From contig SUVU01000007.1 in assembly GCA_015061865.1 (NCBI GenBank), positions 1 through 39,890 of the forward strand: a stretch of DNA of 39,890 nt. The letters run 5' to 3'. The stretch is from Lentisphaerota bacterium (GTDB taxonomy: Bacteria; Verrucomicrobiota; Lentisphaeria; Victivallales; Victivallaceae). Positions 1-39,890 of this stretch are shown piece after piece. Position numbers and translations under genes: made by a program. The notes beneath the pieces are model-generated. The model searched no databases, was not told the DNA's origin, and saw nothing but the letters and a program-made list of their open reading frames with translations. How positions within the stretch are numbered: the first letter of the stretch is position 1; the number at the start of each line of letters is the position of its first letter.

Positions 1-1
1 T

Positions 2-118
2 CCGATCTCCGGATGTCTCGGCCACCAATCCATGCGTAACGGCAATATTCCGCTGGATGTTCCGGAAGTCTGCAAAGAGTGGCAGGATTACTTCAACGGC
101 GGTCAGGTTGACAGATAG
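2..118 (+). CDS. C-terminal fragment of an unidentified protein
   Basis: An open frame enters from the left window edge and stops with TAG after 38 codons. The visible tail contains GHQSMRNGNIPLDVPEV and ends in QDYFNGGQVDR. It has the same codon flavour as the neighbouring genes and is followed 86 bases later by a good rho-independent terminator on the same strand, which supports a real gene end. The fragment is too short to assign to a family with confidence. No membrane segment or known motif is visible in it. Confidence 0.6.
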   Translation, partial: PISGCLGHQSMRNGNIPLDVPEVCKEWQDYFNGGQVDR

Positions 119-204
119 TATCGCCCGGACCCTGAAAAATCGGGGCATACCTACCGGTTTCAACTGTGCTTTAACAGGATGGCGCAGTTGAGTTTACCGG
201 CATG

Positions 205-239
205 AAAAAGGAGTGCCGCTTTAGTGGCACTCCTTTTTT
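205..239 (+). terminator. Rho-independent terminator of the left-edge gene
   Basis: An A-rich arm reading AAAAAGGAGTGCC pairs with GGCACTCCTTTTTT across a short loop; the inner bases can pair further. The run of T follows on the plus strand. It lies downstream of the partial gene ending at 118 and shortly before the convergent glycosyltransferase gene. The A-run on the left arm means it could also act on the minus strand. The rest of 119-296 shows no gene. Confidence 0.85.
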
Positions 240-296
240 ATGTGCTTGGATCTGAAGCAATTACTGCATTGCCGGAGCCGCCGGAGCCGGGCGGGA

Positions 297-1421
297 TCAG
301 GATTTCCGTTTAAAAATAAATGACTTCTGGATGATGAAACTGAAAAAGAACAGTCCGGTGTCGATCAATAATTTCCAGTATGGCAGCAGGGTTCTGCTGC
401 TGTGCTGTGCCAATTCAAACGTCGTCCAGTATGAAACGGAAAAAATCGCCGTTCCCAGGGCGAGGTATTTGAGCAGAGTAGTTCCCCACGGGGTGCGTTT
501 TTCCGGAGGGACGGCAAAGACCCAGTAGCGGTTGACCGGGTAGTTCCATGCCGCCGAAATTATCCGGGCAACCGCACATGATGCCAGCAGCGGCAGTGCC
601 AGCGAGGTGTGTTCATCGAAAATTGTTCCGGCAAAACATTTGATGAGAAACATAAACACCAGCACGTCGATCAGCGCCGAGGACATGCTTGAGAGCAGAA
701 AGCGGAATAATTGCTGCATCAGGTGCAGAAATATTACCCGGTAGATCAGTGCCGCATCTTTGATCGGGTGAAAATGGGTCCCGGCATTGTTGTCCAGATA
801 GACGGTTTCAATGGTGATCTCATTGAATTTGATATTTTTATCCCACGCCCGCAGCAGCATTTCGGTCTCAAATTCAAACCGGTTGCCGGGGATCGCCAGC
901 GAGAGTTCCATCACTTCAGCGGGGATCGCCCGCAAGCCGGTCTGGGTGTCGGCGATGCTCACTCCCGCCAGCAGCCGGAAAATCCCCCGGGTCAGAGTAT
1001 TGCCGAATTTACTTTTCCACGGCACATTGTCCTGATCGAAATTCCGGCAGCCCAGATGCAGAGAATCCGGCTCCCGGGCAAAATTTTCAGCGACATTGAT
1101 AATATCATTGAGGGTGTGCTGACCGTCATCATCGGTGGTGATGCCGCCCCGCCCGCCGGGGTGACGGGAGAGATAATCCATAAATGCCGTTTTGAGGGCG
1201 GCGCCTTTGCCGCGGTTGACTCCGTGGTGCAGGATATGACAGTAACTGCGCTGCTCCAGGGCGGTAAAAATTTCCCCGCATGAAGCGTCACTGCCGTCGT
1301 CAATGATGATGATTTCGGCAAAACCGGCATCGTGCAGCTGTGAAGTTATTTCCAGCAGCCGGTGATCCGGGTTCAAGGTCGGTATGATTACCGGGATTCG
1401 GTCAAGTTTCAGCTCTGCCAC
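297..1421 (-). CDS. GT2 family glycosyltransferase fused to a GtrA-like membrane domain
   Basis: A 374-residue protein with two parts. Residues about 8-225 are a GT-A fold family 2 glycosyltransferase of the dolichol/polyprenyl-phosphate sugar synthase type: nucleotide-sugar binding DDGSD at 41-45, NRGKGAAL at 69-76, the metal-binding DDDGQH at 97-102 and DTQTGLR at 158-164. Residues about 236-374 form several hydrophobic helices typical of GtrA/DPMS-like proteins, which flip or transfer lipid-linked sugars. The likely job is making and handling a polyprenyl-phosphate-linked sugar at the inner membrane for a surface glycan. The start is GTG at 1421, with AGGAT nine bases upstream. It lies 15 bases after the ABC ATPase gene and may be co-transcribed with it. 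The sugar donor cannot be told from sequence. Confidence 0.88.
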   Translation of the reverse strand: MAELKLDRIPVIIPTLNPDHRLLEITSQLHDAGFAEIIIIDDGSDASCGEIFTALEQRSYCHILHHGVNRGKGAALKTAFMDYLSRHPGGRGGITTDDDGQHTLNDIINVAENFAREPDSLHLGCRNFDQDNVPWKSKFGNTLTRGIFRLLAGVSIADTQTGLRAIPAEVMELSLAIPGNRFEFETEMLLRAWDKNIKFNEITIETVYLDNNAGTHFHPIKDAALIYRVIFLHLMQQLFRFLLSSMSSALIDVLVFMFLIKCFAGTIFDEHTSLALPLLASCAVARIISAAWNYPVNRYWVFAVPPEKRTPWGTTLLKYLALGTAIFSVSYWTTFELAQHSSRTLLPYWKLLIDTGLFFFSFIIQKSFIFKRKS

Positions 1422-1436
1422 GATGTACTGATCCTG

Positions 1437-2183
1437 TCAGTTGCGGATGCCCGACAGAAACGCTTTGGTGCGCTCCTGCTGCGGATCGTCGATCAGGGCT
1501 TGGGCTTCGCCCTCCTCTACGATGACTCCGTCTGCCATGAATACGATCCGGTCGGCGACGGCTGCGGCGAACTCCATTTCGTGGGTGACGATGACCATGG
1601 TCATATTTTCCTCTGCCAGTTTCCGGATCACCCGGAGGACTTCTTTGGTCAGTTCCGGGTCAAGCGCCGAGGTCGGTTCGTCAAAAAAGAGGATATCCGG
1701 GTGCAGTGCCAGCGCTCTGGCAATGGCGACCCGCTGCTGCTGACCGCCGGATAATTCGCACGGATACGCCTGCGCCCGGTCGGCAAGGTTCATTTTTTCC
1801 AGCAATTGCAACGCTTCAGCGATCGCATCGGTGCGGGAAACATGGTGGACATGGATCGGGGCATCAATGATATTGTCCAGCACGGACATGTGCGGGAACA
1901 GATTGAAATTCTGAAAGACCATGCCGCATTTTCTCCGGGCGTTTTTCAGCACCGCCGGAGCCGTCGGAGTTCCGGCACAAATCACGGTGTCATCTCCGAA
2001 TTGCAACTTGCCGCTATCGGCTTTTTCCAGCATGGTGGCACAGCGCAGCAGTGTGGTTTTGCCTGAACCGGACGGGCCGATGATGGCGACGACTTCGCCC
2101 TGGGCGACATTCATGGAAATATTGAGCAGAACTGCTTTGCTGCCGAATTTTTTAGAGAGATCGGAAATCTGTAAAACTTGCAT
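1437..2183 (-). CDS. Polar amino acid ABC transporter ATP-binding protein (GlnQ/HisP family)
   Basis: A 248-residue ABC ATPase that powers the importer encoded just upstream. All motifs are intact: Walker A GPSGSGKTT at 36-44, Q-loop Q91 in MVFQNFNLFPHMSV, signature LSGGQQQR from 144, Walker B ILFFDEPTSALD with D168-E169, and the switch His in VTHEME. The pattern matches the PAAT (polar amino acid) subfamily. A GTG at 2192 overlaps the stop of the permease gene, but ATG at 2183 with GGTGAT just upstream is the better start; either way the two genes are translationally close. No solute-binding gene stands apart, because the binding domains are fused to the permease. Confidence 0.93.
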   Translation of the reverse strand: MQVLQISDLSKKFGSKAVLLNISMNVAQGEVVAIIGPSGSGKTTLLRCATMLEKADSGKLQFGDDTVICAGTPTAPAVLKNARRKCGMVFQNFNLFPHMSVLDNIIDAPIHVHHVSRTDAIAEALQLLEKMNLADRAQAYPCELSGGQQQRVAIARALALHPDILFFDEPTSALDPELTKEVLRVIRKLAEENMTMVIVTHEMEFAAAVADRIVFMADGVIVEEGEAQALIDDPQQERTKAFLSGIRN

Positions 2184-2188
2184 TTTTA

Positions 2189-4387
2189 TCACCGGTAGTA
2201 GTTCAGTTTCTTTTCGATCATCGCCATGCCGCCGGCGACGATAAAGTTGAATATGTAGTAAAATACCCCGGCAACCGCCAGCGGGAGCATGGTGGCGTGG
2301 GTGCTGGAAATATATTTGGCGATGGTAAACATTTCCAGTACCGACAGTGAAAATGCCAGCGAAGTATCTTTGACCAGCGTGATGACCTCATTGGTCATCG
2401 GCGGGACGATCCGTTTGACCACCTGCGGCAGAATGATCCGGAAAAAGGTCTGCTTTTCGCTGTAACCCAGCGCATACGCCGCTTCATACTGGCCCCGGGG
2501 GATCGAATTGATGCCCGCCCGGTAGATTTCAGCGAAATACGCCGCATAATTCAGCGCAAAACCGATGATTACTGCGGTGAAACTGTATTCAATGCCGCAG
2601 AATTCCAGATCGGACAGCTGGATATTGAACAGATAATAGGGGCAGAAAAACCACATCAGCAGCTGCAGCATCAGCGGCGTGCCGCGCATGATCGAGATGT
2701 AGACCCGGAAAATATTTCTGATCACGATATTGCCGGACATCCTGCCCAGTGCCACCAGCATCCCCAGCGGCAGAGCAAAAATCAAAGTCAGAATGAAAAT
2801 TTCCACCGAGATCAGCAGACCTTTGAGCAGGTCTTTGAGCATGATGCCCCAATTCATGGATTTTTTCACGGCATTATCGGTGGTGATCTTATTTTCGCTG
2901 TCGAAAACGAATTTGATATTGAATTCACGGTATTTGGCGGTGATCTCAGCCACGGTGCCGTCTTTCGCCATCTCGCCCAGTGTCAGCTGTACCTGATCTC
3001 TCAAAGCGGTGTTGCCGAGTTTGAAACCGATGCCGTATTTTTCCGAAATGACCGTTTCTGCAAGCATCCGGAAATCGCCTGAATTGATTTTGCTCTGTGC
3101 CACGCCGATATCCATGGCGACGGCATCGGCACCGCCGGCTTCCAGCTGCATGACAGCGTTATTGTAATCCGGGGCGACGATCAGTTTGGCGAGCGTTTTG
3201 CCGATGTCGGCACGGCTGCCGTCCTGCTGCAATGCTTTCTGTACCGGCGTATCAGTCTGTACGACGACCCGTTTGCCGGCGAGATCGGCAAGCTGTCGGA
3301 TCGGAGAATCGTTTTTGACCAGCACGACCTGCGAATTGTCCACATACGGGGCGCTCCAGGTGTATTTATCTTCTCTGCCGTTGATGGTAAAGCCGTTCCA
3401 GATGCAGTCGATCAGACCGCTGTTCAACTCGGTATCTTTGGCGTCCCAGTTGATCGGTTTGAGGACAAGTTTCCAATTATTGCGCCGGGCGACTTCGGCA
3501 GCAAGATCGAGGTCGAATCCGACATATTTGCCGTTTTCGATATAACCGTAGGGTTTGAAATTGGCGTCAAATCCGACGGTGAATTTTTTTTGCGGCTGAT
3601 TCCGGCTGTCAAGGATGAATTTGATGTTGAACTGCCGGTATTTCTCATTGATTTTCCGGACGGAGCCGTCGGCAGCCATTTCGATCAAAGTCTGCTGTAC
3701 CTGATCCCGCAGGGCGGTATTGCCGGTTTTGAAACCGATGCCGTACTTCTCGGAAATGACGATTTCGTCCAGGATCCGGTAGTTGCCGGAATCCATTTTG
3801 CTCTGTGCCACGCCGATATCCATGGCGACGGCATCGGCGCTGCCGGAATCCAGCTGCATGACGGCGTTATTGTAATCCGGGGCGACGATCAGTTTGGCGA
3901 GCGTTTTGCCGATGTCGGCACGTTTGCCGTCTTGCTGCAATGCTTTCTGTACCGGCGTATCGGTCTGCACGACGACCCGTTTGCCGGCAAGGTCGGCAAA
4001 TTTCCGGATGTCAGAATCTTTTTTGACCAGCACGACCTGCGAATTGTCCACATACGGGGCGCTCCAGGTGTATTTATCTTCCCTGCCGTTGATGGTAAAG
4101 CCGTTCCAGATGCAGTCGATCAGACCGCTTTGCAGTTCGGCATCTTTGGCATCCCAGTTGATCGGTTTGAGGACGAGTTCCCAATTATTGCGCCGGGCGA
4201 CTTCAGCGGCAAGGTCGAGGTCGAATCCGGTATATTTGCCGTTTTCCATGTAGCCGTAGGGTTTGAAATTGGCATCAAATCCGACGGTGAAAGTTTTCCG
4301 TTTGCTTGGAACGTCCTCTTTTTTGCACCCGAAAACTCCTGCCATCAGCACCGCCGCCAGCAAAATCCACAGTAATTTCCACTTCAT
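2189..4387 (-). CDS. ABC amino acid importer: two tandem substrate-binding domains fused to the permease
   Basis: A 732-residue fusion. Residues 1-20 are a hydrophobic signal followed by Cys21 (GVFGCKKED), a possible but non-ideal lipobox. Residues about 31-265 and 267-501 are two SBP_bac_3 domains, each with the ligand-binding Arg in TINGRED and the Asp in AVAMDIGVAQ. Residues about 515-732 are the HisM/GlnP-type permease with several membrane helices and the EAA loop (EAAYALGYSEKQTFFR). The architecture is like GlnP of Gram-positive GlnPQ importers. The two binding domains are nearly identical over their whole length, so the duplication is recent or kept alike by gene conversion. An ATG 12 bases upstream (4399) is possible, but AAAGG abuts it directly; from 4387 the spacing is 12. 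The substrate is probably a polar amino acid. Confidence 0.92.
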   Translation of the reverse strand: MKWKLLWILLAAVLMAGVFGCKKEDVPSKRKTFTVGFDANFKPYGYMENGKYTGFDLDLAAEVARRNNWELVLKPINWDAKDAELQSGLIDCIWNGFTINGREDKYTWSAPYVDNSQVVLVKKDSDIRKFADLAGKRVVVQTDTPVQKALQQDGKRADIGKTLAKLIVAPDYNNAVMQLDSGSADAVAMDIGVAQSKMDSGNYRILDEIVISEKYGIGFKTGNTALRDQVQQTLIEMAADGSVRKINEKYRQFNIKFILDSRNQPQKKFTVGFDANFKPYGYIENGKYVGFDLDLAAEVARRNNWKLVLKPINWDAKDTELNSGLIDCIWNGFTINGREDKYTWSAPYVDNSQVVLVKNDSPIRQLADLAGKRVVVQTDTPVQKALQQDGSRADIGKTLAKLIVAPDYNNAVMQLEAGGADAVAMDIGVAQSKINSGDFRMLAETVISEKYGIGFKLGNTALRDQVQLTLGEMAKDGTVAEITAKYREFNIKFVFDSENKITTDNAVKKSMNWGIMLKDLLKGLLISVEIFILTLIFALPLGMLVALGRMSGNIVIRNIFRVYISIMRGTPLMLQLLMWFFCPYYLFNIQLSDLEFCGIEYSFTAVIIGFALNYAAYFAEIYRAGINSIPRGQYEAAYALGYSEKQTFFRIILPQVVKRIVPPMTNEVITLVKDTSLAFSLSVLEMFTIAKYISSTHATMLPLAVAGVFYYIFNFIVAGGMAMIEKKLNYYR
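2883..4298. repeat. Tandem duplication, period 708 bp, encoding two substrate-binding domains
   Basis: Two direct copies, roughly 2883-3590 and 3591-4298, encode the two binding domains of the ABC fusion protein. Long stretches are identical at the DNA level with an exact 708-base offset; for example, the segment coding for VVVQTDTPVQKALQQDG occurs in both with few changes. The differences are concentrated near the ends of each domain. Boundaries are estimated from the protein alignment. Confidence 0.9.
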
Positions 4388-4468
4388 ATCCGGAAGCATC
4401 CTTTGATTAGATGAAATAATTATAGATGAAACTTACTTAATATGCCACTGCAAACGGTCAAATGCAAA

Positions 4469-4969
4469 TCAATAGTGCGGTTTTACCACAGATTTGATGT
4501 GTAATTCCGAGATTAGCCAGCGGTTCTCTTTTTTGACTGCCCTGCCGGAAATCTCTTTCACTTCACGGCTGCTGCCGTGGCGGCTGCTCTCCCCGGAAAT
4601 TTCGGCATTGAAACTGAATCCGGCACGATCTTGGGAAATGTGAAACTCCCGGTCGCCTGACTTTATGCTCAAACTCCGGATGTGGCGGTGCATGGCAACC
4701 AGCCAGGTGCGTAATTCAGCGTTGGTCAAACTCATATTCAGGGCAGGGGCGTCACAGCTGACCGTCAGTGTTTCGGCAAAAATCCTGTCCACGGCGGCGT
4801 ATTTCAAAACTCCGTCGTGCGGTGCAGCTGCCGGACGTTTGGAAACCAGATGCTCCGCATCGTCGAGCATGACATTCAATTTGCGGCGGTCACTGCACCA
4901 GTAAAAAATCCCGGCGGCCGCCGCCAGCAGCAGGATGATCCCTGAAATGATGAGAAATTTGCGGTTCAA
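4469..4969 (-). CDS. Small membrane-anchored protein of unknown function
   Basis: A 166-residue protein with an N-terminal hydrophobic anchor (about residues 4-24, FLIISGIILLLAAAAGIFYW), then a soluble domain of about 135 residues ending in the charged tail LHIKSVVKPHY. The soluble part has alternating polar and hydrophobic residues, suggesting a beta-rich or cystatin/NTF2-like fold, but no family was recognised. Its ATG overlaps the stop of the signal peptidase gene (ATGA overlap), so it is translationally coupled and is the last gene of the pilT-pilT-lepB operon. It probably faces the periplasm. No function is proposed. Confidence 0.75.
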   Translation of the reverse strand: MNRKFLIISGIILLLAAAAGIFYWCSDRRKLNVMLDDAEHLVSKRPAAAPHDGVLKYAAVDRIFAETLTVSCDAPALNMSLTNAELRTWLVAMHRHIRSLSIKSGDREFHISQDRAGFSFNAEISGESSRHGSSREVKEISGRAVKKENRWLISELHIKSVVKPHY

Positions 4970-5490
4970 AAGAGCAATCCTCCGATAATTCTGGAAAGGT
5001 CAACTTCACCGAAAAGGTGTTCATACGCCGGTTGCCCCCGGTTGTCGCCGACGACGAAACATTTGCCCGGGGCGACGGTGACCGGTTCGAGGTTCCAGCT
5101 GCCCCGGCAGCGGACGTAAGGCTCATCGACGGTTTCACCGTTGACGATCAGCCTGCCATCGGTAAATCCCACGGTGTCCCCCTCCAGCGCCACCAGACGT
5201 TTCAGCAGATATTTGCTGCCGACGTATTTGATAACGACCACGTCCCCGCGCTGCGGCGGATTTTTCAGGTAGCGCAGCGTGTTGCAGAAGACCAGTTTCC
5301 GGTTGCGGTAAGTCGGCAGCATACTCTCGCCGTTGATGATACACGGCCGGAAAACCGTGAAAAATACCGTTGAAACCACCAGCAATACCGCCAGTTTGAC
5401 TGCCGTGCGGAGATTCCACTCCGGGATGAGAAATTTTTTCACCCCGGAGCGTATTTTCTGCCGTAAGATTGCTGATTTGCCGGTGTTCAT
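4966..5490 (-). CDS. lepB: Signal peptidase I (S26 family)
   Basis: A 174-residue membrane serine protease that removes signal peptides from exported proteins. A single hydrophobic segment (about 32-48) precedes the active site. The catalytic Ser56 lies in GESMLPT and the general base Lys97 in KYLLKRLVA; box D is VGDTVGF-like (EGDTVGF), and box E begins GDNR as usual. After GDNR the sequence is GQPAYEHLFGEV instead of the usual S-x-DSR pattern, and the protein is compact compared with proteobacterial LepB. It follows the PilT gene by 7 bases with a poor ribosome site and overlaps the next gene by 4 bases. It acts at the inner membrane with its active site outside. Confidence 0.88.
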   Translation of the reverse strand: MNTGKSAILRQKIRSGVKKFLIPEWNLRTAVKLAVLLVVSTVFFTVFRPCIINGESMLPTYRNRKLVFCNTLRYLKNPPQRGDVVVIKYVGSKYLLKRLVALEGDTVGFTDGRLIVNGETVDEPYVRCRGSWNLEPVTVAPGKCFVVGDNRGQPAYEHLFGEVDLSRIIGGLLF

Positions 5491-5497
5491 GGCAAAA

Positions 5498-6595
5498 TCA
5501 GCGGTTGGCAGCCATGCGTTTCTTTTCCTCGGCCTCCATCAGCGGCAGGAAGCGGGCTTTGTCACTGGCTTTCATGTACGCTTCCTCGGCGGTGATATTG
5601 CCGTTGTCCAGCTGTTCCTGGATCGAATTGTCCATCGCCTGCATGCCCCGGCCCGTACCGGCATCAATGATGGTGCGGATGTTGGAGATCTGTCCTTCAC
5701 GGATCGTGTTGGGCAGACCGTCCGCCCAGAGGAGAACTTCGTGAACCGCGACCCTGCCGCCGGAAACCGTGCGGCACAGCAGCTGGGAAACGATCCCCTG
5801 CAAACATTCAGCGAGCATGGTGCGGATCTGCGCCTGCTCATCCGCCGGAAATGCGTCGATGATACGGTCGACCGTCTGCGGAGCGTTGTTGGTGTGCAAA
5901 GTGGCAAACACCAGCATCCCCATGGAAGCACAGGTCAAACCCAGCCGCATGGTTTCGTTGTCACGCATTTCACCGATCAGCACGATATCCGGGTCGGAAC
6001 GCATCGCACTGCGCAGTGCCTGCGGAAACGAGGGACTGTGGATGCCGACCTCCCGGTGGACGATGGTGGAGAGTTTGTTCTGGTGGACGAACTCGATCGG
6101 GTCTTCGATAGTGATGATGTGCTTGCTGGTGTTTTCGTTGATATGGTTGATCATCGCCGCCAGCGTGGTGGATTTACCCGAACCGGTAGGGCCGGTGACC
6201 AGCACCAGACCGGATTTATAGCCGCAGATTTCTTTCAACACCTGGGGCAGACCGAGCTGATCCAGCGTGAGAATGGTGCTGGGGATCTGGCGCAGTACGC
6301 ACGCCATGCCGTGATAATTGTAGAAAAAGTTGCAGCGGAAACGTGCCAGACCGGGGATCTCGTGGGCGAAGTCCAGGTCGTGGGTTTGCAGAAACTGGTC
6401 CCAGCGTTTGGCAGGCAGGCAGATCTCCTGCATCAGCGCCGCCATGTATTCCGGGGTGAGAATGGTGTCATCCAGCGGCTTGATATTGCCGTGGAAGCGG
6501 GCTTTGGGCGGGAAATTTATCGAGAGGTGCAGGTCGGAGCCGCCATTGGCGAGCATTTGCCGCAGATAACCATTGATGACAGGTTCGTTTTCCAT
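5498..6595 (-). CDS. pilT: PilT-like type IV pilus retraction ATPase
   Basis: A 365-residue hexameric secretion ATPase that would retract type IV pili or a related pseudopilus. Walker A GPTGSGKST is at 135-143, the Asp box around IEDPIEF at 163-169, Walker B IVLIGEMRD at 204-212 and the His box SMGMLVFATLHTNNA at about 224-238. The PilT hallmark AIRNLI is replaced by SNIRTII before the C-terminal helix. The start has AAGGAT nine bases upstream. It lies 12 bases after a second PilT-family gene in the same operon, as pilT/pilU do in proteobacteria. No PilB or PilC gene is in the window. Prepilin-like proteins encoded elsewhere in the window are possible clients. Confidence 0.92.
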   Translation of the reverse strand: MENEPVINGYLRQMLANGGSDLHLSINFPPKARFHGNIKPLDDTILTPEYMAALMQEICLPAKRWDQFLQTHDLDFAHEIPGLARFRCNFFYNYHGMACVLRQIPSTILTLDQLGLPQVLKEICGYKSGLVLVTGPTGSGKSTTLAAMINHINENTSKHIITIEDPIEFVHQNKLSTIVHREVGIHSPSFPQALRSAMRSDPDIVLIGEMRDNETMRLGLTCASMGMLVFATLHTNNAPQTVDRIIDAFPADEQAQIRTMLAECLQGIVSQLLCRTVSGGRVAVHEVLLWADGLPNTIREGQISNIRTIIDAGTGRGMQAMDNSIQEQLDNGNITAEEAYMKASDKARFLPLMEAEEKKRMAANR

Positions 6596-6607
6596 GATCG
6601 GGTATCC

Positions 6608-8008
6608 TTATTTCTTTTTAGCTTCACGTTGAGCCCAGAGCGAATTGAGCTGGGCGATGATGGTCGGGTCGTGCATTTCTGCCAGTGCCGCATCTCTGGT
6701 GATCAAACCGAGGGAGAATTTCTCCAGCAGGCACTGGTCAAACGTACACATTCCGTTTTTGTTGGATGTGACCATTGTGGATTCCAACCGGAAAGTTTTG
6801 CCTTCACTGATGATATTGGCGACCGCCATGCTGTTGAGCATGATTTCGTAAATCAAGGTCAGACCGCCGAATCCGTCTGCGACCAGCTTCTGGCAGATCA
6901 CGCCGCGCATACTGCCGGCAGTCATCGCCCGGATCTGCGGCTGCTGGGAGGGCGGAAACACATCCAGCAGACGGTTCAGGGTATTGGAGGCGTTGCCGGT
7001 GTGCAGCGTGCCGATGACAAGGTGACCGGTTTCAGAAGCGGTGATGGCGTTTTCGATCGTTTCGAGGTCGTGCATTTCACCGATGACGATAATATCGGGG
7101 TCTTCACGCAATGCCGCTTTCAAAGCGGTGCGGTAACTGGCGGTGTGTTTGCCGATCTCACGCTGGGAGACCTGACAGTTTTTGGACAGCTGCATGATTT
7201 CGATGGGGTCTTCCACGGAAATAATGTGGTCGGTGCGTTTGTCATTGATAATATTTATCATCGCCGCCAGCGTGGTGGATTTACCCGAACCGATGGGACC
7301 GGTGACCAGCACCAGACCGTTGTGGTAGTCGAGCAGACGTTTGATATAGACGACATCTTTGGGCAGGAAACCGAGTTCCTCCAGCTGGCTGACGTGGTCG
7401 GCGATCAGCCGGTAACTGCCGGAGTAACCGCTTTTCTGCTCCATCAGACAGACCCGGAAACGGTCGTTGCCGATCTCCAGTGCCAGATTGAGATCCTGCT
7501 GTTCACGCAGCTGGGTGCGCCGATCTTCCGGGAGCAATGCGAAATTGAGTCTTTCGGCATCTTGGGCGGTGAGAACATAGGAGTCAATGCGTTCCACGTT
7601 GCGCAAACGGCGCACAAACGGCGGGGAACCGGCAGAAATATGCAGGTCACTGCACCCCAAACGCCGCAAACCGGAAAGCAGCATGATCATCCGCTGTCTG
7701 ACCTCTTCATCAGAAACTGTCGCCAAATCGCTGAAACCGGGGAGGTCTTCATAACTGTTGATCGAGGATATCTGCGCCTGCGTGCAGGCATAATCGACAA
7801 GCTGCTGGATCTGTTCGACAAACTGATCCTGCTCCTCCAGCGACATCGACCCGGCAAGCGTATCTATCACCGCTTCAGCGAATTCAGCCAGATCCGGAGT
7901 CTGGTTCAGCGACATCCACAACTGCGTGGCGTCATCATCGGTCATCAGACCGTTGTCTGCCAGCGCATAGGCAAACCATTGGATTTCAAGCGAAGCATCA
8001 GGAGACAT
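6608..8008 (-). CDS. PilT/PilU-family ATPase with an extra N-terminal domain
   Basis: A 466-residue protein. Residues about 118-466 match the PilT fold: SDLHISAGSPP near 120, Walker A GPIGSGKST at 237-245 (Ile replaces the usual Thr), the Asp box in ISVEDPIEI, Walker B IIVIGEMHD (His replaces the usual Arg) and the His box with GTLHTGNA. The first 115 residues are an acidic helical domain (many D, E, Q) absent from normal PilT. It is the first gene of a four-gene operon, preceded by AAAGGTG and a near-consensus promoter. Its paralogue follows immediately, so the two may form a PilT-PilU-like pair, with this copy being the diverged accessory motor. Confidence 0.88.
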   Translation of the reverse strand: MSPDASLEIQWFAYALADNGLMTDDDATQLWMSLNQTPDLAEFAEAVIDTLAGSMSLEEQDQFVEQIQQLVDYACTQAQISSINSYEDLPGFSDLATVSDEEVRQRMIMLLSGLRRLGCSDLHISAGSPPFVRRLRNVERIDSYVLTAQDAERLNFALLPEDRRTQLREQQDLNLALEIGNDRFRVCLMEQKSGYSGSYRLIADHVSQLEELGFLPKDVVYIKRLLDYHNGLVLVTGPIGSGKSTTLAAMINIINDKRTDHIISVEDPIEIMQLSKNCQVSQREIGKHTASYRTALKAALREDPDIIVIGEMHDLETIENAITASETGHLVIGTLHTGNASNTLNRLLDVFPPSQQPQIRAMTAGSMRGVICQKLVADGFGGLTLIYEIMLNSMAVANIISEGKTFRLESTMVTSNKNGMCTFDQCLLEKFSLGLITRDAALAEMHDPTIIAQLNSLWAQREAKKK

Positions 8009-8058
8009 ATAAGCACCTTTTTGTTAAAGTTTTTGCGTAAAATCATCATTCTGCTATT

Positions 8059-8087
8059 AGTATACATCACCAACGCCCGCAAGTCAA
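8059..8087 (-). promoter_or_regulatory. Sigma-70 promoter of the pilT-pilT-lepB operon
   Basis: On the minus strand, TTGACT (complement of 8082-8087) and TATACT (complement of 8059-8064) are separated by exactly 17 bases, close to consensus. The predicted start point is about 45 bases before the ATG at 8008. It is one of the strongest promoter matches in the window. Confidence 0.75.
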
Positions 8088-8208
8088 CCCCGCTGAAACA
8101 ATAAAAAGCACAAATGTGTTATTGACCTGAACCTGGAATACCGGTAATTCCGGAGCTGTTACGCAAAGCCGGATGCTCCCCCCCGCCGTCAAGCCGCGGC
8201 AAGGCATT

Positions 8209-8242
8209 AAAAAAGCCCTGATGCGGTTCTCCGCATCAGGGC
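8209..8242 (-). terminator. Rho-independent terminator after the ROK-like gene
   Basis: On the minus strand, a perfect 12-bp stem (GCCCTGATGCGG with CCGCATCAGGGC, loop of four) is followed by a run of T. It lies 18 bases after the stop at 8260 and ends the nagB-like/ROK operon. The remaining bases up to the promoter at 8059 carry no visible gene. Confidence 0.93.
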
Positions 8243-8259
8243 GCAGATCGGATTGCCGG

Positions 8260-9642
8260 TCACAGTGAAGCGGCGATGACCGCCTGACCGTGGCGTTTGA
8301 AAGTCTCATCCGGGATGTGGATCTCCACATTGAGTTCCGGGAAGTCGGTTTTCAAAACTTTTGCCGCTTCTTCGATGATCTCCGTGCCGCCTTCGCCGCT
8401 GGAAACACGGCCGAGCAACAGCAGATTGGACAGATCGTAGAAGTCAGCGTAGTGGGCGATCGCGTAGCCGAGGTAAACACCGACGGAACGGTAGATTTTG
8501 GAGGCACGCGGATCGTTTTCGGCACGGGCTTTCTGGACGATTTTCAGCACTTCCGGCAACGGAGTGCCGGCGGGGATGTCGAATCCTGCCGGTTTGACCA
8601 GTCTGCCGACTGCCTGCTGGGAGAGGTACATCGCACCGACCCCGGCATCACCGCTCCACTCGTCGCAGGGCGGATCGTCTTCACGGTAGTCCACCGGGGC
8701 GAAAGCCAGTTCGTTGAGGTAATCGGTCAGCGAGCCGTCCGGAGTGACGTAGCCGACGGCTTCACTGGTACCCATTGCCAGACCGATAAGGGCATTGCGC
8801 TCCAGACTGATGGCACCGGCAAGTGCGGTGACTTCACCGTCATTGAGGACGACGAAAGGCACGCCGGGGAACTCTTTGGCGATCTCCAGAAAGATCGGCT
8901 GGACTTTGGTTTTGAAATCGGCTTCGGGAATACCGCGGAACAGCGAGGCGATCCGGGGCTGATTTTCCACATAAACGCCCGCCGCAGAACCGCCGATGGC
9001 GTCGATGCGCGGCATTTTGGCGGCGGCACGGCGGAGGGAATCGAGGATGCCTTCACGGTGATAGTTGACATCTTTCTGGAAATAGGGATCCCAGACGACC
9101 TCTTCGCTGTGGACTGCTTTGCCGTCGATGACGGCGGCGCATTTACGGTCGGAACCGCCGAGGTCGAATCCGATCCGGCAGCCGGAGAAATTGCCGCCGA
9201 GTTTGACGGAAATTTTCTTTTCCGGTGCGGCTTCGGCGTAAGGCACGCTGCGGACTTCAAATTTGCTGCCGTAGATGCGTTCGCCCATGACCTGATAGTC
9301 AAAGGCACGTTCGCCGTTTTCGGAGTAGACTTCAGCCAGTTTCGCTGCGACCAGCGGCGCTCCGGCGATGGTGACGGATTTGCCGCCGTATGCCCAGAGC
9401 ATGAATTTGACGATACGCTCGACGTAACGGAAGTTCAATTTGAGGTTTTCTTCCGTATCGGCCAGCAGTTTGGTGTCAAAGCGGGAGACTGCCCCGTTGG
9501 AGCGTTCCAGCGTGATCGCCGCATCAATGGCATTGGCATCATTGGCGGCAAGGCGGCGGAACTCCCGGTTCCACAGCGCCGCCGGGACGAATCCCGGATC
9601 GAGTTCCGGGATGATCGAACTGGTGACTTTGATCTCTGCCAT
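8260..9642 (-). CDS. ROK-like sugar kinase of unusual length
   Basis: A 460-residue protein whose C-terminal two thirds has the actin-like ATPase/ROK fold. The phosphate-binding loop is GFDLGGSDRK (D160), and the likely catalytic Asp is D268 in VVLNDGEV; a second glycine-rich loop reads LAMGTSEAVG. It differs from typical ROK kinases (about 300 residues): it has about 150 extra N-terminal residues, and the zinc motif CxCGxxGC is missing, with DDPPCDEWSGDAG in that region. ATG at 9642 is chosen because AAGAGGT lies just upstream. It follows the deaminase-like gene by 11 bases and is closed by a terminator, so the two form an amino-sugar operon. The likely substrate is a hexose or N-acetylhexosamine, by inference. 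Confidence 0.78.
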   Translation of the reverse strand: MAEIKVTSSIIPELDPGFVPAALWNREFRRLAANDANAIDAAITLERSNGAVSRFDTKLLADTEENLKLNFRYVERIVKFMLWAYGGKSVTIAGAPLVAAKLAEVYSENGERAFDYQVMGERIYGSKFEVRSVPYAEAAPEKKISVKLGGNFSGCRIGFDLGGSDRKCAAVIDGKAVHSEEVVWDPYFQKDVNYHREGILDSLRRAAAKMPRIDAIGGSAAGVYVENQPRIASLFRGIPEADFKTKVQPIFLEIAKEFPGVPFVVLNDGEVTALAGAISLERNALIGLAMGTSEAVGYVTPDGSLTDYLNELAFAPVDYREDDPPCDEWSGDAGVGAMYLSQQAVGRLVKPAGFDIPAGTPLPEVLKIVQKARAENDPRASKIYRSVGVYLGYAIAHYADFYDLSNLLLLGRVSSGEGGTEIIEEAAKVLKTDFPELNVEIHIPDETFKRHGQAVIAASL

Positions 9643-9653
9643 GAGTTGACCTC

Positions 9654-10439
9654 TTACCGGTAGGCTTCCCATTTCGGATCGTTTTCAAAAACTTCTTTGT
9701 AGAAATCTTTGAGTTTCAGATCCGCAGCGGCGGCTTCATCGAGGATGATGACCGTATCCGGGTGCAGCTGCAAAGCGGTGGAGCTGATCATGGCGGTCAT
9801 CGGGCCCTCGATAGCGGCGGCGGCGATGGCGGCTTTGCGTTCACCGGTGATGAGCTGGAGAACTTTTTTGGCATCCAGAACCGTACCGACACCGGCGGTG
9901 TACGCACGGCGGGGCATGGATTCCGGCGGATTGAAGTAGATTTTGTTCTGTTCGTAGGTGGTGTTGTTCAGATACGCCACATGGGTACGGCTGGAGAAGC
10001 TGGTGCCGGGATCGTTGAATCCGACGTGACCGGATTTGCCGATGCCGACCAGCCAGAGGTCGATGCCGCCGGCTTCATCAATGGAGTCATCGTAACGGGC
10101 GGCTTCGGCTTCTTCATCAGCGGCAAGACCATCGGGCAGATGGGTGTTGCGGATGTCGATGTTGACGTTGTTGAACAGGTGTTTGTTCATGTAGTAGCGG
10201 TAGCTCTGGTCGTGTTCCGGAGCGAGACCGGCGTACTCATCGAGGTTCCAGGAACGCACCTGGGAGAAGTCGACTTTGCCCTCTTTGTTGAGTTTGGACA
10301 ATTCGGCGTAGACGTTTTCCATGGTTGCGCCGGTGGCAAGACCGAGTTTGAATTCCGGTTTGGCGTTGATCGCATCGGCGATCATCCGGGCGGCGAGTTT
10401 TTCCGCATCGGCGGAAGTTTTGCAGATGATGACATCCAT
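9654..10439 (-). CDS. nagB: NagB-like glucosamine-6-phosphate deaminase/isomerase, catalytic Asp replaced
   Basis: A 261-residue protein of the length and fold of NagB, which converts glucosamine-6-phosphate to fructose-6-phosphate and ammonia. Visible motifs are GLATGAT (33-39), SWNLDEY with D67 (equivalent to E. coli D72), GIGKSGHVGFNDPG at 132-145 and SFSSRTH at 147-153. In E. coli NagB the last block is GIGVDGHIAFNEPG, with D141, H143 and E148 catalytic. Here these are S136, H138 and D143, so the ring-opening Asp is lost and the Glu is shortened. The DNA reads AAATCC for K-S, so this is not a misreading of the frame. The gene is first in an operon with a ROK-like kinase. It may be a diverged deaminase with altered chemistry or a relative acting on another sugar phosphate. 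Confidence 0.85.
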   Translation of the reverse strand: MDVIICKTSADAEKLAARMIADAINAKPEFKLGLATGATMENVYAELSKLNKEGKVDFSQVRSWNLDEYAGLAPEHDQSYRYYMNKHLFNNVNIDIRNTHLPDGLAADEEAEAARYDDSIDEAGGIDLWLVGIGKSGHVGFNDPGTSFSSRTHVAYLNNTTYEQNKIYFNPPESMPRRAYTAGVGTVLDAKKVLQLITGERKAAIAAAAIEGPMTAMISSTALQLHPDTVIILDEAAAADLKLKDFYKEVFENDPKWEAYR

Positions 10440-10489
10440 GATAATTACCCTTTATGTTTGTTGGTTGCGGTTATACGATACCGCTATGA

Positions 10490-10518
10490 AATATACTGCA
10501 ACTGATGTTTTTTTGCAA
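10490..10518 (-). promoter_or_regulatory. Candidate promoter of the nagB-like gene
   Basis: On the minus strand, TTGCAA and TATATT are separated by 17 bases, about 50 bases before the ATG at 10439. The -35 box lies inside a TTGCATTGCAA palindrome that might be an operator. Confidence 0.4.
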
Positions 10519-10652
10519 TGCAATTTTTGCCATAAAGTATAGAATTTATTGCAAGCCGGTGCGAAAAACGGCTCCAAATGAGATGATGATGCCGTCAAAA
10601 TACGGTTTTTTTTGTAAAAATAATTGTTGATAATGAACATGGAACTTGAAAT

Positions 10653-10681
10653 TTGCCGTTTATGGTTTATCTTTATAAAAT
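10653..10681 (+). promoter_or_regulatory. Candidate promoter of the parvulin gene
   Basis: TTGCCG and TAAAAT with a 17-base spacer lie about 70 bases before the ATG at 10749. The match is moderate and other pairings in this AT-rich stretch are possible. Confidence 0.35.
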
Positions 10682-10748
10682 GTCGAATTGTTGTTTCGCG
10701 TGAAGAGGAGAGCACGCAACAGATCAACAAAAGAAAGGAATATTGATC

Positions 10749-11858
10749 ATGAAACAGACGAAATGGCTTCTGGGCGGAGTTGTCTCTGCCGCAATGTTTG
10801 CCCAGCTCTGCGGTGCTGATGCCAAACCGGCACCCGCAGCTGCTCCGGCTGCCGCACCCGCAGTCGCTCCGGCTCCGGTGGCTCTGCCGCTGACTGACCT
10901 GGTGGCAAAACTGCCGGAAAAACTGGCGGAATATAACGGTAAAGTCTTTACCAAAGCGGAACTGTTGAAAAAACTTGCCAGTCAGATGCCCGACGGCAAA
11001 GCTCCCGCCGGGATCACTCCGGAAGTGTTTGCCAATATCGCTCCGAAAATCGTGGACGGCATGGTTGAGGAGATCCTGGTGACCGACAGTTTGAAAAAAC
11101 ACGGTCTTGCCCCCTCCGAAGCCGCTGCCAAAGCGATGATCGAAAAACAGATCAAAGGCATGAATAAAGAACAGCTGGATATGCTTACCCAGATGATCGC
11201 CGCACAGAAAATGACGCTGGATCAGTTCATCAATGAACAGGCGAAAAATCCCGGTTTCCAGATGAGTGTCGCATTGCAGGAACTTGCGGACAAAACTTTT
11301 GGCAAAGATATCAAAGTCACCGAAGCCGATGCGCTGAAATATTACAACGCCAATCCGCAAATGTTCGTGAAACCCGGCGATCCGGCTGATGCTCTGCGGG
11401 CTTCCCACATCCTCGTGATGGTCGATCAGAAAGCCGATGCCGCCACTAAAGAAGCCGCATTGAAAAAAATCAACGCCATTCTCGCTGAACTCAAACAGAA
11501 TCCGGCGTTGTTTGAAGCCAAAGCCAAAGCGGAAAGCGGCTGTCCGTCCGGTCAGCGCGGCGGCGATCTGGGCGCATTTCAGAAAGGTCAGATGGTGCCG
11601 GAGTTTGAAGCGGCATTGCTGAAACTCAAAGACGGCGAAATTTCCGGTGTCGTGGAGACTCAGTTCGGTTATCACATCATCCGCCGCAATGCGTTGCAGA
11701 AAGAGACCAAACTGCCTTTCGCCGAAATCAAAAACGCTCTTGTTGCCCGGCTCACCGAGCAAGCCAAAGGCGAAGCATTTATGAAATACATCGACGGTTT
11801 GAAAGCCGCCGCCAAATACAAAAATCTGATCGAGCCGGCTGCTCCGGCTGCGAAGTGA
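10749..11858 (+). CDS. Exported parvulin-type peptidyl-prolyl cis-trans isomerase (SurA/PrsA-like)
   Basis: A 369-residue exported folding factor. Residues 1 to about 24 are a signal peptide, followed by an Ala/Pro-rich linker (about 27-46) and an N-terminal SurA_N-like helical region with the DxxVxxxLP-type pattern [18 protein letters not shown]. The rotamase domain spans about residues 213-315, with RASHILVMV, the [17 protein letters not shown] block and [10 protein letters not shown], the residues expected of active parvulins. A TTG at 10743 would extend the frame by two residues, but AGGAA is correctly placed for ATG at 10749. It stands alone, with its own terminator 26 bases downstream. 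It probably chaperones outer-membrane or secreted proteins. Confidence 0.92.
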
Positions 11859-11883
11859 TAACTTCACTTTGAAGTACAAATCA

Positions 11884-11916
11884 GGGACTGCTGCGGATGC
11901 GGCAGTCCCGTTTTTT
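11884..11916 (+). terminator. Rho-independent terminator of the parvulin gene
   Basis: An 11-bp stem GGGACTGCTGC / GCGGCAGTCCC (one G-T pair), a four-base loop and six T follow the stop at 11858 by 25 bases. Confidence 0.92.
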
Positions 11917-11931
11917 ACGCTGAAGCAATAT

Positions 11932-11971
11932 AAAAAATCCCCCCTGACGGCAGATGAACCGTCGGGGGGAT
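11932..11971 (-). terminator. Rho-independent terminator of the iorAB operon
   Basis: On the minus strand, ATCCCCCCGACGG pairs with CCGTCAGGGGGGAT (one bulged base) and is followed by six T. It starts 15 bases after the iorB stop and faces the parvulin terminator in a convergent arrangement. Confidence 0.88.
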
Positions 11972-11986
11972 GGATTTGGGGGCTGT

Positions 11987-12460
11987 TCAGCAATTTCTGC
12001 CCAGCAGGAACATTTCTTTGTTGGCGGCGTGGAGTTTTTCGGGGAAGGCCCGTTCCATGGCTTCAAAGAAAAGTTTTTCCTCCAGCTGCGGCAATTTCGC
12101 AGACAATGCGCCCAGCAGCATCACGTTGAGGGCTTTGGGCGAAGATAATTTGTCCGTCGGCACATTTTCCGGAGTGATAACAATACCGTCATTTTTCAGC
12201 ACCGGGCGGGCGACTTCCAGCTGGGTCATATCCAGCACCACCAGAATATCCCCTTCACCTGCCGGGATCATCGGGCTGTTGACTTTTGCCCCGAAACGCA
12301 CTTCGCTGGAAACTGATCCGCCCCGCTGGCTCATGCCGTGGACTTCACTTTTTTTTACATCAAATCCGGCACGGAACAGCACATCCGCCAGAATATCGGT
12401 AATTTTCAGCACACCCTGACCGCCCAGACCGGCGGCAACAATATTAGTAACCTGACTCAT
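11987..12460 (-). CDS. iorB: Indolepyruvate:ferredoxin oxidoreductase, beta (gamma-type) subunit
   Basis: A 157-residue protein of the pyruvate/ketoisovalerate oxidoreductase catalytic gamma family. It carries AAGLGGQGVLKITDILADVL at the N terminus, then SEVHGMSQRGGSVSSEVRFG and the PLIPxGEGD-like PMIPAGEGDI. With IorA it oxidatively decarboxylates aryl pyruvates from aromatic amino acid breakdown to aryl-acetyl-CoA. It is shorter than many IorB proteins (about 190-200 residues), lacking part of the C-terminal region after FLLGRNC. It starts two bases after the iorA stop. A TTG at 12466 is in frame, but ATG at 12460 is preferred. It acts in the cytoplasm. Confidence 0.88.
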   Translation of the reverse strand: MSQVTNIVAAGLGGQGVLKITDILADVLFRAGFDVKKSEVHGMSQRGGSVSSEVRFGAKVNSPMIPAGEGDILVVLDMTQLEVARPVLKNDGIVITPENVPTDKLSSPKALNVMLLGALSAKLPQLEEKLFFEAMERAFPEKLHAANKEMFLLGRNC

Positions 12461-12462
12461 TT

Positions 12463-14043
12463 TCAATTTTTCCCCATTTTTGCCATTTTAGCCATCGCCA
12501 GAATACAGGGACGGCGGGCGATAATCACACTGCAATCATTGGATGCCAGACGCATTTTCAAAATCTCGGCGAATTTTTCCGGTTCGGCGGTGGTGTCGAT
12601 CACGTCGCAGTTGTCCACCCCGATCCCGCGCACGATGTTTTCCAGAGAAACTGCGAATGCCGGAGTTTTGTGGTCAAGTTTGCGCCCGGTGGCGGGGTTT
12701 TCCTGACAGCCGGTCATCGCCGTGATGCGGTTATCCAGAATAATCACCACATGACCGGTTTCCGGCCGGTTGTAGACCATTTCCACAATGCCGTTGATAC
12801 CGGTATGCAGGAAAGTACTGTCGCCGATCACGCTGACGACTTTGCGCGCCTCGGATTCCGGCAGGGTGTGGCGCATGCCCAGACCGACGGTCACGCTGGC
12901 ACCCATGCAGACACAACTGTCGATCGCCGAAAACGGCGGCATCACGCCCAGCGTGTAACAGCCGATGTCACCGGAAACGATACAGCCGGTATCCCGCAAA
13001 ACTTCAAACGTTTTGCGGTGGGGGCAGCCCAGACAGAGCTGGGGCGGTTTACCCGGAGCGCCGGGGGCTTCGGGAGTGGCATCCCTGGCGATAAGTTTGC
13101 GTACCCGGGCGACATTCAATTCACCGAAACGGAACTCCTCAAGTTTGTTTTCCACGGCGATACCCATTGCCATGATCTGCTCAAAAAGTACCGGATCGCC
13201 CTCTTCAATGACCAGACAGCGTTTGACTTTGGCGGCGAAATCCCGGATCCGCGGTTCCGGCAGCGGGTAGGTCATGCCCAGTTTCAGCACTGAAGCATCC
13301 GGGGCGGCATCCAGCACATGCTGGTAACTGATACCGCTGGTGATGATGCCCAGTTCCGCAGAACCGGATTTTTCCACAATAAAATCGCCTTTGGCGTTGA
13401 AATCCGCCATCGTGTGCAGATCTGAGCGCAACCGGCGGTGCGCCAGTTTGGCAAACGCCGGAACCATCACGTTGGATTTGGGGTCTTTGGTAAATGAAGC
13501 CGGATTTTCCGCCCGCGGCGAATCAGCATAACGCCGTTCGATGATGCACTGGGAATGGCAGACCCGGGTGGTCATGCGGAACAGCACCGGAGAACGGAAC
13601 TTGTCGGATAATTCAAACGCCGCACAGAGCATATCGTAGCACTCCTGCGAATCCGACGGCTCAAACATCGGCACCCCGGCAGCAACGGCATAACGGCGGT
13701 TGTCCTGTTCATTCTGGCTGGATGCCATGCCCGGATCGTCGGCGCTGATGACCACCAGACCGCCGGGAGTGCCGCTGTAAGCGATGGTGAAAAACGGATC
13801 GGCGGCGACATTCAAACCGACGTGTTTCATCGTCGCCAGAGCGCGTACACCGGTATATGCCGCCCCGATGGCGACTTCAAGGGCGCATTTTTCATTGGGC
13901 GCCCATTCGGCGCTGCCGCCGGCTTTGCAGAATTCATCGAGGATCTCCGATGACGGAGTTCCCGGGTAGCCGCATCCCAGCGACACCCCGCAATCTTTTG
14001 CTGCCAATGCGACAGCCTCATTTCCACTGGCTAAAAGTTTCAT
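12463..14043 (-). CDS. iorA: Indolepyruvate:ferredoxin oxidoreductase, alpha subunit without ferredoxin domain
   Basis: A 526-residue thiamine diphosphate enzyme. The N-terminal pyrimidine-binding part starts LLASGNEAVALAAKDCGVS and GCGYPGTPSSEIL. The C-terminal TPP-binding part has QLCLGCPHRKTFEVL, SGDIGCYTLG, the GDSTFLHTGINGIVEM motif and LDNRITAMTGCQENP. Typical IorA proteins are about 600 residues and end in a 2[4Fe-4S] ferredoxin domain. Here the chain stops at IIARRPCILAMAKMAKMGKN, just where that domain should begin, and no Cys-x2-Cys-x2-Cys cluster motif remains. Electrons must therefore pass another way. The start is ATG 14043 with GGAG eight bases upstream. The gene is coupled to iorB, and the metal-patch protein precedes it. 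Confidence 0.9.
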   Translation of the reverse strand: MKLLASGNEAVALAAKDCGVSLGCGYPGTPSSEILDEFCKAGGSAEWAPNEKCALEVAIGAAYTGVRALATMKHVGLNVAADPFFTIAYSGTPGGLVVISADDPGMASSQNEQDNRRYAVAAGVPMFEPSDSQECYDMLCAAFELSDKFRSPVLFRMTTRVCHSQCIIERRYADSPRAENPASFTKDPKSNVMVPAFAKLAHRRLRSDLHTMADFNAKGDFIVEKSGSAELGIITSGISYQHVLDAAPDASVLKLGMTYPLPEPRIRDFAAKVKRCLVIEEGDPVLFEQIMAMGIAVENKLEEFRFGELNVARVRKLIARDATPEAPGAPGKPPQLCLGCPHRKTFEVLRDTGCIVSGDIGCYTLGVMPPFSAIDSCVCMGASVTVGLGMRHTLPESEARKVVSVIGDSTFLHTGINGIVEMVYNRPETGHVVIILDNRITAMTGCQENPATGRKLDHKTPAFAVSLENIVRGIGVDNCDVIDTTAEPEKFAEILKMRLASNDCSVIIARRPCILAMAKMAKMGKN

Positions 14044-14059
14044 TGTTATATCTCCTTGG

Positions 14060-15520
14060 TTATTGATTGGCATCCACAGTTCCCAGAATATCCTCCTGCC
14101 GGGAGATTTGATCGTCGATCAATTCGCCCAGCCGGTCAAGTTCGATCTGATCTGGAGTGAAACCGGGGTTGTTGATAAGGCGGAGCGCTTCACCGAGTTT
14201 GGCGGCGATATCCGCCAGCTGCCGCATCGTTTCCTGCTCGCTTTCACCGGGATCACGCTCCAGAGCGCCGAGGGCGGCCAGATAATCCAGCCGGTGCGAA
14301 ACCGCTTCCATGATCTGAGAACGCAATTCGGCTTTGATCTCATCGTCGGCACGGTTGTAATTTTCCTGCAGGATCTCAAAGCGTTCCTCCAGAAAATTGA
14401 GCAGCACCGCCTGTTTCAATTCATCCTCAAAGTCAAATTCGGCATGACCGAAAATCCGCTGACTGACCCCGGCAAAATCGCTTTCCCGCCCGTAGATCGC
14501 ATCCAGCATAAATCCGTCCAGCTCCACCGCCGACAGCGGGAATCCCGCTTCAGCAAGCAGTTTGTACGGATCATCCACCGCTTCCGGTGAAAGCGACAAA
14601 CCATCCGGCAATACCGTATCATGTCCGTGGTCGTGACCGCAGCCGCAATCGCAATCATGGTCGTGATGGTGAAATCCATCATCTTCATTGGCAACGGTCA
14701 ACACCGCATGATCGCCCTCCGGCCGCAGCTGGACTTTTTCCGATCCGGCGAGAAACTCATCCAGAGAAGCTCCGGGCATGCTGCCGCATTTGGCAAAATA
14801 AATTATCCACGCCAATTGTTCCGGAATGTCGGGGTAATCCTGAAACTTGTCCCAGATCGTTTGCGCACTTTCATCCAATGCGGCGATGAATTTTTCCCGA
14901 TCAGTTTCAGTGCGTTCGGCACCGGGAAGATATTGGAGATCCACGATCCCGTTTTCGTAATCTTTTACCGTGCAGAGCAGCGCATCACCGAAAGCAAAAT
15001 CGTGTTCCCGGTAAAAATCCGCCATGTCAAAGACCGTCAACGTGATCGAATCCGTTCTGCCGGCACTGTGCTGCAATATCTCATTGGCAGGATCATCCGC
15101 CACCATAAAGTCAAAAATCTGCTCCGAACCCAGCAGGATATGGTAATGAAACACCGTCCCCAGAGGCGAAATGATTTTTTTCGTTTTCATGGTGCCGAAC
15201 TGCACGCCGGAGGGAAAAATCTCCCCGGAAACATAAGGCACGAAACGATGTCCCGGAAACAGCACCCCCTGGGCGATCTCCCACTCATCCGGAGTGATCA
15301 GAAATTTCCGGTCTTTGAAAAAACCTTTGCGGGTACAGCATGACCATTTGTCATCATAAAAATATTTGTCATCCCCGGCGATCGCCCGTTCCACCCGGCG
15401 GCGGAGCGGCTCGGATTTGCCGTCGATAAGCGCTTTGACCACTCCGGCGGCGGTGAATTTGTCTCCGGCCGCAGCGAGAGCGTTTTCGATGTTTTCAATG
15501 GTGATATTTTCTGCTTTCAT
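14060..15520 (-). CDS. Uncharacterised protein with a His/Asp/Cys-rich metal-binding patch
   Basis: A 486-residue soluble protein with no signal peptide or membrane helix. Residues about 1-95 look like a small winged-helix-like region (AGVVKALIDGKSEPLRRRVERA) followed by WSCCTRKGFFKDRKF. The middle part is beta-rich. At about residue 280 sits HHHDHDCDCGCGHDHGHD, a very dense potential Zn, Ni or Co binding stretch. The C-terminal 150 residues are acidic and helical, probably coiled. The ATG overlaps the truB stop (ATGA), so translation is coupled, and iorA follows after 16 bases. No known family was recognised. Metal storage or metallochaperone roles are possible, but the patch may also be a simple loop insertion. 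Confidence 0.72.
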   Translation of the reverse strand: MKAENITIENIENALAAAGDKFTAAGVVKALIDGKSEPLRRRVERAIAGDDKYFYDDKWSCCTRKGFFKDRKFLITPDEWEIAQGVLFPGHRFVPYVSGEIFPSGVQFGTMKTKKIISPLGTVFHYHILLGSEQIFDFMVADDPANEILQHSAGRTDSITLTVFDMADFYREHDFAFGDALLCTVKDYENGIVDLQYLPGAERTETDREKFIAALDESAQTIWDKFQDYPDIPEQLAWIIYFAKCGSMPGASLDEFLAGSEKVQLRPEGDHAVLTVANEDDGFHHHDHDCDCGCGHDHGHDTVLPDGLSLSPEAVDDPYKLLAEAGFPLSAVELDGFMLDAIYGRESDFAGVSQRIFGHAEFDFEDELKQAVLLNFLEERFEILQENYNRADDEIKAELRSQIMEAVSHRLDYLAALGALERDPGESEQETMRQLADIAAKLGEALRLINNPGFTPDQIELDRLGELIDDQISRQEDILGTVDANQ

Positions 15521-16263
15521 AATCCGAAATCTTTCAAATCTTTGACCAGCCGCGCCGCCATCATTGCGGTAAACTGCTCCTGATCCATGTTTTTCAACTC
15601 ATCCAGTGTCACCGCCCCATCCAGCGTAAATCTGCCGCAGCGGGTGCGCCGCAAGTCGCTTAAAATGCCGCCGCAACCCAGTTCCGCACCGATGTCGGTA
15701 CACAAAGTGCGGACGTAAGTGCCTTTGGAGCAATCCATTTCAAAATCCACTTCCGGCAATTCCAAGCGGGTGATATTCAATCTGGTGATCTCAATATCCC
15801 GGGGTTCACGCTCGATCTCCTGACCCTCTCTGGCAAGCTCGTAGAGTTTTTTGCCGCCGACTTTCACCGCCGAATACATCGGGGGCAGCTGCTGACTTTT
15901 ACCGATGAATCCGGCAAAAACTTCCCGTACCTGCGCTTCATCCGGCAAATCCGCCGAACGGTTGATAACTTTGCCGTCCAGATCGCCGGAATCTGTTTCC
16001 ACGCCCAGCATCAAAGTACCGTTATACGCTTTATCCTCGCCGCTTAAACGCCCGCTTAAAGTGGTGAATTTTCCCAATACCAGCAACAGCAATCCCGTCG
16101 CCATCGGATCAAGCGTGCCGCAATGACCGACTTTGGGGACATTGAAGCGGGCACGGACAAAATTTACCACGTCGAAACTGGTCCAGGTCGCCGGTTTGTC
16201 CACCGGCAGAATACCAGCCGCAGGACAGATCGGCAGGCGGTGTTTTTTCGGATTATAACGCAC
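15517..16263 (-). CDS. truB: tRNA pseudouridine(55) synthase
   Basis: A 248-residue enzyme that isomerises U55 in the T-loop of tRNAs. The catalytic Asp52 lies in GHCGTLDPMATGLLLL; other family blocks are GILPVDKPATWTSFDVV at the N terminus, DKAYNGTLMLGVETDSGDLDG, PPMYSAVKVGGKKLYELAREG and CSKGTYVRTLCTDIG. The length suits a bacterial TruB with a shortened C-terminal PUA region. The start is GTG at 16263 with GGAG nine bases upstream; no better ATG exists. It leads an operon with the metal-patch protein and iorAB, an unusual set for truB, which normally follows rbfA. Confidence 0.95.
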   Translation of the reverse strand: MRYNPKKHRLPICPAAGILPVDKPATWTSFDVVNFVRARFNVPKVGHCGTLDPMATGLLLLVLGKFTTLSGRLSGEDKAYNGTLMLGVETDSGDLDGKVINRSADLPDEAQVREVFAGFIGKSQQLPPMYSAVKVGGKKLYELAREGQEIEREPRDIEITRLNITRLELPEVDFEMDCSKGTYVRTLCTDIGAELGCGGILSDLRRTRCGRFTLDGAVTLDELKNMDQEQFTAMMAARLVKDLKDFGL

Positions 16264-16303
16264 AATAAACTCTCCACGTCTGTATTAAACATAAATATTT
16301 ATT

Positions 16304-16332
16304 AATATAGCACCGTTTCGGCGGCGATACAA
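16304..16332 (-). promoter_or_regulatory. Candidate promoter of the truB operon
   Basis: On the minus strand, TTGTAT and TATATT lie 17 bases apart, about 40 bases before the GTG start at 16263. Confidence 0.5.
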
Positions 16333-16334
16333 AC

Positions 16335-16362
16335 TTGATTTTACCACTGCGGAGTGTATATT
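16335..16362 (+). promoter_or_regulatory. Candidate promoter of the GH63-like gene
   Basis: TTGATT and TATATT with a 16-base spacer lie about 32 bases before the ATG at 16395. It is back to back with the truB promoter, so both could share control. Confidence 0.5.
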
Positions 16363-16394
16363 TCATCTGTTCACTTTTTTGAAAGGAAAATATC

Positions 16395-17855
16395 ATGGAC
16401 GAAGACACCCCGCAATTCATCGCTCAAGAAGGCATTATGGACCGGTCGATCGTGCCGGAACCGGTATACGATGCCAACCCCGATCTGATCGAATTATACT
16501 ACGGCGCATGGCAATCAGCTTACACCCATATTTTCACCTGCAAAGGCGCTCCGGTGGAAACTTACATGAATGAAGGCATCCGGATCAACCGCATCTGGAT
16601 CTGGGATACCTGTTTTATGGTGATGTTCTGCCGTTACGCCGCTAAACATTTCCCCGGCATCCAGAGTCTGGATAACTTTTACCGGGTCATCCACGACGGC
16701 GAAAGCATGGTGCTGAAAGTCCACCACCCCGACAATCCGCCGCTGTTCGCATGGACGGAAATGGAGTATCTCAAACATACCGGCAATCTGGAACGCATCC
16801 GCCATATCCTGCTGGAAAAACAATATTTGCAGAAACATTTCGACTTTATCAACTCCCTGATCCCCGACCAGCCGCTTGACTACGGTCAGAGTGCCGTCAA
16901 AGCCCAATACGTCCCCGGCAAAGGCTACCGCTGGGCGGGCTGCCCCAGCGGCATGGACAACACCCCGCGCGGCAGAGATGATTACCAGTCGATCTACTGG
17001 GTCGATCTCGCCGCCCAGCAGGGTTTGAGCGCACTCTACATCTCCCGGCTGGCGGAAGTCATCGGCGAAACCGGACTTGCCGCCACCTGGCAGAAAAAAT
17101 ATGAGGAGGTCAAAGCTCTGGTCAACTCCCGCTTCTGGTCAGAGGCCGATCAGATGTATTTTGACCGCTATATCGACGAAAATCTCGGCTTTTGCAAAGT
17201 TCTCACCCCGGCTTCGGCATGGCCGCTGTTGGCAGAAATGTGTTCCCCCGAACAGGCGGCGGCGCTGGCGGAAGTTTACGCCGACCCCGACAAACTCGGC
17301 TGCGGTCCGGTCGCCAGCGTGGCGGCGGATGATCCGGCATTTGACGAGCGCGGCGGCTACTGGCGCGGCGGGGTCTGGATGCCGGTGGTCTACATGAGCG
17401 TCAAAGCTCTGGAGAAAAACGGTTATCCTGCCCTCGCTGACTTTATTTCGGAACAGATGGTAACCAAAATCCTGCGTACCTACTGCGATTTTGCACCGCC
17501 TACCTACTGGGAGTGCTACAACCCCATCGACAATATGCCCTCGACCAACAAATCCGGGAAGTTCTCCCGTCCGGATTTCTGCGGCTGGACGGCTCTGGGA
17601 CCGATTTCGCTGTTCATCGAAAACCTGCTCTGCGTCCGGGACGTCAACGCCCTGACCAAAACTATCCGCTGGGAACCGCGCTCCGGCAAACGCAACGGTA
17701 TCAGAAATCTGATGCTCGGCGAAGCAAAAGTTTCCCTGATCGCCGACCCGGAACGCCATGTCGCCACCGTGGAAAGCGATTCAGCTTTTACCCTGCAGCT
17801 CCACCACAAAACTTATGCCGTGCAGCCGGGTAAGCAGGAATTCGCTCTTGATTAA
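16395..17855 (+). CDS. GH63/GH37-like (alpha/alpha)6-barrel glycoside hydrolase
   Basis: A 486-residue protein of the trehalase/alpha-glucosidase clan (GH-G), which hydrolyses alpha-linked glucosides or mannosylglycerate-type substrates by inversion. Recognisable blocks are RIWIWDTCFM at about 66-75, CPSGMDNTPRG at about 183-193 (Asp as likely acid), GYWRGGVWMPVVYM at about 320, and PTYWECYNP near residue 375 (Glu as likely base). There is no signal peptide, so it acts in the cytoplasm. It has its own promoter and GAAAGGA ribosome site, and is followed by the LacI regulator 140 bases later; it may belong to the same sugar regulon. The exact substrate is not evident. Confidence 0.85.
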   Translation: MDEDTPQFIAQEGIMDRSIVPEPVYDANPDLIELYYGAWQSAYTHIFTCKGAPVETYMNEGIRINRIWIWDTCFMVMFCRYAAKHFPGIQSLDNFYRVIHDGESMVLKVHHPDNPPLFAWTEMEYLKHTGNLERIRHILLEKQYLQKHFDFINSLIPDQPLDYGQSAVKAQYVPGKGYRWAGCPSGMDNTPRGRDDYQSIYWVDLAAQQGLSALYISRLAEVIGETGLAATWQKKYEEVKALVNSRFWSEADQMYFDRYIDENLGFCKVLTPASAWPLLAEMCSPEQAAALAEVYADPDKLGCGPVASVAADDPAFDERGGYWRGGVWMPVVYMSVKALEKNGYPALADFISEQMVTKILRTYCDFAPPTYWECYNPIDNMPSTNKSGKFSRPDFCGWTALGPISLFIENLLCVRDVNALTKTIRWEPRSGKRNGIRNLMLGEAKVSLIADPERHVATVESDSAFTLQLHHKTYAVQPGKQEFALD

Positions 17856-17903
17856 GGTGTGCCGCCACTTTCCCCGCCTGCAGTCGGGAGCCGCATAAAA
17901 ATT

Positions 17904-17918
17904 ATAAAATGTTTTAAT
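17904..17918. promoter_or_regulatory. Candidate upstream operator of the LacI-family regulator
   Basis: ATAAAATGTTTTAAT is an imperfect palindrome similar to the reverse complement of the site at 17967-17980. It lies just upstream of the -35 box of the regulator's promoter, about 62 bases from the second site, a spacing compatible with looping or cooperative binding. Confidence 0.45.
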
Positions 17919-17924
17919 GAAGTA

Positions 17925-17953
17925 TTGACATTTCGGCGGTTGTGCCGTAAATT
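17925..17953 (+). promoter_or_regulatory. Promoter of the LacI-regulator/GH2 operon
   Basis: Consensus TTGACA at 17925-17930 and TAAATT at 17948-17953 have a 17-base spacer. It is flanked on both sides by the LacI-type palindromes, which suggests autorepression. Confidence 0.6.
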
Positions 17954-17966
17954 TATAGTAAATTCA

Positions 17967-17980
17967 ATTAAACGTTTTAT
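17967..17980. promoter_or_regulatory. Candidate LacI-family operator downstream of -10
   Basis: ATTAAACGTTTTAT has the central CG with AAAC/GTTT arms typical of LacI/GalR-family operators. It lies 13 bases after the -10 box and 16 bases before the regulator's ATG, where a bound repressor would block transcription. Confidence 0.55.
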
Positions 17981-17995
17981 GCAGAGAGTTGAAAA

Positions 17996-18997
17996 ATGAG
18001 GTCATCTTATCCGACGTTGAAAGAGATAAGTGCGGAAGCCGGAGTTTCCATTGCTCTGGTGTCTGTGGTGCTGAACGGCAAAAAGGGACGCATAATGGCT
18101 TCAGAGCAGACCAAAGCGAAAATTCTGGCGGTGGCAAAGTCGCTGGGATATGAGCCGAACCGCAATGCCCGCGGGCTGCGGATGCAGCGCAGTTTTCTGA
18201 TCGGGGTGTCGGTATACAATATCAGCAGTTCTTTCGTGCCGGAAATTTTGAGCGGTATAGAGAGTGAATTTCTGCATACCAGTTACAGTATGCTGCTTGG
18301 GGCTCACCGCAACCATGAAGAATTGCGTGAGCGGCTGGAAGTTTTTCGCCGCCGTCGGGTGGATGGAGTGATTTTGATTTCGACAAATCATCGGGTTTGT
18401 GAAAAATATTTGGGGCAATTCCCGGATTTTCCGGCGGTTACGGTCGGTTGTGCGCCCGATTTGCCGCATTGCAGCAGCGTGATGAGCGACCGTCACGAGA
18501 TCGGTTCGATCGCCGCAGCGGCGCTGGTGGCGCGCGGTCACTGCAATATCGGGTATTTATGCAATGATTACGGCAACTGCGGCGGATTTCAGGATTATTT
18601 GAATCTGTACCGTCAGCAGCAGTGCAATTGTTTCAGATTGGAGTGCAAAAATTACTTTGACGTCGGCGTTGATGCTGCCGTGAAACTGCTGACGGCACAT
18701 CCGGAAATAAGTGCGGTTTTTGCCGACAGTGACGTGCTGGGGGCGGCGGCGATCCAGGCGGCAGTCAAACTCGGCAGACGGGTGCCGCAGGATCTGGCGG
18801 TATTGGGGGTGGACGACAGTATGTTGTGCCGGCTGACGGTGCCGCAGTTGAGTTCGATCAACCAGCCGAAACGGGAACAGGGCTCTGCCGCCGCCCGGAT
18901 TTTGATGCAGATGCTTGACGGCGGCAAAGTGGAACATATTGCTTTCCCCGGAAAACTGGTTTGCCGGGAAAGTTTGGGCGATATCAAATCATTATGA
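17996..18997 (+). CDS. LacI/GalR-family transcriptional regulator
   Basis: A 333-residue regulator. The N-terminal HTH reads TLKEISAEAGVSIALVSVVL (about residues 6-25), followed by the hinge region SLGYEPNRNARGLR. Residues about 62-330 form a periplasmic-binding-protein-like sugar sensor with FPAVTVGCAPDLPHCSSVMSD-type and LGVDDSMLCRLTVPQLSSINQ blocks. It begins with ATG at 17996 and is followed after 15 bases by the GH2 gene. Two palindromes around its own promoter suggest autoregulation. It probably controls the six-gene operon up to the terminator at 27835, releasing DNA when a sugar from the target glycan is bound. The effector is not known. Confidence 0.93.
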   Translation: MRSSYPTLKEISAEAGVSIALVSVVLNGKKGRIMASEQTKAKILAVAKSLGYEPNRNARGLRMQRSFLIGVSVYNISSSFVPEILSGIESEFLHTSYSMLLGAHRNHEELRERLEVFRRRRVDGVILISTNHRVCEKYLGQFPDFPAVTVGCAPDLPHCSSVMSDRHEIGSIAAAALVARGHCNIGYLCNDYGNCGGFQDYLNLYRQQQCNCFRLECKNYFDVGVDAAVKLLTAHPEISAVFADSDVLGAAAIQAAVKLGRRVPQDLAVLGVDDSMLCRLTVPQLSSINQPKREQGSAAARILMQMLDGGKVEHIAFPGKLVCRESLGDIKSL

Positions 18998-19012
18998 CAG
19001 GAGAATAAAAAT

Positions 19013-21454
19013 ATGCAGTGGCAAATTTCACTTGACGGTGCCGGTTGGGAGGCAGATTATTTTCTGTCTGAAGCGCAATATATGGCGTGGAGCAGCCGCT
19101 CGCGCAACTTGCACAATATGCTGCGCAGCTGTGCCCAGCGCAACGGTTTTATCACCGGCGGTGCCGCCCCCGGGGCGATCAATGGAACTGTTCCCGGCTG
19201 TGACCGGACATTTCTGCTGGAAAACGGTTTGATCGACGATCCGTTCTACGCCCGCAATCTGGAACACTCCGGCTGGGCGGAAAAATATTCGTGGGCGTTC
19301 CGCAAAAGTTTTGAAGTCCCCGCTTCGTGGCAGGGCAACCGGGTGCGGATCGATTTCAAAGGTCTGGATTACGAGGTCGTTATCTTTGTCAACGGCATCT
19401 GGATCGGCAGTCATAAAGGGATGTTTGTGCCGTACAGCTGCGATATTACCGATTTTGTGAAATTCGGAGAAGAAAACCTGTTGGCTCTGGTGTTTCTGCC
19501 TGCGCCGCAGGGGACGCCCAATCATCAGGATCACGATCCGGCGGATTTCGCCAAATATCACCGGACGCAGATCGGTTTCGGCTGGGACTGGTCGCGCGGG
19601 ATCGTCCCCACTGGGATCTGGGACAGTGTGACGCTCTCCTGCTATGCGGAAACGCTGCTGACCGACTGGCACTGGTGTTTTGACGGTGAAAACGGTGCGG
19701 TCGAACTGGCGCTGGATTCCCGCTTCGGGGGCAATGCTGCAGTCGAACTGGAATTGACCCCGTTCAATTTTGAGGGCAGCAGCAGCACTGCGAAACACTC
19801 TTTTGCGGTCACTCCCGGAGCAAACGAGGTCAAAATCGCCATGCCCCTGCCGGAAAATTACCGGCTCTGGGAGCCTAACGGCACCGGATTCCCGGCGCTT
19901 TATACGTTGAAAATCACCCTTGACGGCGTGGTTACGGCGGCGCAGATCGGACTGCGGACGGTGACGATGAGCCGCAATGTCGATTCGCCCGCCGGAGCGT
20001 ATGACCTGACTTTCAACATCAACGGCAAACCGGTGTTCGTCCGGGGGGCAAATTATGTGCCGCAGGATCTGCTCAACTCCCGCAGCAGTGCGGCGGATTA
20101 CGACCATCTGGTGGAGCTGGCGAAATTTGCCGGTTACAATATGTTCCGCATCTGGGGCGGCGGTGTGATCGAAAAAGAGGCGTTTTATGCCGCTTGCGAC
20201 CGTCACGGGATCATGGTCTGGCAGGAGTTTATGCATGCGTGCAGCAACGCTCCCAAAGATGAGGAATTTCTCGCATTCAAAGACCGTGAAAGCCGTGCCA
20301 TTGTCAAACGTTTGCGCAACCATCCGGCTTTAACGTTGATGTGCGGCGGCAACGAGATGCAGTATTACGGTGAAATTCCTGACAGTCCGATGCTGAAAAA
20401 TTATCAGGCAGTCTGCGCCGAAATGGTGCCGGAACTGCCGTTCCATGTCTCCTCACCGGATCTCTCCCGCCCCGGCGAACGCAACCACGGCCCGTGGAAT
20501 TATATGCCGCACGCATTTTATAACACCCACTTCCGGCAGCTTGCCAGTGAAGTCGGCTGCAATGCCCTGCCGGAATATTCTTCGCTCTGCCGCTTCATTC
20601 CGGCAAAAGAATTGCAGGCGATGCAGGGCCCCGCATTGGAATATCACTTCTACAACCGGGTCAATGTTTACGATCTTGCCAAGCCGCTGGACGGGTTTGA
20701 ATTTGACGGGATGGAGAAATTCTGTCAGGCATCCATGTTTGCCCAGGCGGATGCGGCGGGCTACATGATGGAACACTACCGGCGGCTGTTCCCCCGTGCC
20801 AGCGGATGTTTTTTCTGGCAGTACAATGAGCCGTGGCCGACTTGCAGCTGGAGCGTGGTGGACTATTACGGCGTGCCGAAAATGGCGCTGTATGCGATGA
20901 AACGTGCCAATGCCCCGGTATTGCTCTCATTGCAGGATGACTCCTGGCAATGTGCCGGTGGCGCATTGCAGGCGCAGTGGTTCATCACCTGTGACCGTGA
21001 ATTTTCCGGAACTGCCGCATTGAAAGCGGTCAGCGGTAATGGTGAAGTGCTGTTTACCCGCGAAGTTTCCGGCACTTGGAAAACCGGCACCGTCCAGCTC
21101 GGTGAAATCAATGAAAAATTGCCGCAAGGCATCGTGATCGTATTTTTCACTCTCAATGGCGAAAGTGCCGGATGCCGCATTTACGGCGTGCCGGATCATA
21201 AACAGGCTTTTGCCCTGCCGCCGGCGCAGGTCACTGCCGCCGTGAATAACGGCAAAATCGTATTGACCAACACCGGAAATATTCCGGCGCTCAATGTGAA
21301 AATCGCCTTTGCCGGTGCCGCAGATAAAAGTTACCGTCTGGAGGATAACTATATTTCACTGGCTCCGGGCGAACGCCGGGAAATCGGATTTACCGGAGAA
21401 ATCGGCAACGCTCCGGTGCAAATATCAGCATGGAATATCGGTCAGGAGGGATGA
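19013..21454 (+). CDS. GH2 beta-mannosidase-like glycoside hydrolase
   Basis: An 813-residue retaining exo-glycosidase. An N-terminal sugar-binding jelly roll (about 30-190, with [19 protein letters not shown] and [20 protein letters not shown]) is followed by an Ig-like domain, then the TIM barrel with [16 protein letters not shown]. The acid/base is Glu447 in [10 protein letters not shown] and the nucleophile is probably Glu513 in [11 protein letters not shown], both in the mannosidase pattern. [16 protein letters not shown] also matches beta-mannosidases. No signal peptide is visible, so it is probably intracellular. The start has AGGAG nine bases upstream. It directly follows the LacI regulator, and the next gene starts two bases after its stop. 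Confidence 0.9.
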
Positions 21455-21456
21455 TA

Positions 21457-22230
21457 ATGAAAAGTTTCCGGAAAAATTTTACCCTTATCGAACTGCTTGT
21501 TGTGATCGCTATTATTGCCATACTGGCGGCGATTCTGCTGCCGACACTGCAAAGCGCCCGGGAACGGGGCAAAAGTTCGTCATGTATTGCCAATTTGAAA
21601 AATGTGGCATCTGCAAACCGTTCGTATGCGGATGCTTACGATGAATTTTTCCCGGTTGACGGCCTGGTGGTCTGGGAAAATACCACGGTCAACCATTATG
21701 TCTGGTCGCAGAACCTTGCCAAAACCGGATTTCTGCCGGAAAGATACTGGGCGGTCTGCCGCTGCCCGTCCATTCCCAAATCTGCAGCGGTGCCGGAAAC
21801 CAACAACGTTTCCACTTACGGTGTGGCAGTCACGTTTATGGATGATTACCAGAAAGAGGGGCTGGTCAACTGGAAAAGCGGGACACGCTCACCTGCTGCC
21901 CCCGGATTCGGCAAATACACCATATTCCGCAACCCCTCCAGGGCGGTGACTCATGCCGACAGCATCGGCTGCGGAGCCGCCGCCAATTACGAGGGTTATG
22001 CGTATTATCAGATCGACTGCGCCAGCAGTACGCCGTTTTATCAGGGGATCCCGTTTGCCATTCACAATGATGCCGCCAATTATGCGCTCGCCGACGGGCA
22101 TATCGCCAATATCAGAGCCGGCAGCGAGGTGGTCAATTATCACGCTTATTTTGCGGCAAAGAAAAATTTGCAGTATTTCGATTACCGCAAATCATCACCG
22201 TATTTGGGAACAATTCACCGGGTCAAATAA
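21457..22230 (+). CDS. Prepilin-like protein (DUF1559 type) 1
   Basis: A 257-residue protein with a short positive leader (MKSFRKN), then [20 protein letters not shown], the class III prepilin signal and N-terminal membrane helix. The globular part ends with a conserved-looking block [19 protein letters not shown]. Residue -1 before the Phe is Asn rather than the usual Gly. Frame extension to 21451 is possible, but GGAGGG abuts that ATG and is six bases from ATG 21457. It lies in the middle of a glycoside hydrolase operon, two bases after the GH2 stop. It probably inserts in the inner membrane; assembly into a pilus or pseudopilus is not shown. Confidence 0.88.
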
Positions 22231-22241
22231 GGGAGAATAAT

Positions 22242-23711
22242 ATGAAAAAGATTTTTATGCTGATGGCAGCGGCAGCGGCGTTTTCCGCAATCGCCGCCGG
22301 AAATTTCACTCACGATGTGAAAACGGAGAAAAAACCGTGGACACATGAAAGATTTCAGGACGATGATCAGGACTTCAACTTTATCATCATCCCTGACCGC
22401 ACCGGCGGCGAACGGGCTCCGGGGATCTGGGCGGGGGCTTTGCAGAAAGCGAATTTATTTCACCCGGCGTTTATTATTTCTGTCGGCGATATGATCGAGG
22501 GCATCTACCGTCCTGCGGATTTGAAACTGGAAAATCTGCAGGCGCAGTACCGGGAACTGGTCGGTATCACCGGCAAATCTGAAGCCCCGTTTTTTCACCT
22601 CGTCGGCAACCACGATATTTCCCGTGACCGGGCGGGATTTCCCGATGTCAACGAATTGAGTACCCGGGCGTGGGTGGAGAATTTCGGTGCGCAGACCTAT
22701 TACAGTTTTGTCTATAAAAACGTGCTGTTCATCTGCTTCAATCAGATGGAGGGACGGGATAAACGCACACCGCAGTGCGGCATCACCGAAACGCAGTGCC
22801 AGTGGGCGCTCAATACCATTAAACAGCATCCGGATGTCCGCTGGACGATGATTTTTGTCCACTCCCCGTGGGTGTGGAACGAAGGGACGTTTATGAAAGT
22901 GGAAAAAGCGCTTGCCGACCGCCCGTACACGGTCTTTTCCGGTGACTTCCACCGTTATACCAAAGTGCGCCGCCACAACCGGGATTATTACATGCTCGCT
23001 ACCGCCGGCGGCACTCACCCCAATGGCGGCGGCAGAACTCTGCGTGGACCTGAATACGGCGAAATGGATCATCTGACCTACGTCACCATGACCGCCAAAG
23101 GGCCGAAAATCGTCAATATCACGCTGGACGGCATCCTGCCGGAAGACGTTGCCACGACCGCCAATATCAAAGCCAAACTTCTTGCCACCTTTGACATCCC
23201 GGCGGTGAAAAATGAACCCAAAGCCGACACTCCGGCAGTCATTCCCGCTGCCAATCTGCTCGTCAACAGTACTTTTGACGATCCTGCCATGAAAGAGTGG
23301 GTTTCCCGCAAAAAAGCACGCAAAATCATCCACGAAGTCAAAAACGGCAAACTGCTGCTTTCCGGTGATGTCAACAACAAATACCGGAAAAATCTGACCA
23401 TCACCCAGAATGTTCCGGTCAAACTCGTCCCCGGCAAACGCTACCGGCTTGCCGCCGATGCCCTCTCCAAAGTCGCCGACCCCAACGGCAAAGAGGCGAC
23501 CGTTATGATCCGTGCCATCGGTGCCAACGGTCAGAGTATCCGGTATTACGGTTTTACCATTGATCTGAAAAAATCCACTCCGCAGAGCTGCAGTTACATT
23601 TACACTCCCCCTGCCAATGCAGTGGATCACCAGATCTACATCGATTGGAAAAACTTTGCCGATGAAGATATTCTGGAACTTGATAATCTGGTGTTAGTAC
23701 CTGTAAAATAA
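22242..23711 (+). CDS. Secreted calcineurin-like metallophosphoesterase with C-terminal carbohydrate-binding-like domain
   Basis: A 489-residue exported protein. The signal peptide covers about 1-19 (AAAAAFSAIAAGNF). The phosphoesterase domain (about 45-300) shows D52 in IIPDRTGG, GDMIEG at 82-87, GNHD at 122-125, H207 in VHSPW and GDFHRY at 234-239. The usual D-x-H is D-R-T and the usual GHxH is GDFH, so two metal-ligand positions are altered. Residues about 335-489 form a CBM4/9-like beta sandwich closely related to the first domain of the next protein (shared VPVKLVPGKRY). It lies in the LacI operon with 11-12 base gaps on both sides. A role in removing phosphate from decorated glycans is possible but unproven. 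Confidence 0.85.
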   Translation: MKKIFMLMAAAAAFSAIAAGNFTHDVKTEKKPWTHERFQDDDQDFNFIIIPDRTGGERAPGIWAGALQKANLFHPAFIISVGDMIEGIYRPADLKLENLQAQYRELVGITGKSEAPFFHLVGNHDISRDRAGFPDVNELSTRAWVENFGAQTYYSFVYKNVLFICFNQMEGRDKRTPQCGITETQCQWALNTIKQHPDVRWTMIFVHSPWVWNEGTFMKVEKALADRPYTVFSGDFHRYTKVRRHNRDYYMLATAGGTHPNGGGRTLRGPEYGEMDHLTYVTMTAKGPKIVNITLDGILPEDVATTANIKAKLLATFDIPAVKNEPKADTPAVIPAANLLVNSTFDDPAMKEWVSRKKARKIIHEVKNGKLLLSGDVNNKYRKNLTITQNVPVKLVPGKRYRLAADALSKVADPNGKEATVMIRAIGANGQSIRYYGFTIDLKKSTPQSCSYIYTPPANAVDHQIYIDWKNFADEDILELDNLVLVPVK

Positions 23712-23723
23712 GGAGAAAAGGTA

Positions 23724-26700
23724 ATGAAAACCAAATATTTATGGGCATTTGCCTCCATGCTGGCATTTGCTGCTTATGGTGCCGGCAATATGCTGGTCAA
23801 CGGGGATTTCGCCGATGCCGCGCTGAAGCCGTGGAAATCGACGAAAAAGGGTTATAAACAGATCCACTTTGTCAAAGACGGCAAACTGATTTCAGTCGGC
23901 GATCCTGATAACAAGTACAATCCGAGTTTGACACTGGTGCAGGATGTGCCGGTCAAACTCGTCCCCGGCAAACGGTATCTGCTCTCGGTCAAAGCCAAAG
24001 CCGCAGTGAAAAATGACGGTAAAAAATTCTGTTCGGTCAGACTCCGGGTGATCGGTGACCACGGCGGCAGTCTGCTGTATTCCGGCTTGCAGCTGGATTT
24101 GAATTTGACCGGCTGGAAAACGTATCATCACATCTATACGCCGTCGGACAAGGCGGTGGCGCATCAGCTTTACGTTGATACCGGCAATTTTACCGGAGCA
24201 GATCAGGTGGAGATCGAGGAAATCATTCTGCGGGAAGCCCCGGCAGTGAAACCGGAAAACGGCAATCTGATCCTCAACGGTAATTTCGAGTATTTCCAGC
24301 TGGAACCGTGGCGCGCGCCGCAGACCGGCAAAAACAACCGCTTTTATCAAATTTCCAACGATACCCGTTTCGGATCTCAATGTTTGAGAATTTGCGGCGA
24401 CCAGAAATTCCGTTACAAAAATTCCTCATTTATCCAGAGTCTGCCGAAACTGGAACCCGGCAAAGAGTACATTCTCTCTGCCCGGGTACGGTGCAGTGAT
24501 AAAAAAAGTTCTTCCGGCGGCTTGAAAAATGCCACGGACAAAAGTGTAAAAATCCACATCCGGCAGATCAACAGCGCGAACCGGTCGCTCGTCTATACCG
24601 GTTTTCCGGTAAATTTGACCGATGATACCTGGAAATACTACGAAAAAATCATCGTGCCGCACAAAGAGGCGGTCGCATTTGAACTCTATATTTCCACTGA
24701 CGGTCTGGATGTTGACGATCTGGTTTTTGTCGATGAGATCAAACTCCGTCCCGCCGGGGAAACGGCGGCGCCTTTTGATCCCCAAGCCGTGAAAAACGTG
24801 CCGGTCGAGGTGATGACACAGGAGGGCATTACCGCCGGGATCAGCAAAAAAAGCGGTCTGCTCCATTCTTTGACCATTGACGGTCAGATCATTCAGCCCG
24901 GTGCGCTCAACAGTACCGTGGTGTTTGTGGAAAAATCCGGCGAGGAGACCCATTTGGACGGCAAAAATACTCCGGCAGCCGGTTTCAAAGCCGACGTGAA
25001 ATATGATTTCGCCGACGGGATGTTCCGGGAAGTCGTGGTCATCGAAGCGCTTCAGGATTATGCCGACCCGGTCAAACTCGGCGTGCGCCACGGTTTCAAT
25101 GTCAAAGATTGGCAGACCCTGCTCGGAGCATTGCGCCCGGTGCGCCATCTGCCTGCGGATAAAGCGACGATTTTCAGTTTCGGCAGCGACATCAACGATC
25201 TCAACCCCGGTATTCTGGATTCCTATCAGCACACCGCATATCCGCTGATCGTTCTGGAAAGCGACAAAAATTATCTGCTTGCCGGTTCCCGCAACGTGGA
25301 TGATTTCGTGACCGTTGCCCCCAATAAACCGGCGGGCTACATCCCCTCACTGCAGCGCAATCCGAAAACGGTCAAAAAAGGCGATAAATTCCGTTTTGAG
25401 AGCAACTGGAAACTTTTCAGCAGAGAGAAATACATGCTCCGGGATCTGTGGAGATTTTATCAGGAGCATTTGCAGACTGCCGATAAAGAGTTGGCGAAAT
25501 TCATTCCGGCGAAATACCCCGAACCCCGCCACTTTTATCCCGGCGTATTCGCCGCCCACACCTATTTGATGAAATCCCGTGAAGAGCGCACCCCCGACGG
25601 CGCCAATATCTGGTTTTATGCCGTCCACGATACCATCCGGGAACGCTATCCGGTGACCGGTTCATGGTGGGCGGAGGGTAACGCCTATAATGGTAAAATC
25701 GAGGCGGAGGCATTGAAAAAATATGTGGCACGCGTCCAGCAAGAGCGGGACTTCAAACTGGTGCTGTATCTGCGCCAGCTGGCGAATTTGCGTGAACGTG
25801 ACCGGGGAGCTTTCCCGGATTCATGGTACAAACGCTCTCCCGGCGGTGCATTGCACCTCTACGGCGGCGGTTACGAGGTCAAATTGAAAGATCACGTTGC
25901 CAAAGATGTCGGTTATAAAACAATTCCGTGGGGACAGCACAACTTTGCCAACCCTGATTTCCGCAAATTTTATCTCAATGAGATCTATAACTACATCGAC
26001 TTCCTCCAGCCCCGTGCCATCGGCTGGGATATGGGCAGTGATCTGGATGAATTCAAAGTGATCGCTACGACCTATACCCATTTGCGCGATCAGGGGCATA
26101 AGATCAAAGCCGTCGCCAATGAGGGCGCCGGTCCCACTGCTGCGTATGTCGATATGGTCATGCTGGAAAACGGCATCCTCGGCGGCAAAAGTGTCTACGA
26201 TTTTGAAGTCAACCGTGCCTACACCCGGGCGCTGGTCTGTCTGGAGCGCTGGAATATTTTCCGGCTGGCGTTTGATGCCAATACCACCGGCAAAAAAACG
26301 TGGCTCAACGACAACGGCTTGAAAGAAAACAAACGTTATCTGGATGTGATCCTGGCGAAGTATCCGCATTTGAAAAATGACCGCATCGAAGCCGCACGGC
26401 TCTGTCAGCTGCGTGCCAGTATTTACGACCTTGCTCTCGGTGCCAGTCCGGGGTATATGGAGGAAGCCGCCCCGGTACCGCCGACGCTGGTCAAAGTCGC
26501 CGGTGATGTCAACGGTCTTTATATGATCAACCGCAGTTTCGCAGTCATGTTCCCCAACCGCAGCAATATCGACGGTCACAAGATCGTTTCCGGATGGAAA
26601 AACAGCAAATCTTTCCGGCTGGTGGCATTCAACAATCAGCTTGAAGCAGCTGAATTCACCGTGCTGCTGGATAAAAAATATTTCGCTGCGGACAACTGGA

Positions 26701-26852
26701 ACGCCGGAAATCTGAAAAATGCCGCAGCTAAAGCCGTTTCTCCGGAAAATGAGCGTGATATGACGGTGGATATTTCTGAAAACAGCGATTATATTACATT
26801 GAAGTTCAAACTGGATGGTTTTACTGCCTTGATGTTGAGTGCAGATAAATAA
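23724..26852 (+). CDS. Large secreted TIM-barrel glycosidase-like protein with two CBM-like domains
   Basis: A 1042-residue exported protein. The signal peptide ends near residue 20 (FASMLAFAAYGAGN). Two CBM4/9-like jelly rolls follow (about 22-170, starting MLVNGDFADAALKPW, and about 175-345, starting LILNGNFEYFQLEPW). Then comes a beta-sandwich (about 350-560) and a TIM-barrel-like catalytic region (about 590-900) with SWWAEGNAY, GWDMGSDLDEF (D769) and AVANEGAGP (E800), plausible catalytic acids. A small beta domain closes the chain. The layout resembles GH36/GH31-type clan enzymes, but no named GH family was recognised with confidence. It is downstream of the phosphoesterase, which shares its first domain, and probably acts on the same polymer outside the cytoplasm. 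Confidence 0.82.
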   Translation: MKTKYLWAFASMLAFAAYGAGNMLVNGDFADAALKPWKSTKKGYKQIHFVKDGKLISVGDPDNKYNPSLTLVQDVPVKLVPGKRYLLSVKAKAAVKNDGKKFCSVRLRVIGDHGGSLLYSGLQLDLNLTGWKTYHHIYTPSDKAVAHQLYVDTGNFTGADQVEIEEIILREAPAVKPENGNLILNGNFEYFQLEPWRAPQTGKNNRFYQISNDTRFGSQCLRICGDQKFRYKNSSFIQSLPKLEPGKEYILSARVRCSDKKSSSGGLKNATDKSVKIHIRQINSANRSLVYTGFPVNLTDDTWKYYEKIIVPHKEAVAFELYISTDGLDVDDLVFVDEIKLRPAGETAAPFDPQAVKNVPVEVMTQEGITAGISKKSGLLHSLTIDGQIIQPGALNSTVVFVEKSGEETHLDGKNTPAAGFKADVKYDFADGMFREVVVIEALQDYADPVKLGVRHGFNVKDWQTLLGALRPVRHLPADKATIFSFGSDINDLNPGILDSYQHTAYPLIVLESDKNYLLAGSRNVDDFVTVAPNKPAGYIPSLQRNPKTVKKGDKFRFESNWKLFSREKYMLRDLWRFYQEHLQTADKELAKFIPAKYPEPRHFYPGVFAAHTYLMKSREERTPDGANIWFYAVHDTIRERYPVTGSWWAEGNAYNGKIEAEALKKYVARVQQERDFKLVLYLRQLANLRERDRGAFPDSWYKRSPGGALHLYGGGYEVKLKDHVAKDVGYKTIPWGQHNFANPDFRKFYLNEIYNYIDFLQPRAIGWDMGSDLDEFKVIATTYTHLRDQGHKIKAVANEGAGPTAAYVDMVMLENGILGGKSVYDFEVNRAYTRALVCLERWNIFRLAFDANTTGKKTWLNDNGLKENKRYLDVILAKYPHLKNDRIEAARLCQLRASIYDLALGASPGYMEEAAPVPPTLVKVAGDVNGLYMINRSFAVMFPNRSNIDGHKIVSGWKNSKSFRLVAFNNQLEAAEFTVLLDKKYFAADNWNAGNLKNAAAKAVSPENERDMTVDISENSDYITLKFKLDGFTALMLSADK

Positions 26853-26873
26853 GATAACAAAAAGGATATAAAA

Positions 26874-27815
26874 ATGAAAATCACAGCAACATTTCTGGAC
26901 GAAATCAGTCACGACATCCCGCATCAGAACTGGGGCCCTAAAGAGTGGGACGCCGATTTTCAGGCGATGAAAGCCGTCGGCATCGACACCGTGGTGCTGA
27001 TCCGCTGCGGCTGGAAACGGTGGATGACGTTCCCCAGTGAAATTCTCCGCAAAGAAAAACAGTGCTTTGAGCCGACCATCGACCTGGTGCAGCTGTTTCT
27101 CGATCTGGCGGAAAAATACGGCATGAAATTTTTCTTCGGCACCTATGATTCCGGCAATCCGTGGTGGCACGATGATTATCCGGTGGAGGCGGAAACGGCG
27201 CTGATGACCAAAGTCAACGATGAATTCTATGCCAAATACGGCAAACATCCGGCTTTCGGCGGCTGGTATCTGTCGCAGGAAATTTGCGGCAAAGACAACA
27301 TCGCTTCCCAGTGCTACCGCAAAATGGCGACCCATCTCAAAGAGATGTCCGGCAATCTGCCCATTCTGATCTCTCCGGGAATTCAGGGCGCTAAAGCCTA
27401 CAATGAAAACATGGTCAAACTGGGCAATACCATTGATCCTGCCGAACATGAAGCCGACTGGGACCGGGTCATGGCACGGTTGCAGGGCTATGTGGATATT
27501 ATCGCATTTCAGGATGGTCACGTGGAGATCGAATTGCTCCCGACTTTCCTCAAAATCAATAAAAAACTCTGCGATAAATACGGTATCCAGTGCTGGACGA
27601 ATACTGAAACATTTGACCGTGATATGCCGATCGACTTCCTGCCGATCAAATGGGACAAACTCTATCTGAAACTGAAAGCCGCTGAAGAAGCCGGTTTCGA
27701 CCGGGCGATGACCTTCGAATTCTCGCACTTCCTCAGCCCGAATTCCAGTTACCGTTCCGCCAATCACCTCTACAACCGTTACCGGGAATATCTGATCGAA
27801 CGGAAATTCCTCTGA
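26874..27815 (+). CDS. DUF4434-like TIM-barrel protein, putative glycosidase
   Basis: A 313-residue protein with TFLDEISHDIPHQNWGPKEW at the N terminus and FQAMKAVGIDTVVLIRCGW, features of the DUF4434 group of TIM-barrel glycosidase-like proteins. Candidate catalytic Glu residues sit in GGWYLSQEICG and CWTNTETF, at the ends of predicted strands. No signal peptide is visible, so it would be cytoplasmic unless exported by another route. It starts 21 bases after the large TIM-barrel gene, with AAGGA upstream, and is the last gene of the LacI operon; the terminator begins 19 bases after its stop. Substrate unknown. Confidence 0.82.
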   Translation: MKITATFLDEISHDIPHQNWGPKEWDADFQAMKAVGIDTVVLIRCGWKRWMTFPSEILRKEKQCFEPTIDLVQLFLDLAEKYGMKFFFGTYDSGNPWWHDDYPVEAETALMTKVNDEFYAKYGKHPAFGGWYLSQEICGKDNIASQCYRKMATHLKEMSGNLPILISPGIQGAKAYNENMVKLGNTIDPAEHEADWDRVMARLQGYVDIIAFQDGHVEIELLPTFLKINKKLCDKYGIQCWTNTETFDRDMPIDFLPIKWDKLYLKLKAAEEAGFDRAMTFEFSHFLSPNSSYRSANHLYNRYREYLIERKFL

Positions 27816-27834
27816 TCCGGTCAATACGATCATC

Positions 27835-27870
27835 ACGGAGCTGTTGCCAAAGCGACAGCTCCGTTTTTTT
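27835..27870 (+). terminator. Rho-independent terminator of the LacI operon
   Basis: A 10-bp perfect stem ACGGAGCTGT / ACAGCTCCGT with a 10-base loop is followed by seven T. It ends the six-gene unit that begins with the LacI-family gene at 17996. Confidence 0.95.
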
Positions 27871-27958
27871 ATGGCGTGGTTCGGTTTGCAGTCTGTTTCC
27901 GGCTTGGCGTAATAACTCCCAGTATTTCCAGTTCTTCTGAAAATATTTTAAATTACTC

Positions 27959-27987
27959 TTGACAATAGAGTTTTTTTGTTGTATACT
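27959..27987 (+). promoter_or_regulatory. Consensus promoter of the prepilin/GH42-like operon
   Basis: Perfect TTGACA (27959-27964) and TATACT (27982-27987) are separated by 17 bases. The predicted transcript starts near 27994 and has a leader of about 58 bases containing the palindrome CGAACGTTCG (28007-28016), a possible operator or start-proximal site. This strong promoter shows that the long frame starting at 27959 is not the true gene start. Confidence 0.8.
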
Positions 27988-28051
27988 ATTAACCAAAATA
28001 GAGAGCCGAACGTTCGCCTGCGTGGCGTTGATAATTTTTCAGAGGGTAAAT

Positions 28052-28975
28052 ATGAGTGACATTTTCACAACTGCAGATATTCCGCTTTTCTTTGAAAGAG
28101 AAAGGGGGCGCAGGGGAAAGGGAAAAACCTCTTTTCCCGTGAAAAGAAGTTTTTCCTCTTGCCCCGCAAGCCATTTCACTTTAATAGAACTGCTGGTGGT
28201 TATTGCCATTATCGCGATTCTGGCTGGCATACTGCTGCCGACGCTGCAGCAGGCACGCTCCCGGGGCAGGGCGACCAGCTGTACGAATAATATGAAACAG
28301 TTGGGCTTGGGGATCAGCACTTACGCTTCAGAGAACGATTCTTATGTACTGCCGGTCATCACGGCTGATACGACGTATGGTGCTGTCAACAATCGCAACT
28401 GGTTTGAATATGAAGCTCCGATCCGCAAGATCTGTCAATCCGGCACTACGGCGGTGAAATGGGGCAGCGGCGAGGGCAATATCATCAACTGTCCGGAGCG
28501 GGATCCGGAGCGCAGAATGGTCGATCCGCTGGGAAATTTCAAATACAGCGAAAGCGGCTCTACCAAAGAGGGTGCTTATGATCCGCGCAGTGCCTGTTAC
28601 GGAATGATCAGCAATATCATGGGCGGCGGCGGTTATGATGCGAACGGGAAATTGAAAAATGCCAATACCAAATTTTACCGTTTGAGCAAAATACTCCGTC
28701 CTTCGGGGCTTTCCGGGTTTGTAGACAGCGACAATGTCCAGTTTTTGTCCAGTAAATACCGCAACGGCATCTGGAACGGGGAAAAGGGGGATAATATCTC
28801 TTTAAGGCACAGTAAAGCTGCAAATGTGTGTATGCTGGACGGTCATGTGGAGTCGATCCGGGACAGTTTGTTTCACTCCTCCGTGGCGGCAGACAAATAT
28901 TCGGGCGTTCACCGTTACTTTAACGTGCGCACGACTCCGGGCAGAAAATTGTATGAGCCGGAATACAACCGGTAA
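28052..28975 (+). CDS. Prepilin-like protein (DUF1559 type) 2, leader enlarged by a translated repeat
   Basis: A 307-residue protein. ATG 28052 is chosen because AGAGGG lies just upstream and the promoter is at 27959-27987. The leader is unusually long, about 42 residues: MSDIFTTAD, then a translated 78-nt repeat ([16 protein letters not shown] and onward), then CPASH directly before [20 protein letters not shown]. The rest is a soluble pseudopilin-like domain with the C-terminal block [20 protein letters not shown]. If a prepilin peptidase cuts before the Phe, the repeat-encoded part would be removed and the mature protein would be normal. The -1 residue is His. It is followed by another prepilin-like gene after 52 bases. 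Confidence 0.85.
28078..28155 (+). repeat. Translated palindromic repeat element, copy 1
   Basis: A 78-nt sequence that recurs at 39813-39890 with 69 of 78 bases identical by hand count and no gaps. Both copies are read in the same frame, giving LFFERE[RK]GR[RG]GKGK. The 3' half is a hairpin: 28122-28136 pairs with 28141-28155 at 14 of 15 positions around loop CCGT. Between copies, two stem pairs change together (A-T to C-G and C-G to T-A). A small extra hairpin, CTTGC/GCAAG, follows at about 28157-28169 in this copy. Confidence 0.85.
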
Positions 28976-29027
28976 CACAGATAAAAACAAATCATTTTAC
29001 CGTAATATATTGGATAAGGAGCAAGTT

Positions 29028-29798
29028 ATGAAGGGATTGCAGAAAAAACGTTTCACGCTGATTGAACTATTGGTGGTTATTGCCATCATCGCCATTCTGG
29101 CGGGGATTTTGCTGCCGACGCTGCAGCAGGCGCGGGAGCGCGGTAAAGCCGCATCGTGCATATCCAATTTGGGGCAGATCGGCAAAACGGTGATCAAATA
29201 CGGCGGTACATTTGACGGATATTTCATGCCGCAATACCTTGCAGATTATTACAATGAAAATAGTGGGGCAAGCGTTGGATATTATGCGTGGAAATACTGG
29301 TTTCAGCGGGAGCTGGTCAACACCTCAGAAACAAATTGGAAAGGTGCAGTCAATACTCCGTTTGCCTGTACGGGGCGGGATCCCGGCAGAATAGTTGTCA
29401 ATACATCCGGTTACAAAGAACAATTTTTTTCCTATGCTCATAATACCAATTTGATGGGGACGGGGCAGAAATCCGACGGAAAGTATATCAATACCAGTTT
29501 CAGGAGGATGGATAAAGTCAAAAATCCTGTCCGCTGGATCATGTTTAATGATTCCGATTACTATCAGGTCGGATCTGCCAGTAATATCAGTGAAAATGTT
29601 GCCAGTGGCGGTAAAGGCGACCGGGTGAATTTCCGTCACAATGGAGCATGCAATGCCGTTTTTGCTGATGGCAGCACCCGGAGTGTGCGGGATAATGCGA
29701 AAGAATTTCACCTCGGCGGCAAAAATAATACGAAAACCGCCATCGCCAAAATGCTGGTTCCCGGTTGGTATAAAGACGACGAACCTGCATATAAATAG
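29028..29798 (+). CDS. Prepilin-like protein (DUF1559 type) 3
   Basis: A 256-residue protein with an ordinary short leader MKGLQKKR before [20 protein letters not shown], showing what this family looks like without the repeat insertion. The start has AAGGAG six bases upstream. The helix continues into [17 protein letters not shown], very like copy 2 upstream. The globular domain ends with the block [20 protein letters not shown], equivalent to the HxxxAN-DG motif of the other copies. The residue before the predicted cleavage Phe is Arg. It lies between prepilin-like gene 2 and the secreted GH42-like gene, with gaps of 52 and 46 bases, in one apparent operon. Confidence 0.88.
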
Positions 29799-29844
29799 CC
29801 GATCGGATACATAAAAACAGATGGATGACAGAAAGGTTTGAGTT

Positions 29845-32586
29845 ATGAAAAAATGGTTGACACTGTTGTTTTTCAGTATGATTTTTACGCTTGCCGGAAA
29901 CAATATTTATGATTGGCAAAGTAATTCCAGAGGCAATGTCGTTGCCGAATATGCGGTAAAATCCGGCAAAATCTACCGGCTGCAGACCGCATGGCGGGTA
30001 TTGTCCGGCGACGGCAGAGTGCTGGCGGTGCTGGAGGGGTATGATGTCAAGGGCAAAAGACTTTTTACCACTCCTTTAAGCGGGCGCAACCGGGTCTATG
30101 ATCCGGCGGATTTAAGCGTGGAAAAAAACGAATACTGTCTGCAATTGTCTGAAGTTGCGGCAGTCGGCAACCATCTTAACAACTTGAAATTGAATCCCGC
30201 CGCCACCCGGCTGAAACTCCGGCTTTATCCCGGCGGCAACAGCGTAAAAATGGAGTTGATCTCTCTTGAATTTACTCCGGTAACGCAGTTGAATAAAAAA
30301 CTGCCGCAGCGTTACAATCAGTTGACTTTGGTACCGGAAGTCAGTGATGCCGAACTTGACCGGCGTCTTGCCGGGCGCCAAAAAGCGGTGCCGGTACTGA
30401 ATAATTCTGCCGACAAAGTCACTTTGAGTGTGAATGGCAAAGCGGTGCCGCTGCATATTTACAAAAATACTTTCTGGGAAAAGAGCAACCGTTTGCTGGC
30501 GTTGAAACATTTTGCAGATCGCGGATTCCAGATTTTTACCGTGCCGATGACTCTGGGGATGAGTACGCACGGCGGACTTGCCGATATCTGGCAGCTGGAT
30601 AAAGAGATCGAGCCGGAGCGGGTCAGAAATGAGTTGCGTAAATATTTGAAAATCAATCCGGATGCGCTGCTGATGCTGGATATTCTGATCACGCCTCCGG
30701 CAGGGTGGGGCAAAGCCAATCCCGATGAGATCCTCCGCAACAGCAAAGGTGAATACGGTATTTACCAGCATACCCGGGTGCGTTATGGCGCAAGCGTGCC
30801 GGAGGAAAAAAATCAGCGGCAGGCGGCATTTGCCTGTCCCTCTTATGCGTCAGAGAAATTCCGTGCCGAATCCGCCGCCAAACTGCGGGAGCTGATCGCC
30901 GCTGTCGATGCTATGCCGGAGGGCAAAGCGGTCATCGGGGTCTATGTCAATGGCGGTACGGATATGCAATGGCTGGATTTGTGGGATAATAAAAAGTTTT
31001 CCGGTAAAGGTCAGGCGGATTATTCCCCGGCGGCGTTGCGGGGGTATCAGGCATATTTGCAGGCAAAATACGGCACTCCGGAAAAAATGGCGCAGGCGTA
31101 TGGCAGTAAAAAAGTCGTCCCGTTTGCGGCGATGCAGGTGCCGCGCCCGGAGCAGATCTGGGATACCGGCAAAGAATTTTTCCGCATCGGCGGCAGTTCG
31201 CCGGTCAGCGATTATTTTGAATTTGCCGGGGTGACCGGGGCGCGGCGTTTCCATGCTTACGCCGCTGCGGTGAAATCCGGCAGCGGCAACCGGCTGCTGG
31301 CGGGGGCGTATTCGCCCAATGGCGGGCTGACCGGATTTCCCATTCACTCCCAGCAGAGTTTGACCTGGCTGCTGGACGATCCGGCAGTGGATTTCTTTTC
31401 CATCGTGCCGGGGTATATGCGTGAACATACCGATCCGGTGATCAACAGCGGTTTTACCGGGGCATTGCGGCGGCATAATAAATTGATCATTTACGAACAG
31501 GATCTGCGCACCGGCGAAGTCGGCAACTGGGGCAAATGGAGTACTCCGTTCTGGCGGGCGCACCATAATGCGGATACATTTGATCACAAAGTTTTGCGGT
31601 ATTGTGTTCACGCCTTTATCCACGGCGGAGCATATCATGCGCAGGATATGGATGGCGGCTGGTTCAACACCCCCCGGGCGATGCAGACGTGGGCAAATGT
31701 CAATGCGTTCACCGCCAAAGCAGTGCCGTTACCGGAACGGTTTGAACGTATTGCGGTGGTCAGCGGCGAAAGATACTGGGACTTCCAATCCCAGGGCAAA
31801 GGGCGGCTGAATGCTTACCGGGTGCGGGAGGCGATCGCGCCGGTATTGCAGAAAACCGGGGTGCCGTTTGATTATCATTTGCTGGAGGATGTACTGCGTA
31901 CTGCGGATTATAAATTGCCCAAAGTGATATATTTCACCGATTTGTCTACCGCAGATGCCGGGGATTTGCAGATGCTGCGGCGCCGTTACGGCAGAGATCA
32001 CCGGATACTGGTATATTTCTGGCAGCCGGGGATATTTACCGGTGACCGTCAGAAGTGTCTGGATATGCTGGGGTTGAAACCGGAAAAATCCGCCCGCAGA
32101 AAATATATTGCCGCATTGCCGCAGGCAAAAGATGCGCTGCTGACGGGAATATCCGGACGGATGATGGATAATTATCCCTACTACGGGATGGTATTCCCGG
32201 AAGTGTGCAGTGTTTCCGGGAAAAACTGGCGGACGCTGGGAGTGTTTGAAAAGAGCCGGATCCCGGCGCTGGCGGTGCGCCGCCATCAGGATTTTACGGA
32301 AATCTATGTCGCATTGCCGGGGATGCTGACAACGAAATTGAGCCGCAATATCGTCCGGGAAGCCGGGATGATGCCGTTGTGTGACCGGGAAGATTTTACC
32401 GGGATCGGTGCCGGGATGATCTATGTGGCGGCGCAGAGCGACGGAGTGCGGCAGCTCACGCTGCCTGCAGGGGTGCGGATCAGCGAAAGTTTCGGCGGCA
32501 AAAAGGTCGAAACGGTCAAAAACGGCGTTTACCGGGTGGATTTGCGCCGGGGCGAAGTGTTTGCGGCACTGATCGCTGAAAAGTGA
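29845..32586 (+). CDS. Large secreted GH42-like glycosidase-related protein
   Basis: A 913-residue exported protein with a signal peptide (about 1-18, LLFFSMIFTLAGN). An N-terminal beta-sandwich of about 170 residues precedes a TIM barrel (about 200-620) resembling GH42/GH-A clan enzymes, then a Rossmann-like domain (about 630-780, IAVVSGERYWDF; LPKVIYFTDL) of the GH42 trimerisation type, and a C-terminal beta domain. The likely nucleophile is Glu551 in LIIYEQDLRT. At the usual acid/base strand, where relatives carry a Gly-Glu-Trp signature, it reads NGGTDMQW with Gln375. It may therefore be a weak or non-catalytic relative, or use another residue. It is last in the operon with two prepilin-like genes. 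Confidence 0.8.
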   Translation: MKKWLTLLFFSMIFTLAGNNIYDWQSNSRGNVVAEYAVKSGKIYRLQTAWRVLSGDGRVLAVLEGYDVKGKRLFTTPLSGRNRVYDPADLSVEKNEYCLQLSEVAAVGNHLNNLKLNPAATRLKLRLYPGGNSVKMELISLEFTPVTQLNKKLPQRYNQLTLVPEVSDAELDRRLAGRQKAVPVLNNSADKVTLSVNGKAVPLHIYKNTFWEKSNRLLALKHFADRGFQIFTVPMTLGMSTHGGLADIWQLDKEIEPERVRNELRKYLKINPDALLMLDILITPPAGWGKANPDEILRNSKGEYGIYQHTRVRYGASVPEEKNQRQAAFACPSYASEKFRAESAAKLRELIAAVDAMPEGKAVIGVYVNGGTDMQWLDLWDNKKFSGKGQADYSPAALRGYQAYLQAKYGTPEKMAQAYGSKKVVPFAAMQVPRPEQIWDTGKEFFRIGGSSPVSDYFEFAGVTGARRFHAYAAAVKSGSGNRLLAGAYSPNGGLTGFPIHSQQSLTWLLDDPAVDFFSIVPGYMREHTDPVINSGFTGALRRHNKLIIYEQDLRTGEVGNWGKWSTPFWRAHHNADTFDHKVLRYCVHAFIHGGAYHAQDMDGGWFNTPRAMQTWANVNAFTAKAVPLPERFERIAVVSGERYWDFQSQGKGRLNAYRVREAIAPVLQKTGVPFDYHLLEDVLRTADYKLPKVIYFTDLSTADAGDLQMLRRRYGRDHRILVYFWQPGIFTGDRQKCLDMLGLKPEKSARRKYIAALPQAKDALLTGISGRMMDNYPYYGMVFPEVCSVSGKNWRTLGVFEKSRIPALAVRRHQDFTEIYVALPGMLTTKLSRNIVREAGMMPLCDREDFTGIGAGMIYVAAQSDGVRQLTLPAGVRISESFGGKKVETVKNGVYRVDLRRGEVFAALIAEK

Positions 32587-32596
32587 TCAATTCCGG

Positions 32597-32627
32597 CTGA
32601 CTGCCGACCGGGGAGGGCGGCAGTCAG
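32597..32627. terminator. Hairpin between convergent genes, weak terminator
   Basis: A perfect 10-bp inverted repeat CTGACTGCCG / CGGCAGTCAG lies between the GH42-like gene and the convergent CDF gene and overlaps the CDF stop codon. No proper T-run follows on either strand, so it may stabilise transcript ends rather than act as a classic terminator. Confidence 0.5.
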
Positions 32628-33799
32628 ATAAAACTGTTGATAAAGCGGATGTGTAATTTCAGACCGTTTTGAAATTCACTCATGCGCTGTTCCAGTTCAG
32701 CGGTGATTTCGCTCTCACTCATGGCGTATTTGTGCGGGATCAGCAAGTGGAACGAGATGGCGGCAAGTTGACCGTTGTCATCTTTTTTCAACCGGAAATC
32801 GTAGAGTTTCAACTGGCTGTCAAAGCCGGACAAGGTATTTTCCATGCGGCTGCGCCAGAGAATGACTTCGGGATTTTCCTTGTTGTACGGATCGCCGTGC
32901 AGCAGCAGATGAACCGGCATGGCTTTGGCGACTGCGACTTCGGCGCTTTCCAGAATATCGTGGGCGGAAAAACGGTCGCCATTCGAGGAAATTTCCGCAT
33001 GGGCGGTGACAAAGTAAGAGTTTTCGCCGTAATTGTGGATCATGATGTCATGTACCCCGTCAATACCGGGACTGGCGAGGATGGTGCTTTTGATCTTTTC
33101 CACCAGTTCATGATCCGGCGGTTCGCCGAGCAGTTTGCTGAAAGTTTCTTTTAAAACATTGCCGCCCGCCCAGAGGATCATCAGCGCCACGATAAGACCG
33201 GCACAGCCGTCCACCGGAAATGCGGTGTAACGGGAGCAGATCAGCGATCCGGCAACGACCCCGGTGCCAAGACAATCGCTCAAACTGTCGTAAGCGGCAG
33301 CTTTTATCACTTCGGAATTGATAAGTTTTGCCACTTTGCGGAAAAAGAAAAACATCCAGCATTTGATGATGATGGTGGCGCAGAAAATAATGATGGTAAG
33401 ATTATTGGCTGCGATGGGGGAGGGGCGGAATAACGCCACGACGGAGTCTTTCAGAAAACTTATCCCCAGTCCGACGATCAGCAGTGCCACTATCAATGCG
33501 GCGATGTATTCCGTCCTGCCGTGACCGAAAGGGTGTTCCGCATCCGGCGGCTGGCTGGAGAGGCGGAATCCGGCAACGGTAATGACTCCGGAACCGGCAT
33601 CGGAAAGGTTGTTGACCGCATCGGCGGCAACGGCGATACTGCCGGTGAATGCCGCCAGTGTGAGTTTGATGATGACCAGCACGATATTGCAGACGATCCC
33701 GGTGATCCCGCTGACGATGCCGCAGCGCACCCGGAGCGACGGAGTCAGACCGTTTTTACTGCCCGGAACAAATAATTTCAGAATCAGTGATGAAAGCAT
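32624..33799 (-). CDS. Cation diffusion facilitator (CDF) metal exporter
   Basis: A 391-residue inner-membrane antiporter that expels divalent metal ions, with six membrane helices (about 30-230) and a long cytoplasmic C-terminal part. The metal site helices read DAVNNLSDAGSG (NxxxD) and AAYDSLSDCLGTG (DxxxD); zinc-type members usually have HxxxD in the latter. Asp in place of this His has been associated with manganese-type CDFs, so Mn is a possible substrate by inference. The family block HPFGHGRTEYIAAL is intact. ATG 33799 is chosen because GAGGAA is seven bases upstream. It has its own promoter inside the gap after the AraC gene. Confidence 0.9.
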   Translation of the reverse strand: MLSSLILKLFVPGSKNGLTPSLRVRCGIVSGITGIVCNIVLVIIKLTLAAFTGSIAVAADAVNNLSDAGSGVITVAGFRLSSQPPDAEHPFGHGRTEYIAALIVALLIVGLGISFLKDSVVALFRPSPIAANNLTIIIFCATIIIKCWMFFFFRKVAKLINSEVIKAAAYDSLSDCLGTGVVAGSLICSRYTAFPVDGCAGLIVALMILWAGGNVLKETFSKLLGEPPDHELVEKIKSTILASPGIDGVHDIMIHNYGENSYFVTAHAEISSNGDRFSAHDILESAEVAVAKAMPVHLLLHGDPYNKENPEVILWRSRMENTLSGFDSQLKLYDFRLKKDDNGQLAAISFHLLIPHKYAMSESEITAELEQRMSEFQNGLKLHIRFINSFI

Positions 33800-33828
33800 G
33801 ATATATTTCCTCGTTTGTACTGAAACTA

Positions 33829-33857
33829 AATGTACCACTTCAACTGCGTCAAGTCAA
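33829..33857 (-). promoter_or_regulatory. Promoter of the CDF exporter gene
   Basis: On the minus strand, TTGACT and TACATT are separated by 17 bases, about 30 bases before the ATG at 33799. The hairpin CCGGCAGG/CCTGCCGG at 33861-33887 overlaps the end of the AraC gene just upstream but has no T-run. Confidence 0.6.
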
Positions 33858-33868
33858 GCCCCGGCAGG

Positions 33869-34753
33869 TTATTTATCCGCCTGCCGGAAAAGTTTGCGGA
33901 ACCGGTACGGGGTGATCTGATAGCGTTTGCGGAACAATAATCCGAGGTAATTGCTGTCGTAAAAGCCGCATTTTTCGGCGATGAGCGCCAGCGGCATTTC
34001 GGTATGGCGGAGCAGTTTTTCCGCTTCATTGAGCCGCAGATTTTGCAGATACTCCATCGGCGAACACTCCATGGCACGTTTGAAGTGGCGGAAAAACGAT
34101 GATTCGGACATATTGACCAGTCTGGCAAGTTTTGCCCGGTCAAGATTTCCGGCAAAGTTGCTGTTCATGTAATTGACCGCCCGGGCGATTTGCTGCAATT
34201 CATTGCCGCTGTTCCCCGCCGGAGCCATGCAGAGCCGGCAGATCATCACAAACAATTCCCCCAGCAGTGAGTACGCCGCCAGTTGAAAACATTCGCTTCG
34301 GACGGTCAGTTCCCGGTCGATGCTCCCGATCAACTCCTGCGCCCGGAGCAGCTGGGCGGAATCCAACCGCAAATGCTGTTGAAACTGGTTGTTCCGGCGG
34401 GTGTGAGGTTCCAGATGAAAAAAGAGATGGTAGCCGGGGCTGTTGGTCAGGTCGTGCAGATTCAATTCGAGAGCCTCCCGCTGAAACAGCACATTGTAAA
34501 CCAGCAGATGGTGCTGATTGGCAAACGCGTGGGATTGACCGGGGGCAAGCAGAAAAATATCTCCCTGTTCCAGCTGATATTCGCCATCCGGAGTGAGATA
34601 ACTGCCGGTGCCGCTGCCGACCAGCAGTAATTCGGTGAAATCGTGCGAGTGCAGTTGAGTGTTGGTTTTGTCATCCCGCATGATATGGACTGCCAGCGGC
34701 AGATTTTCGACCCGGCGGTATTGATCCCACTTGTAAATTTTTTCCGGCGGCAT
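33869..34753 (-). CDS. AraC-family regulator, probably controlling the rhamnosidase-type genes
   Basis: A 294-residue regulator. Residues about 10-150 are a cupin-like sugar sensor (HSHDFTELLLVGSGTGSYL; EQGDIFLLAPGQSHAF), as in RhaR/RhaS and related proteins. Residues about 190-290 are the two-HTH AraC domain: NLDRAKLARLVNMSESSFFR, then PLALIAEKCGFYDSNYLGLL and FRKRYQITPYRFRK. The start has GGAG seven bases upstream. It is divergent from the GH106-like gene. In the shared 180-base gap, and again before the GH78-like gene, lie direct repeats spaced 21 bp apart, the geometry expected for AraC-type activators. It probably activates both when a rhamnose-like ligand is bound. Confidence 0.92.
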   Translation of the reverse strand: MPPEKIYKWDQYRRVENLPLAVHIMRDDKTNTQLHSHDFTELLLVGSGTGSYLTPDGEYQLEQGDIFLLAPGQSHAFANQHHLLVYNVLFQREALELNLHDLTNSPGYHLFFHLEPHTRRNNQFQQHLRLDSAQLLRAQELIGSIDRELTVRSECFQLAAYSLLGELFVMICRLCMAPAGNSGNELQQIARAVNYMNSNFAGNLDRAKLARLVNMSESSFFRHFKRAMECSPMEYLQNLRLNEAEKLLRHTEMPLALIAEKCGFYDSNYLGLLFRKRYQITPYRFRKLFRQADK

Positions 34754-34836
34754 AAATTTTCTCCATAATTCTATCCGGCAGTTAATCTAATCGCCACCGG
34801 AAGTATTTGCAAACTGATTTTTGCAGAAAAACTGGC

Positions 34837-34906
34837 AAAATGATCGAATTTTCATCTTTTTTGAGACAAAAATCATGTTGTTTATCCGTTTTTGGGATAT
34901 ATTATA
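34837..34906 (+). promoter_or_regulatory. AraC-type promoter block, copy A (before the GH106-like gene)
   Basis: A 70-base block repeated at 37987-38056 with about 53 of 70 bases identical and no gaps. It contains TTCATCTTTTTTGA (34851) and ATCATGTTGTTT (34872), direct repeats 21 bases apart, then TTGGGATATATTATA with the -10 region at 34898-34906. The -35 position is a poor match to consensus and is covered by the second repeat, as in activator-dependent promoters. Confidence 0.75.
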
Positions 34907-34933
34907 AATGTGAAAGGATATGGGGACTCAATG

Positions 34934-37900
34934 ATGAAAACGATGATGAAAAATTTTGCCGCCCCGGGGGCGGAATTTCGCGGCGCACCGTTCTGGGCGT
35001 GGAACTCCGGATTGGATCGGGATGAATTGCTCCGGCAGATACATATTTTCAAAGCAATGGGAATGGGCGGATTTTTTATGCACTCCCGGGTTGGTTTGAA
35101 TACCCCTTATCTGGGCAAAGATTGGTTTGACTGTGTCAGAAGTTGTATTGCCGAAGCGGAAAAACTGGGAATGCGGGCGTATTTGTACGATGAAGACCGC
35201 TGGCCGTCCGGCAGTGCCGGCGGTATTGTGACTGCTGATGACCGTTATAAAAGCCGTTGGTGCGCCGTGGAAATATATTCCGGCGTGCGGCAGGCGCAAA
35301 AAGCAGATAACAGCAATACGCTGGTTTGGTATTCCGCAGTGGTTTCCGGCAGTTTTGAGCAGAATACGTTGAGAATAAAGTCCCCCCGCCGTTTGACATC
35401 TCCGGCAGATTTCAAACCCGGGCGCGACCGTAAATTACTGCGCTTTGCACTGCAGTTGATGGATAACCATGAGTGGTACAATGGCGGAACTTATCTGGAC
35501 ACCCTGAATCCCGAGGCGGTACAGAAATTTATTGACGTGACCCACGAAGCGTATTTCCGGGAGTGTGGCGCCGAATTCGGCAAAACTGTGCCGGCGATAT
35601 TTTCCGATGAACCGATGTTTTTTTCACCGCGTTCTTTGTCTACGGTGATAATTCCGTGGACGGAGACGCTGCCGGAGAAATTTCAGGCGGAGTATCATGC
35701 TGATATTCTGGAACACCTGCCGGAAATATGTTTTACTTCCGTCTGTAAAAAATCGGTGTGGCGTTTACGCTACCTTAATCTGATCACCCGGATGTTCTGT
35801 CAGGCATTCGCCGGTACGATCAGCGATTGGTGCAGTAAACACGGTTTGCAGATGACCGGTCATGTGATGAGCGAAGACCGTCTGAATCAGGCCATGATCG
35901 TCGGTGCCGCCATGCGTTTTTATGAGTATATGCAGTTCCCTGGGATCGACGTATTGACGGAGTGCTGGCGGGTTTTCAATACTGCCAAGCAATGTTCATC
36001 TGTGGCGCATCAGTTCGGGCGCAGACAGCGGCTTTCAGAAACCTACGGCTGTACCGGGTGGGATTTTCCATTTGCCGGACACAAAGCCGTAGGAGATTGG
36101 CAATATGCGCTTGGCATCAATTTCCGCTGTCAGCATCTGGCGTGGTATTCCGCTGAAAGTGAAGCCAAACGCGATTATCCTGCCAGTATTTCTTATCAAT
36201 CGCCGTGGTATGAAAAATATCCGGTGGTCGAGGATTATTTTGCCCGTCTCGGTGCGGTGATGAGTGAGGGGGAGGAACTCTGCGAATTGCTGGTGATCCA
36301 TCCGATCGAGTCGGCATGGATGGCGGTTGATCCGGCGTGGCTGGGGAAACATTGTTTTGTAAAAGAGAACCGCCGTTTTGCCAAATTGACCGATACGCTG
36401 TTGGCGCAGAAACTGGATTTTGACTTTGGCGATGAGGAGATCATTGCCCGCCACGGCAGGATAGAGGCGGGCAAAATTGCCGTCAGGTGTGCCGCTTACC
36501 GTGCGGTGCTGATCCCGGAATTGGAGACCATCCGGGGGACGACACTGGAATTGCTCCGGGAGTTTGCCGAGCAGGGTGGAACAGTGGTTTATCTGAATTC
36601 GGCACCGCAATATCTGGATGGGGAACGTTCAAAAGTTCCGGAACAGATTTTTACCGGATTTATCCGTGCCACGCTTGCGGAAGCGGTCAAACTGCTGGGC
36701 GGCAGTATCCGCCGGGTCGGGGTGACTGACCGGGCAGGGCGGCAGATCGCACCGGTGCTTGCCCGGTTGGCAGACACCGGCAGTGCGTATACGCTTTTTC
36801 TCTGCAATTACGGTGCAAAATTCAACGCCGATACCATTTTGAATGATTGTCCGGTCAGGGAGAGAAAGTTGAAATATCCTTATGCCCGGATCACCCTGAC
36901 CGTTCCGTTGCGGGGGGAAGTGTATGAATTGCATCCGCTGGACGGCAGTATCAGCAGGGTCGAGTACAGTTATAAAGACGGTCAATACTGTTTTGAAAGT
37001 GCGTTTGGCGAGCTGGAGTCACATCTGTTTCTGATCACCGCAGAAAATCCGGGGACGGTTGCGGATAAAAAAAGTGCTTCTTTCCGGAAAGCGGTAAAAC
37101 TGCCCGCTGAAAACTGGGATTATCAACTGGATGATCCCAATGTCCTGATCCTGGATCATGCCGACGGTGTTGCTGACGGGGAAGTTATCGGTAAAAACTG
37201 TTATATTCTGGAATTGGATAACACTTTGCGCCGGATGCTGGGGGGGATGCCGCGCGGCAGGACGATGTGCCAGCCCTGGACAAAACTGCATCAGGAGGTT
37301 GAAAAGAAACTGGATCTGACTTTGACTTATAGTTTTACTGTTGCAAACGTGCCGGAAACAGATTGCCTGCTGGCATTGGAGCATCCGGAATTTTACCGGA
37401 TCAAATTGAATGGTCAAATTCTGGATACCACCGTAAAAAGATGGTGGTTTGACCGGAGTTGTCAATGTATCGCCATTCCGGCTGAACTCCTGCTCGCCGG
37501 CTCCAATACGCTGGTACTTTATTCAGAGTACCACGAAAATCTGCCGGGACTTGAAGCGATGTTTCTGCTGGGCGATTTCGGCGTGACTGCTGATGCCGTG
37601 ACCGAGCTGCCCCGGAAATTGACCACGGGCGATTGGTGTGCGCAGGGATTGCCGTACTATGCCGGAAATGTGACATATTCCCGTGAGGTGGAGATTCCGG
37701 GCGGCGGCGCAGTTCTGGAATTCGCCGACTGGAGCGGCGTCCTGCTGGGCGTGCGGATCGCTGACGGTGCAGAGACTCTCCTGCCGTGGCCGCCGTACCG
37801 TTTGGAATTGCCCGCAGGGAAGTTCCGGCTGTATATCACGGTTTACGGCAGCCGCCGCAATGCGTTGGGGCCGTTTTTCGTCGAACGTCAGGCATGGGTC

Positions 37901-37993
37901 GGGCCGGATCAATTCCGGATGAAACGGCAAAATAAACGTCAGCTGATCCCCGGCGGGTTACTGGGTGAACCGGTGATAAAAATAATAAAATGA
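34934..37993 (+). CDS. GH106-like glycoside hydrolase (alpha-L-rhamnosidase type)
   Basis: A 1019-residue protein. The N-terminal TIM barrel begins APFWAWNSGLDRDELLRQI and continues GMGGFFMHSRVGLNTPYL and YLYDEDRWPSGSAGG, blocks typical of GH106 and related proteins. IFSDEPMFFSP and a later GHVMSEDRL carry candidate catalytic acids. A Rossmann-like domain (about 480-600) and C-terminal jelly rolls (about 800-1000, WAQG-type sugar-binding folds with EYHENLPGLEAMFLLGDFG) follow. There is no signal peptide. The frame is open up to a TTG at 34892, but that would place the start inside the -10 box; ATG 34934 has GGGGA seven bases upstream (ATG 34931 is also possible). It would release rhamnose from oligosaccharides in the cytoplasm. 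Confidence 0.85.
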   Translation: MKTMMKNFAAPGAEFRGAPFWAWNSGLDRDELLRQIHIFKAMGMGGFFMHSRVGLNTPYLGKDWFDCVRSCIAEAEKLGMRAYLYDEDRWPSGSAGGIVTADDRYKSRWCAVEIYSGVRQAQKADNSNTLVWYSAVVSGSFEQNTLRIKSPRRLTSPADFKPGRDRKLLRFALQLMDNHEWYNGGTYLDTLNPEAVQKFIDVTHEAYFRECGAEFGKTVPAIFSDEPMFFSPRSLSTVIIPWTETLPEKFQAEYHADILEHLPEICFTSVCKKSVWRLRYLNLITRMFCQAFAGTISDWCSKHGLQMTGHVMSEDRLNQAMIVGAAMRFYEYMQFPGIDVLTECWRVFNTAKQCSSVAHQFGRRQRLSETYGCTGWDFPFAGHKAVGDWQYALGINFRCQHLAWYSAESEAKRDYPASISYQSPWYEKYPVVEDYFARLGAVMSEGEELCELLVIHPIESAWMAVDPAWLGKHCFVKENRRFAKLTDTLLAQKLDFDFGDEEIIARHGRIEAGKIAVRCAAYRAVLIPELETIRGTTLELLREFAEQGGTVVYLNSAPQYLDGERSKVPEQIFTGFIRATLAEAVKLLGGSIRRVGVTDRAGRQIAPVLARLADTGSAYTLFLCNYGAKFNADTILNDCPVRERKLKYPYARITLTVPLRGEVYELHPLDGSISRVEYSYKDGQYCFESAFGELESHLFLITAENPGTVADKKSASFRKAVKLPAENWDYQLDDPNVLILDHADGVADGEVIGKNCYILELDNTLRRMLGGMPRGRTMCQPWTKLHQEVEKKLDLTLTYSFTVANVPETDCLLALEHPEFYRIKLNGQILDTTVKRWWFDRSCQCIAIPAELLLAGSNTLVLYSEYHENLPGLEAMFLLGDFGVTADAVTELPRKLTTGDWCAQGLPYYAGNVTYSREVEIPGGGAVLEFADWSGVLLGVRIADGAETLLPWPPYRLELPAGKFRLYITVYGSRRNALGPFFVERQAWVGPDQFRMKRQNKRQLIPGGLLGEPVIKIIK

Positions 37994-38056
37994 ATGTATT
38001 ATCATGTTTTTTGACGGAAAAATCATGTTTTTATGGATTTATTGGGCTATATTATA
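37987..38056 (+). promoter_or_regulatory. AraC-type promoter block, copy B (before the GH78-like gene)
   Basis: The same arrangement as at 34837-34906: ATCATGTTTTTTGA (38001) and ATCATGTTTTTA (38022), 21 bases apart, then TTGGGCTATATTATA with the -10 region at 38048-38056. Distances between all elements are identical in the two copies. The block begins inside the last codons of the GH106-like gene. Confidence 0.75.
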
Positions 38057-38090
38057 GTCGTATACCATGAATTTGTACAAGGGTTTTACT

Positions 38091-39650
38091 ATGGATTTCA
38101 ATGTGACAGGATTTGATTTGACTGCCTTGCCGCAGTTGCGTCAGATGTGGGCGGCGCAGGCGGAAAGTTTGCGCCATGAATTGGAGCATCAGGACGCTTA
38201 TCCCAAATATATCGTCAAAACTGTGGCGGATGCAGCGGCGTATCAGGGCGTCAGAGTGGAGAATGTCGGCAGTGCCGGTGAATTGAAAAATATGACGTTC
38301 CCATCTCATAGTTCGGTGATACTGGATTTCGGGGAGCATCATGTGGGATATTTTGAATTCACCATGCGCACCGCCACGGGGTATTGTGATTCCCCGGTAT
38401 CGTTGCGGCTGATGATGGCGGAACTGCCCTATGAATTGGAGTACACCAGCGATAAATTCACCGGCAAACTCAGTCAGGGGTGGATCCAGGAGGAGTATAT
38501 CAAAATCGACGTACTGCCCGGCACCATCCGGCTGCCGCGCCGTTATGCCTGCCGCTATTTGCGTATTGACATTATCGCCACACCGAATCAACTGATTTTC
38601 GATCAGATTTGTTTCGATACGGTTGCCGCCAGAAATTCCCTGCCGCAGGCTCCTGCCGGAGTGAGCGTATTGGATCAGGAACTTTATACTGCGGCATGCC
38701 GGACTTTGCGGGACTGTATGCAGACATGCTTTGAGGACGGCCCCAAACGTGACCGCCGTTTGTGGCTGGGGGACTTGTATTTGCAAGCCAAAAGCAATGC
38801 GGTCACCTACCGGGACTATCTGCTGGTGGAGCGTTCGATCTGTCTGCTTGCTGCCAATACCAATGATGCGGGGATGATCGCCGTATGTGCGTTTGAACAT
38901 CCCGGCATGAGGACGAATTGTTTTTATCCGGACTACATGATGCTGATGCCGGCATTGTTGCTGGATCACCTTGACGAATATGACCGCCGGGAGTTTGCTG
39001 CCGGATTCTATCCGCTGGCGATTCAGCAGCTCCGGGTGTTCAGGGGGATGATCGCCGGGGAAAACTGCACGTTGACCCGCTATCCGCAGTACCGCTATTT
39101 TATCGACCACTGTCCGCAGCTGGAGGTCGAAACGGCGGAGATCTGCGTGTATATTTTTGCACTGCGCAAAGCAGCGGAACTGGCACGCAAACTCGGATTT
39201 GACGGCGATATTGCCGCATTGACCGCCGAAGCGGATCGGTGGGAGCAGAATATCCGCAAATATGCGTTCGATCACGACAGCGGTCTGCTGGTTTCCGGTG
39301 CGGCGCGTCAGGTGTCGCAGGCGTCGCAGATCTGGGGCATCCTTTCCGGAGTGCTTTCGATAGACGAGGGCAAAGCGGCATTGACCAAAGTCAAAACTCT
39401 GCCCGGTGCGGTGCGTTCCCGCAATCCGTATTTGCTCACTTATCTGCTGGAAGTGTACGATATTTGCGGTATGAGTGAAGATTTGGATGAATTGCTGCAC
39501 AGTTATTGGGGCGGCATGTTGAAACTGGGGGCGGACACGTTTTGGGAGATGTTCGATCCGGATGATCTTTATCAGGAATTGTACGGTGATGCGTATTTAT
39601 TGAGCGCCTGCCATGCGTGGAGTTGTGCGCCGAGTTTGTATATCCGGTGA
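38091..39650 (+). CDS. GH78-like alpha-L-rhamnosidase
   Basis: A 519-residue inverting glycosidase with a short N-terminal beta-sandwich (about 40-190) and an (alpha/alpha)6 barrel. The GH78 active-site block is CFEDGPKRDRRLWLGD with E215, D216 and D221; the likely base Glu486 is in ADTFWEMFDP, and ACHAWSCAPSLYI closes the barrel as in known members. It is shorter than secreted GH78 enzymes because the extra beta domains are absent, and it has no signal peptide. The frame is open from 38067, but that ATG lies only 10 bases after the -10 box; ATG 38091 has AAGGG seven bases upstream. It shares its promoter block with the GH106-like gene, so the two act in the same rhamnose-polymer pathway. Confidence 0.92.
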   Translation: MDFNVTGFDLTALPQLRQMWAAQAESLRHELEHQDAYPKYIVKTVADAAAYQGVRVENVGSAGELKNMTFPSHSSVILDFGEHHVGYFEFTMRTATGYCDSPVSLRLMMAELPYELEYTSDKFTGKLSQGWIQEEYIKIDVLPGTIRLPRRYACRYLRIDIIATPNQLIFDQICFDTVAARNSLPQAPAGVSVLDQELYTAACRTLRDCMQTCFEDGPKRDRRLWLGDLYLQAKSNAVTYRDYLLVERSICLLAANTNDAGMIAVCAFEHPGMRTNCFYPDYMMLMPALLLDHLDEYDRREFAAGFYPLAIQQLRVFRGMIAGENCTLTRYPQYRYFIDHCPQLEVETAEICVYIFALRKAAELARKLGFDGDIAALTAEADRWEQNIRKYAFDHDSGLLVSGAARQVSQASQIWGILSGVLSIDEGKAALTKVKTLPGAVRSRNPYLLTYLLEVYDICGMSEDLDELLHSYWGGMLKLGADTFWEMFDPDDLYQELYGDAYLLSACHAWSCAPSLYIR

Positions 39651-39678
39651 TTATGGTAAAAACGGGAGGACAATTATT

Positions 39679-39890
39679 ATGAATGTCAAAATATTATCGC
39701 GCCCGTATGGAGATAGCCGCAGGGCTGGCTGTTTCGCTTTCACGCTGATTGAATTATTGGTGGGCAAAACTTGTCAAATATGTGTTTTGCTGTGGTGTTT
39801 TTTCAAAAAAAGTATTTCGCTTTTCTTTGAAAGAGAAAAGGGGCGCGGGGGAAAGGGAAAACTCTCTTTTCACGGGAAAAGAAAGTTTTC
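39679..39890 (+). CDS. Prepilin-like protein 4, interrupted by a translated repeat and cut by the window end
   Basis: The first 70 codons of a gene with GGGAGGA nine bases before ATG 39679, 28 bases after the GH78-like stop. The leader MNVKILSRPYGDSRRAGCFA is followed by FTLIELLV, but the normal VIAIIAIL helix does not follow. Instead the frame reads GKTCQICVLLWCFFKKSIS and enters the repeat element (LFFEREKGRGGKGK and onward), still open at the last base. The break falls after TTATTGGTGG, within the most conserved DNA of the family. It may regain a second FTLIELLVV beyond the window, in which case the first is part of an extended leader; otherwise this is a disrupted gene. Confidence 0.75.
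   Translation, partial: MNVKILSRPYGDSRRAGCFAFTLIELLVGKTCQICVLLWCFFKKSISLFFEREKGRGGKGKLSFHGKRKF
39813..39890 (+). repeat. Translated palindromic repeat element, copy 2
   Basis: The counterpart of 28078-28155, in the same orientation relative to the gene and the same reading frame, but inserted after FTLIELLV rather than before it. The hairpin arms 39857-39871 and 39876-39890 pair at 14 of 15 positions around loop ACGG. The single mismatch (C-A) is at the same stem position as in copy 1. The element may continue past the window. Confidence 0.85.

Follow-up and report, generated by a model that had tools for sequence, protein, structure and literature searches.

The question raised by this locus is whether two similar DNA blocks, which lie upstream of a GH106-like gene and a GH78-like gene and next to a divergently transcribed gene for an AraC-family protein, could serve as operators through which that protein switches on each gene from its own promoter. 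We analyzed a stretch of 39,890 nucleotides, referred to here as the window, and compared it with related genomes. The sequence comparisons favor a reading in which an AraC-type dimer on both repeats would activate GH106 and GH78 separately, to which we assign a probability of roughly 0.85.

The blocks at 34837-34906 and 37987-38056 had been predicted to be about 76% identical without gaps, and an ungapped comparison gave 53 identical positions out of 70 (75.7%). This value is far above the maximum of 38/70 (mean 32.6) obtained from 1000 dinucleotide-preserving shuffles of both upstream regions, which rules out chance similarity of the blocks, and across the whole window the runner-up match to either block reached 36/70. 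The direct repeats of TCAT[CG]TT type described in the original prediction were also found, starting at 34852 and 34873 in the first block and at 38002 and 38023 in the second, exactly 21 bp apart in both. When block 1 was used as a blastn query against the genome, an assembly of 2,347,531 bases over 165 contigs with 76% completeness, the two blocks were the only matches. The proposed genome scan for the repeat pair gave the same picture, the two-box pattern with up to 3 mismatches being found only at the two window sites, both on contig C111, with no control matches. Nor was the block widespread before unrelated genes in scans of the window genome, the family, and the order, an outcome that the original prediction had listed as one that would refute it. 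High identity between the blocks could also be the mark of a recent duplication without function. We give this explanation hardly any credence, because the flanks of the blocks do not align, the differences between the blocks lie mostly outside the boxes, and the elements persist at unlinked places in G056, the nearest relative from the same genus, where the proteins are only 72-76% identical.

The GH106-like, GH78-like, and divergent AraC-family genes of the original prediction were all confirmed by Pfam matches (Table 1). The regulator scores above the cut-offs both for HTH_18 (PF12833; 76.7 bits, cut-off 33.6), placing its C-terminal part among the double HTH domains, and for AraC_binding (PF02311; 52.9 bits, cut-off 21.1), placing its N-terminal part among the sugar-type cupins. 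The GH106 protein belongs to its family at the Pfam cut-off, with a predicted role as an alpha-L-rhamnosidase; a phmmer search against PDB gave no match for it. For the GH78 protein, the matches were to Glyco_hydro_78_N (140.6 bits) and Bac_rhamnosid6H (48.4 bits), and phmmer produced an almost end-to-end alignment (E=2e-81) with KoRha (PDB 4xhc), a crystallized Klebsiella oxytoca alpha-rhamnosidase of family GH78 with two domains. The two proteins are identical over the FEDGPKRDRRLWLGD stretch, and the catalytic Asp222, Asp229, and His508 positions are kept, the KoRha residue numbers being counted back from the aligned chain end with a 20-residue tag assumed. In the sections of the KoRha report that we used (PMC4690510), these residues have the roles of a catalytic Asp and a sugar-binding Asp and His. 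The window protein resembles KoRha over nearly its full length and at all three residue positions. Together, the GH106 and GH78 enzymes are probably involved in removal of the plant sugar rhamnose. Inspection by eye revealed no obvious signal peptide in either protein, as would suit enzymes that cleave oligosaccharides after import. For GH78, the most likely start is the ATG at 38091 rather than position 38067, because homology to G056 begins there and AAGGG is found upstream; the leader from the originally predicted transcript start to this ATG would be about 28 nt.

Table 1. Coordinates of the regulator gene, the putative operators and promoters, and the two enzyme genes in the window.
Feature	Position	Strand	Details
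AraC/XylS-family regulator, 294 aa	33869-34753	-	N-terminal cupin (AraC_binding), C-terminal double HTH (HTH_18)
Operator 1, distal half-site	34841-34861	+	TGA-N8-TCATC-TTTTT; TGA 34841-34843, TCATC 34852-34856
Operator 1, proximal half-site	34862-34882	+	TGA-N8-TCATG-TTGTT; TCATG 34873-34877; overlies -35 position
GH106 promoter, predicted -10 region	34898-34906	+	TATATTATA; 25 bp past start of proximal TCATG
GH106-like enzyme, 1020 aa	34931-37993	+	PF17132 (Glyco_hydro_106), 54.2 bits, cut-off 29, residues 186-553
Operator 2, distal half-site	37991-38011	+	TGA-N8-TCATG-TTTTT; TCATG 38002-38006
Operator 2, proximal half-site	38012-38032	+	TGA-N8-TCATG-TTTTT; TCATG 38023-38027; overlies -35 position
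GH78 promoter, predicted -10 region	38048-38056	+	TATATTATA; distance equal to operator 1
Predicted GH78 alpha-L-rhamnosidase, small two-domain KoRha type, 519 aa	38091-39650	+	PF21104 + PF17389

Alignment of 11 sites from the window and its relatives defined the half-site as a bipartite unit, TGA-N8-TCAnG-TTTTT, repeated with a 21-bp period. The TGA at -11 to -9 from the first TCAnG is invariant (11/11 sites), indicating that the repeat unit is longer than originally stated, and the period itself is found at every aligned site (11/11). The TGA letters recur 21 bp on as TTGA, the A being present in 7 of the 9 sites counted. In operator 1 the proximal half-site begins 21 bp past the distal half-site, and in operator 2 the first bases of the distal half-site are the GH106 stop codon. 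Promoter features could be counted at 9 of the 11 sites, as the G116 site, which lies at a contig edge, keeps the repeat but has no -10 box, and the site on contig C79 of G107 has no clear one. Within these nine, the -10 hexamer begins downstream of the second TCAnG, at 25 bp from its start in 6 sites and at 26 bp in the other 3, and the best match to TTGACA at a spacing of 16-18 bp is at most 2/6 (9/9 sites), in agreement with the weak -35 beside which AraC activators are known to bind. A box had also been predicted at an equal distance in both blocks. Its TATATTATA part is indeed equidistant, but the TTGGG part is common to the window sites only; relatives keep just a -10-like hexamer, and TTGGGnTATATTATA was accordingly rejected as a conserved unit. 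In the window the hexamer can be read in registers that differ by 2-5 bp, TATTAT and TATAAA being equal-scoring alternatives. As judged from these alignments, the layout of the operator is the usual AraC/XylS plan, with bipartite half-sites of which the proximal one is positioned at a weak -35.

This organization suggests how the system may operate. The divergent AraC-family protein would bind each block as a dimer, with one HTH per box, and the promoter-proximal half-site would stand in for the missing -35. The bound regulator would then bring RNA polymerase to the -10 box, which lies 25-26 bp further downstream, such that GH106 and GH78 would be switched on from separate promoters. The probable trigger is binding of rhamnose or a rhamnose-containing oligosaccharide by the cupin domain, and the whole is very probably a small and ordinary sugar-sensing switch in a bacterial group that has received little study.

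A potential concern with this mechanism is the sign of the regulation, as the protein could instead be a repressor, or an activator that also represses its own gene, with the sugar releasing it from the DNA. A site overlapping a core promoter could repress, and in G118, G117, and G116 the operator is found about 30-50 bp from the start of the regulator gene, making autoregulation likely. We nevertheless consider this explanation improbable, because none of the nine promoters with a -10 box has a usable -35 and such promoters should be weak without an activator. In addition, consecutive half-sites beside the -35 represent the activator geometry of XylS, MekR, and MtlR, as described in the sections consulted of PMC4514859. 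One result of a simple promoter scan does count against activation at block 2, this being a promoter-like match on the opposite strand. The match (TGTACA-17-TATAAT, 10/12; minus strand, 38079-38051) is the best one overlapping block 2 and points back into GH106.

We also considered the relationship of the second block to the first. If GH106 and GH78 formed one operon transcribed from the first promoter, block 2 would be mostly redundant and merely boost expression. The GH106 stop is separated from the GH78 start at 38091 by only 97 bp, and a simple scan found no terminator-like site between the genes. The arrangement in G056 argues against this alternative. The family scan (78 genomes, original pattern, up to 3 mismatches) gave 8 matches versus 2 control matches, with 2 of the 8 being the window sites, 2 being in G056, and 4, all with three mismatches, being in other genomes. 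Among the family genomes G056 alone has, in the matches listed, a protein related to the regulator at more than 39% identity (72%). The gene for this ortholog and that for the GH78 ortholog (76%) are transcribed divergently, and an operator occupies the space between them. The GH106 ortholog is found on a separate contig, some 11 kb away from where that contig ends, and an operator of its own precedes the start of the gene by about 80 bp. The operator is thus present at 4/4 promoters of the window and G056 even though the genes are unlinked in G056. Because the G056 GH78 gene has an operator without GH106 upstream, because GH106 keeps one on another contig, and because every half-site element is retained in block 2, we regard a mostly redundant second block as unlikely. 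Separate activation remains the preferred reading, but given the short gap and the lack of a terminator-like site in the scan, transcription that continues from GH106 into GH78 may supplement that from the second promoter. The G056 GH106 ortholog (locus L042, 11029-12660, contig C5) is also shorter than its window counterpart, missing about 471 internal residues (window positions 454-924) in frame and with the operator kept, which represents either a real deletion or an assembly error.

To extend the comparison, we used the 137 genomes of the order. Orthologs of the regulator are present in 6 of these, including the window genome, with 46-72% identity in the five others; those at 46-56% are in G107 (two copies), G116, G117, and G118. 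A matrix was made from the 4 same-genus sites (window and G056) and tested on 87,003 bp surrounding the other-family orthologs. Five sites scored 24 or higher, compared to none for 300 column-shuffled matrices (maximum 23.0), and two further sites were accepted on position and spacing despite low scores (16.2 for G107 and 15.4 for G107 C79). A joint pattern allowing up to 3 mismatches gave 23 matches versus 3 control matches across the 137 genomes. All 9 sites with at most 2 mismatches are within the six ortholog-bearing genomes, with no others found. Of the 14 three-mismatch sites, one in G107 is divergent from its regulator, one in G072 is by a 31% paralog, suggesting that related regulators may read similar DNA, one in G081 (contig C78) has a weak HTH match nearby, and the other 11 are at loci without a match to the three proteins. 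Note that the joint pattern was drawn up after the other-family sites had been seen, so that the presence half of the 6/6 match is not independent while the absence half is, and the value of the pattern lies in its absences. The genome of locus L178, which carries a C-terminal fragment related to the regulator (67% over 54 aa) that by eye resembles the diverged G107 copies, has no site at up to 3 mismatches, which counts against the proposed reading.

At GH106/GH78 homologs located away from a regulator ortholog, the site was absent from 7/7 loci examined (best score 13.6), these being GH106 of G041, GH78 of G071, three GH106 loci of G107, and one locus each of G116 and G117; the idea of a site at every GH106/GH78 homolog was consequently rejected. 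Another transcription factor, for example of the LacI type, could also use the blocks, with the AraC-type neighbor being incidental. A LacI-type gene is present in the window (17996-18997). Such a role for it is very improbable, because the sites follow the AraC ortholog across two families and the second box reads TCAAG in the other family; a palindromic LacI-type site was also rejected, the boxes being direct repeats. The blocks, their geometry, their conservation, and their co-occurrence with orthologs of the regulator are established at the level of DNA sequence, and the cross-genome comparison strongly supports a regulon.

The comparative tests support the prediction of one regulator with two operators, one for each gene, but in other genomes the targets include genes other than rhamnosidases. 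GH106 and GH78 are the targets in the window and in G056. G117 has one site before GH78 and another before a DUF1559 pseudopilin-like gene and a gene for a 607-aa protein, G118 has one site before a DUF1559 gene, a DUF6259 gene, and GH78, and G107 has sites before a prepilin-motif gene with a beta-helix protein and before a DUF1559 gene. It is possible, with odds slightly short of even, that the regulator-operator pair stays constant across the two families while the targets change between GH78, GH106, and DUF1559-led operons, nearly always beside the regulator. If true, this would represent a portable sugar switch tuning enzymes and cell-surface proteins in Lentisphaeria. The analysis also connects rhamnosidases, together with the DUF1559 proteins of relatives, to what is probably a single sugar signal. 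Rhamnose isomerase is encoded in 6/6 ortholog-bearing genomes. The window-genome rhaA (C136:21003-22244), the only breakdown gene looked for, has no operator and is on a different contig from the genome's only two sites, indicating that this is not a rhamnose breakdown regulon of the RhaR/RhaS type.

The upstream regions of 27 regulators from the family that are paralogous to this one were also examined for direct repeats at spacings from 12 to 44 bp. The best-supported spacing was 21 bp, with a mean of 9.85 compared to 8.02 for shuffles (sd 0.19). At this spacing 8/27 paralogs had at least 11/14 identities, compared to 0-3 for each of the 32 other spacings. The rule that the regulator gene is preceded by a 21-bp repeat could be of use in assigning operators to the other AraC paralogs of the order. 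The second-highest mean (9.0) was found at 30 bp, and for the AraC paralogs L015, L016, L017, L019, L020, and L026 the strongest upstream direct repeat, or one close to the strongest, has this spacing rather than 21 bp; the 30-bp repeats are perhaps a second operator class.

The 21-bp direct repeat itself is already published for AraC-type rhamnose operators and XylS-type operators. According to the sections used of PMC3870299, such repeats are bound by AraC-type L-rhamnose regulators of Bacillales, Bacteroides, and Enterococcus. The system described here shares with these the regulator family, the 21-bp direct repeat, and sites before sugar-use genes, but those regulators act on the rhamnose breakdown pathway, whereas the sites of the window genome precede rhamnosidase-type genes only. 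Similarly, in the sections used of PMC4514859, the printed sites for XylS at Pm and MekR at PmekA sum to a 21-bp period, and these sites, like the arabinose half-sites of AraC, consist of two bipartite half-sites in succession, each for one monomer. The box letters found here (TGA-N8-TCAnG) differ from those of XylS, MekR, and AraC, as do the ligand and the genes. A search of the Lentisphaerae and rhamnosidase literature, judged by titles and abstract openings, found no publication on this regulator. The analysis provides a letter-level operator for a regulator from a lineage that has many AraC genes and is known here almost only from metagenome-assembled genomes.

Two other features of the window were noted. 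A single protein encoded at 2189-4399 contains solute-binding SBP_bac_3 domains (two stretches) and an ABC permease domain. Copies of a repeat are found at 28078-28189 and 39754-39890, with 29 blastn matches in the genome, several of these at contig ends. The copies adjoin the codons for the FTLIELLV prepilin motif of DUF1559-type genes; the element follows FTLIELLV in L216 and L218, and in L219 and at window position 28078 it reads into a 13-letter stretch. The repeat resembles an element that has inserted in frame, with copies of the motif on either side.

Follow-up and report, generated by a model that had tools for sequence, protein, structure and literature searches.

Prepilin genes of rumen and gut Lentisphaeria very probably carry a non-autonomous, palindromic mobile element that inserts in frame and regenerates its own target. 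We came upon it at the end of a contig of 39,890 nucleotides (hereafter the window), where a prepilin gene runs into the element. Insertion is precise and has occurred repeatedly, and the reading frame is preserved. The target is regenerated and used again, the older copy of the target decays while the newer copy is conserved, and the inserted peptide is nearly neutral. The orthologous site of a relative is empty.

The mechanism that we propose is the following. The insert of the window would be a copy of a non-autonomous element, short (about 140-330 bp) and hairpin-bearing, which would enter prepilin genes at a single point, between the GT and the third base of the Val codon (FTLIELL-GT/N, the slash marking the point). 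The right end of the element would supply the DNA for FTLIELL-GT, with a total length that is a multiple of three and with no in-frame stop, and the resulting host gene would consist of the old motif, the insert peptide, the regenerated motif and the pilin. Translation would presumably proceed from the start codon of the host gene through the insert. The prepilin peptidase would then cut before the second Phe, and the insert would be lost with the leader, leaving the mature pilin unchanged. Mobilisation would probably be provided in trans by a recombinase or transposase. With rather less assurance, we lean towards a wider view, in which such elements represent a kind of mobile DNA whose removal takes place in the protein. 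The DNA would enter the prepilin signal sequence alone and regenerate the cleavage motif as it does so, leaving the prepilin peptidase of the host to discard its peptide. It could for that reason occupy most members of a large family of genes, time after time and also in tandem, with hardly any cost.

The window is a complete contig (G000:C111) of a draft genome of 165 contigs; the assembly holds no sequence past position 39890, and the contig end falls within the repeat. A sequence-only reading had described a prepilin gene that passes from FTLIELLV into repeat-bearing sequence with the frame still open, and this was confirmed at 39739-39890: the frame is open from FTLIELLV via GKTCQICVLLWCFFKKSISLFFEREKGRGGKGKLSFHGKRKF up to the final base of the window, and the stretch that follows FTLIELLV is found again in the same genome. 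Because it recurs there at 94-100% identity, and also inside the window at 28078-28155, it is not a chance sequence. The same reading had called the gene broken, which was not borne out, as the break is that of the contig, inside the repeat. Full-length siblings measure 147 nt from the V codon up to the second F; by comparison, the insert of the window lacks about 19 nt and its own FTLIELL, and other copies of the insert family resume FTLIELLVV 19 nt past the point at which the window ends. The third prepilin gene has its own motif at 28174-28197, directly after a remnant of the element. The annotated start of this gene could easily be wrong. The coordinates of these features are collected in Table 1.

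Table 1. Features of the window that bear on the element in prepilin genes
Feature	Position	Strand	Basis or remark
N-terminal codons of the fourth prepilin gene (MNVKILSRPYGDSRRAGCFA)	39679-39738	+	ATG at 39679; compared with the start of the syntenic G010 prepilin
Left (pre-existing) FTLIELLV copy	39739-39762	+	GT at 39760-39761, insertion point after it; junction from the entropy of 32 sibling inserts
Insert (putative element), cut by the contig end	39762-39890	+	Comparison with full-length siblings
Possible left-end hairpin (GCAAAAC...GTTTTGC)	39764-39790	+	Read from the sequence
Right-proximal palindrome GAAAACTCTCTTTTC-acg-GGAAAAGAAAGTTTTC	39857-39890	+	Read from the sequence; seen in the DNA fold of sibling L004, z -3.8
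GH78 alpha-L-rhamnosidase-like gene, synteny anchor upstream of the interrupted prepilin	38067-39650	+	G010 orthologue 76% identical
Third prepilin gene, with a decayed element copy in the leader, then FTLIELLVV; left FTLIELLV lost	28052-28975	+	Matches to PF07596, TIGR02532 and TIGR04294
Remnant of the element body in the third prepilin gene	28078-28173	+	28078-28155 versus 39813-39890, 88% identity

Some other features of the window were observed along the way. A 79-nt repeat (73% identical) occurs at 34828-34906 and 37978-38056, just upstream of the genes at 34892-37993 and 38067-39650 (the rhamnosidase gene), and is possibly a shared promoter or operator. Two adjacent genes for PilT-family ATPases, which belong to the type IV pilus machinery, lie at 5498-8008 on the minus strand. 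Also on the minus strand, at 2189-4399, a single reading frame combines two tandem substrate-binding-like domains (DNA repeat D1, 80% identical) with an ABC-permease-like part.

Two further contigs of the same genome carry the gene beyond the window. C151 overlaps the window end exactly over 120 bp and C13 exactly over 93 bp; both keep the frame of the window and have, no more than ten codons on, a second prepilin motif that leads into a prepilin body. The sequence-only reading had predicted just such an in-frame motif within about 20 codons, and the motif is present in both contigs as well as in every sibling insert of this genome that has both ends (L002, L004, L005, L007, L013, L015, L016 and L020). 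Either contig could be the true neighbour of the window, with the motif restored in frame in both cases, and comparison with the orthologue in G010 weakly favours C151. A search for orthologues with the mature part of L075 returned a paralogue only, and the empty site came from synteny instead. In G010, a genus relative without SKTC-type inserts, the orthologue of the upstream rhamnosidase gene is followed by an uninterrupted prepilin. As judged from gene order, this locus is the empty site; the few leader residues that precede FTLIELLV differ.

The arrangement is common in this class of bacteria. FTLIELLV, an insert of 39-102 aa and a second prepilin motif occur in succession more than 100 times in Lentisphaeria genomes. 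The left end (GTRAGYAAAACTTGTCAAA) was counted 11 times in the genome of the window, about 50 times in G011, 27 times in G014 and 10 times in G002, and it practically always follows directly on the LL codons and the GT of the V codon. In scans of the whole collection it was confined to Lentisphaeria except for two chance matches in other reading contexts, the single IMG/VR match and one in Moraxellaceae. Related left ends (VSAACK, VTTAQQN, VSTVISS and VNTSISS) share the insertion point, and a scan of the order found double motifs in additional genera of the same taxonomic family as well as in a second one. A body of 210 bp from G011 matches 43 places over most or all of its length (41 in G011 and 2 in G013), the full-length matches in G011 sit at the FTLIELLV of prepilin genes, and an insert tail is carried by 60 of the 82 prepilin motifs listed for G011 (about two thirds, by inspection). 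Relatives of the genome of the window are Lentisphaeria/Lentisphaerae MAGs, several of them from roe deer cecum and sheep colon, and every carrier genome named here is a draft MAG.

A few occurrences depart from this arrangement. Two loci in the genome of the window (L018 and L019) have the palindromic body of the element without an adjacent prepilin motif, and the module may spread independently. At L252 and in G127 (C11, C27, C57 and C169), prepilin genes have inserts at a later point than the main site (LLVVIA/QFLCDFA... or another sequence). One of these later inserts has stops, and other target points and real disruptions may exist.

Preservation of the frame was assessed on inserts that were located via the DNA of the left end and a frame-blind search for the next prepilin motif. 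In the 85 inserts with both ends, length is divisible by three without exception, over 15 distinct lengths of 117-306 bp. In-frame stops are absent from 84 of them, compared with stops in 45 and 81 of the 85 in the other two frames; the rare sibling with a stop is L058. A frame-blind scan for double motifs across 137 genomes gave a spacing divisible by 3 in 99 of 104 cases (p = 7e-41), and the five exceptions are without the usual left ends. At another locus (L129), the second motif has been lost and the insert joins the prepilin leader to a more downstream portion of the gene.

The peptide encoded by the inserts appears to be under little constraint. Within insert families, pN/pS ranges from 0.55 to 0.84, and in the larger families polymorphism is spread almost equally over the three codon positions (48, 54 and 53 sites in the 210-bp family). 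Stops were nonetheless observed 0 times against about 28 expected (summed over five length classes). Because the inserts are near-neutral yet stop-free, they are most readily seen as translated, with a peptide sequence of little importance, and this pattern of substitution fits a leader stretch that would be discarded. The host genes are prepilins, with matches to TIGR02532, PF07963, PF07596 and TIGR04294, an N-terminal methylation motif and a C-terminus of the DUF1559 or H-X9-DG kind, and in profile searches it is the second, regenerated motif that the curated prepilin models score. Prepilin peptidase is known to cleave prepilins in general before the Phe of the motif. We infer that it removes the longer leader, insert included; the first FTLIELLV might also be cleaved.

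The junctions indicate how the inserts arrived. Among 496 pairs of copies sampled from G011, the inserts have a median identity of 94%, but the 200 bp upstream are similar in 5 pairs only, most of which involve inserts that the insert listing gives as nested. Spread by gene duplication was ruled out by these unrelated flanks. In an alignment of 32 copies, the bases upstream have an entropy of about 1.9 bits each. The value is low within the insert and the right FTLIELL and climbs abruptly, to 1.4 bits, once the third base of the right Val is reached; it stays raised from there on. On this alignment, both junctions are evidently sharp and lie directly after CTNGT, which is present at both; the right boundary can be placed only to within a few bases, inside the last Leu codon.

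The right-hand FTLIELL is DNA of the element. Some inserts are nested (L069, L074, L091, L092 and L134), the second insert lying inside the FTLIELLV that another insert supplied, and regenerated targets are therefore re-used. One locus, 98.9% identical between G011 and G014 over 380 bp, holds a different insert body in each. The left FTLIELL is changed in 15 of 84 copies and the right one in 0 of 84 (p = 3e-5), as counted with a right-motif search that tolerated one mismatch and that strongly decayed right copies would escape. The sequence-only reading had left it between an element that inserts at the conserved DNA and one that recombines through it; the sharp junctions and unrelated flanks support insertion and give no support to recombination. 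Its further suggestion, that the element brings its own FTLIELLVV and so regenerates the target, is upheld by the nested inserts, by the common regenerated DNA and by the fact that only the first copy decays.

Homologous recombination or gene conversion between prepilin paralogues, which would copy the leader insert without transposition, nevertheless has to be weighed. The target DNA is common to dozens of paralogues, no dedicated enzyme tracks the element, and there is a weak match between left and right at the third base of the last Leu in the 144-147 family (15 of 18 versus 10.6 expected, p = 0.003; not significant in the largest family). However, conversion through the common motif is disfavoured because both junctions are sharp, where ordinary conversion would give variable tracts. 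Moreover, the left FTLIELL has a native appearance as far as the junction, the codons straight after the right GT are diverse and the flanks are unrelated, and we regard this explanation as unlikely. Much the same weight is given to the idea that the extension is beneficial to the host, with a long leader or an mRNA hairpin regulating the synthesis or sorting of pilins. A benefit of this kind, from the leader, regulation or the hairpin, is conceivable in view of the stable hairpins and of inserts that stay open and are so frequent among the motifs listed for G011. It is made doubtful by the almost neutral peptide, by bodies that differ wholly between families, even at one locus, and by close relatives without SKTC-type inserts.

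That the gene at 39679 is simply disrupted, a pseudogene, is very improbable: the window does stop short of a second motif, and rare siblings lack it (L129) or contain a stop (L058), but the motif is restored in frame in both overlapping contigs and 84 of 85 siblings are open. Skipping of the insert at the RNA or translation level, by bypass or in the manner of an intron, would keep it out of the protein altogether, and the near-direct repeats of the motif that flank it do resemble those of bypassing elements. Yet a skipped sequence would have no reason to keep its length in multiples of three or to avoid stops, and we think such skipping extremely unlikely. Several contigs, the window included, end in the repeat, as they might if the assembly had falsely joined repeats onto prepilin starts; we give next to no credence to such an artefact, since many copies are internal to long contigs (several in the 124-kb G011:C40 alone, for example) and come from MAGs of different projects and hosts. 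A mobile element that regenerates its target is the reading that we retain.

With regard to mobilisation, folding of three representatives of the element gave stable hairpins (z -6.9, -3.8 and -2.8). For the G011 family the prediction includes a left-end stem, which is absent from the minimum-energy folds of the other two families tested. In one family, the right-end stem shows a compensatory exchange of A-T to G-C (37 versus 12-13 copies), read in the right hairpin as CAATCAGCG/CGCTGATTG versus CGATCAGCG/CGCTGATCG. By analogy, the hairpins may indicate that a REP/IS200-type enzyme, one that recognises hairpins, acts in trans. When Y1_Tnp, reverse transcriptase and serine recombinase were compared with the copy number of the element among 34 genus members, none of them tracked it. 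G011, the richest carrier, has no reverse transcriptase, no serine recombinase and no full Y1, only two short Y1 fragments; no Y1 match was obtained in the carriers G002, G013 and G032, a result limited by MAG incompleteness. The Y1 gene in the genome of the window (L211) was rejected as the mobiliser, as it looks like an ordinary IS200-type element with no relation to the insert ends. Long terminal inverted repeats were not seen in the element and no autonomous copy was found, nor was the element observed in an excised or circular state. One body searched in each of the phage and plasmid collections gave no match, and in Rfam the only resemblance was to hairpins, below threshold and mostly among miRNA models.

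Several known systems share parts of this anatomy. REP elements with RAYT (IS200/IS605-like) transposases are short, non-autonomous, hairpin-bearing repeats that are mostly extragenic, and insertion of the IS200/IS605 type, downstream of a fixed sequence of which the right end of the element holds a second copy, would produce the anatomy described here. The Lentisphaeria element resembles them in its subterminal hairpins; however, no REP tag was identified in it, and Y1 transposases do not follow it among relatives. In tRNA-targeting integrative elements, which carry an integrase, attP supplies the sequence that restores the end of the gene, and the element is absent from the gene product. The likeness lies in an element-borne copy of the target that repairs the interrupted gene, whereas here there is no integrase or cargo, the target is protein-coding and the product gains a leader piece of 39-102 aa. 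As with inteins, an in-frame parasite has its peptide (here probably) removed from the mature host protein, but there is no self-splicing domain, and removal would fall to the prepilin peptidase of the host and affect the N-terminus only.

Of the known kinds of element, the Rickettsia palindromic element (RPE) comes closest. As described in the parts of two papers on which we draw, RPEs are palindromic repeats of about 150 bp that lie in frame within protein-coding genes and are translated with the host protein (PMC10969869, PMC3733652). The Lentisphaeria element, compared by description, is likewise palindromic and in frame in open reading frames. RPEs are described from many unrelated genes, in contrast to an element found at one point of one gene family; the Lentisphaeria element also regenerates the motif that it interrupts, nests and sits in a removable leader, and a regenerated target does not figure in those parts of the RPE descriptions. 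Its anatomy can be regarded, by analogy, as in-frame insertion like that of RPEs combined with target regeneration like that of tRNA-targeting elements, plus a removable leader. In a limited library, literature on the pilins of Lentisphaerae and Victivallis, on FTLIELLV and on in-frame palindromic elements did not describe the element, and only work on RPE, MITE and REP was relevant.

For Lentisphaeria, the element accounts for fragmented assemblies and possibly for mis-called prepilin starts, and it points to a site-specific mobilisation system. In-frame selfish DNA that proteins tolerate is known from Rickettsia. If the proposed mechanism is true, a single rule, namely to insert only in a signal sequence and to bring the signal along, would explain the tolerance, the copy number and the nesting of the element.
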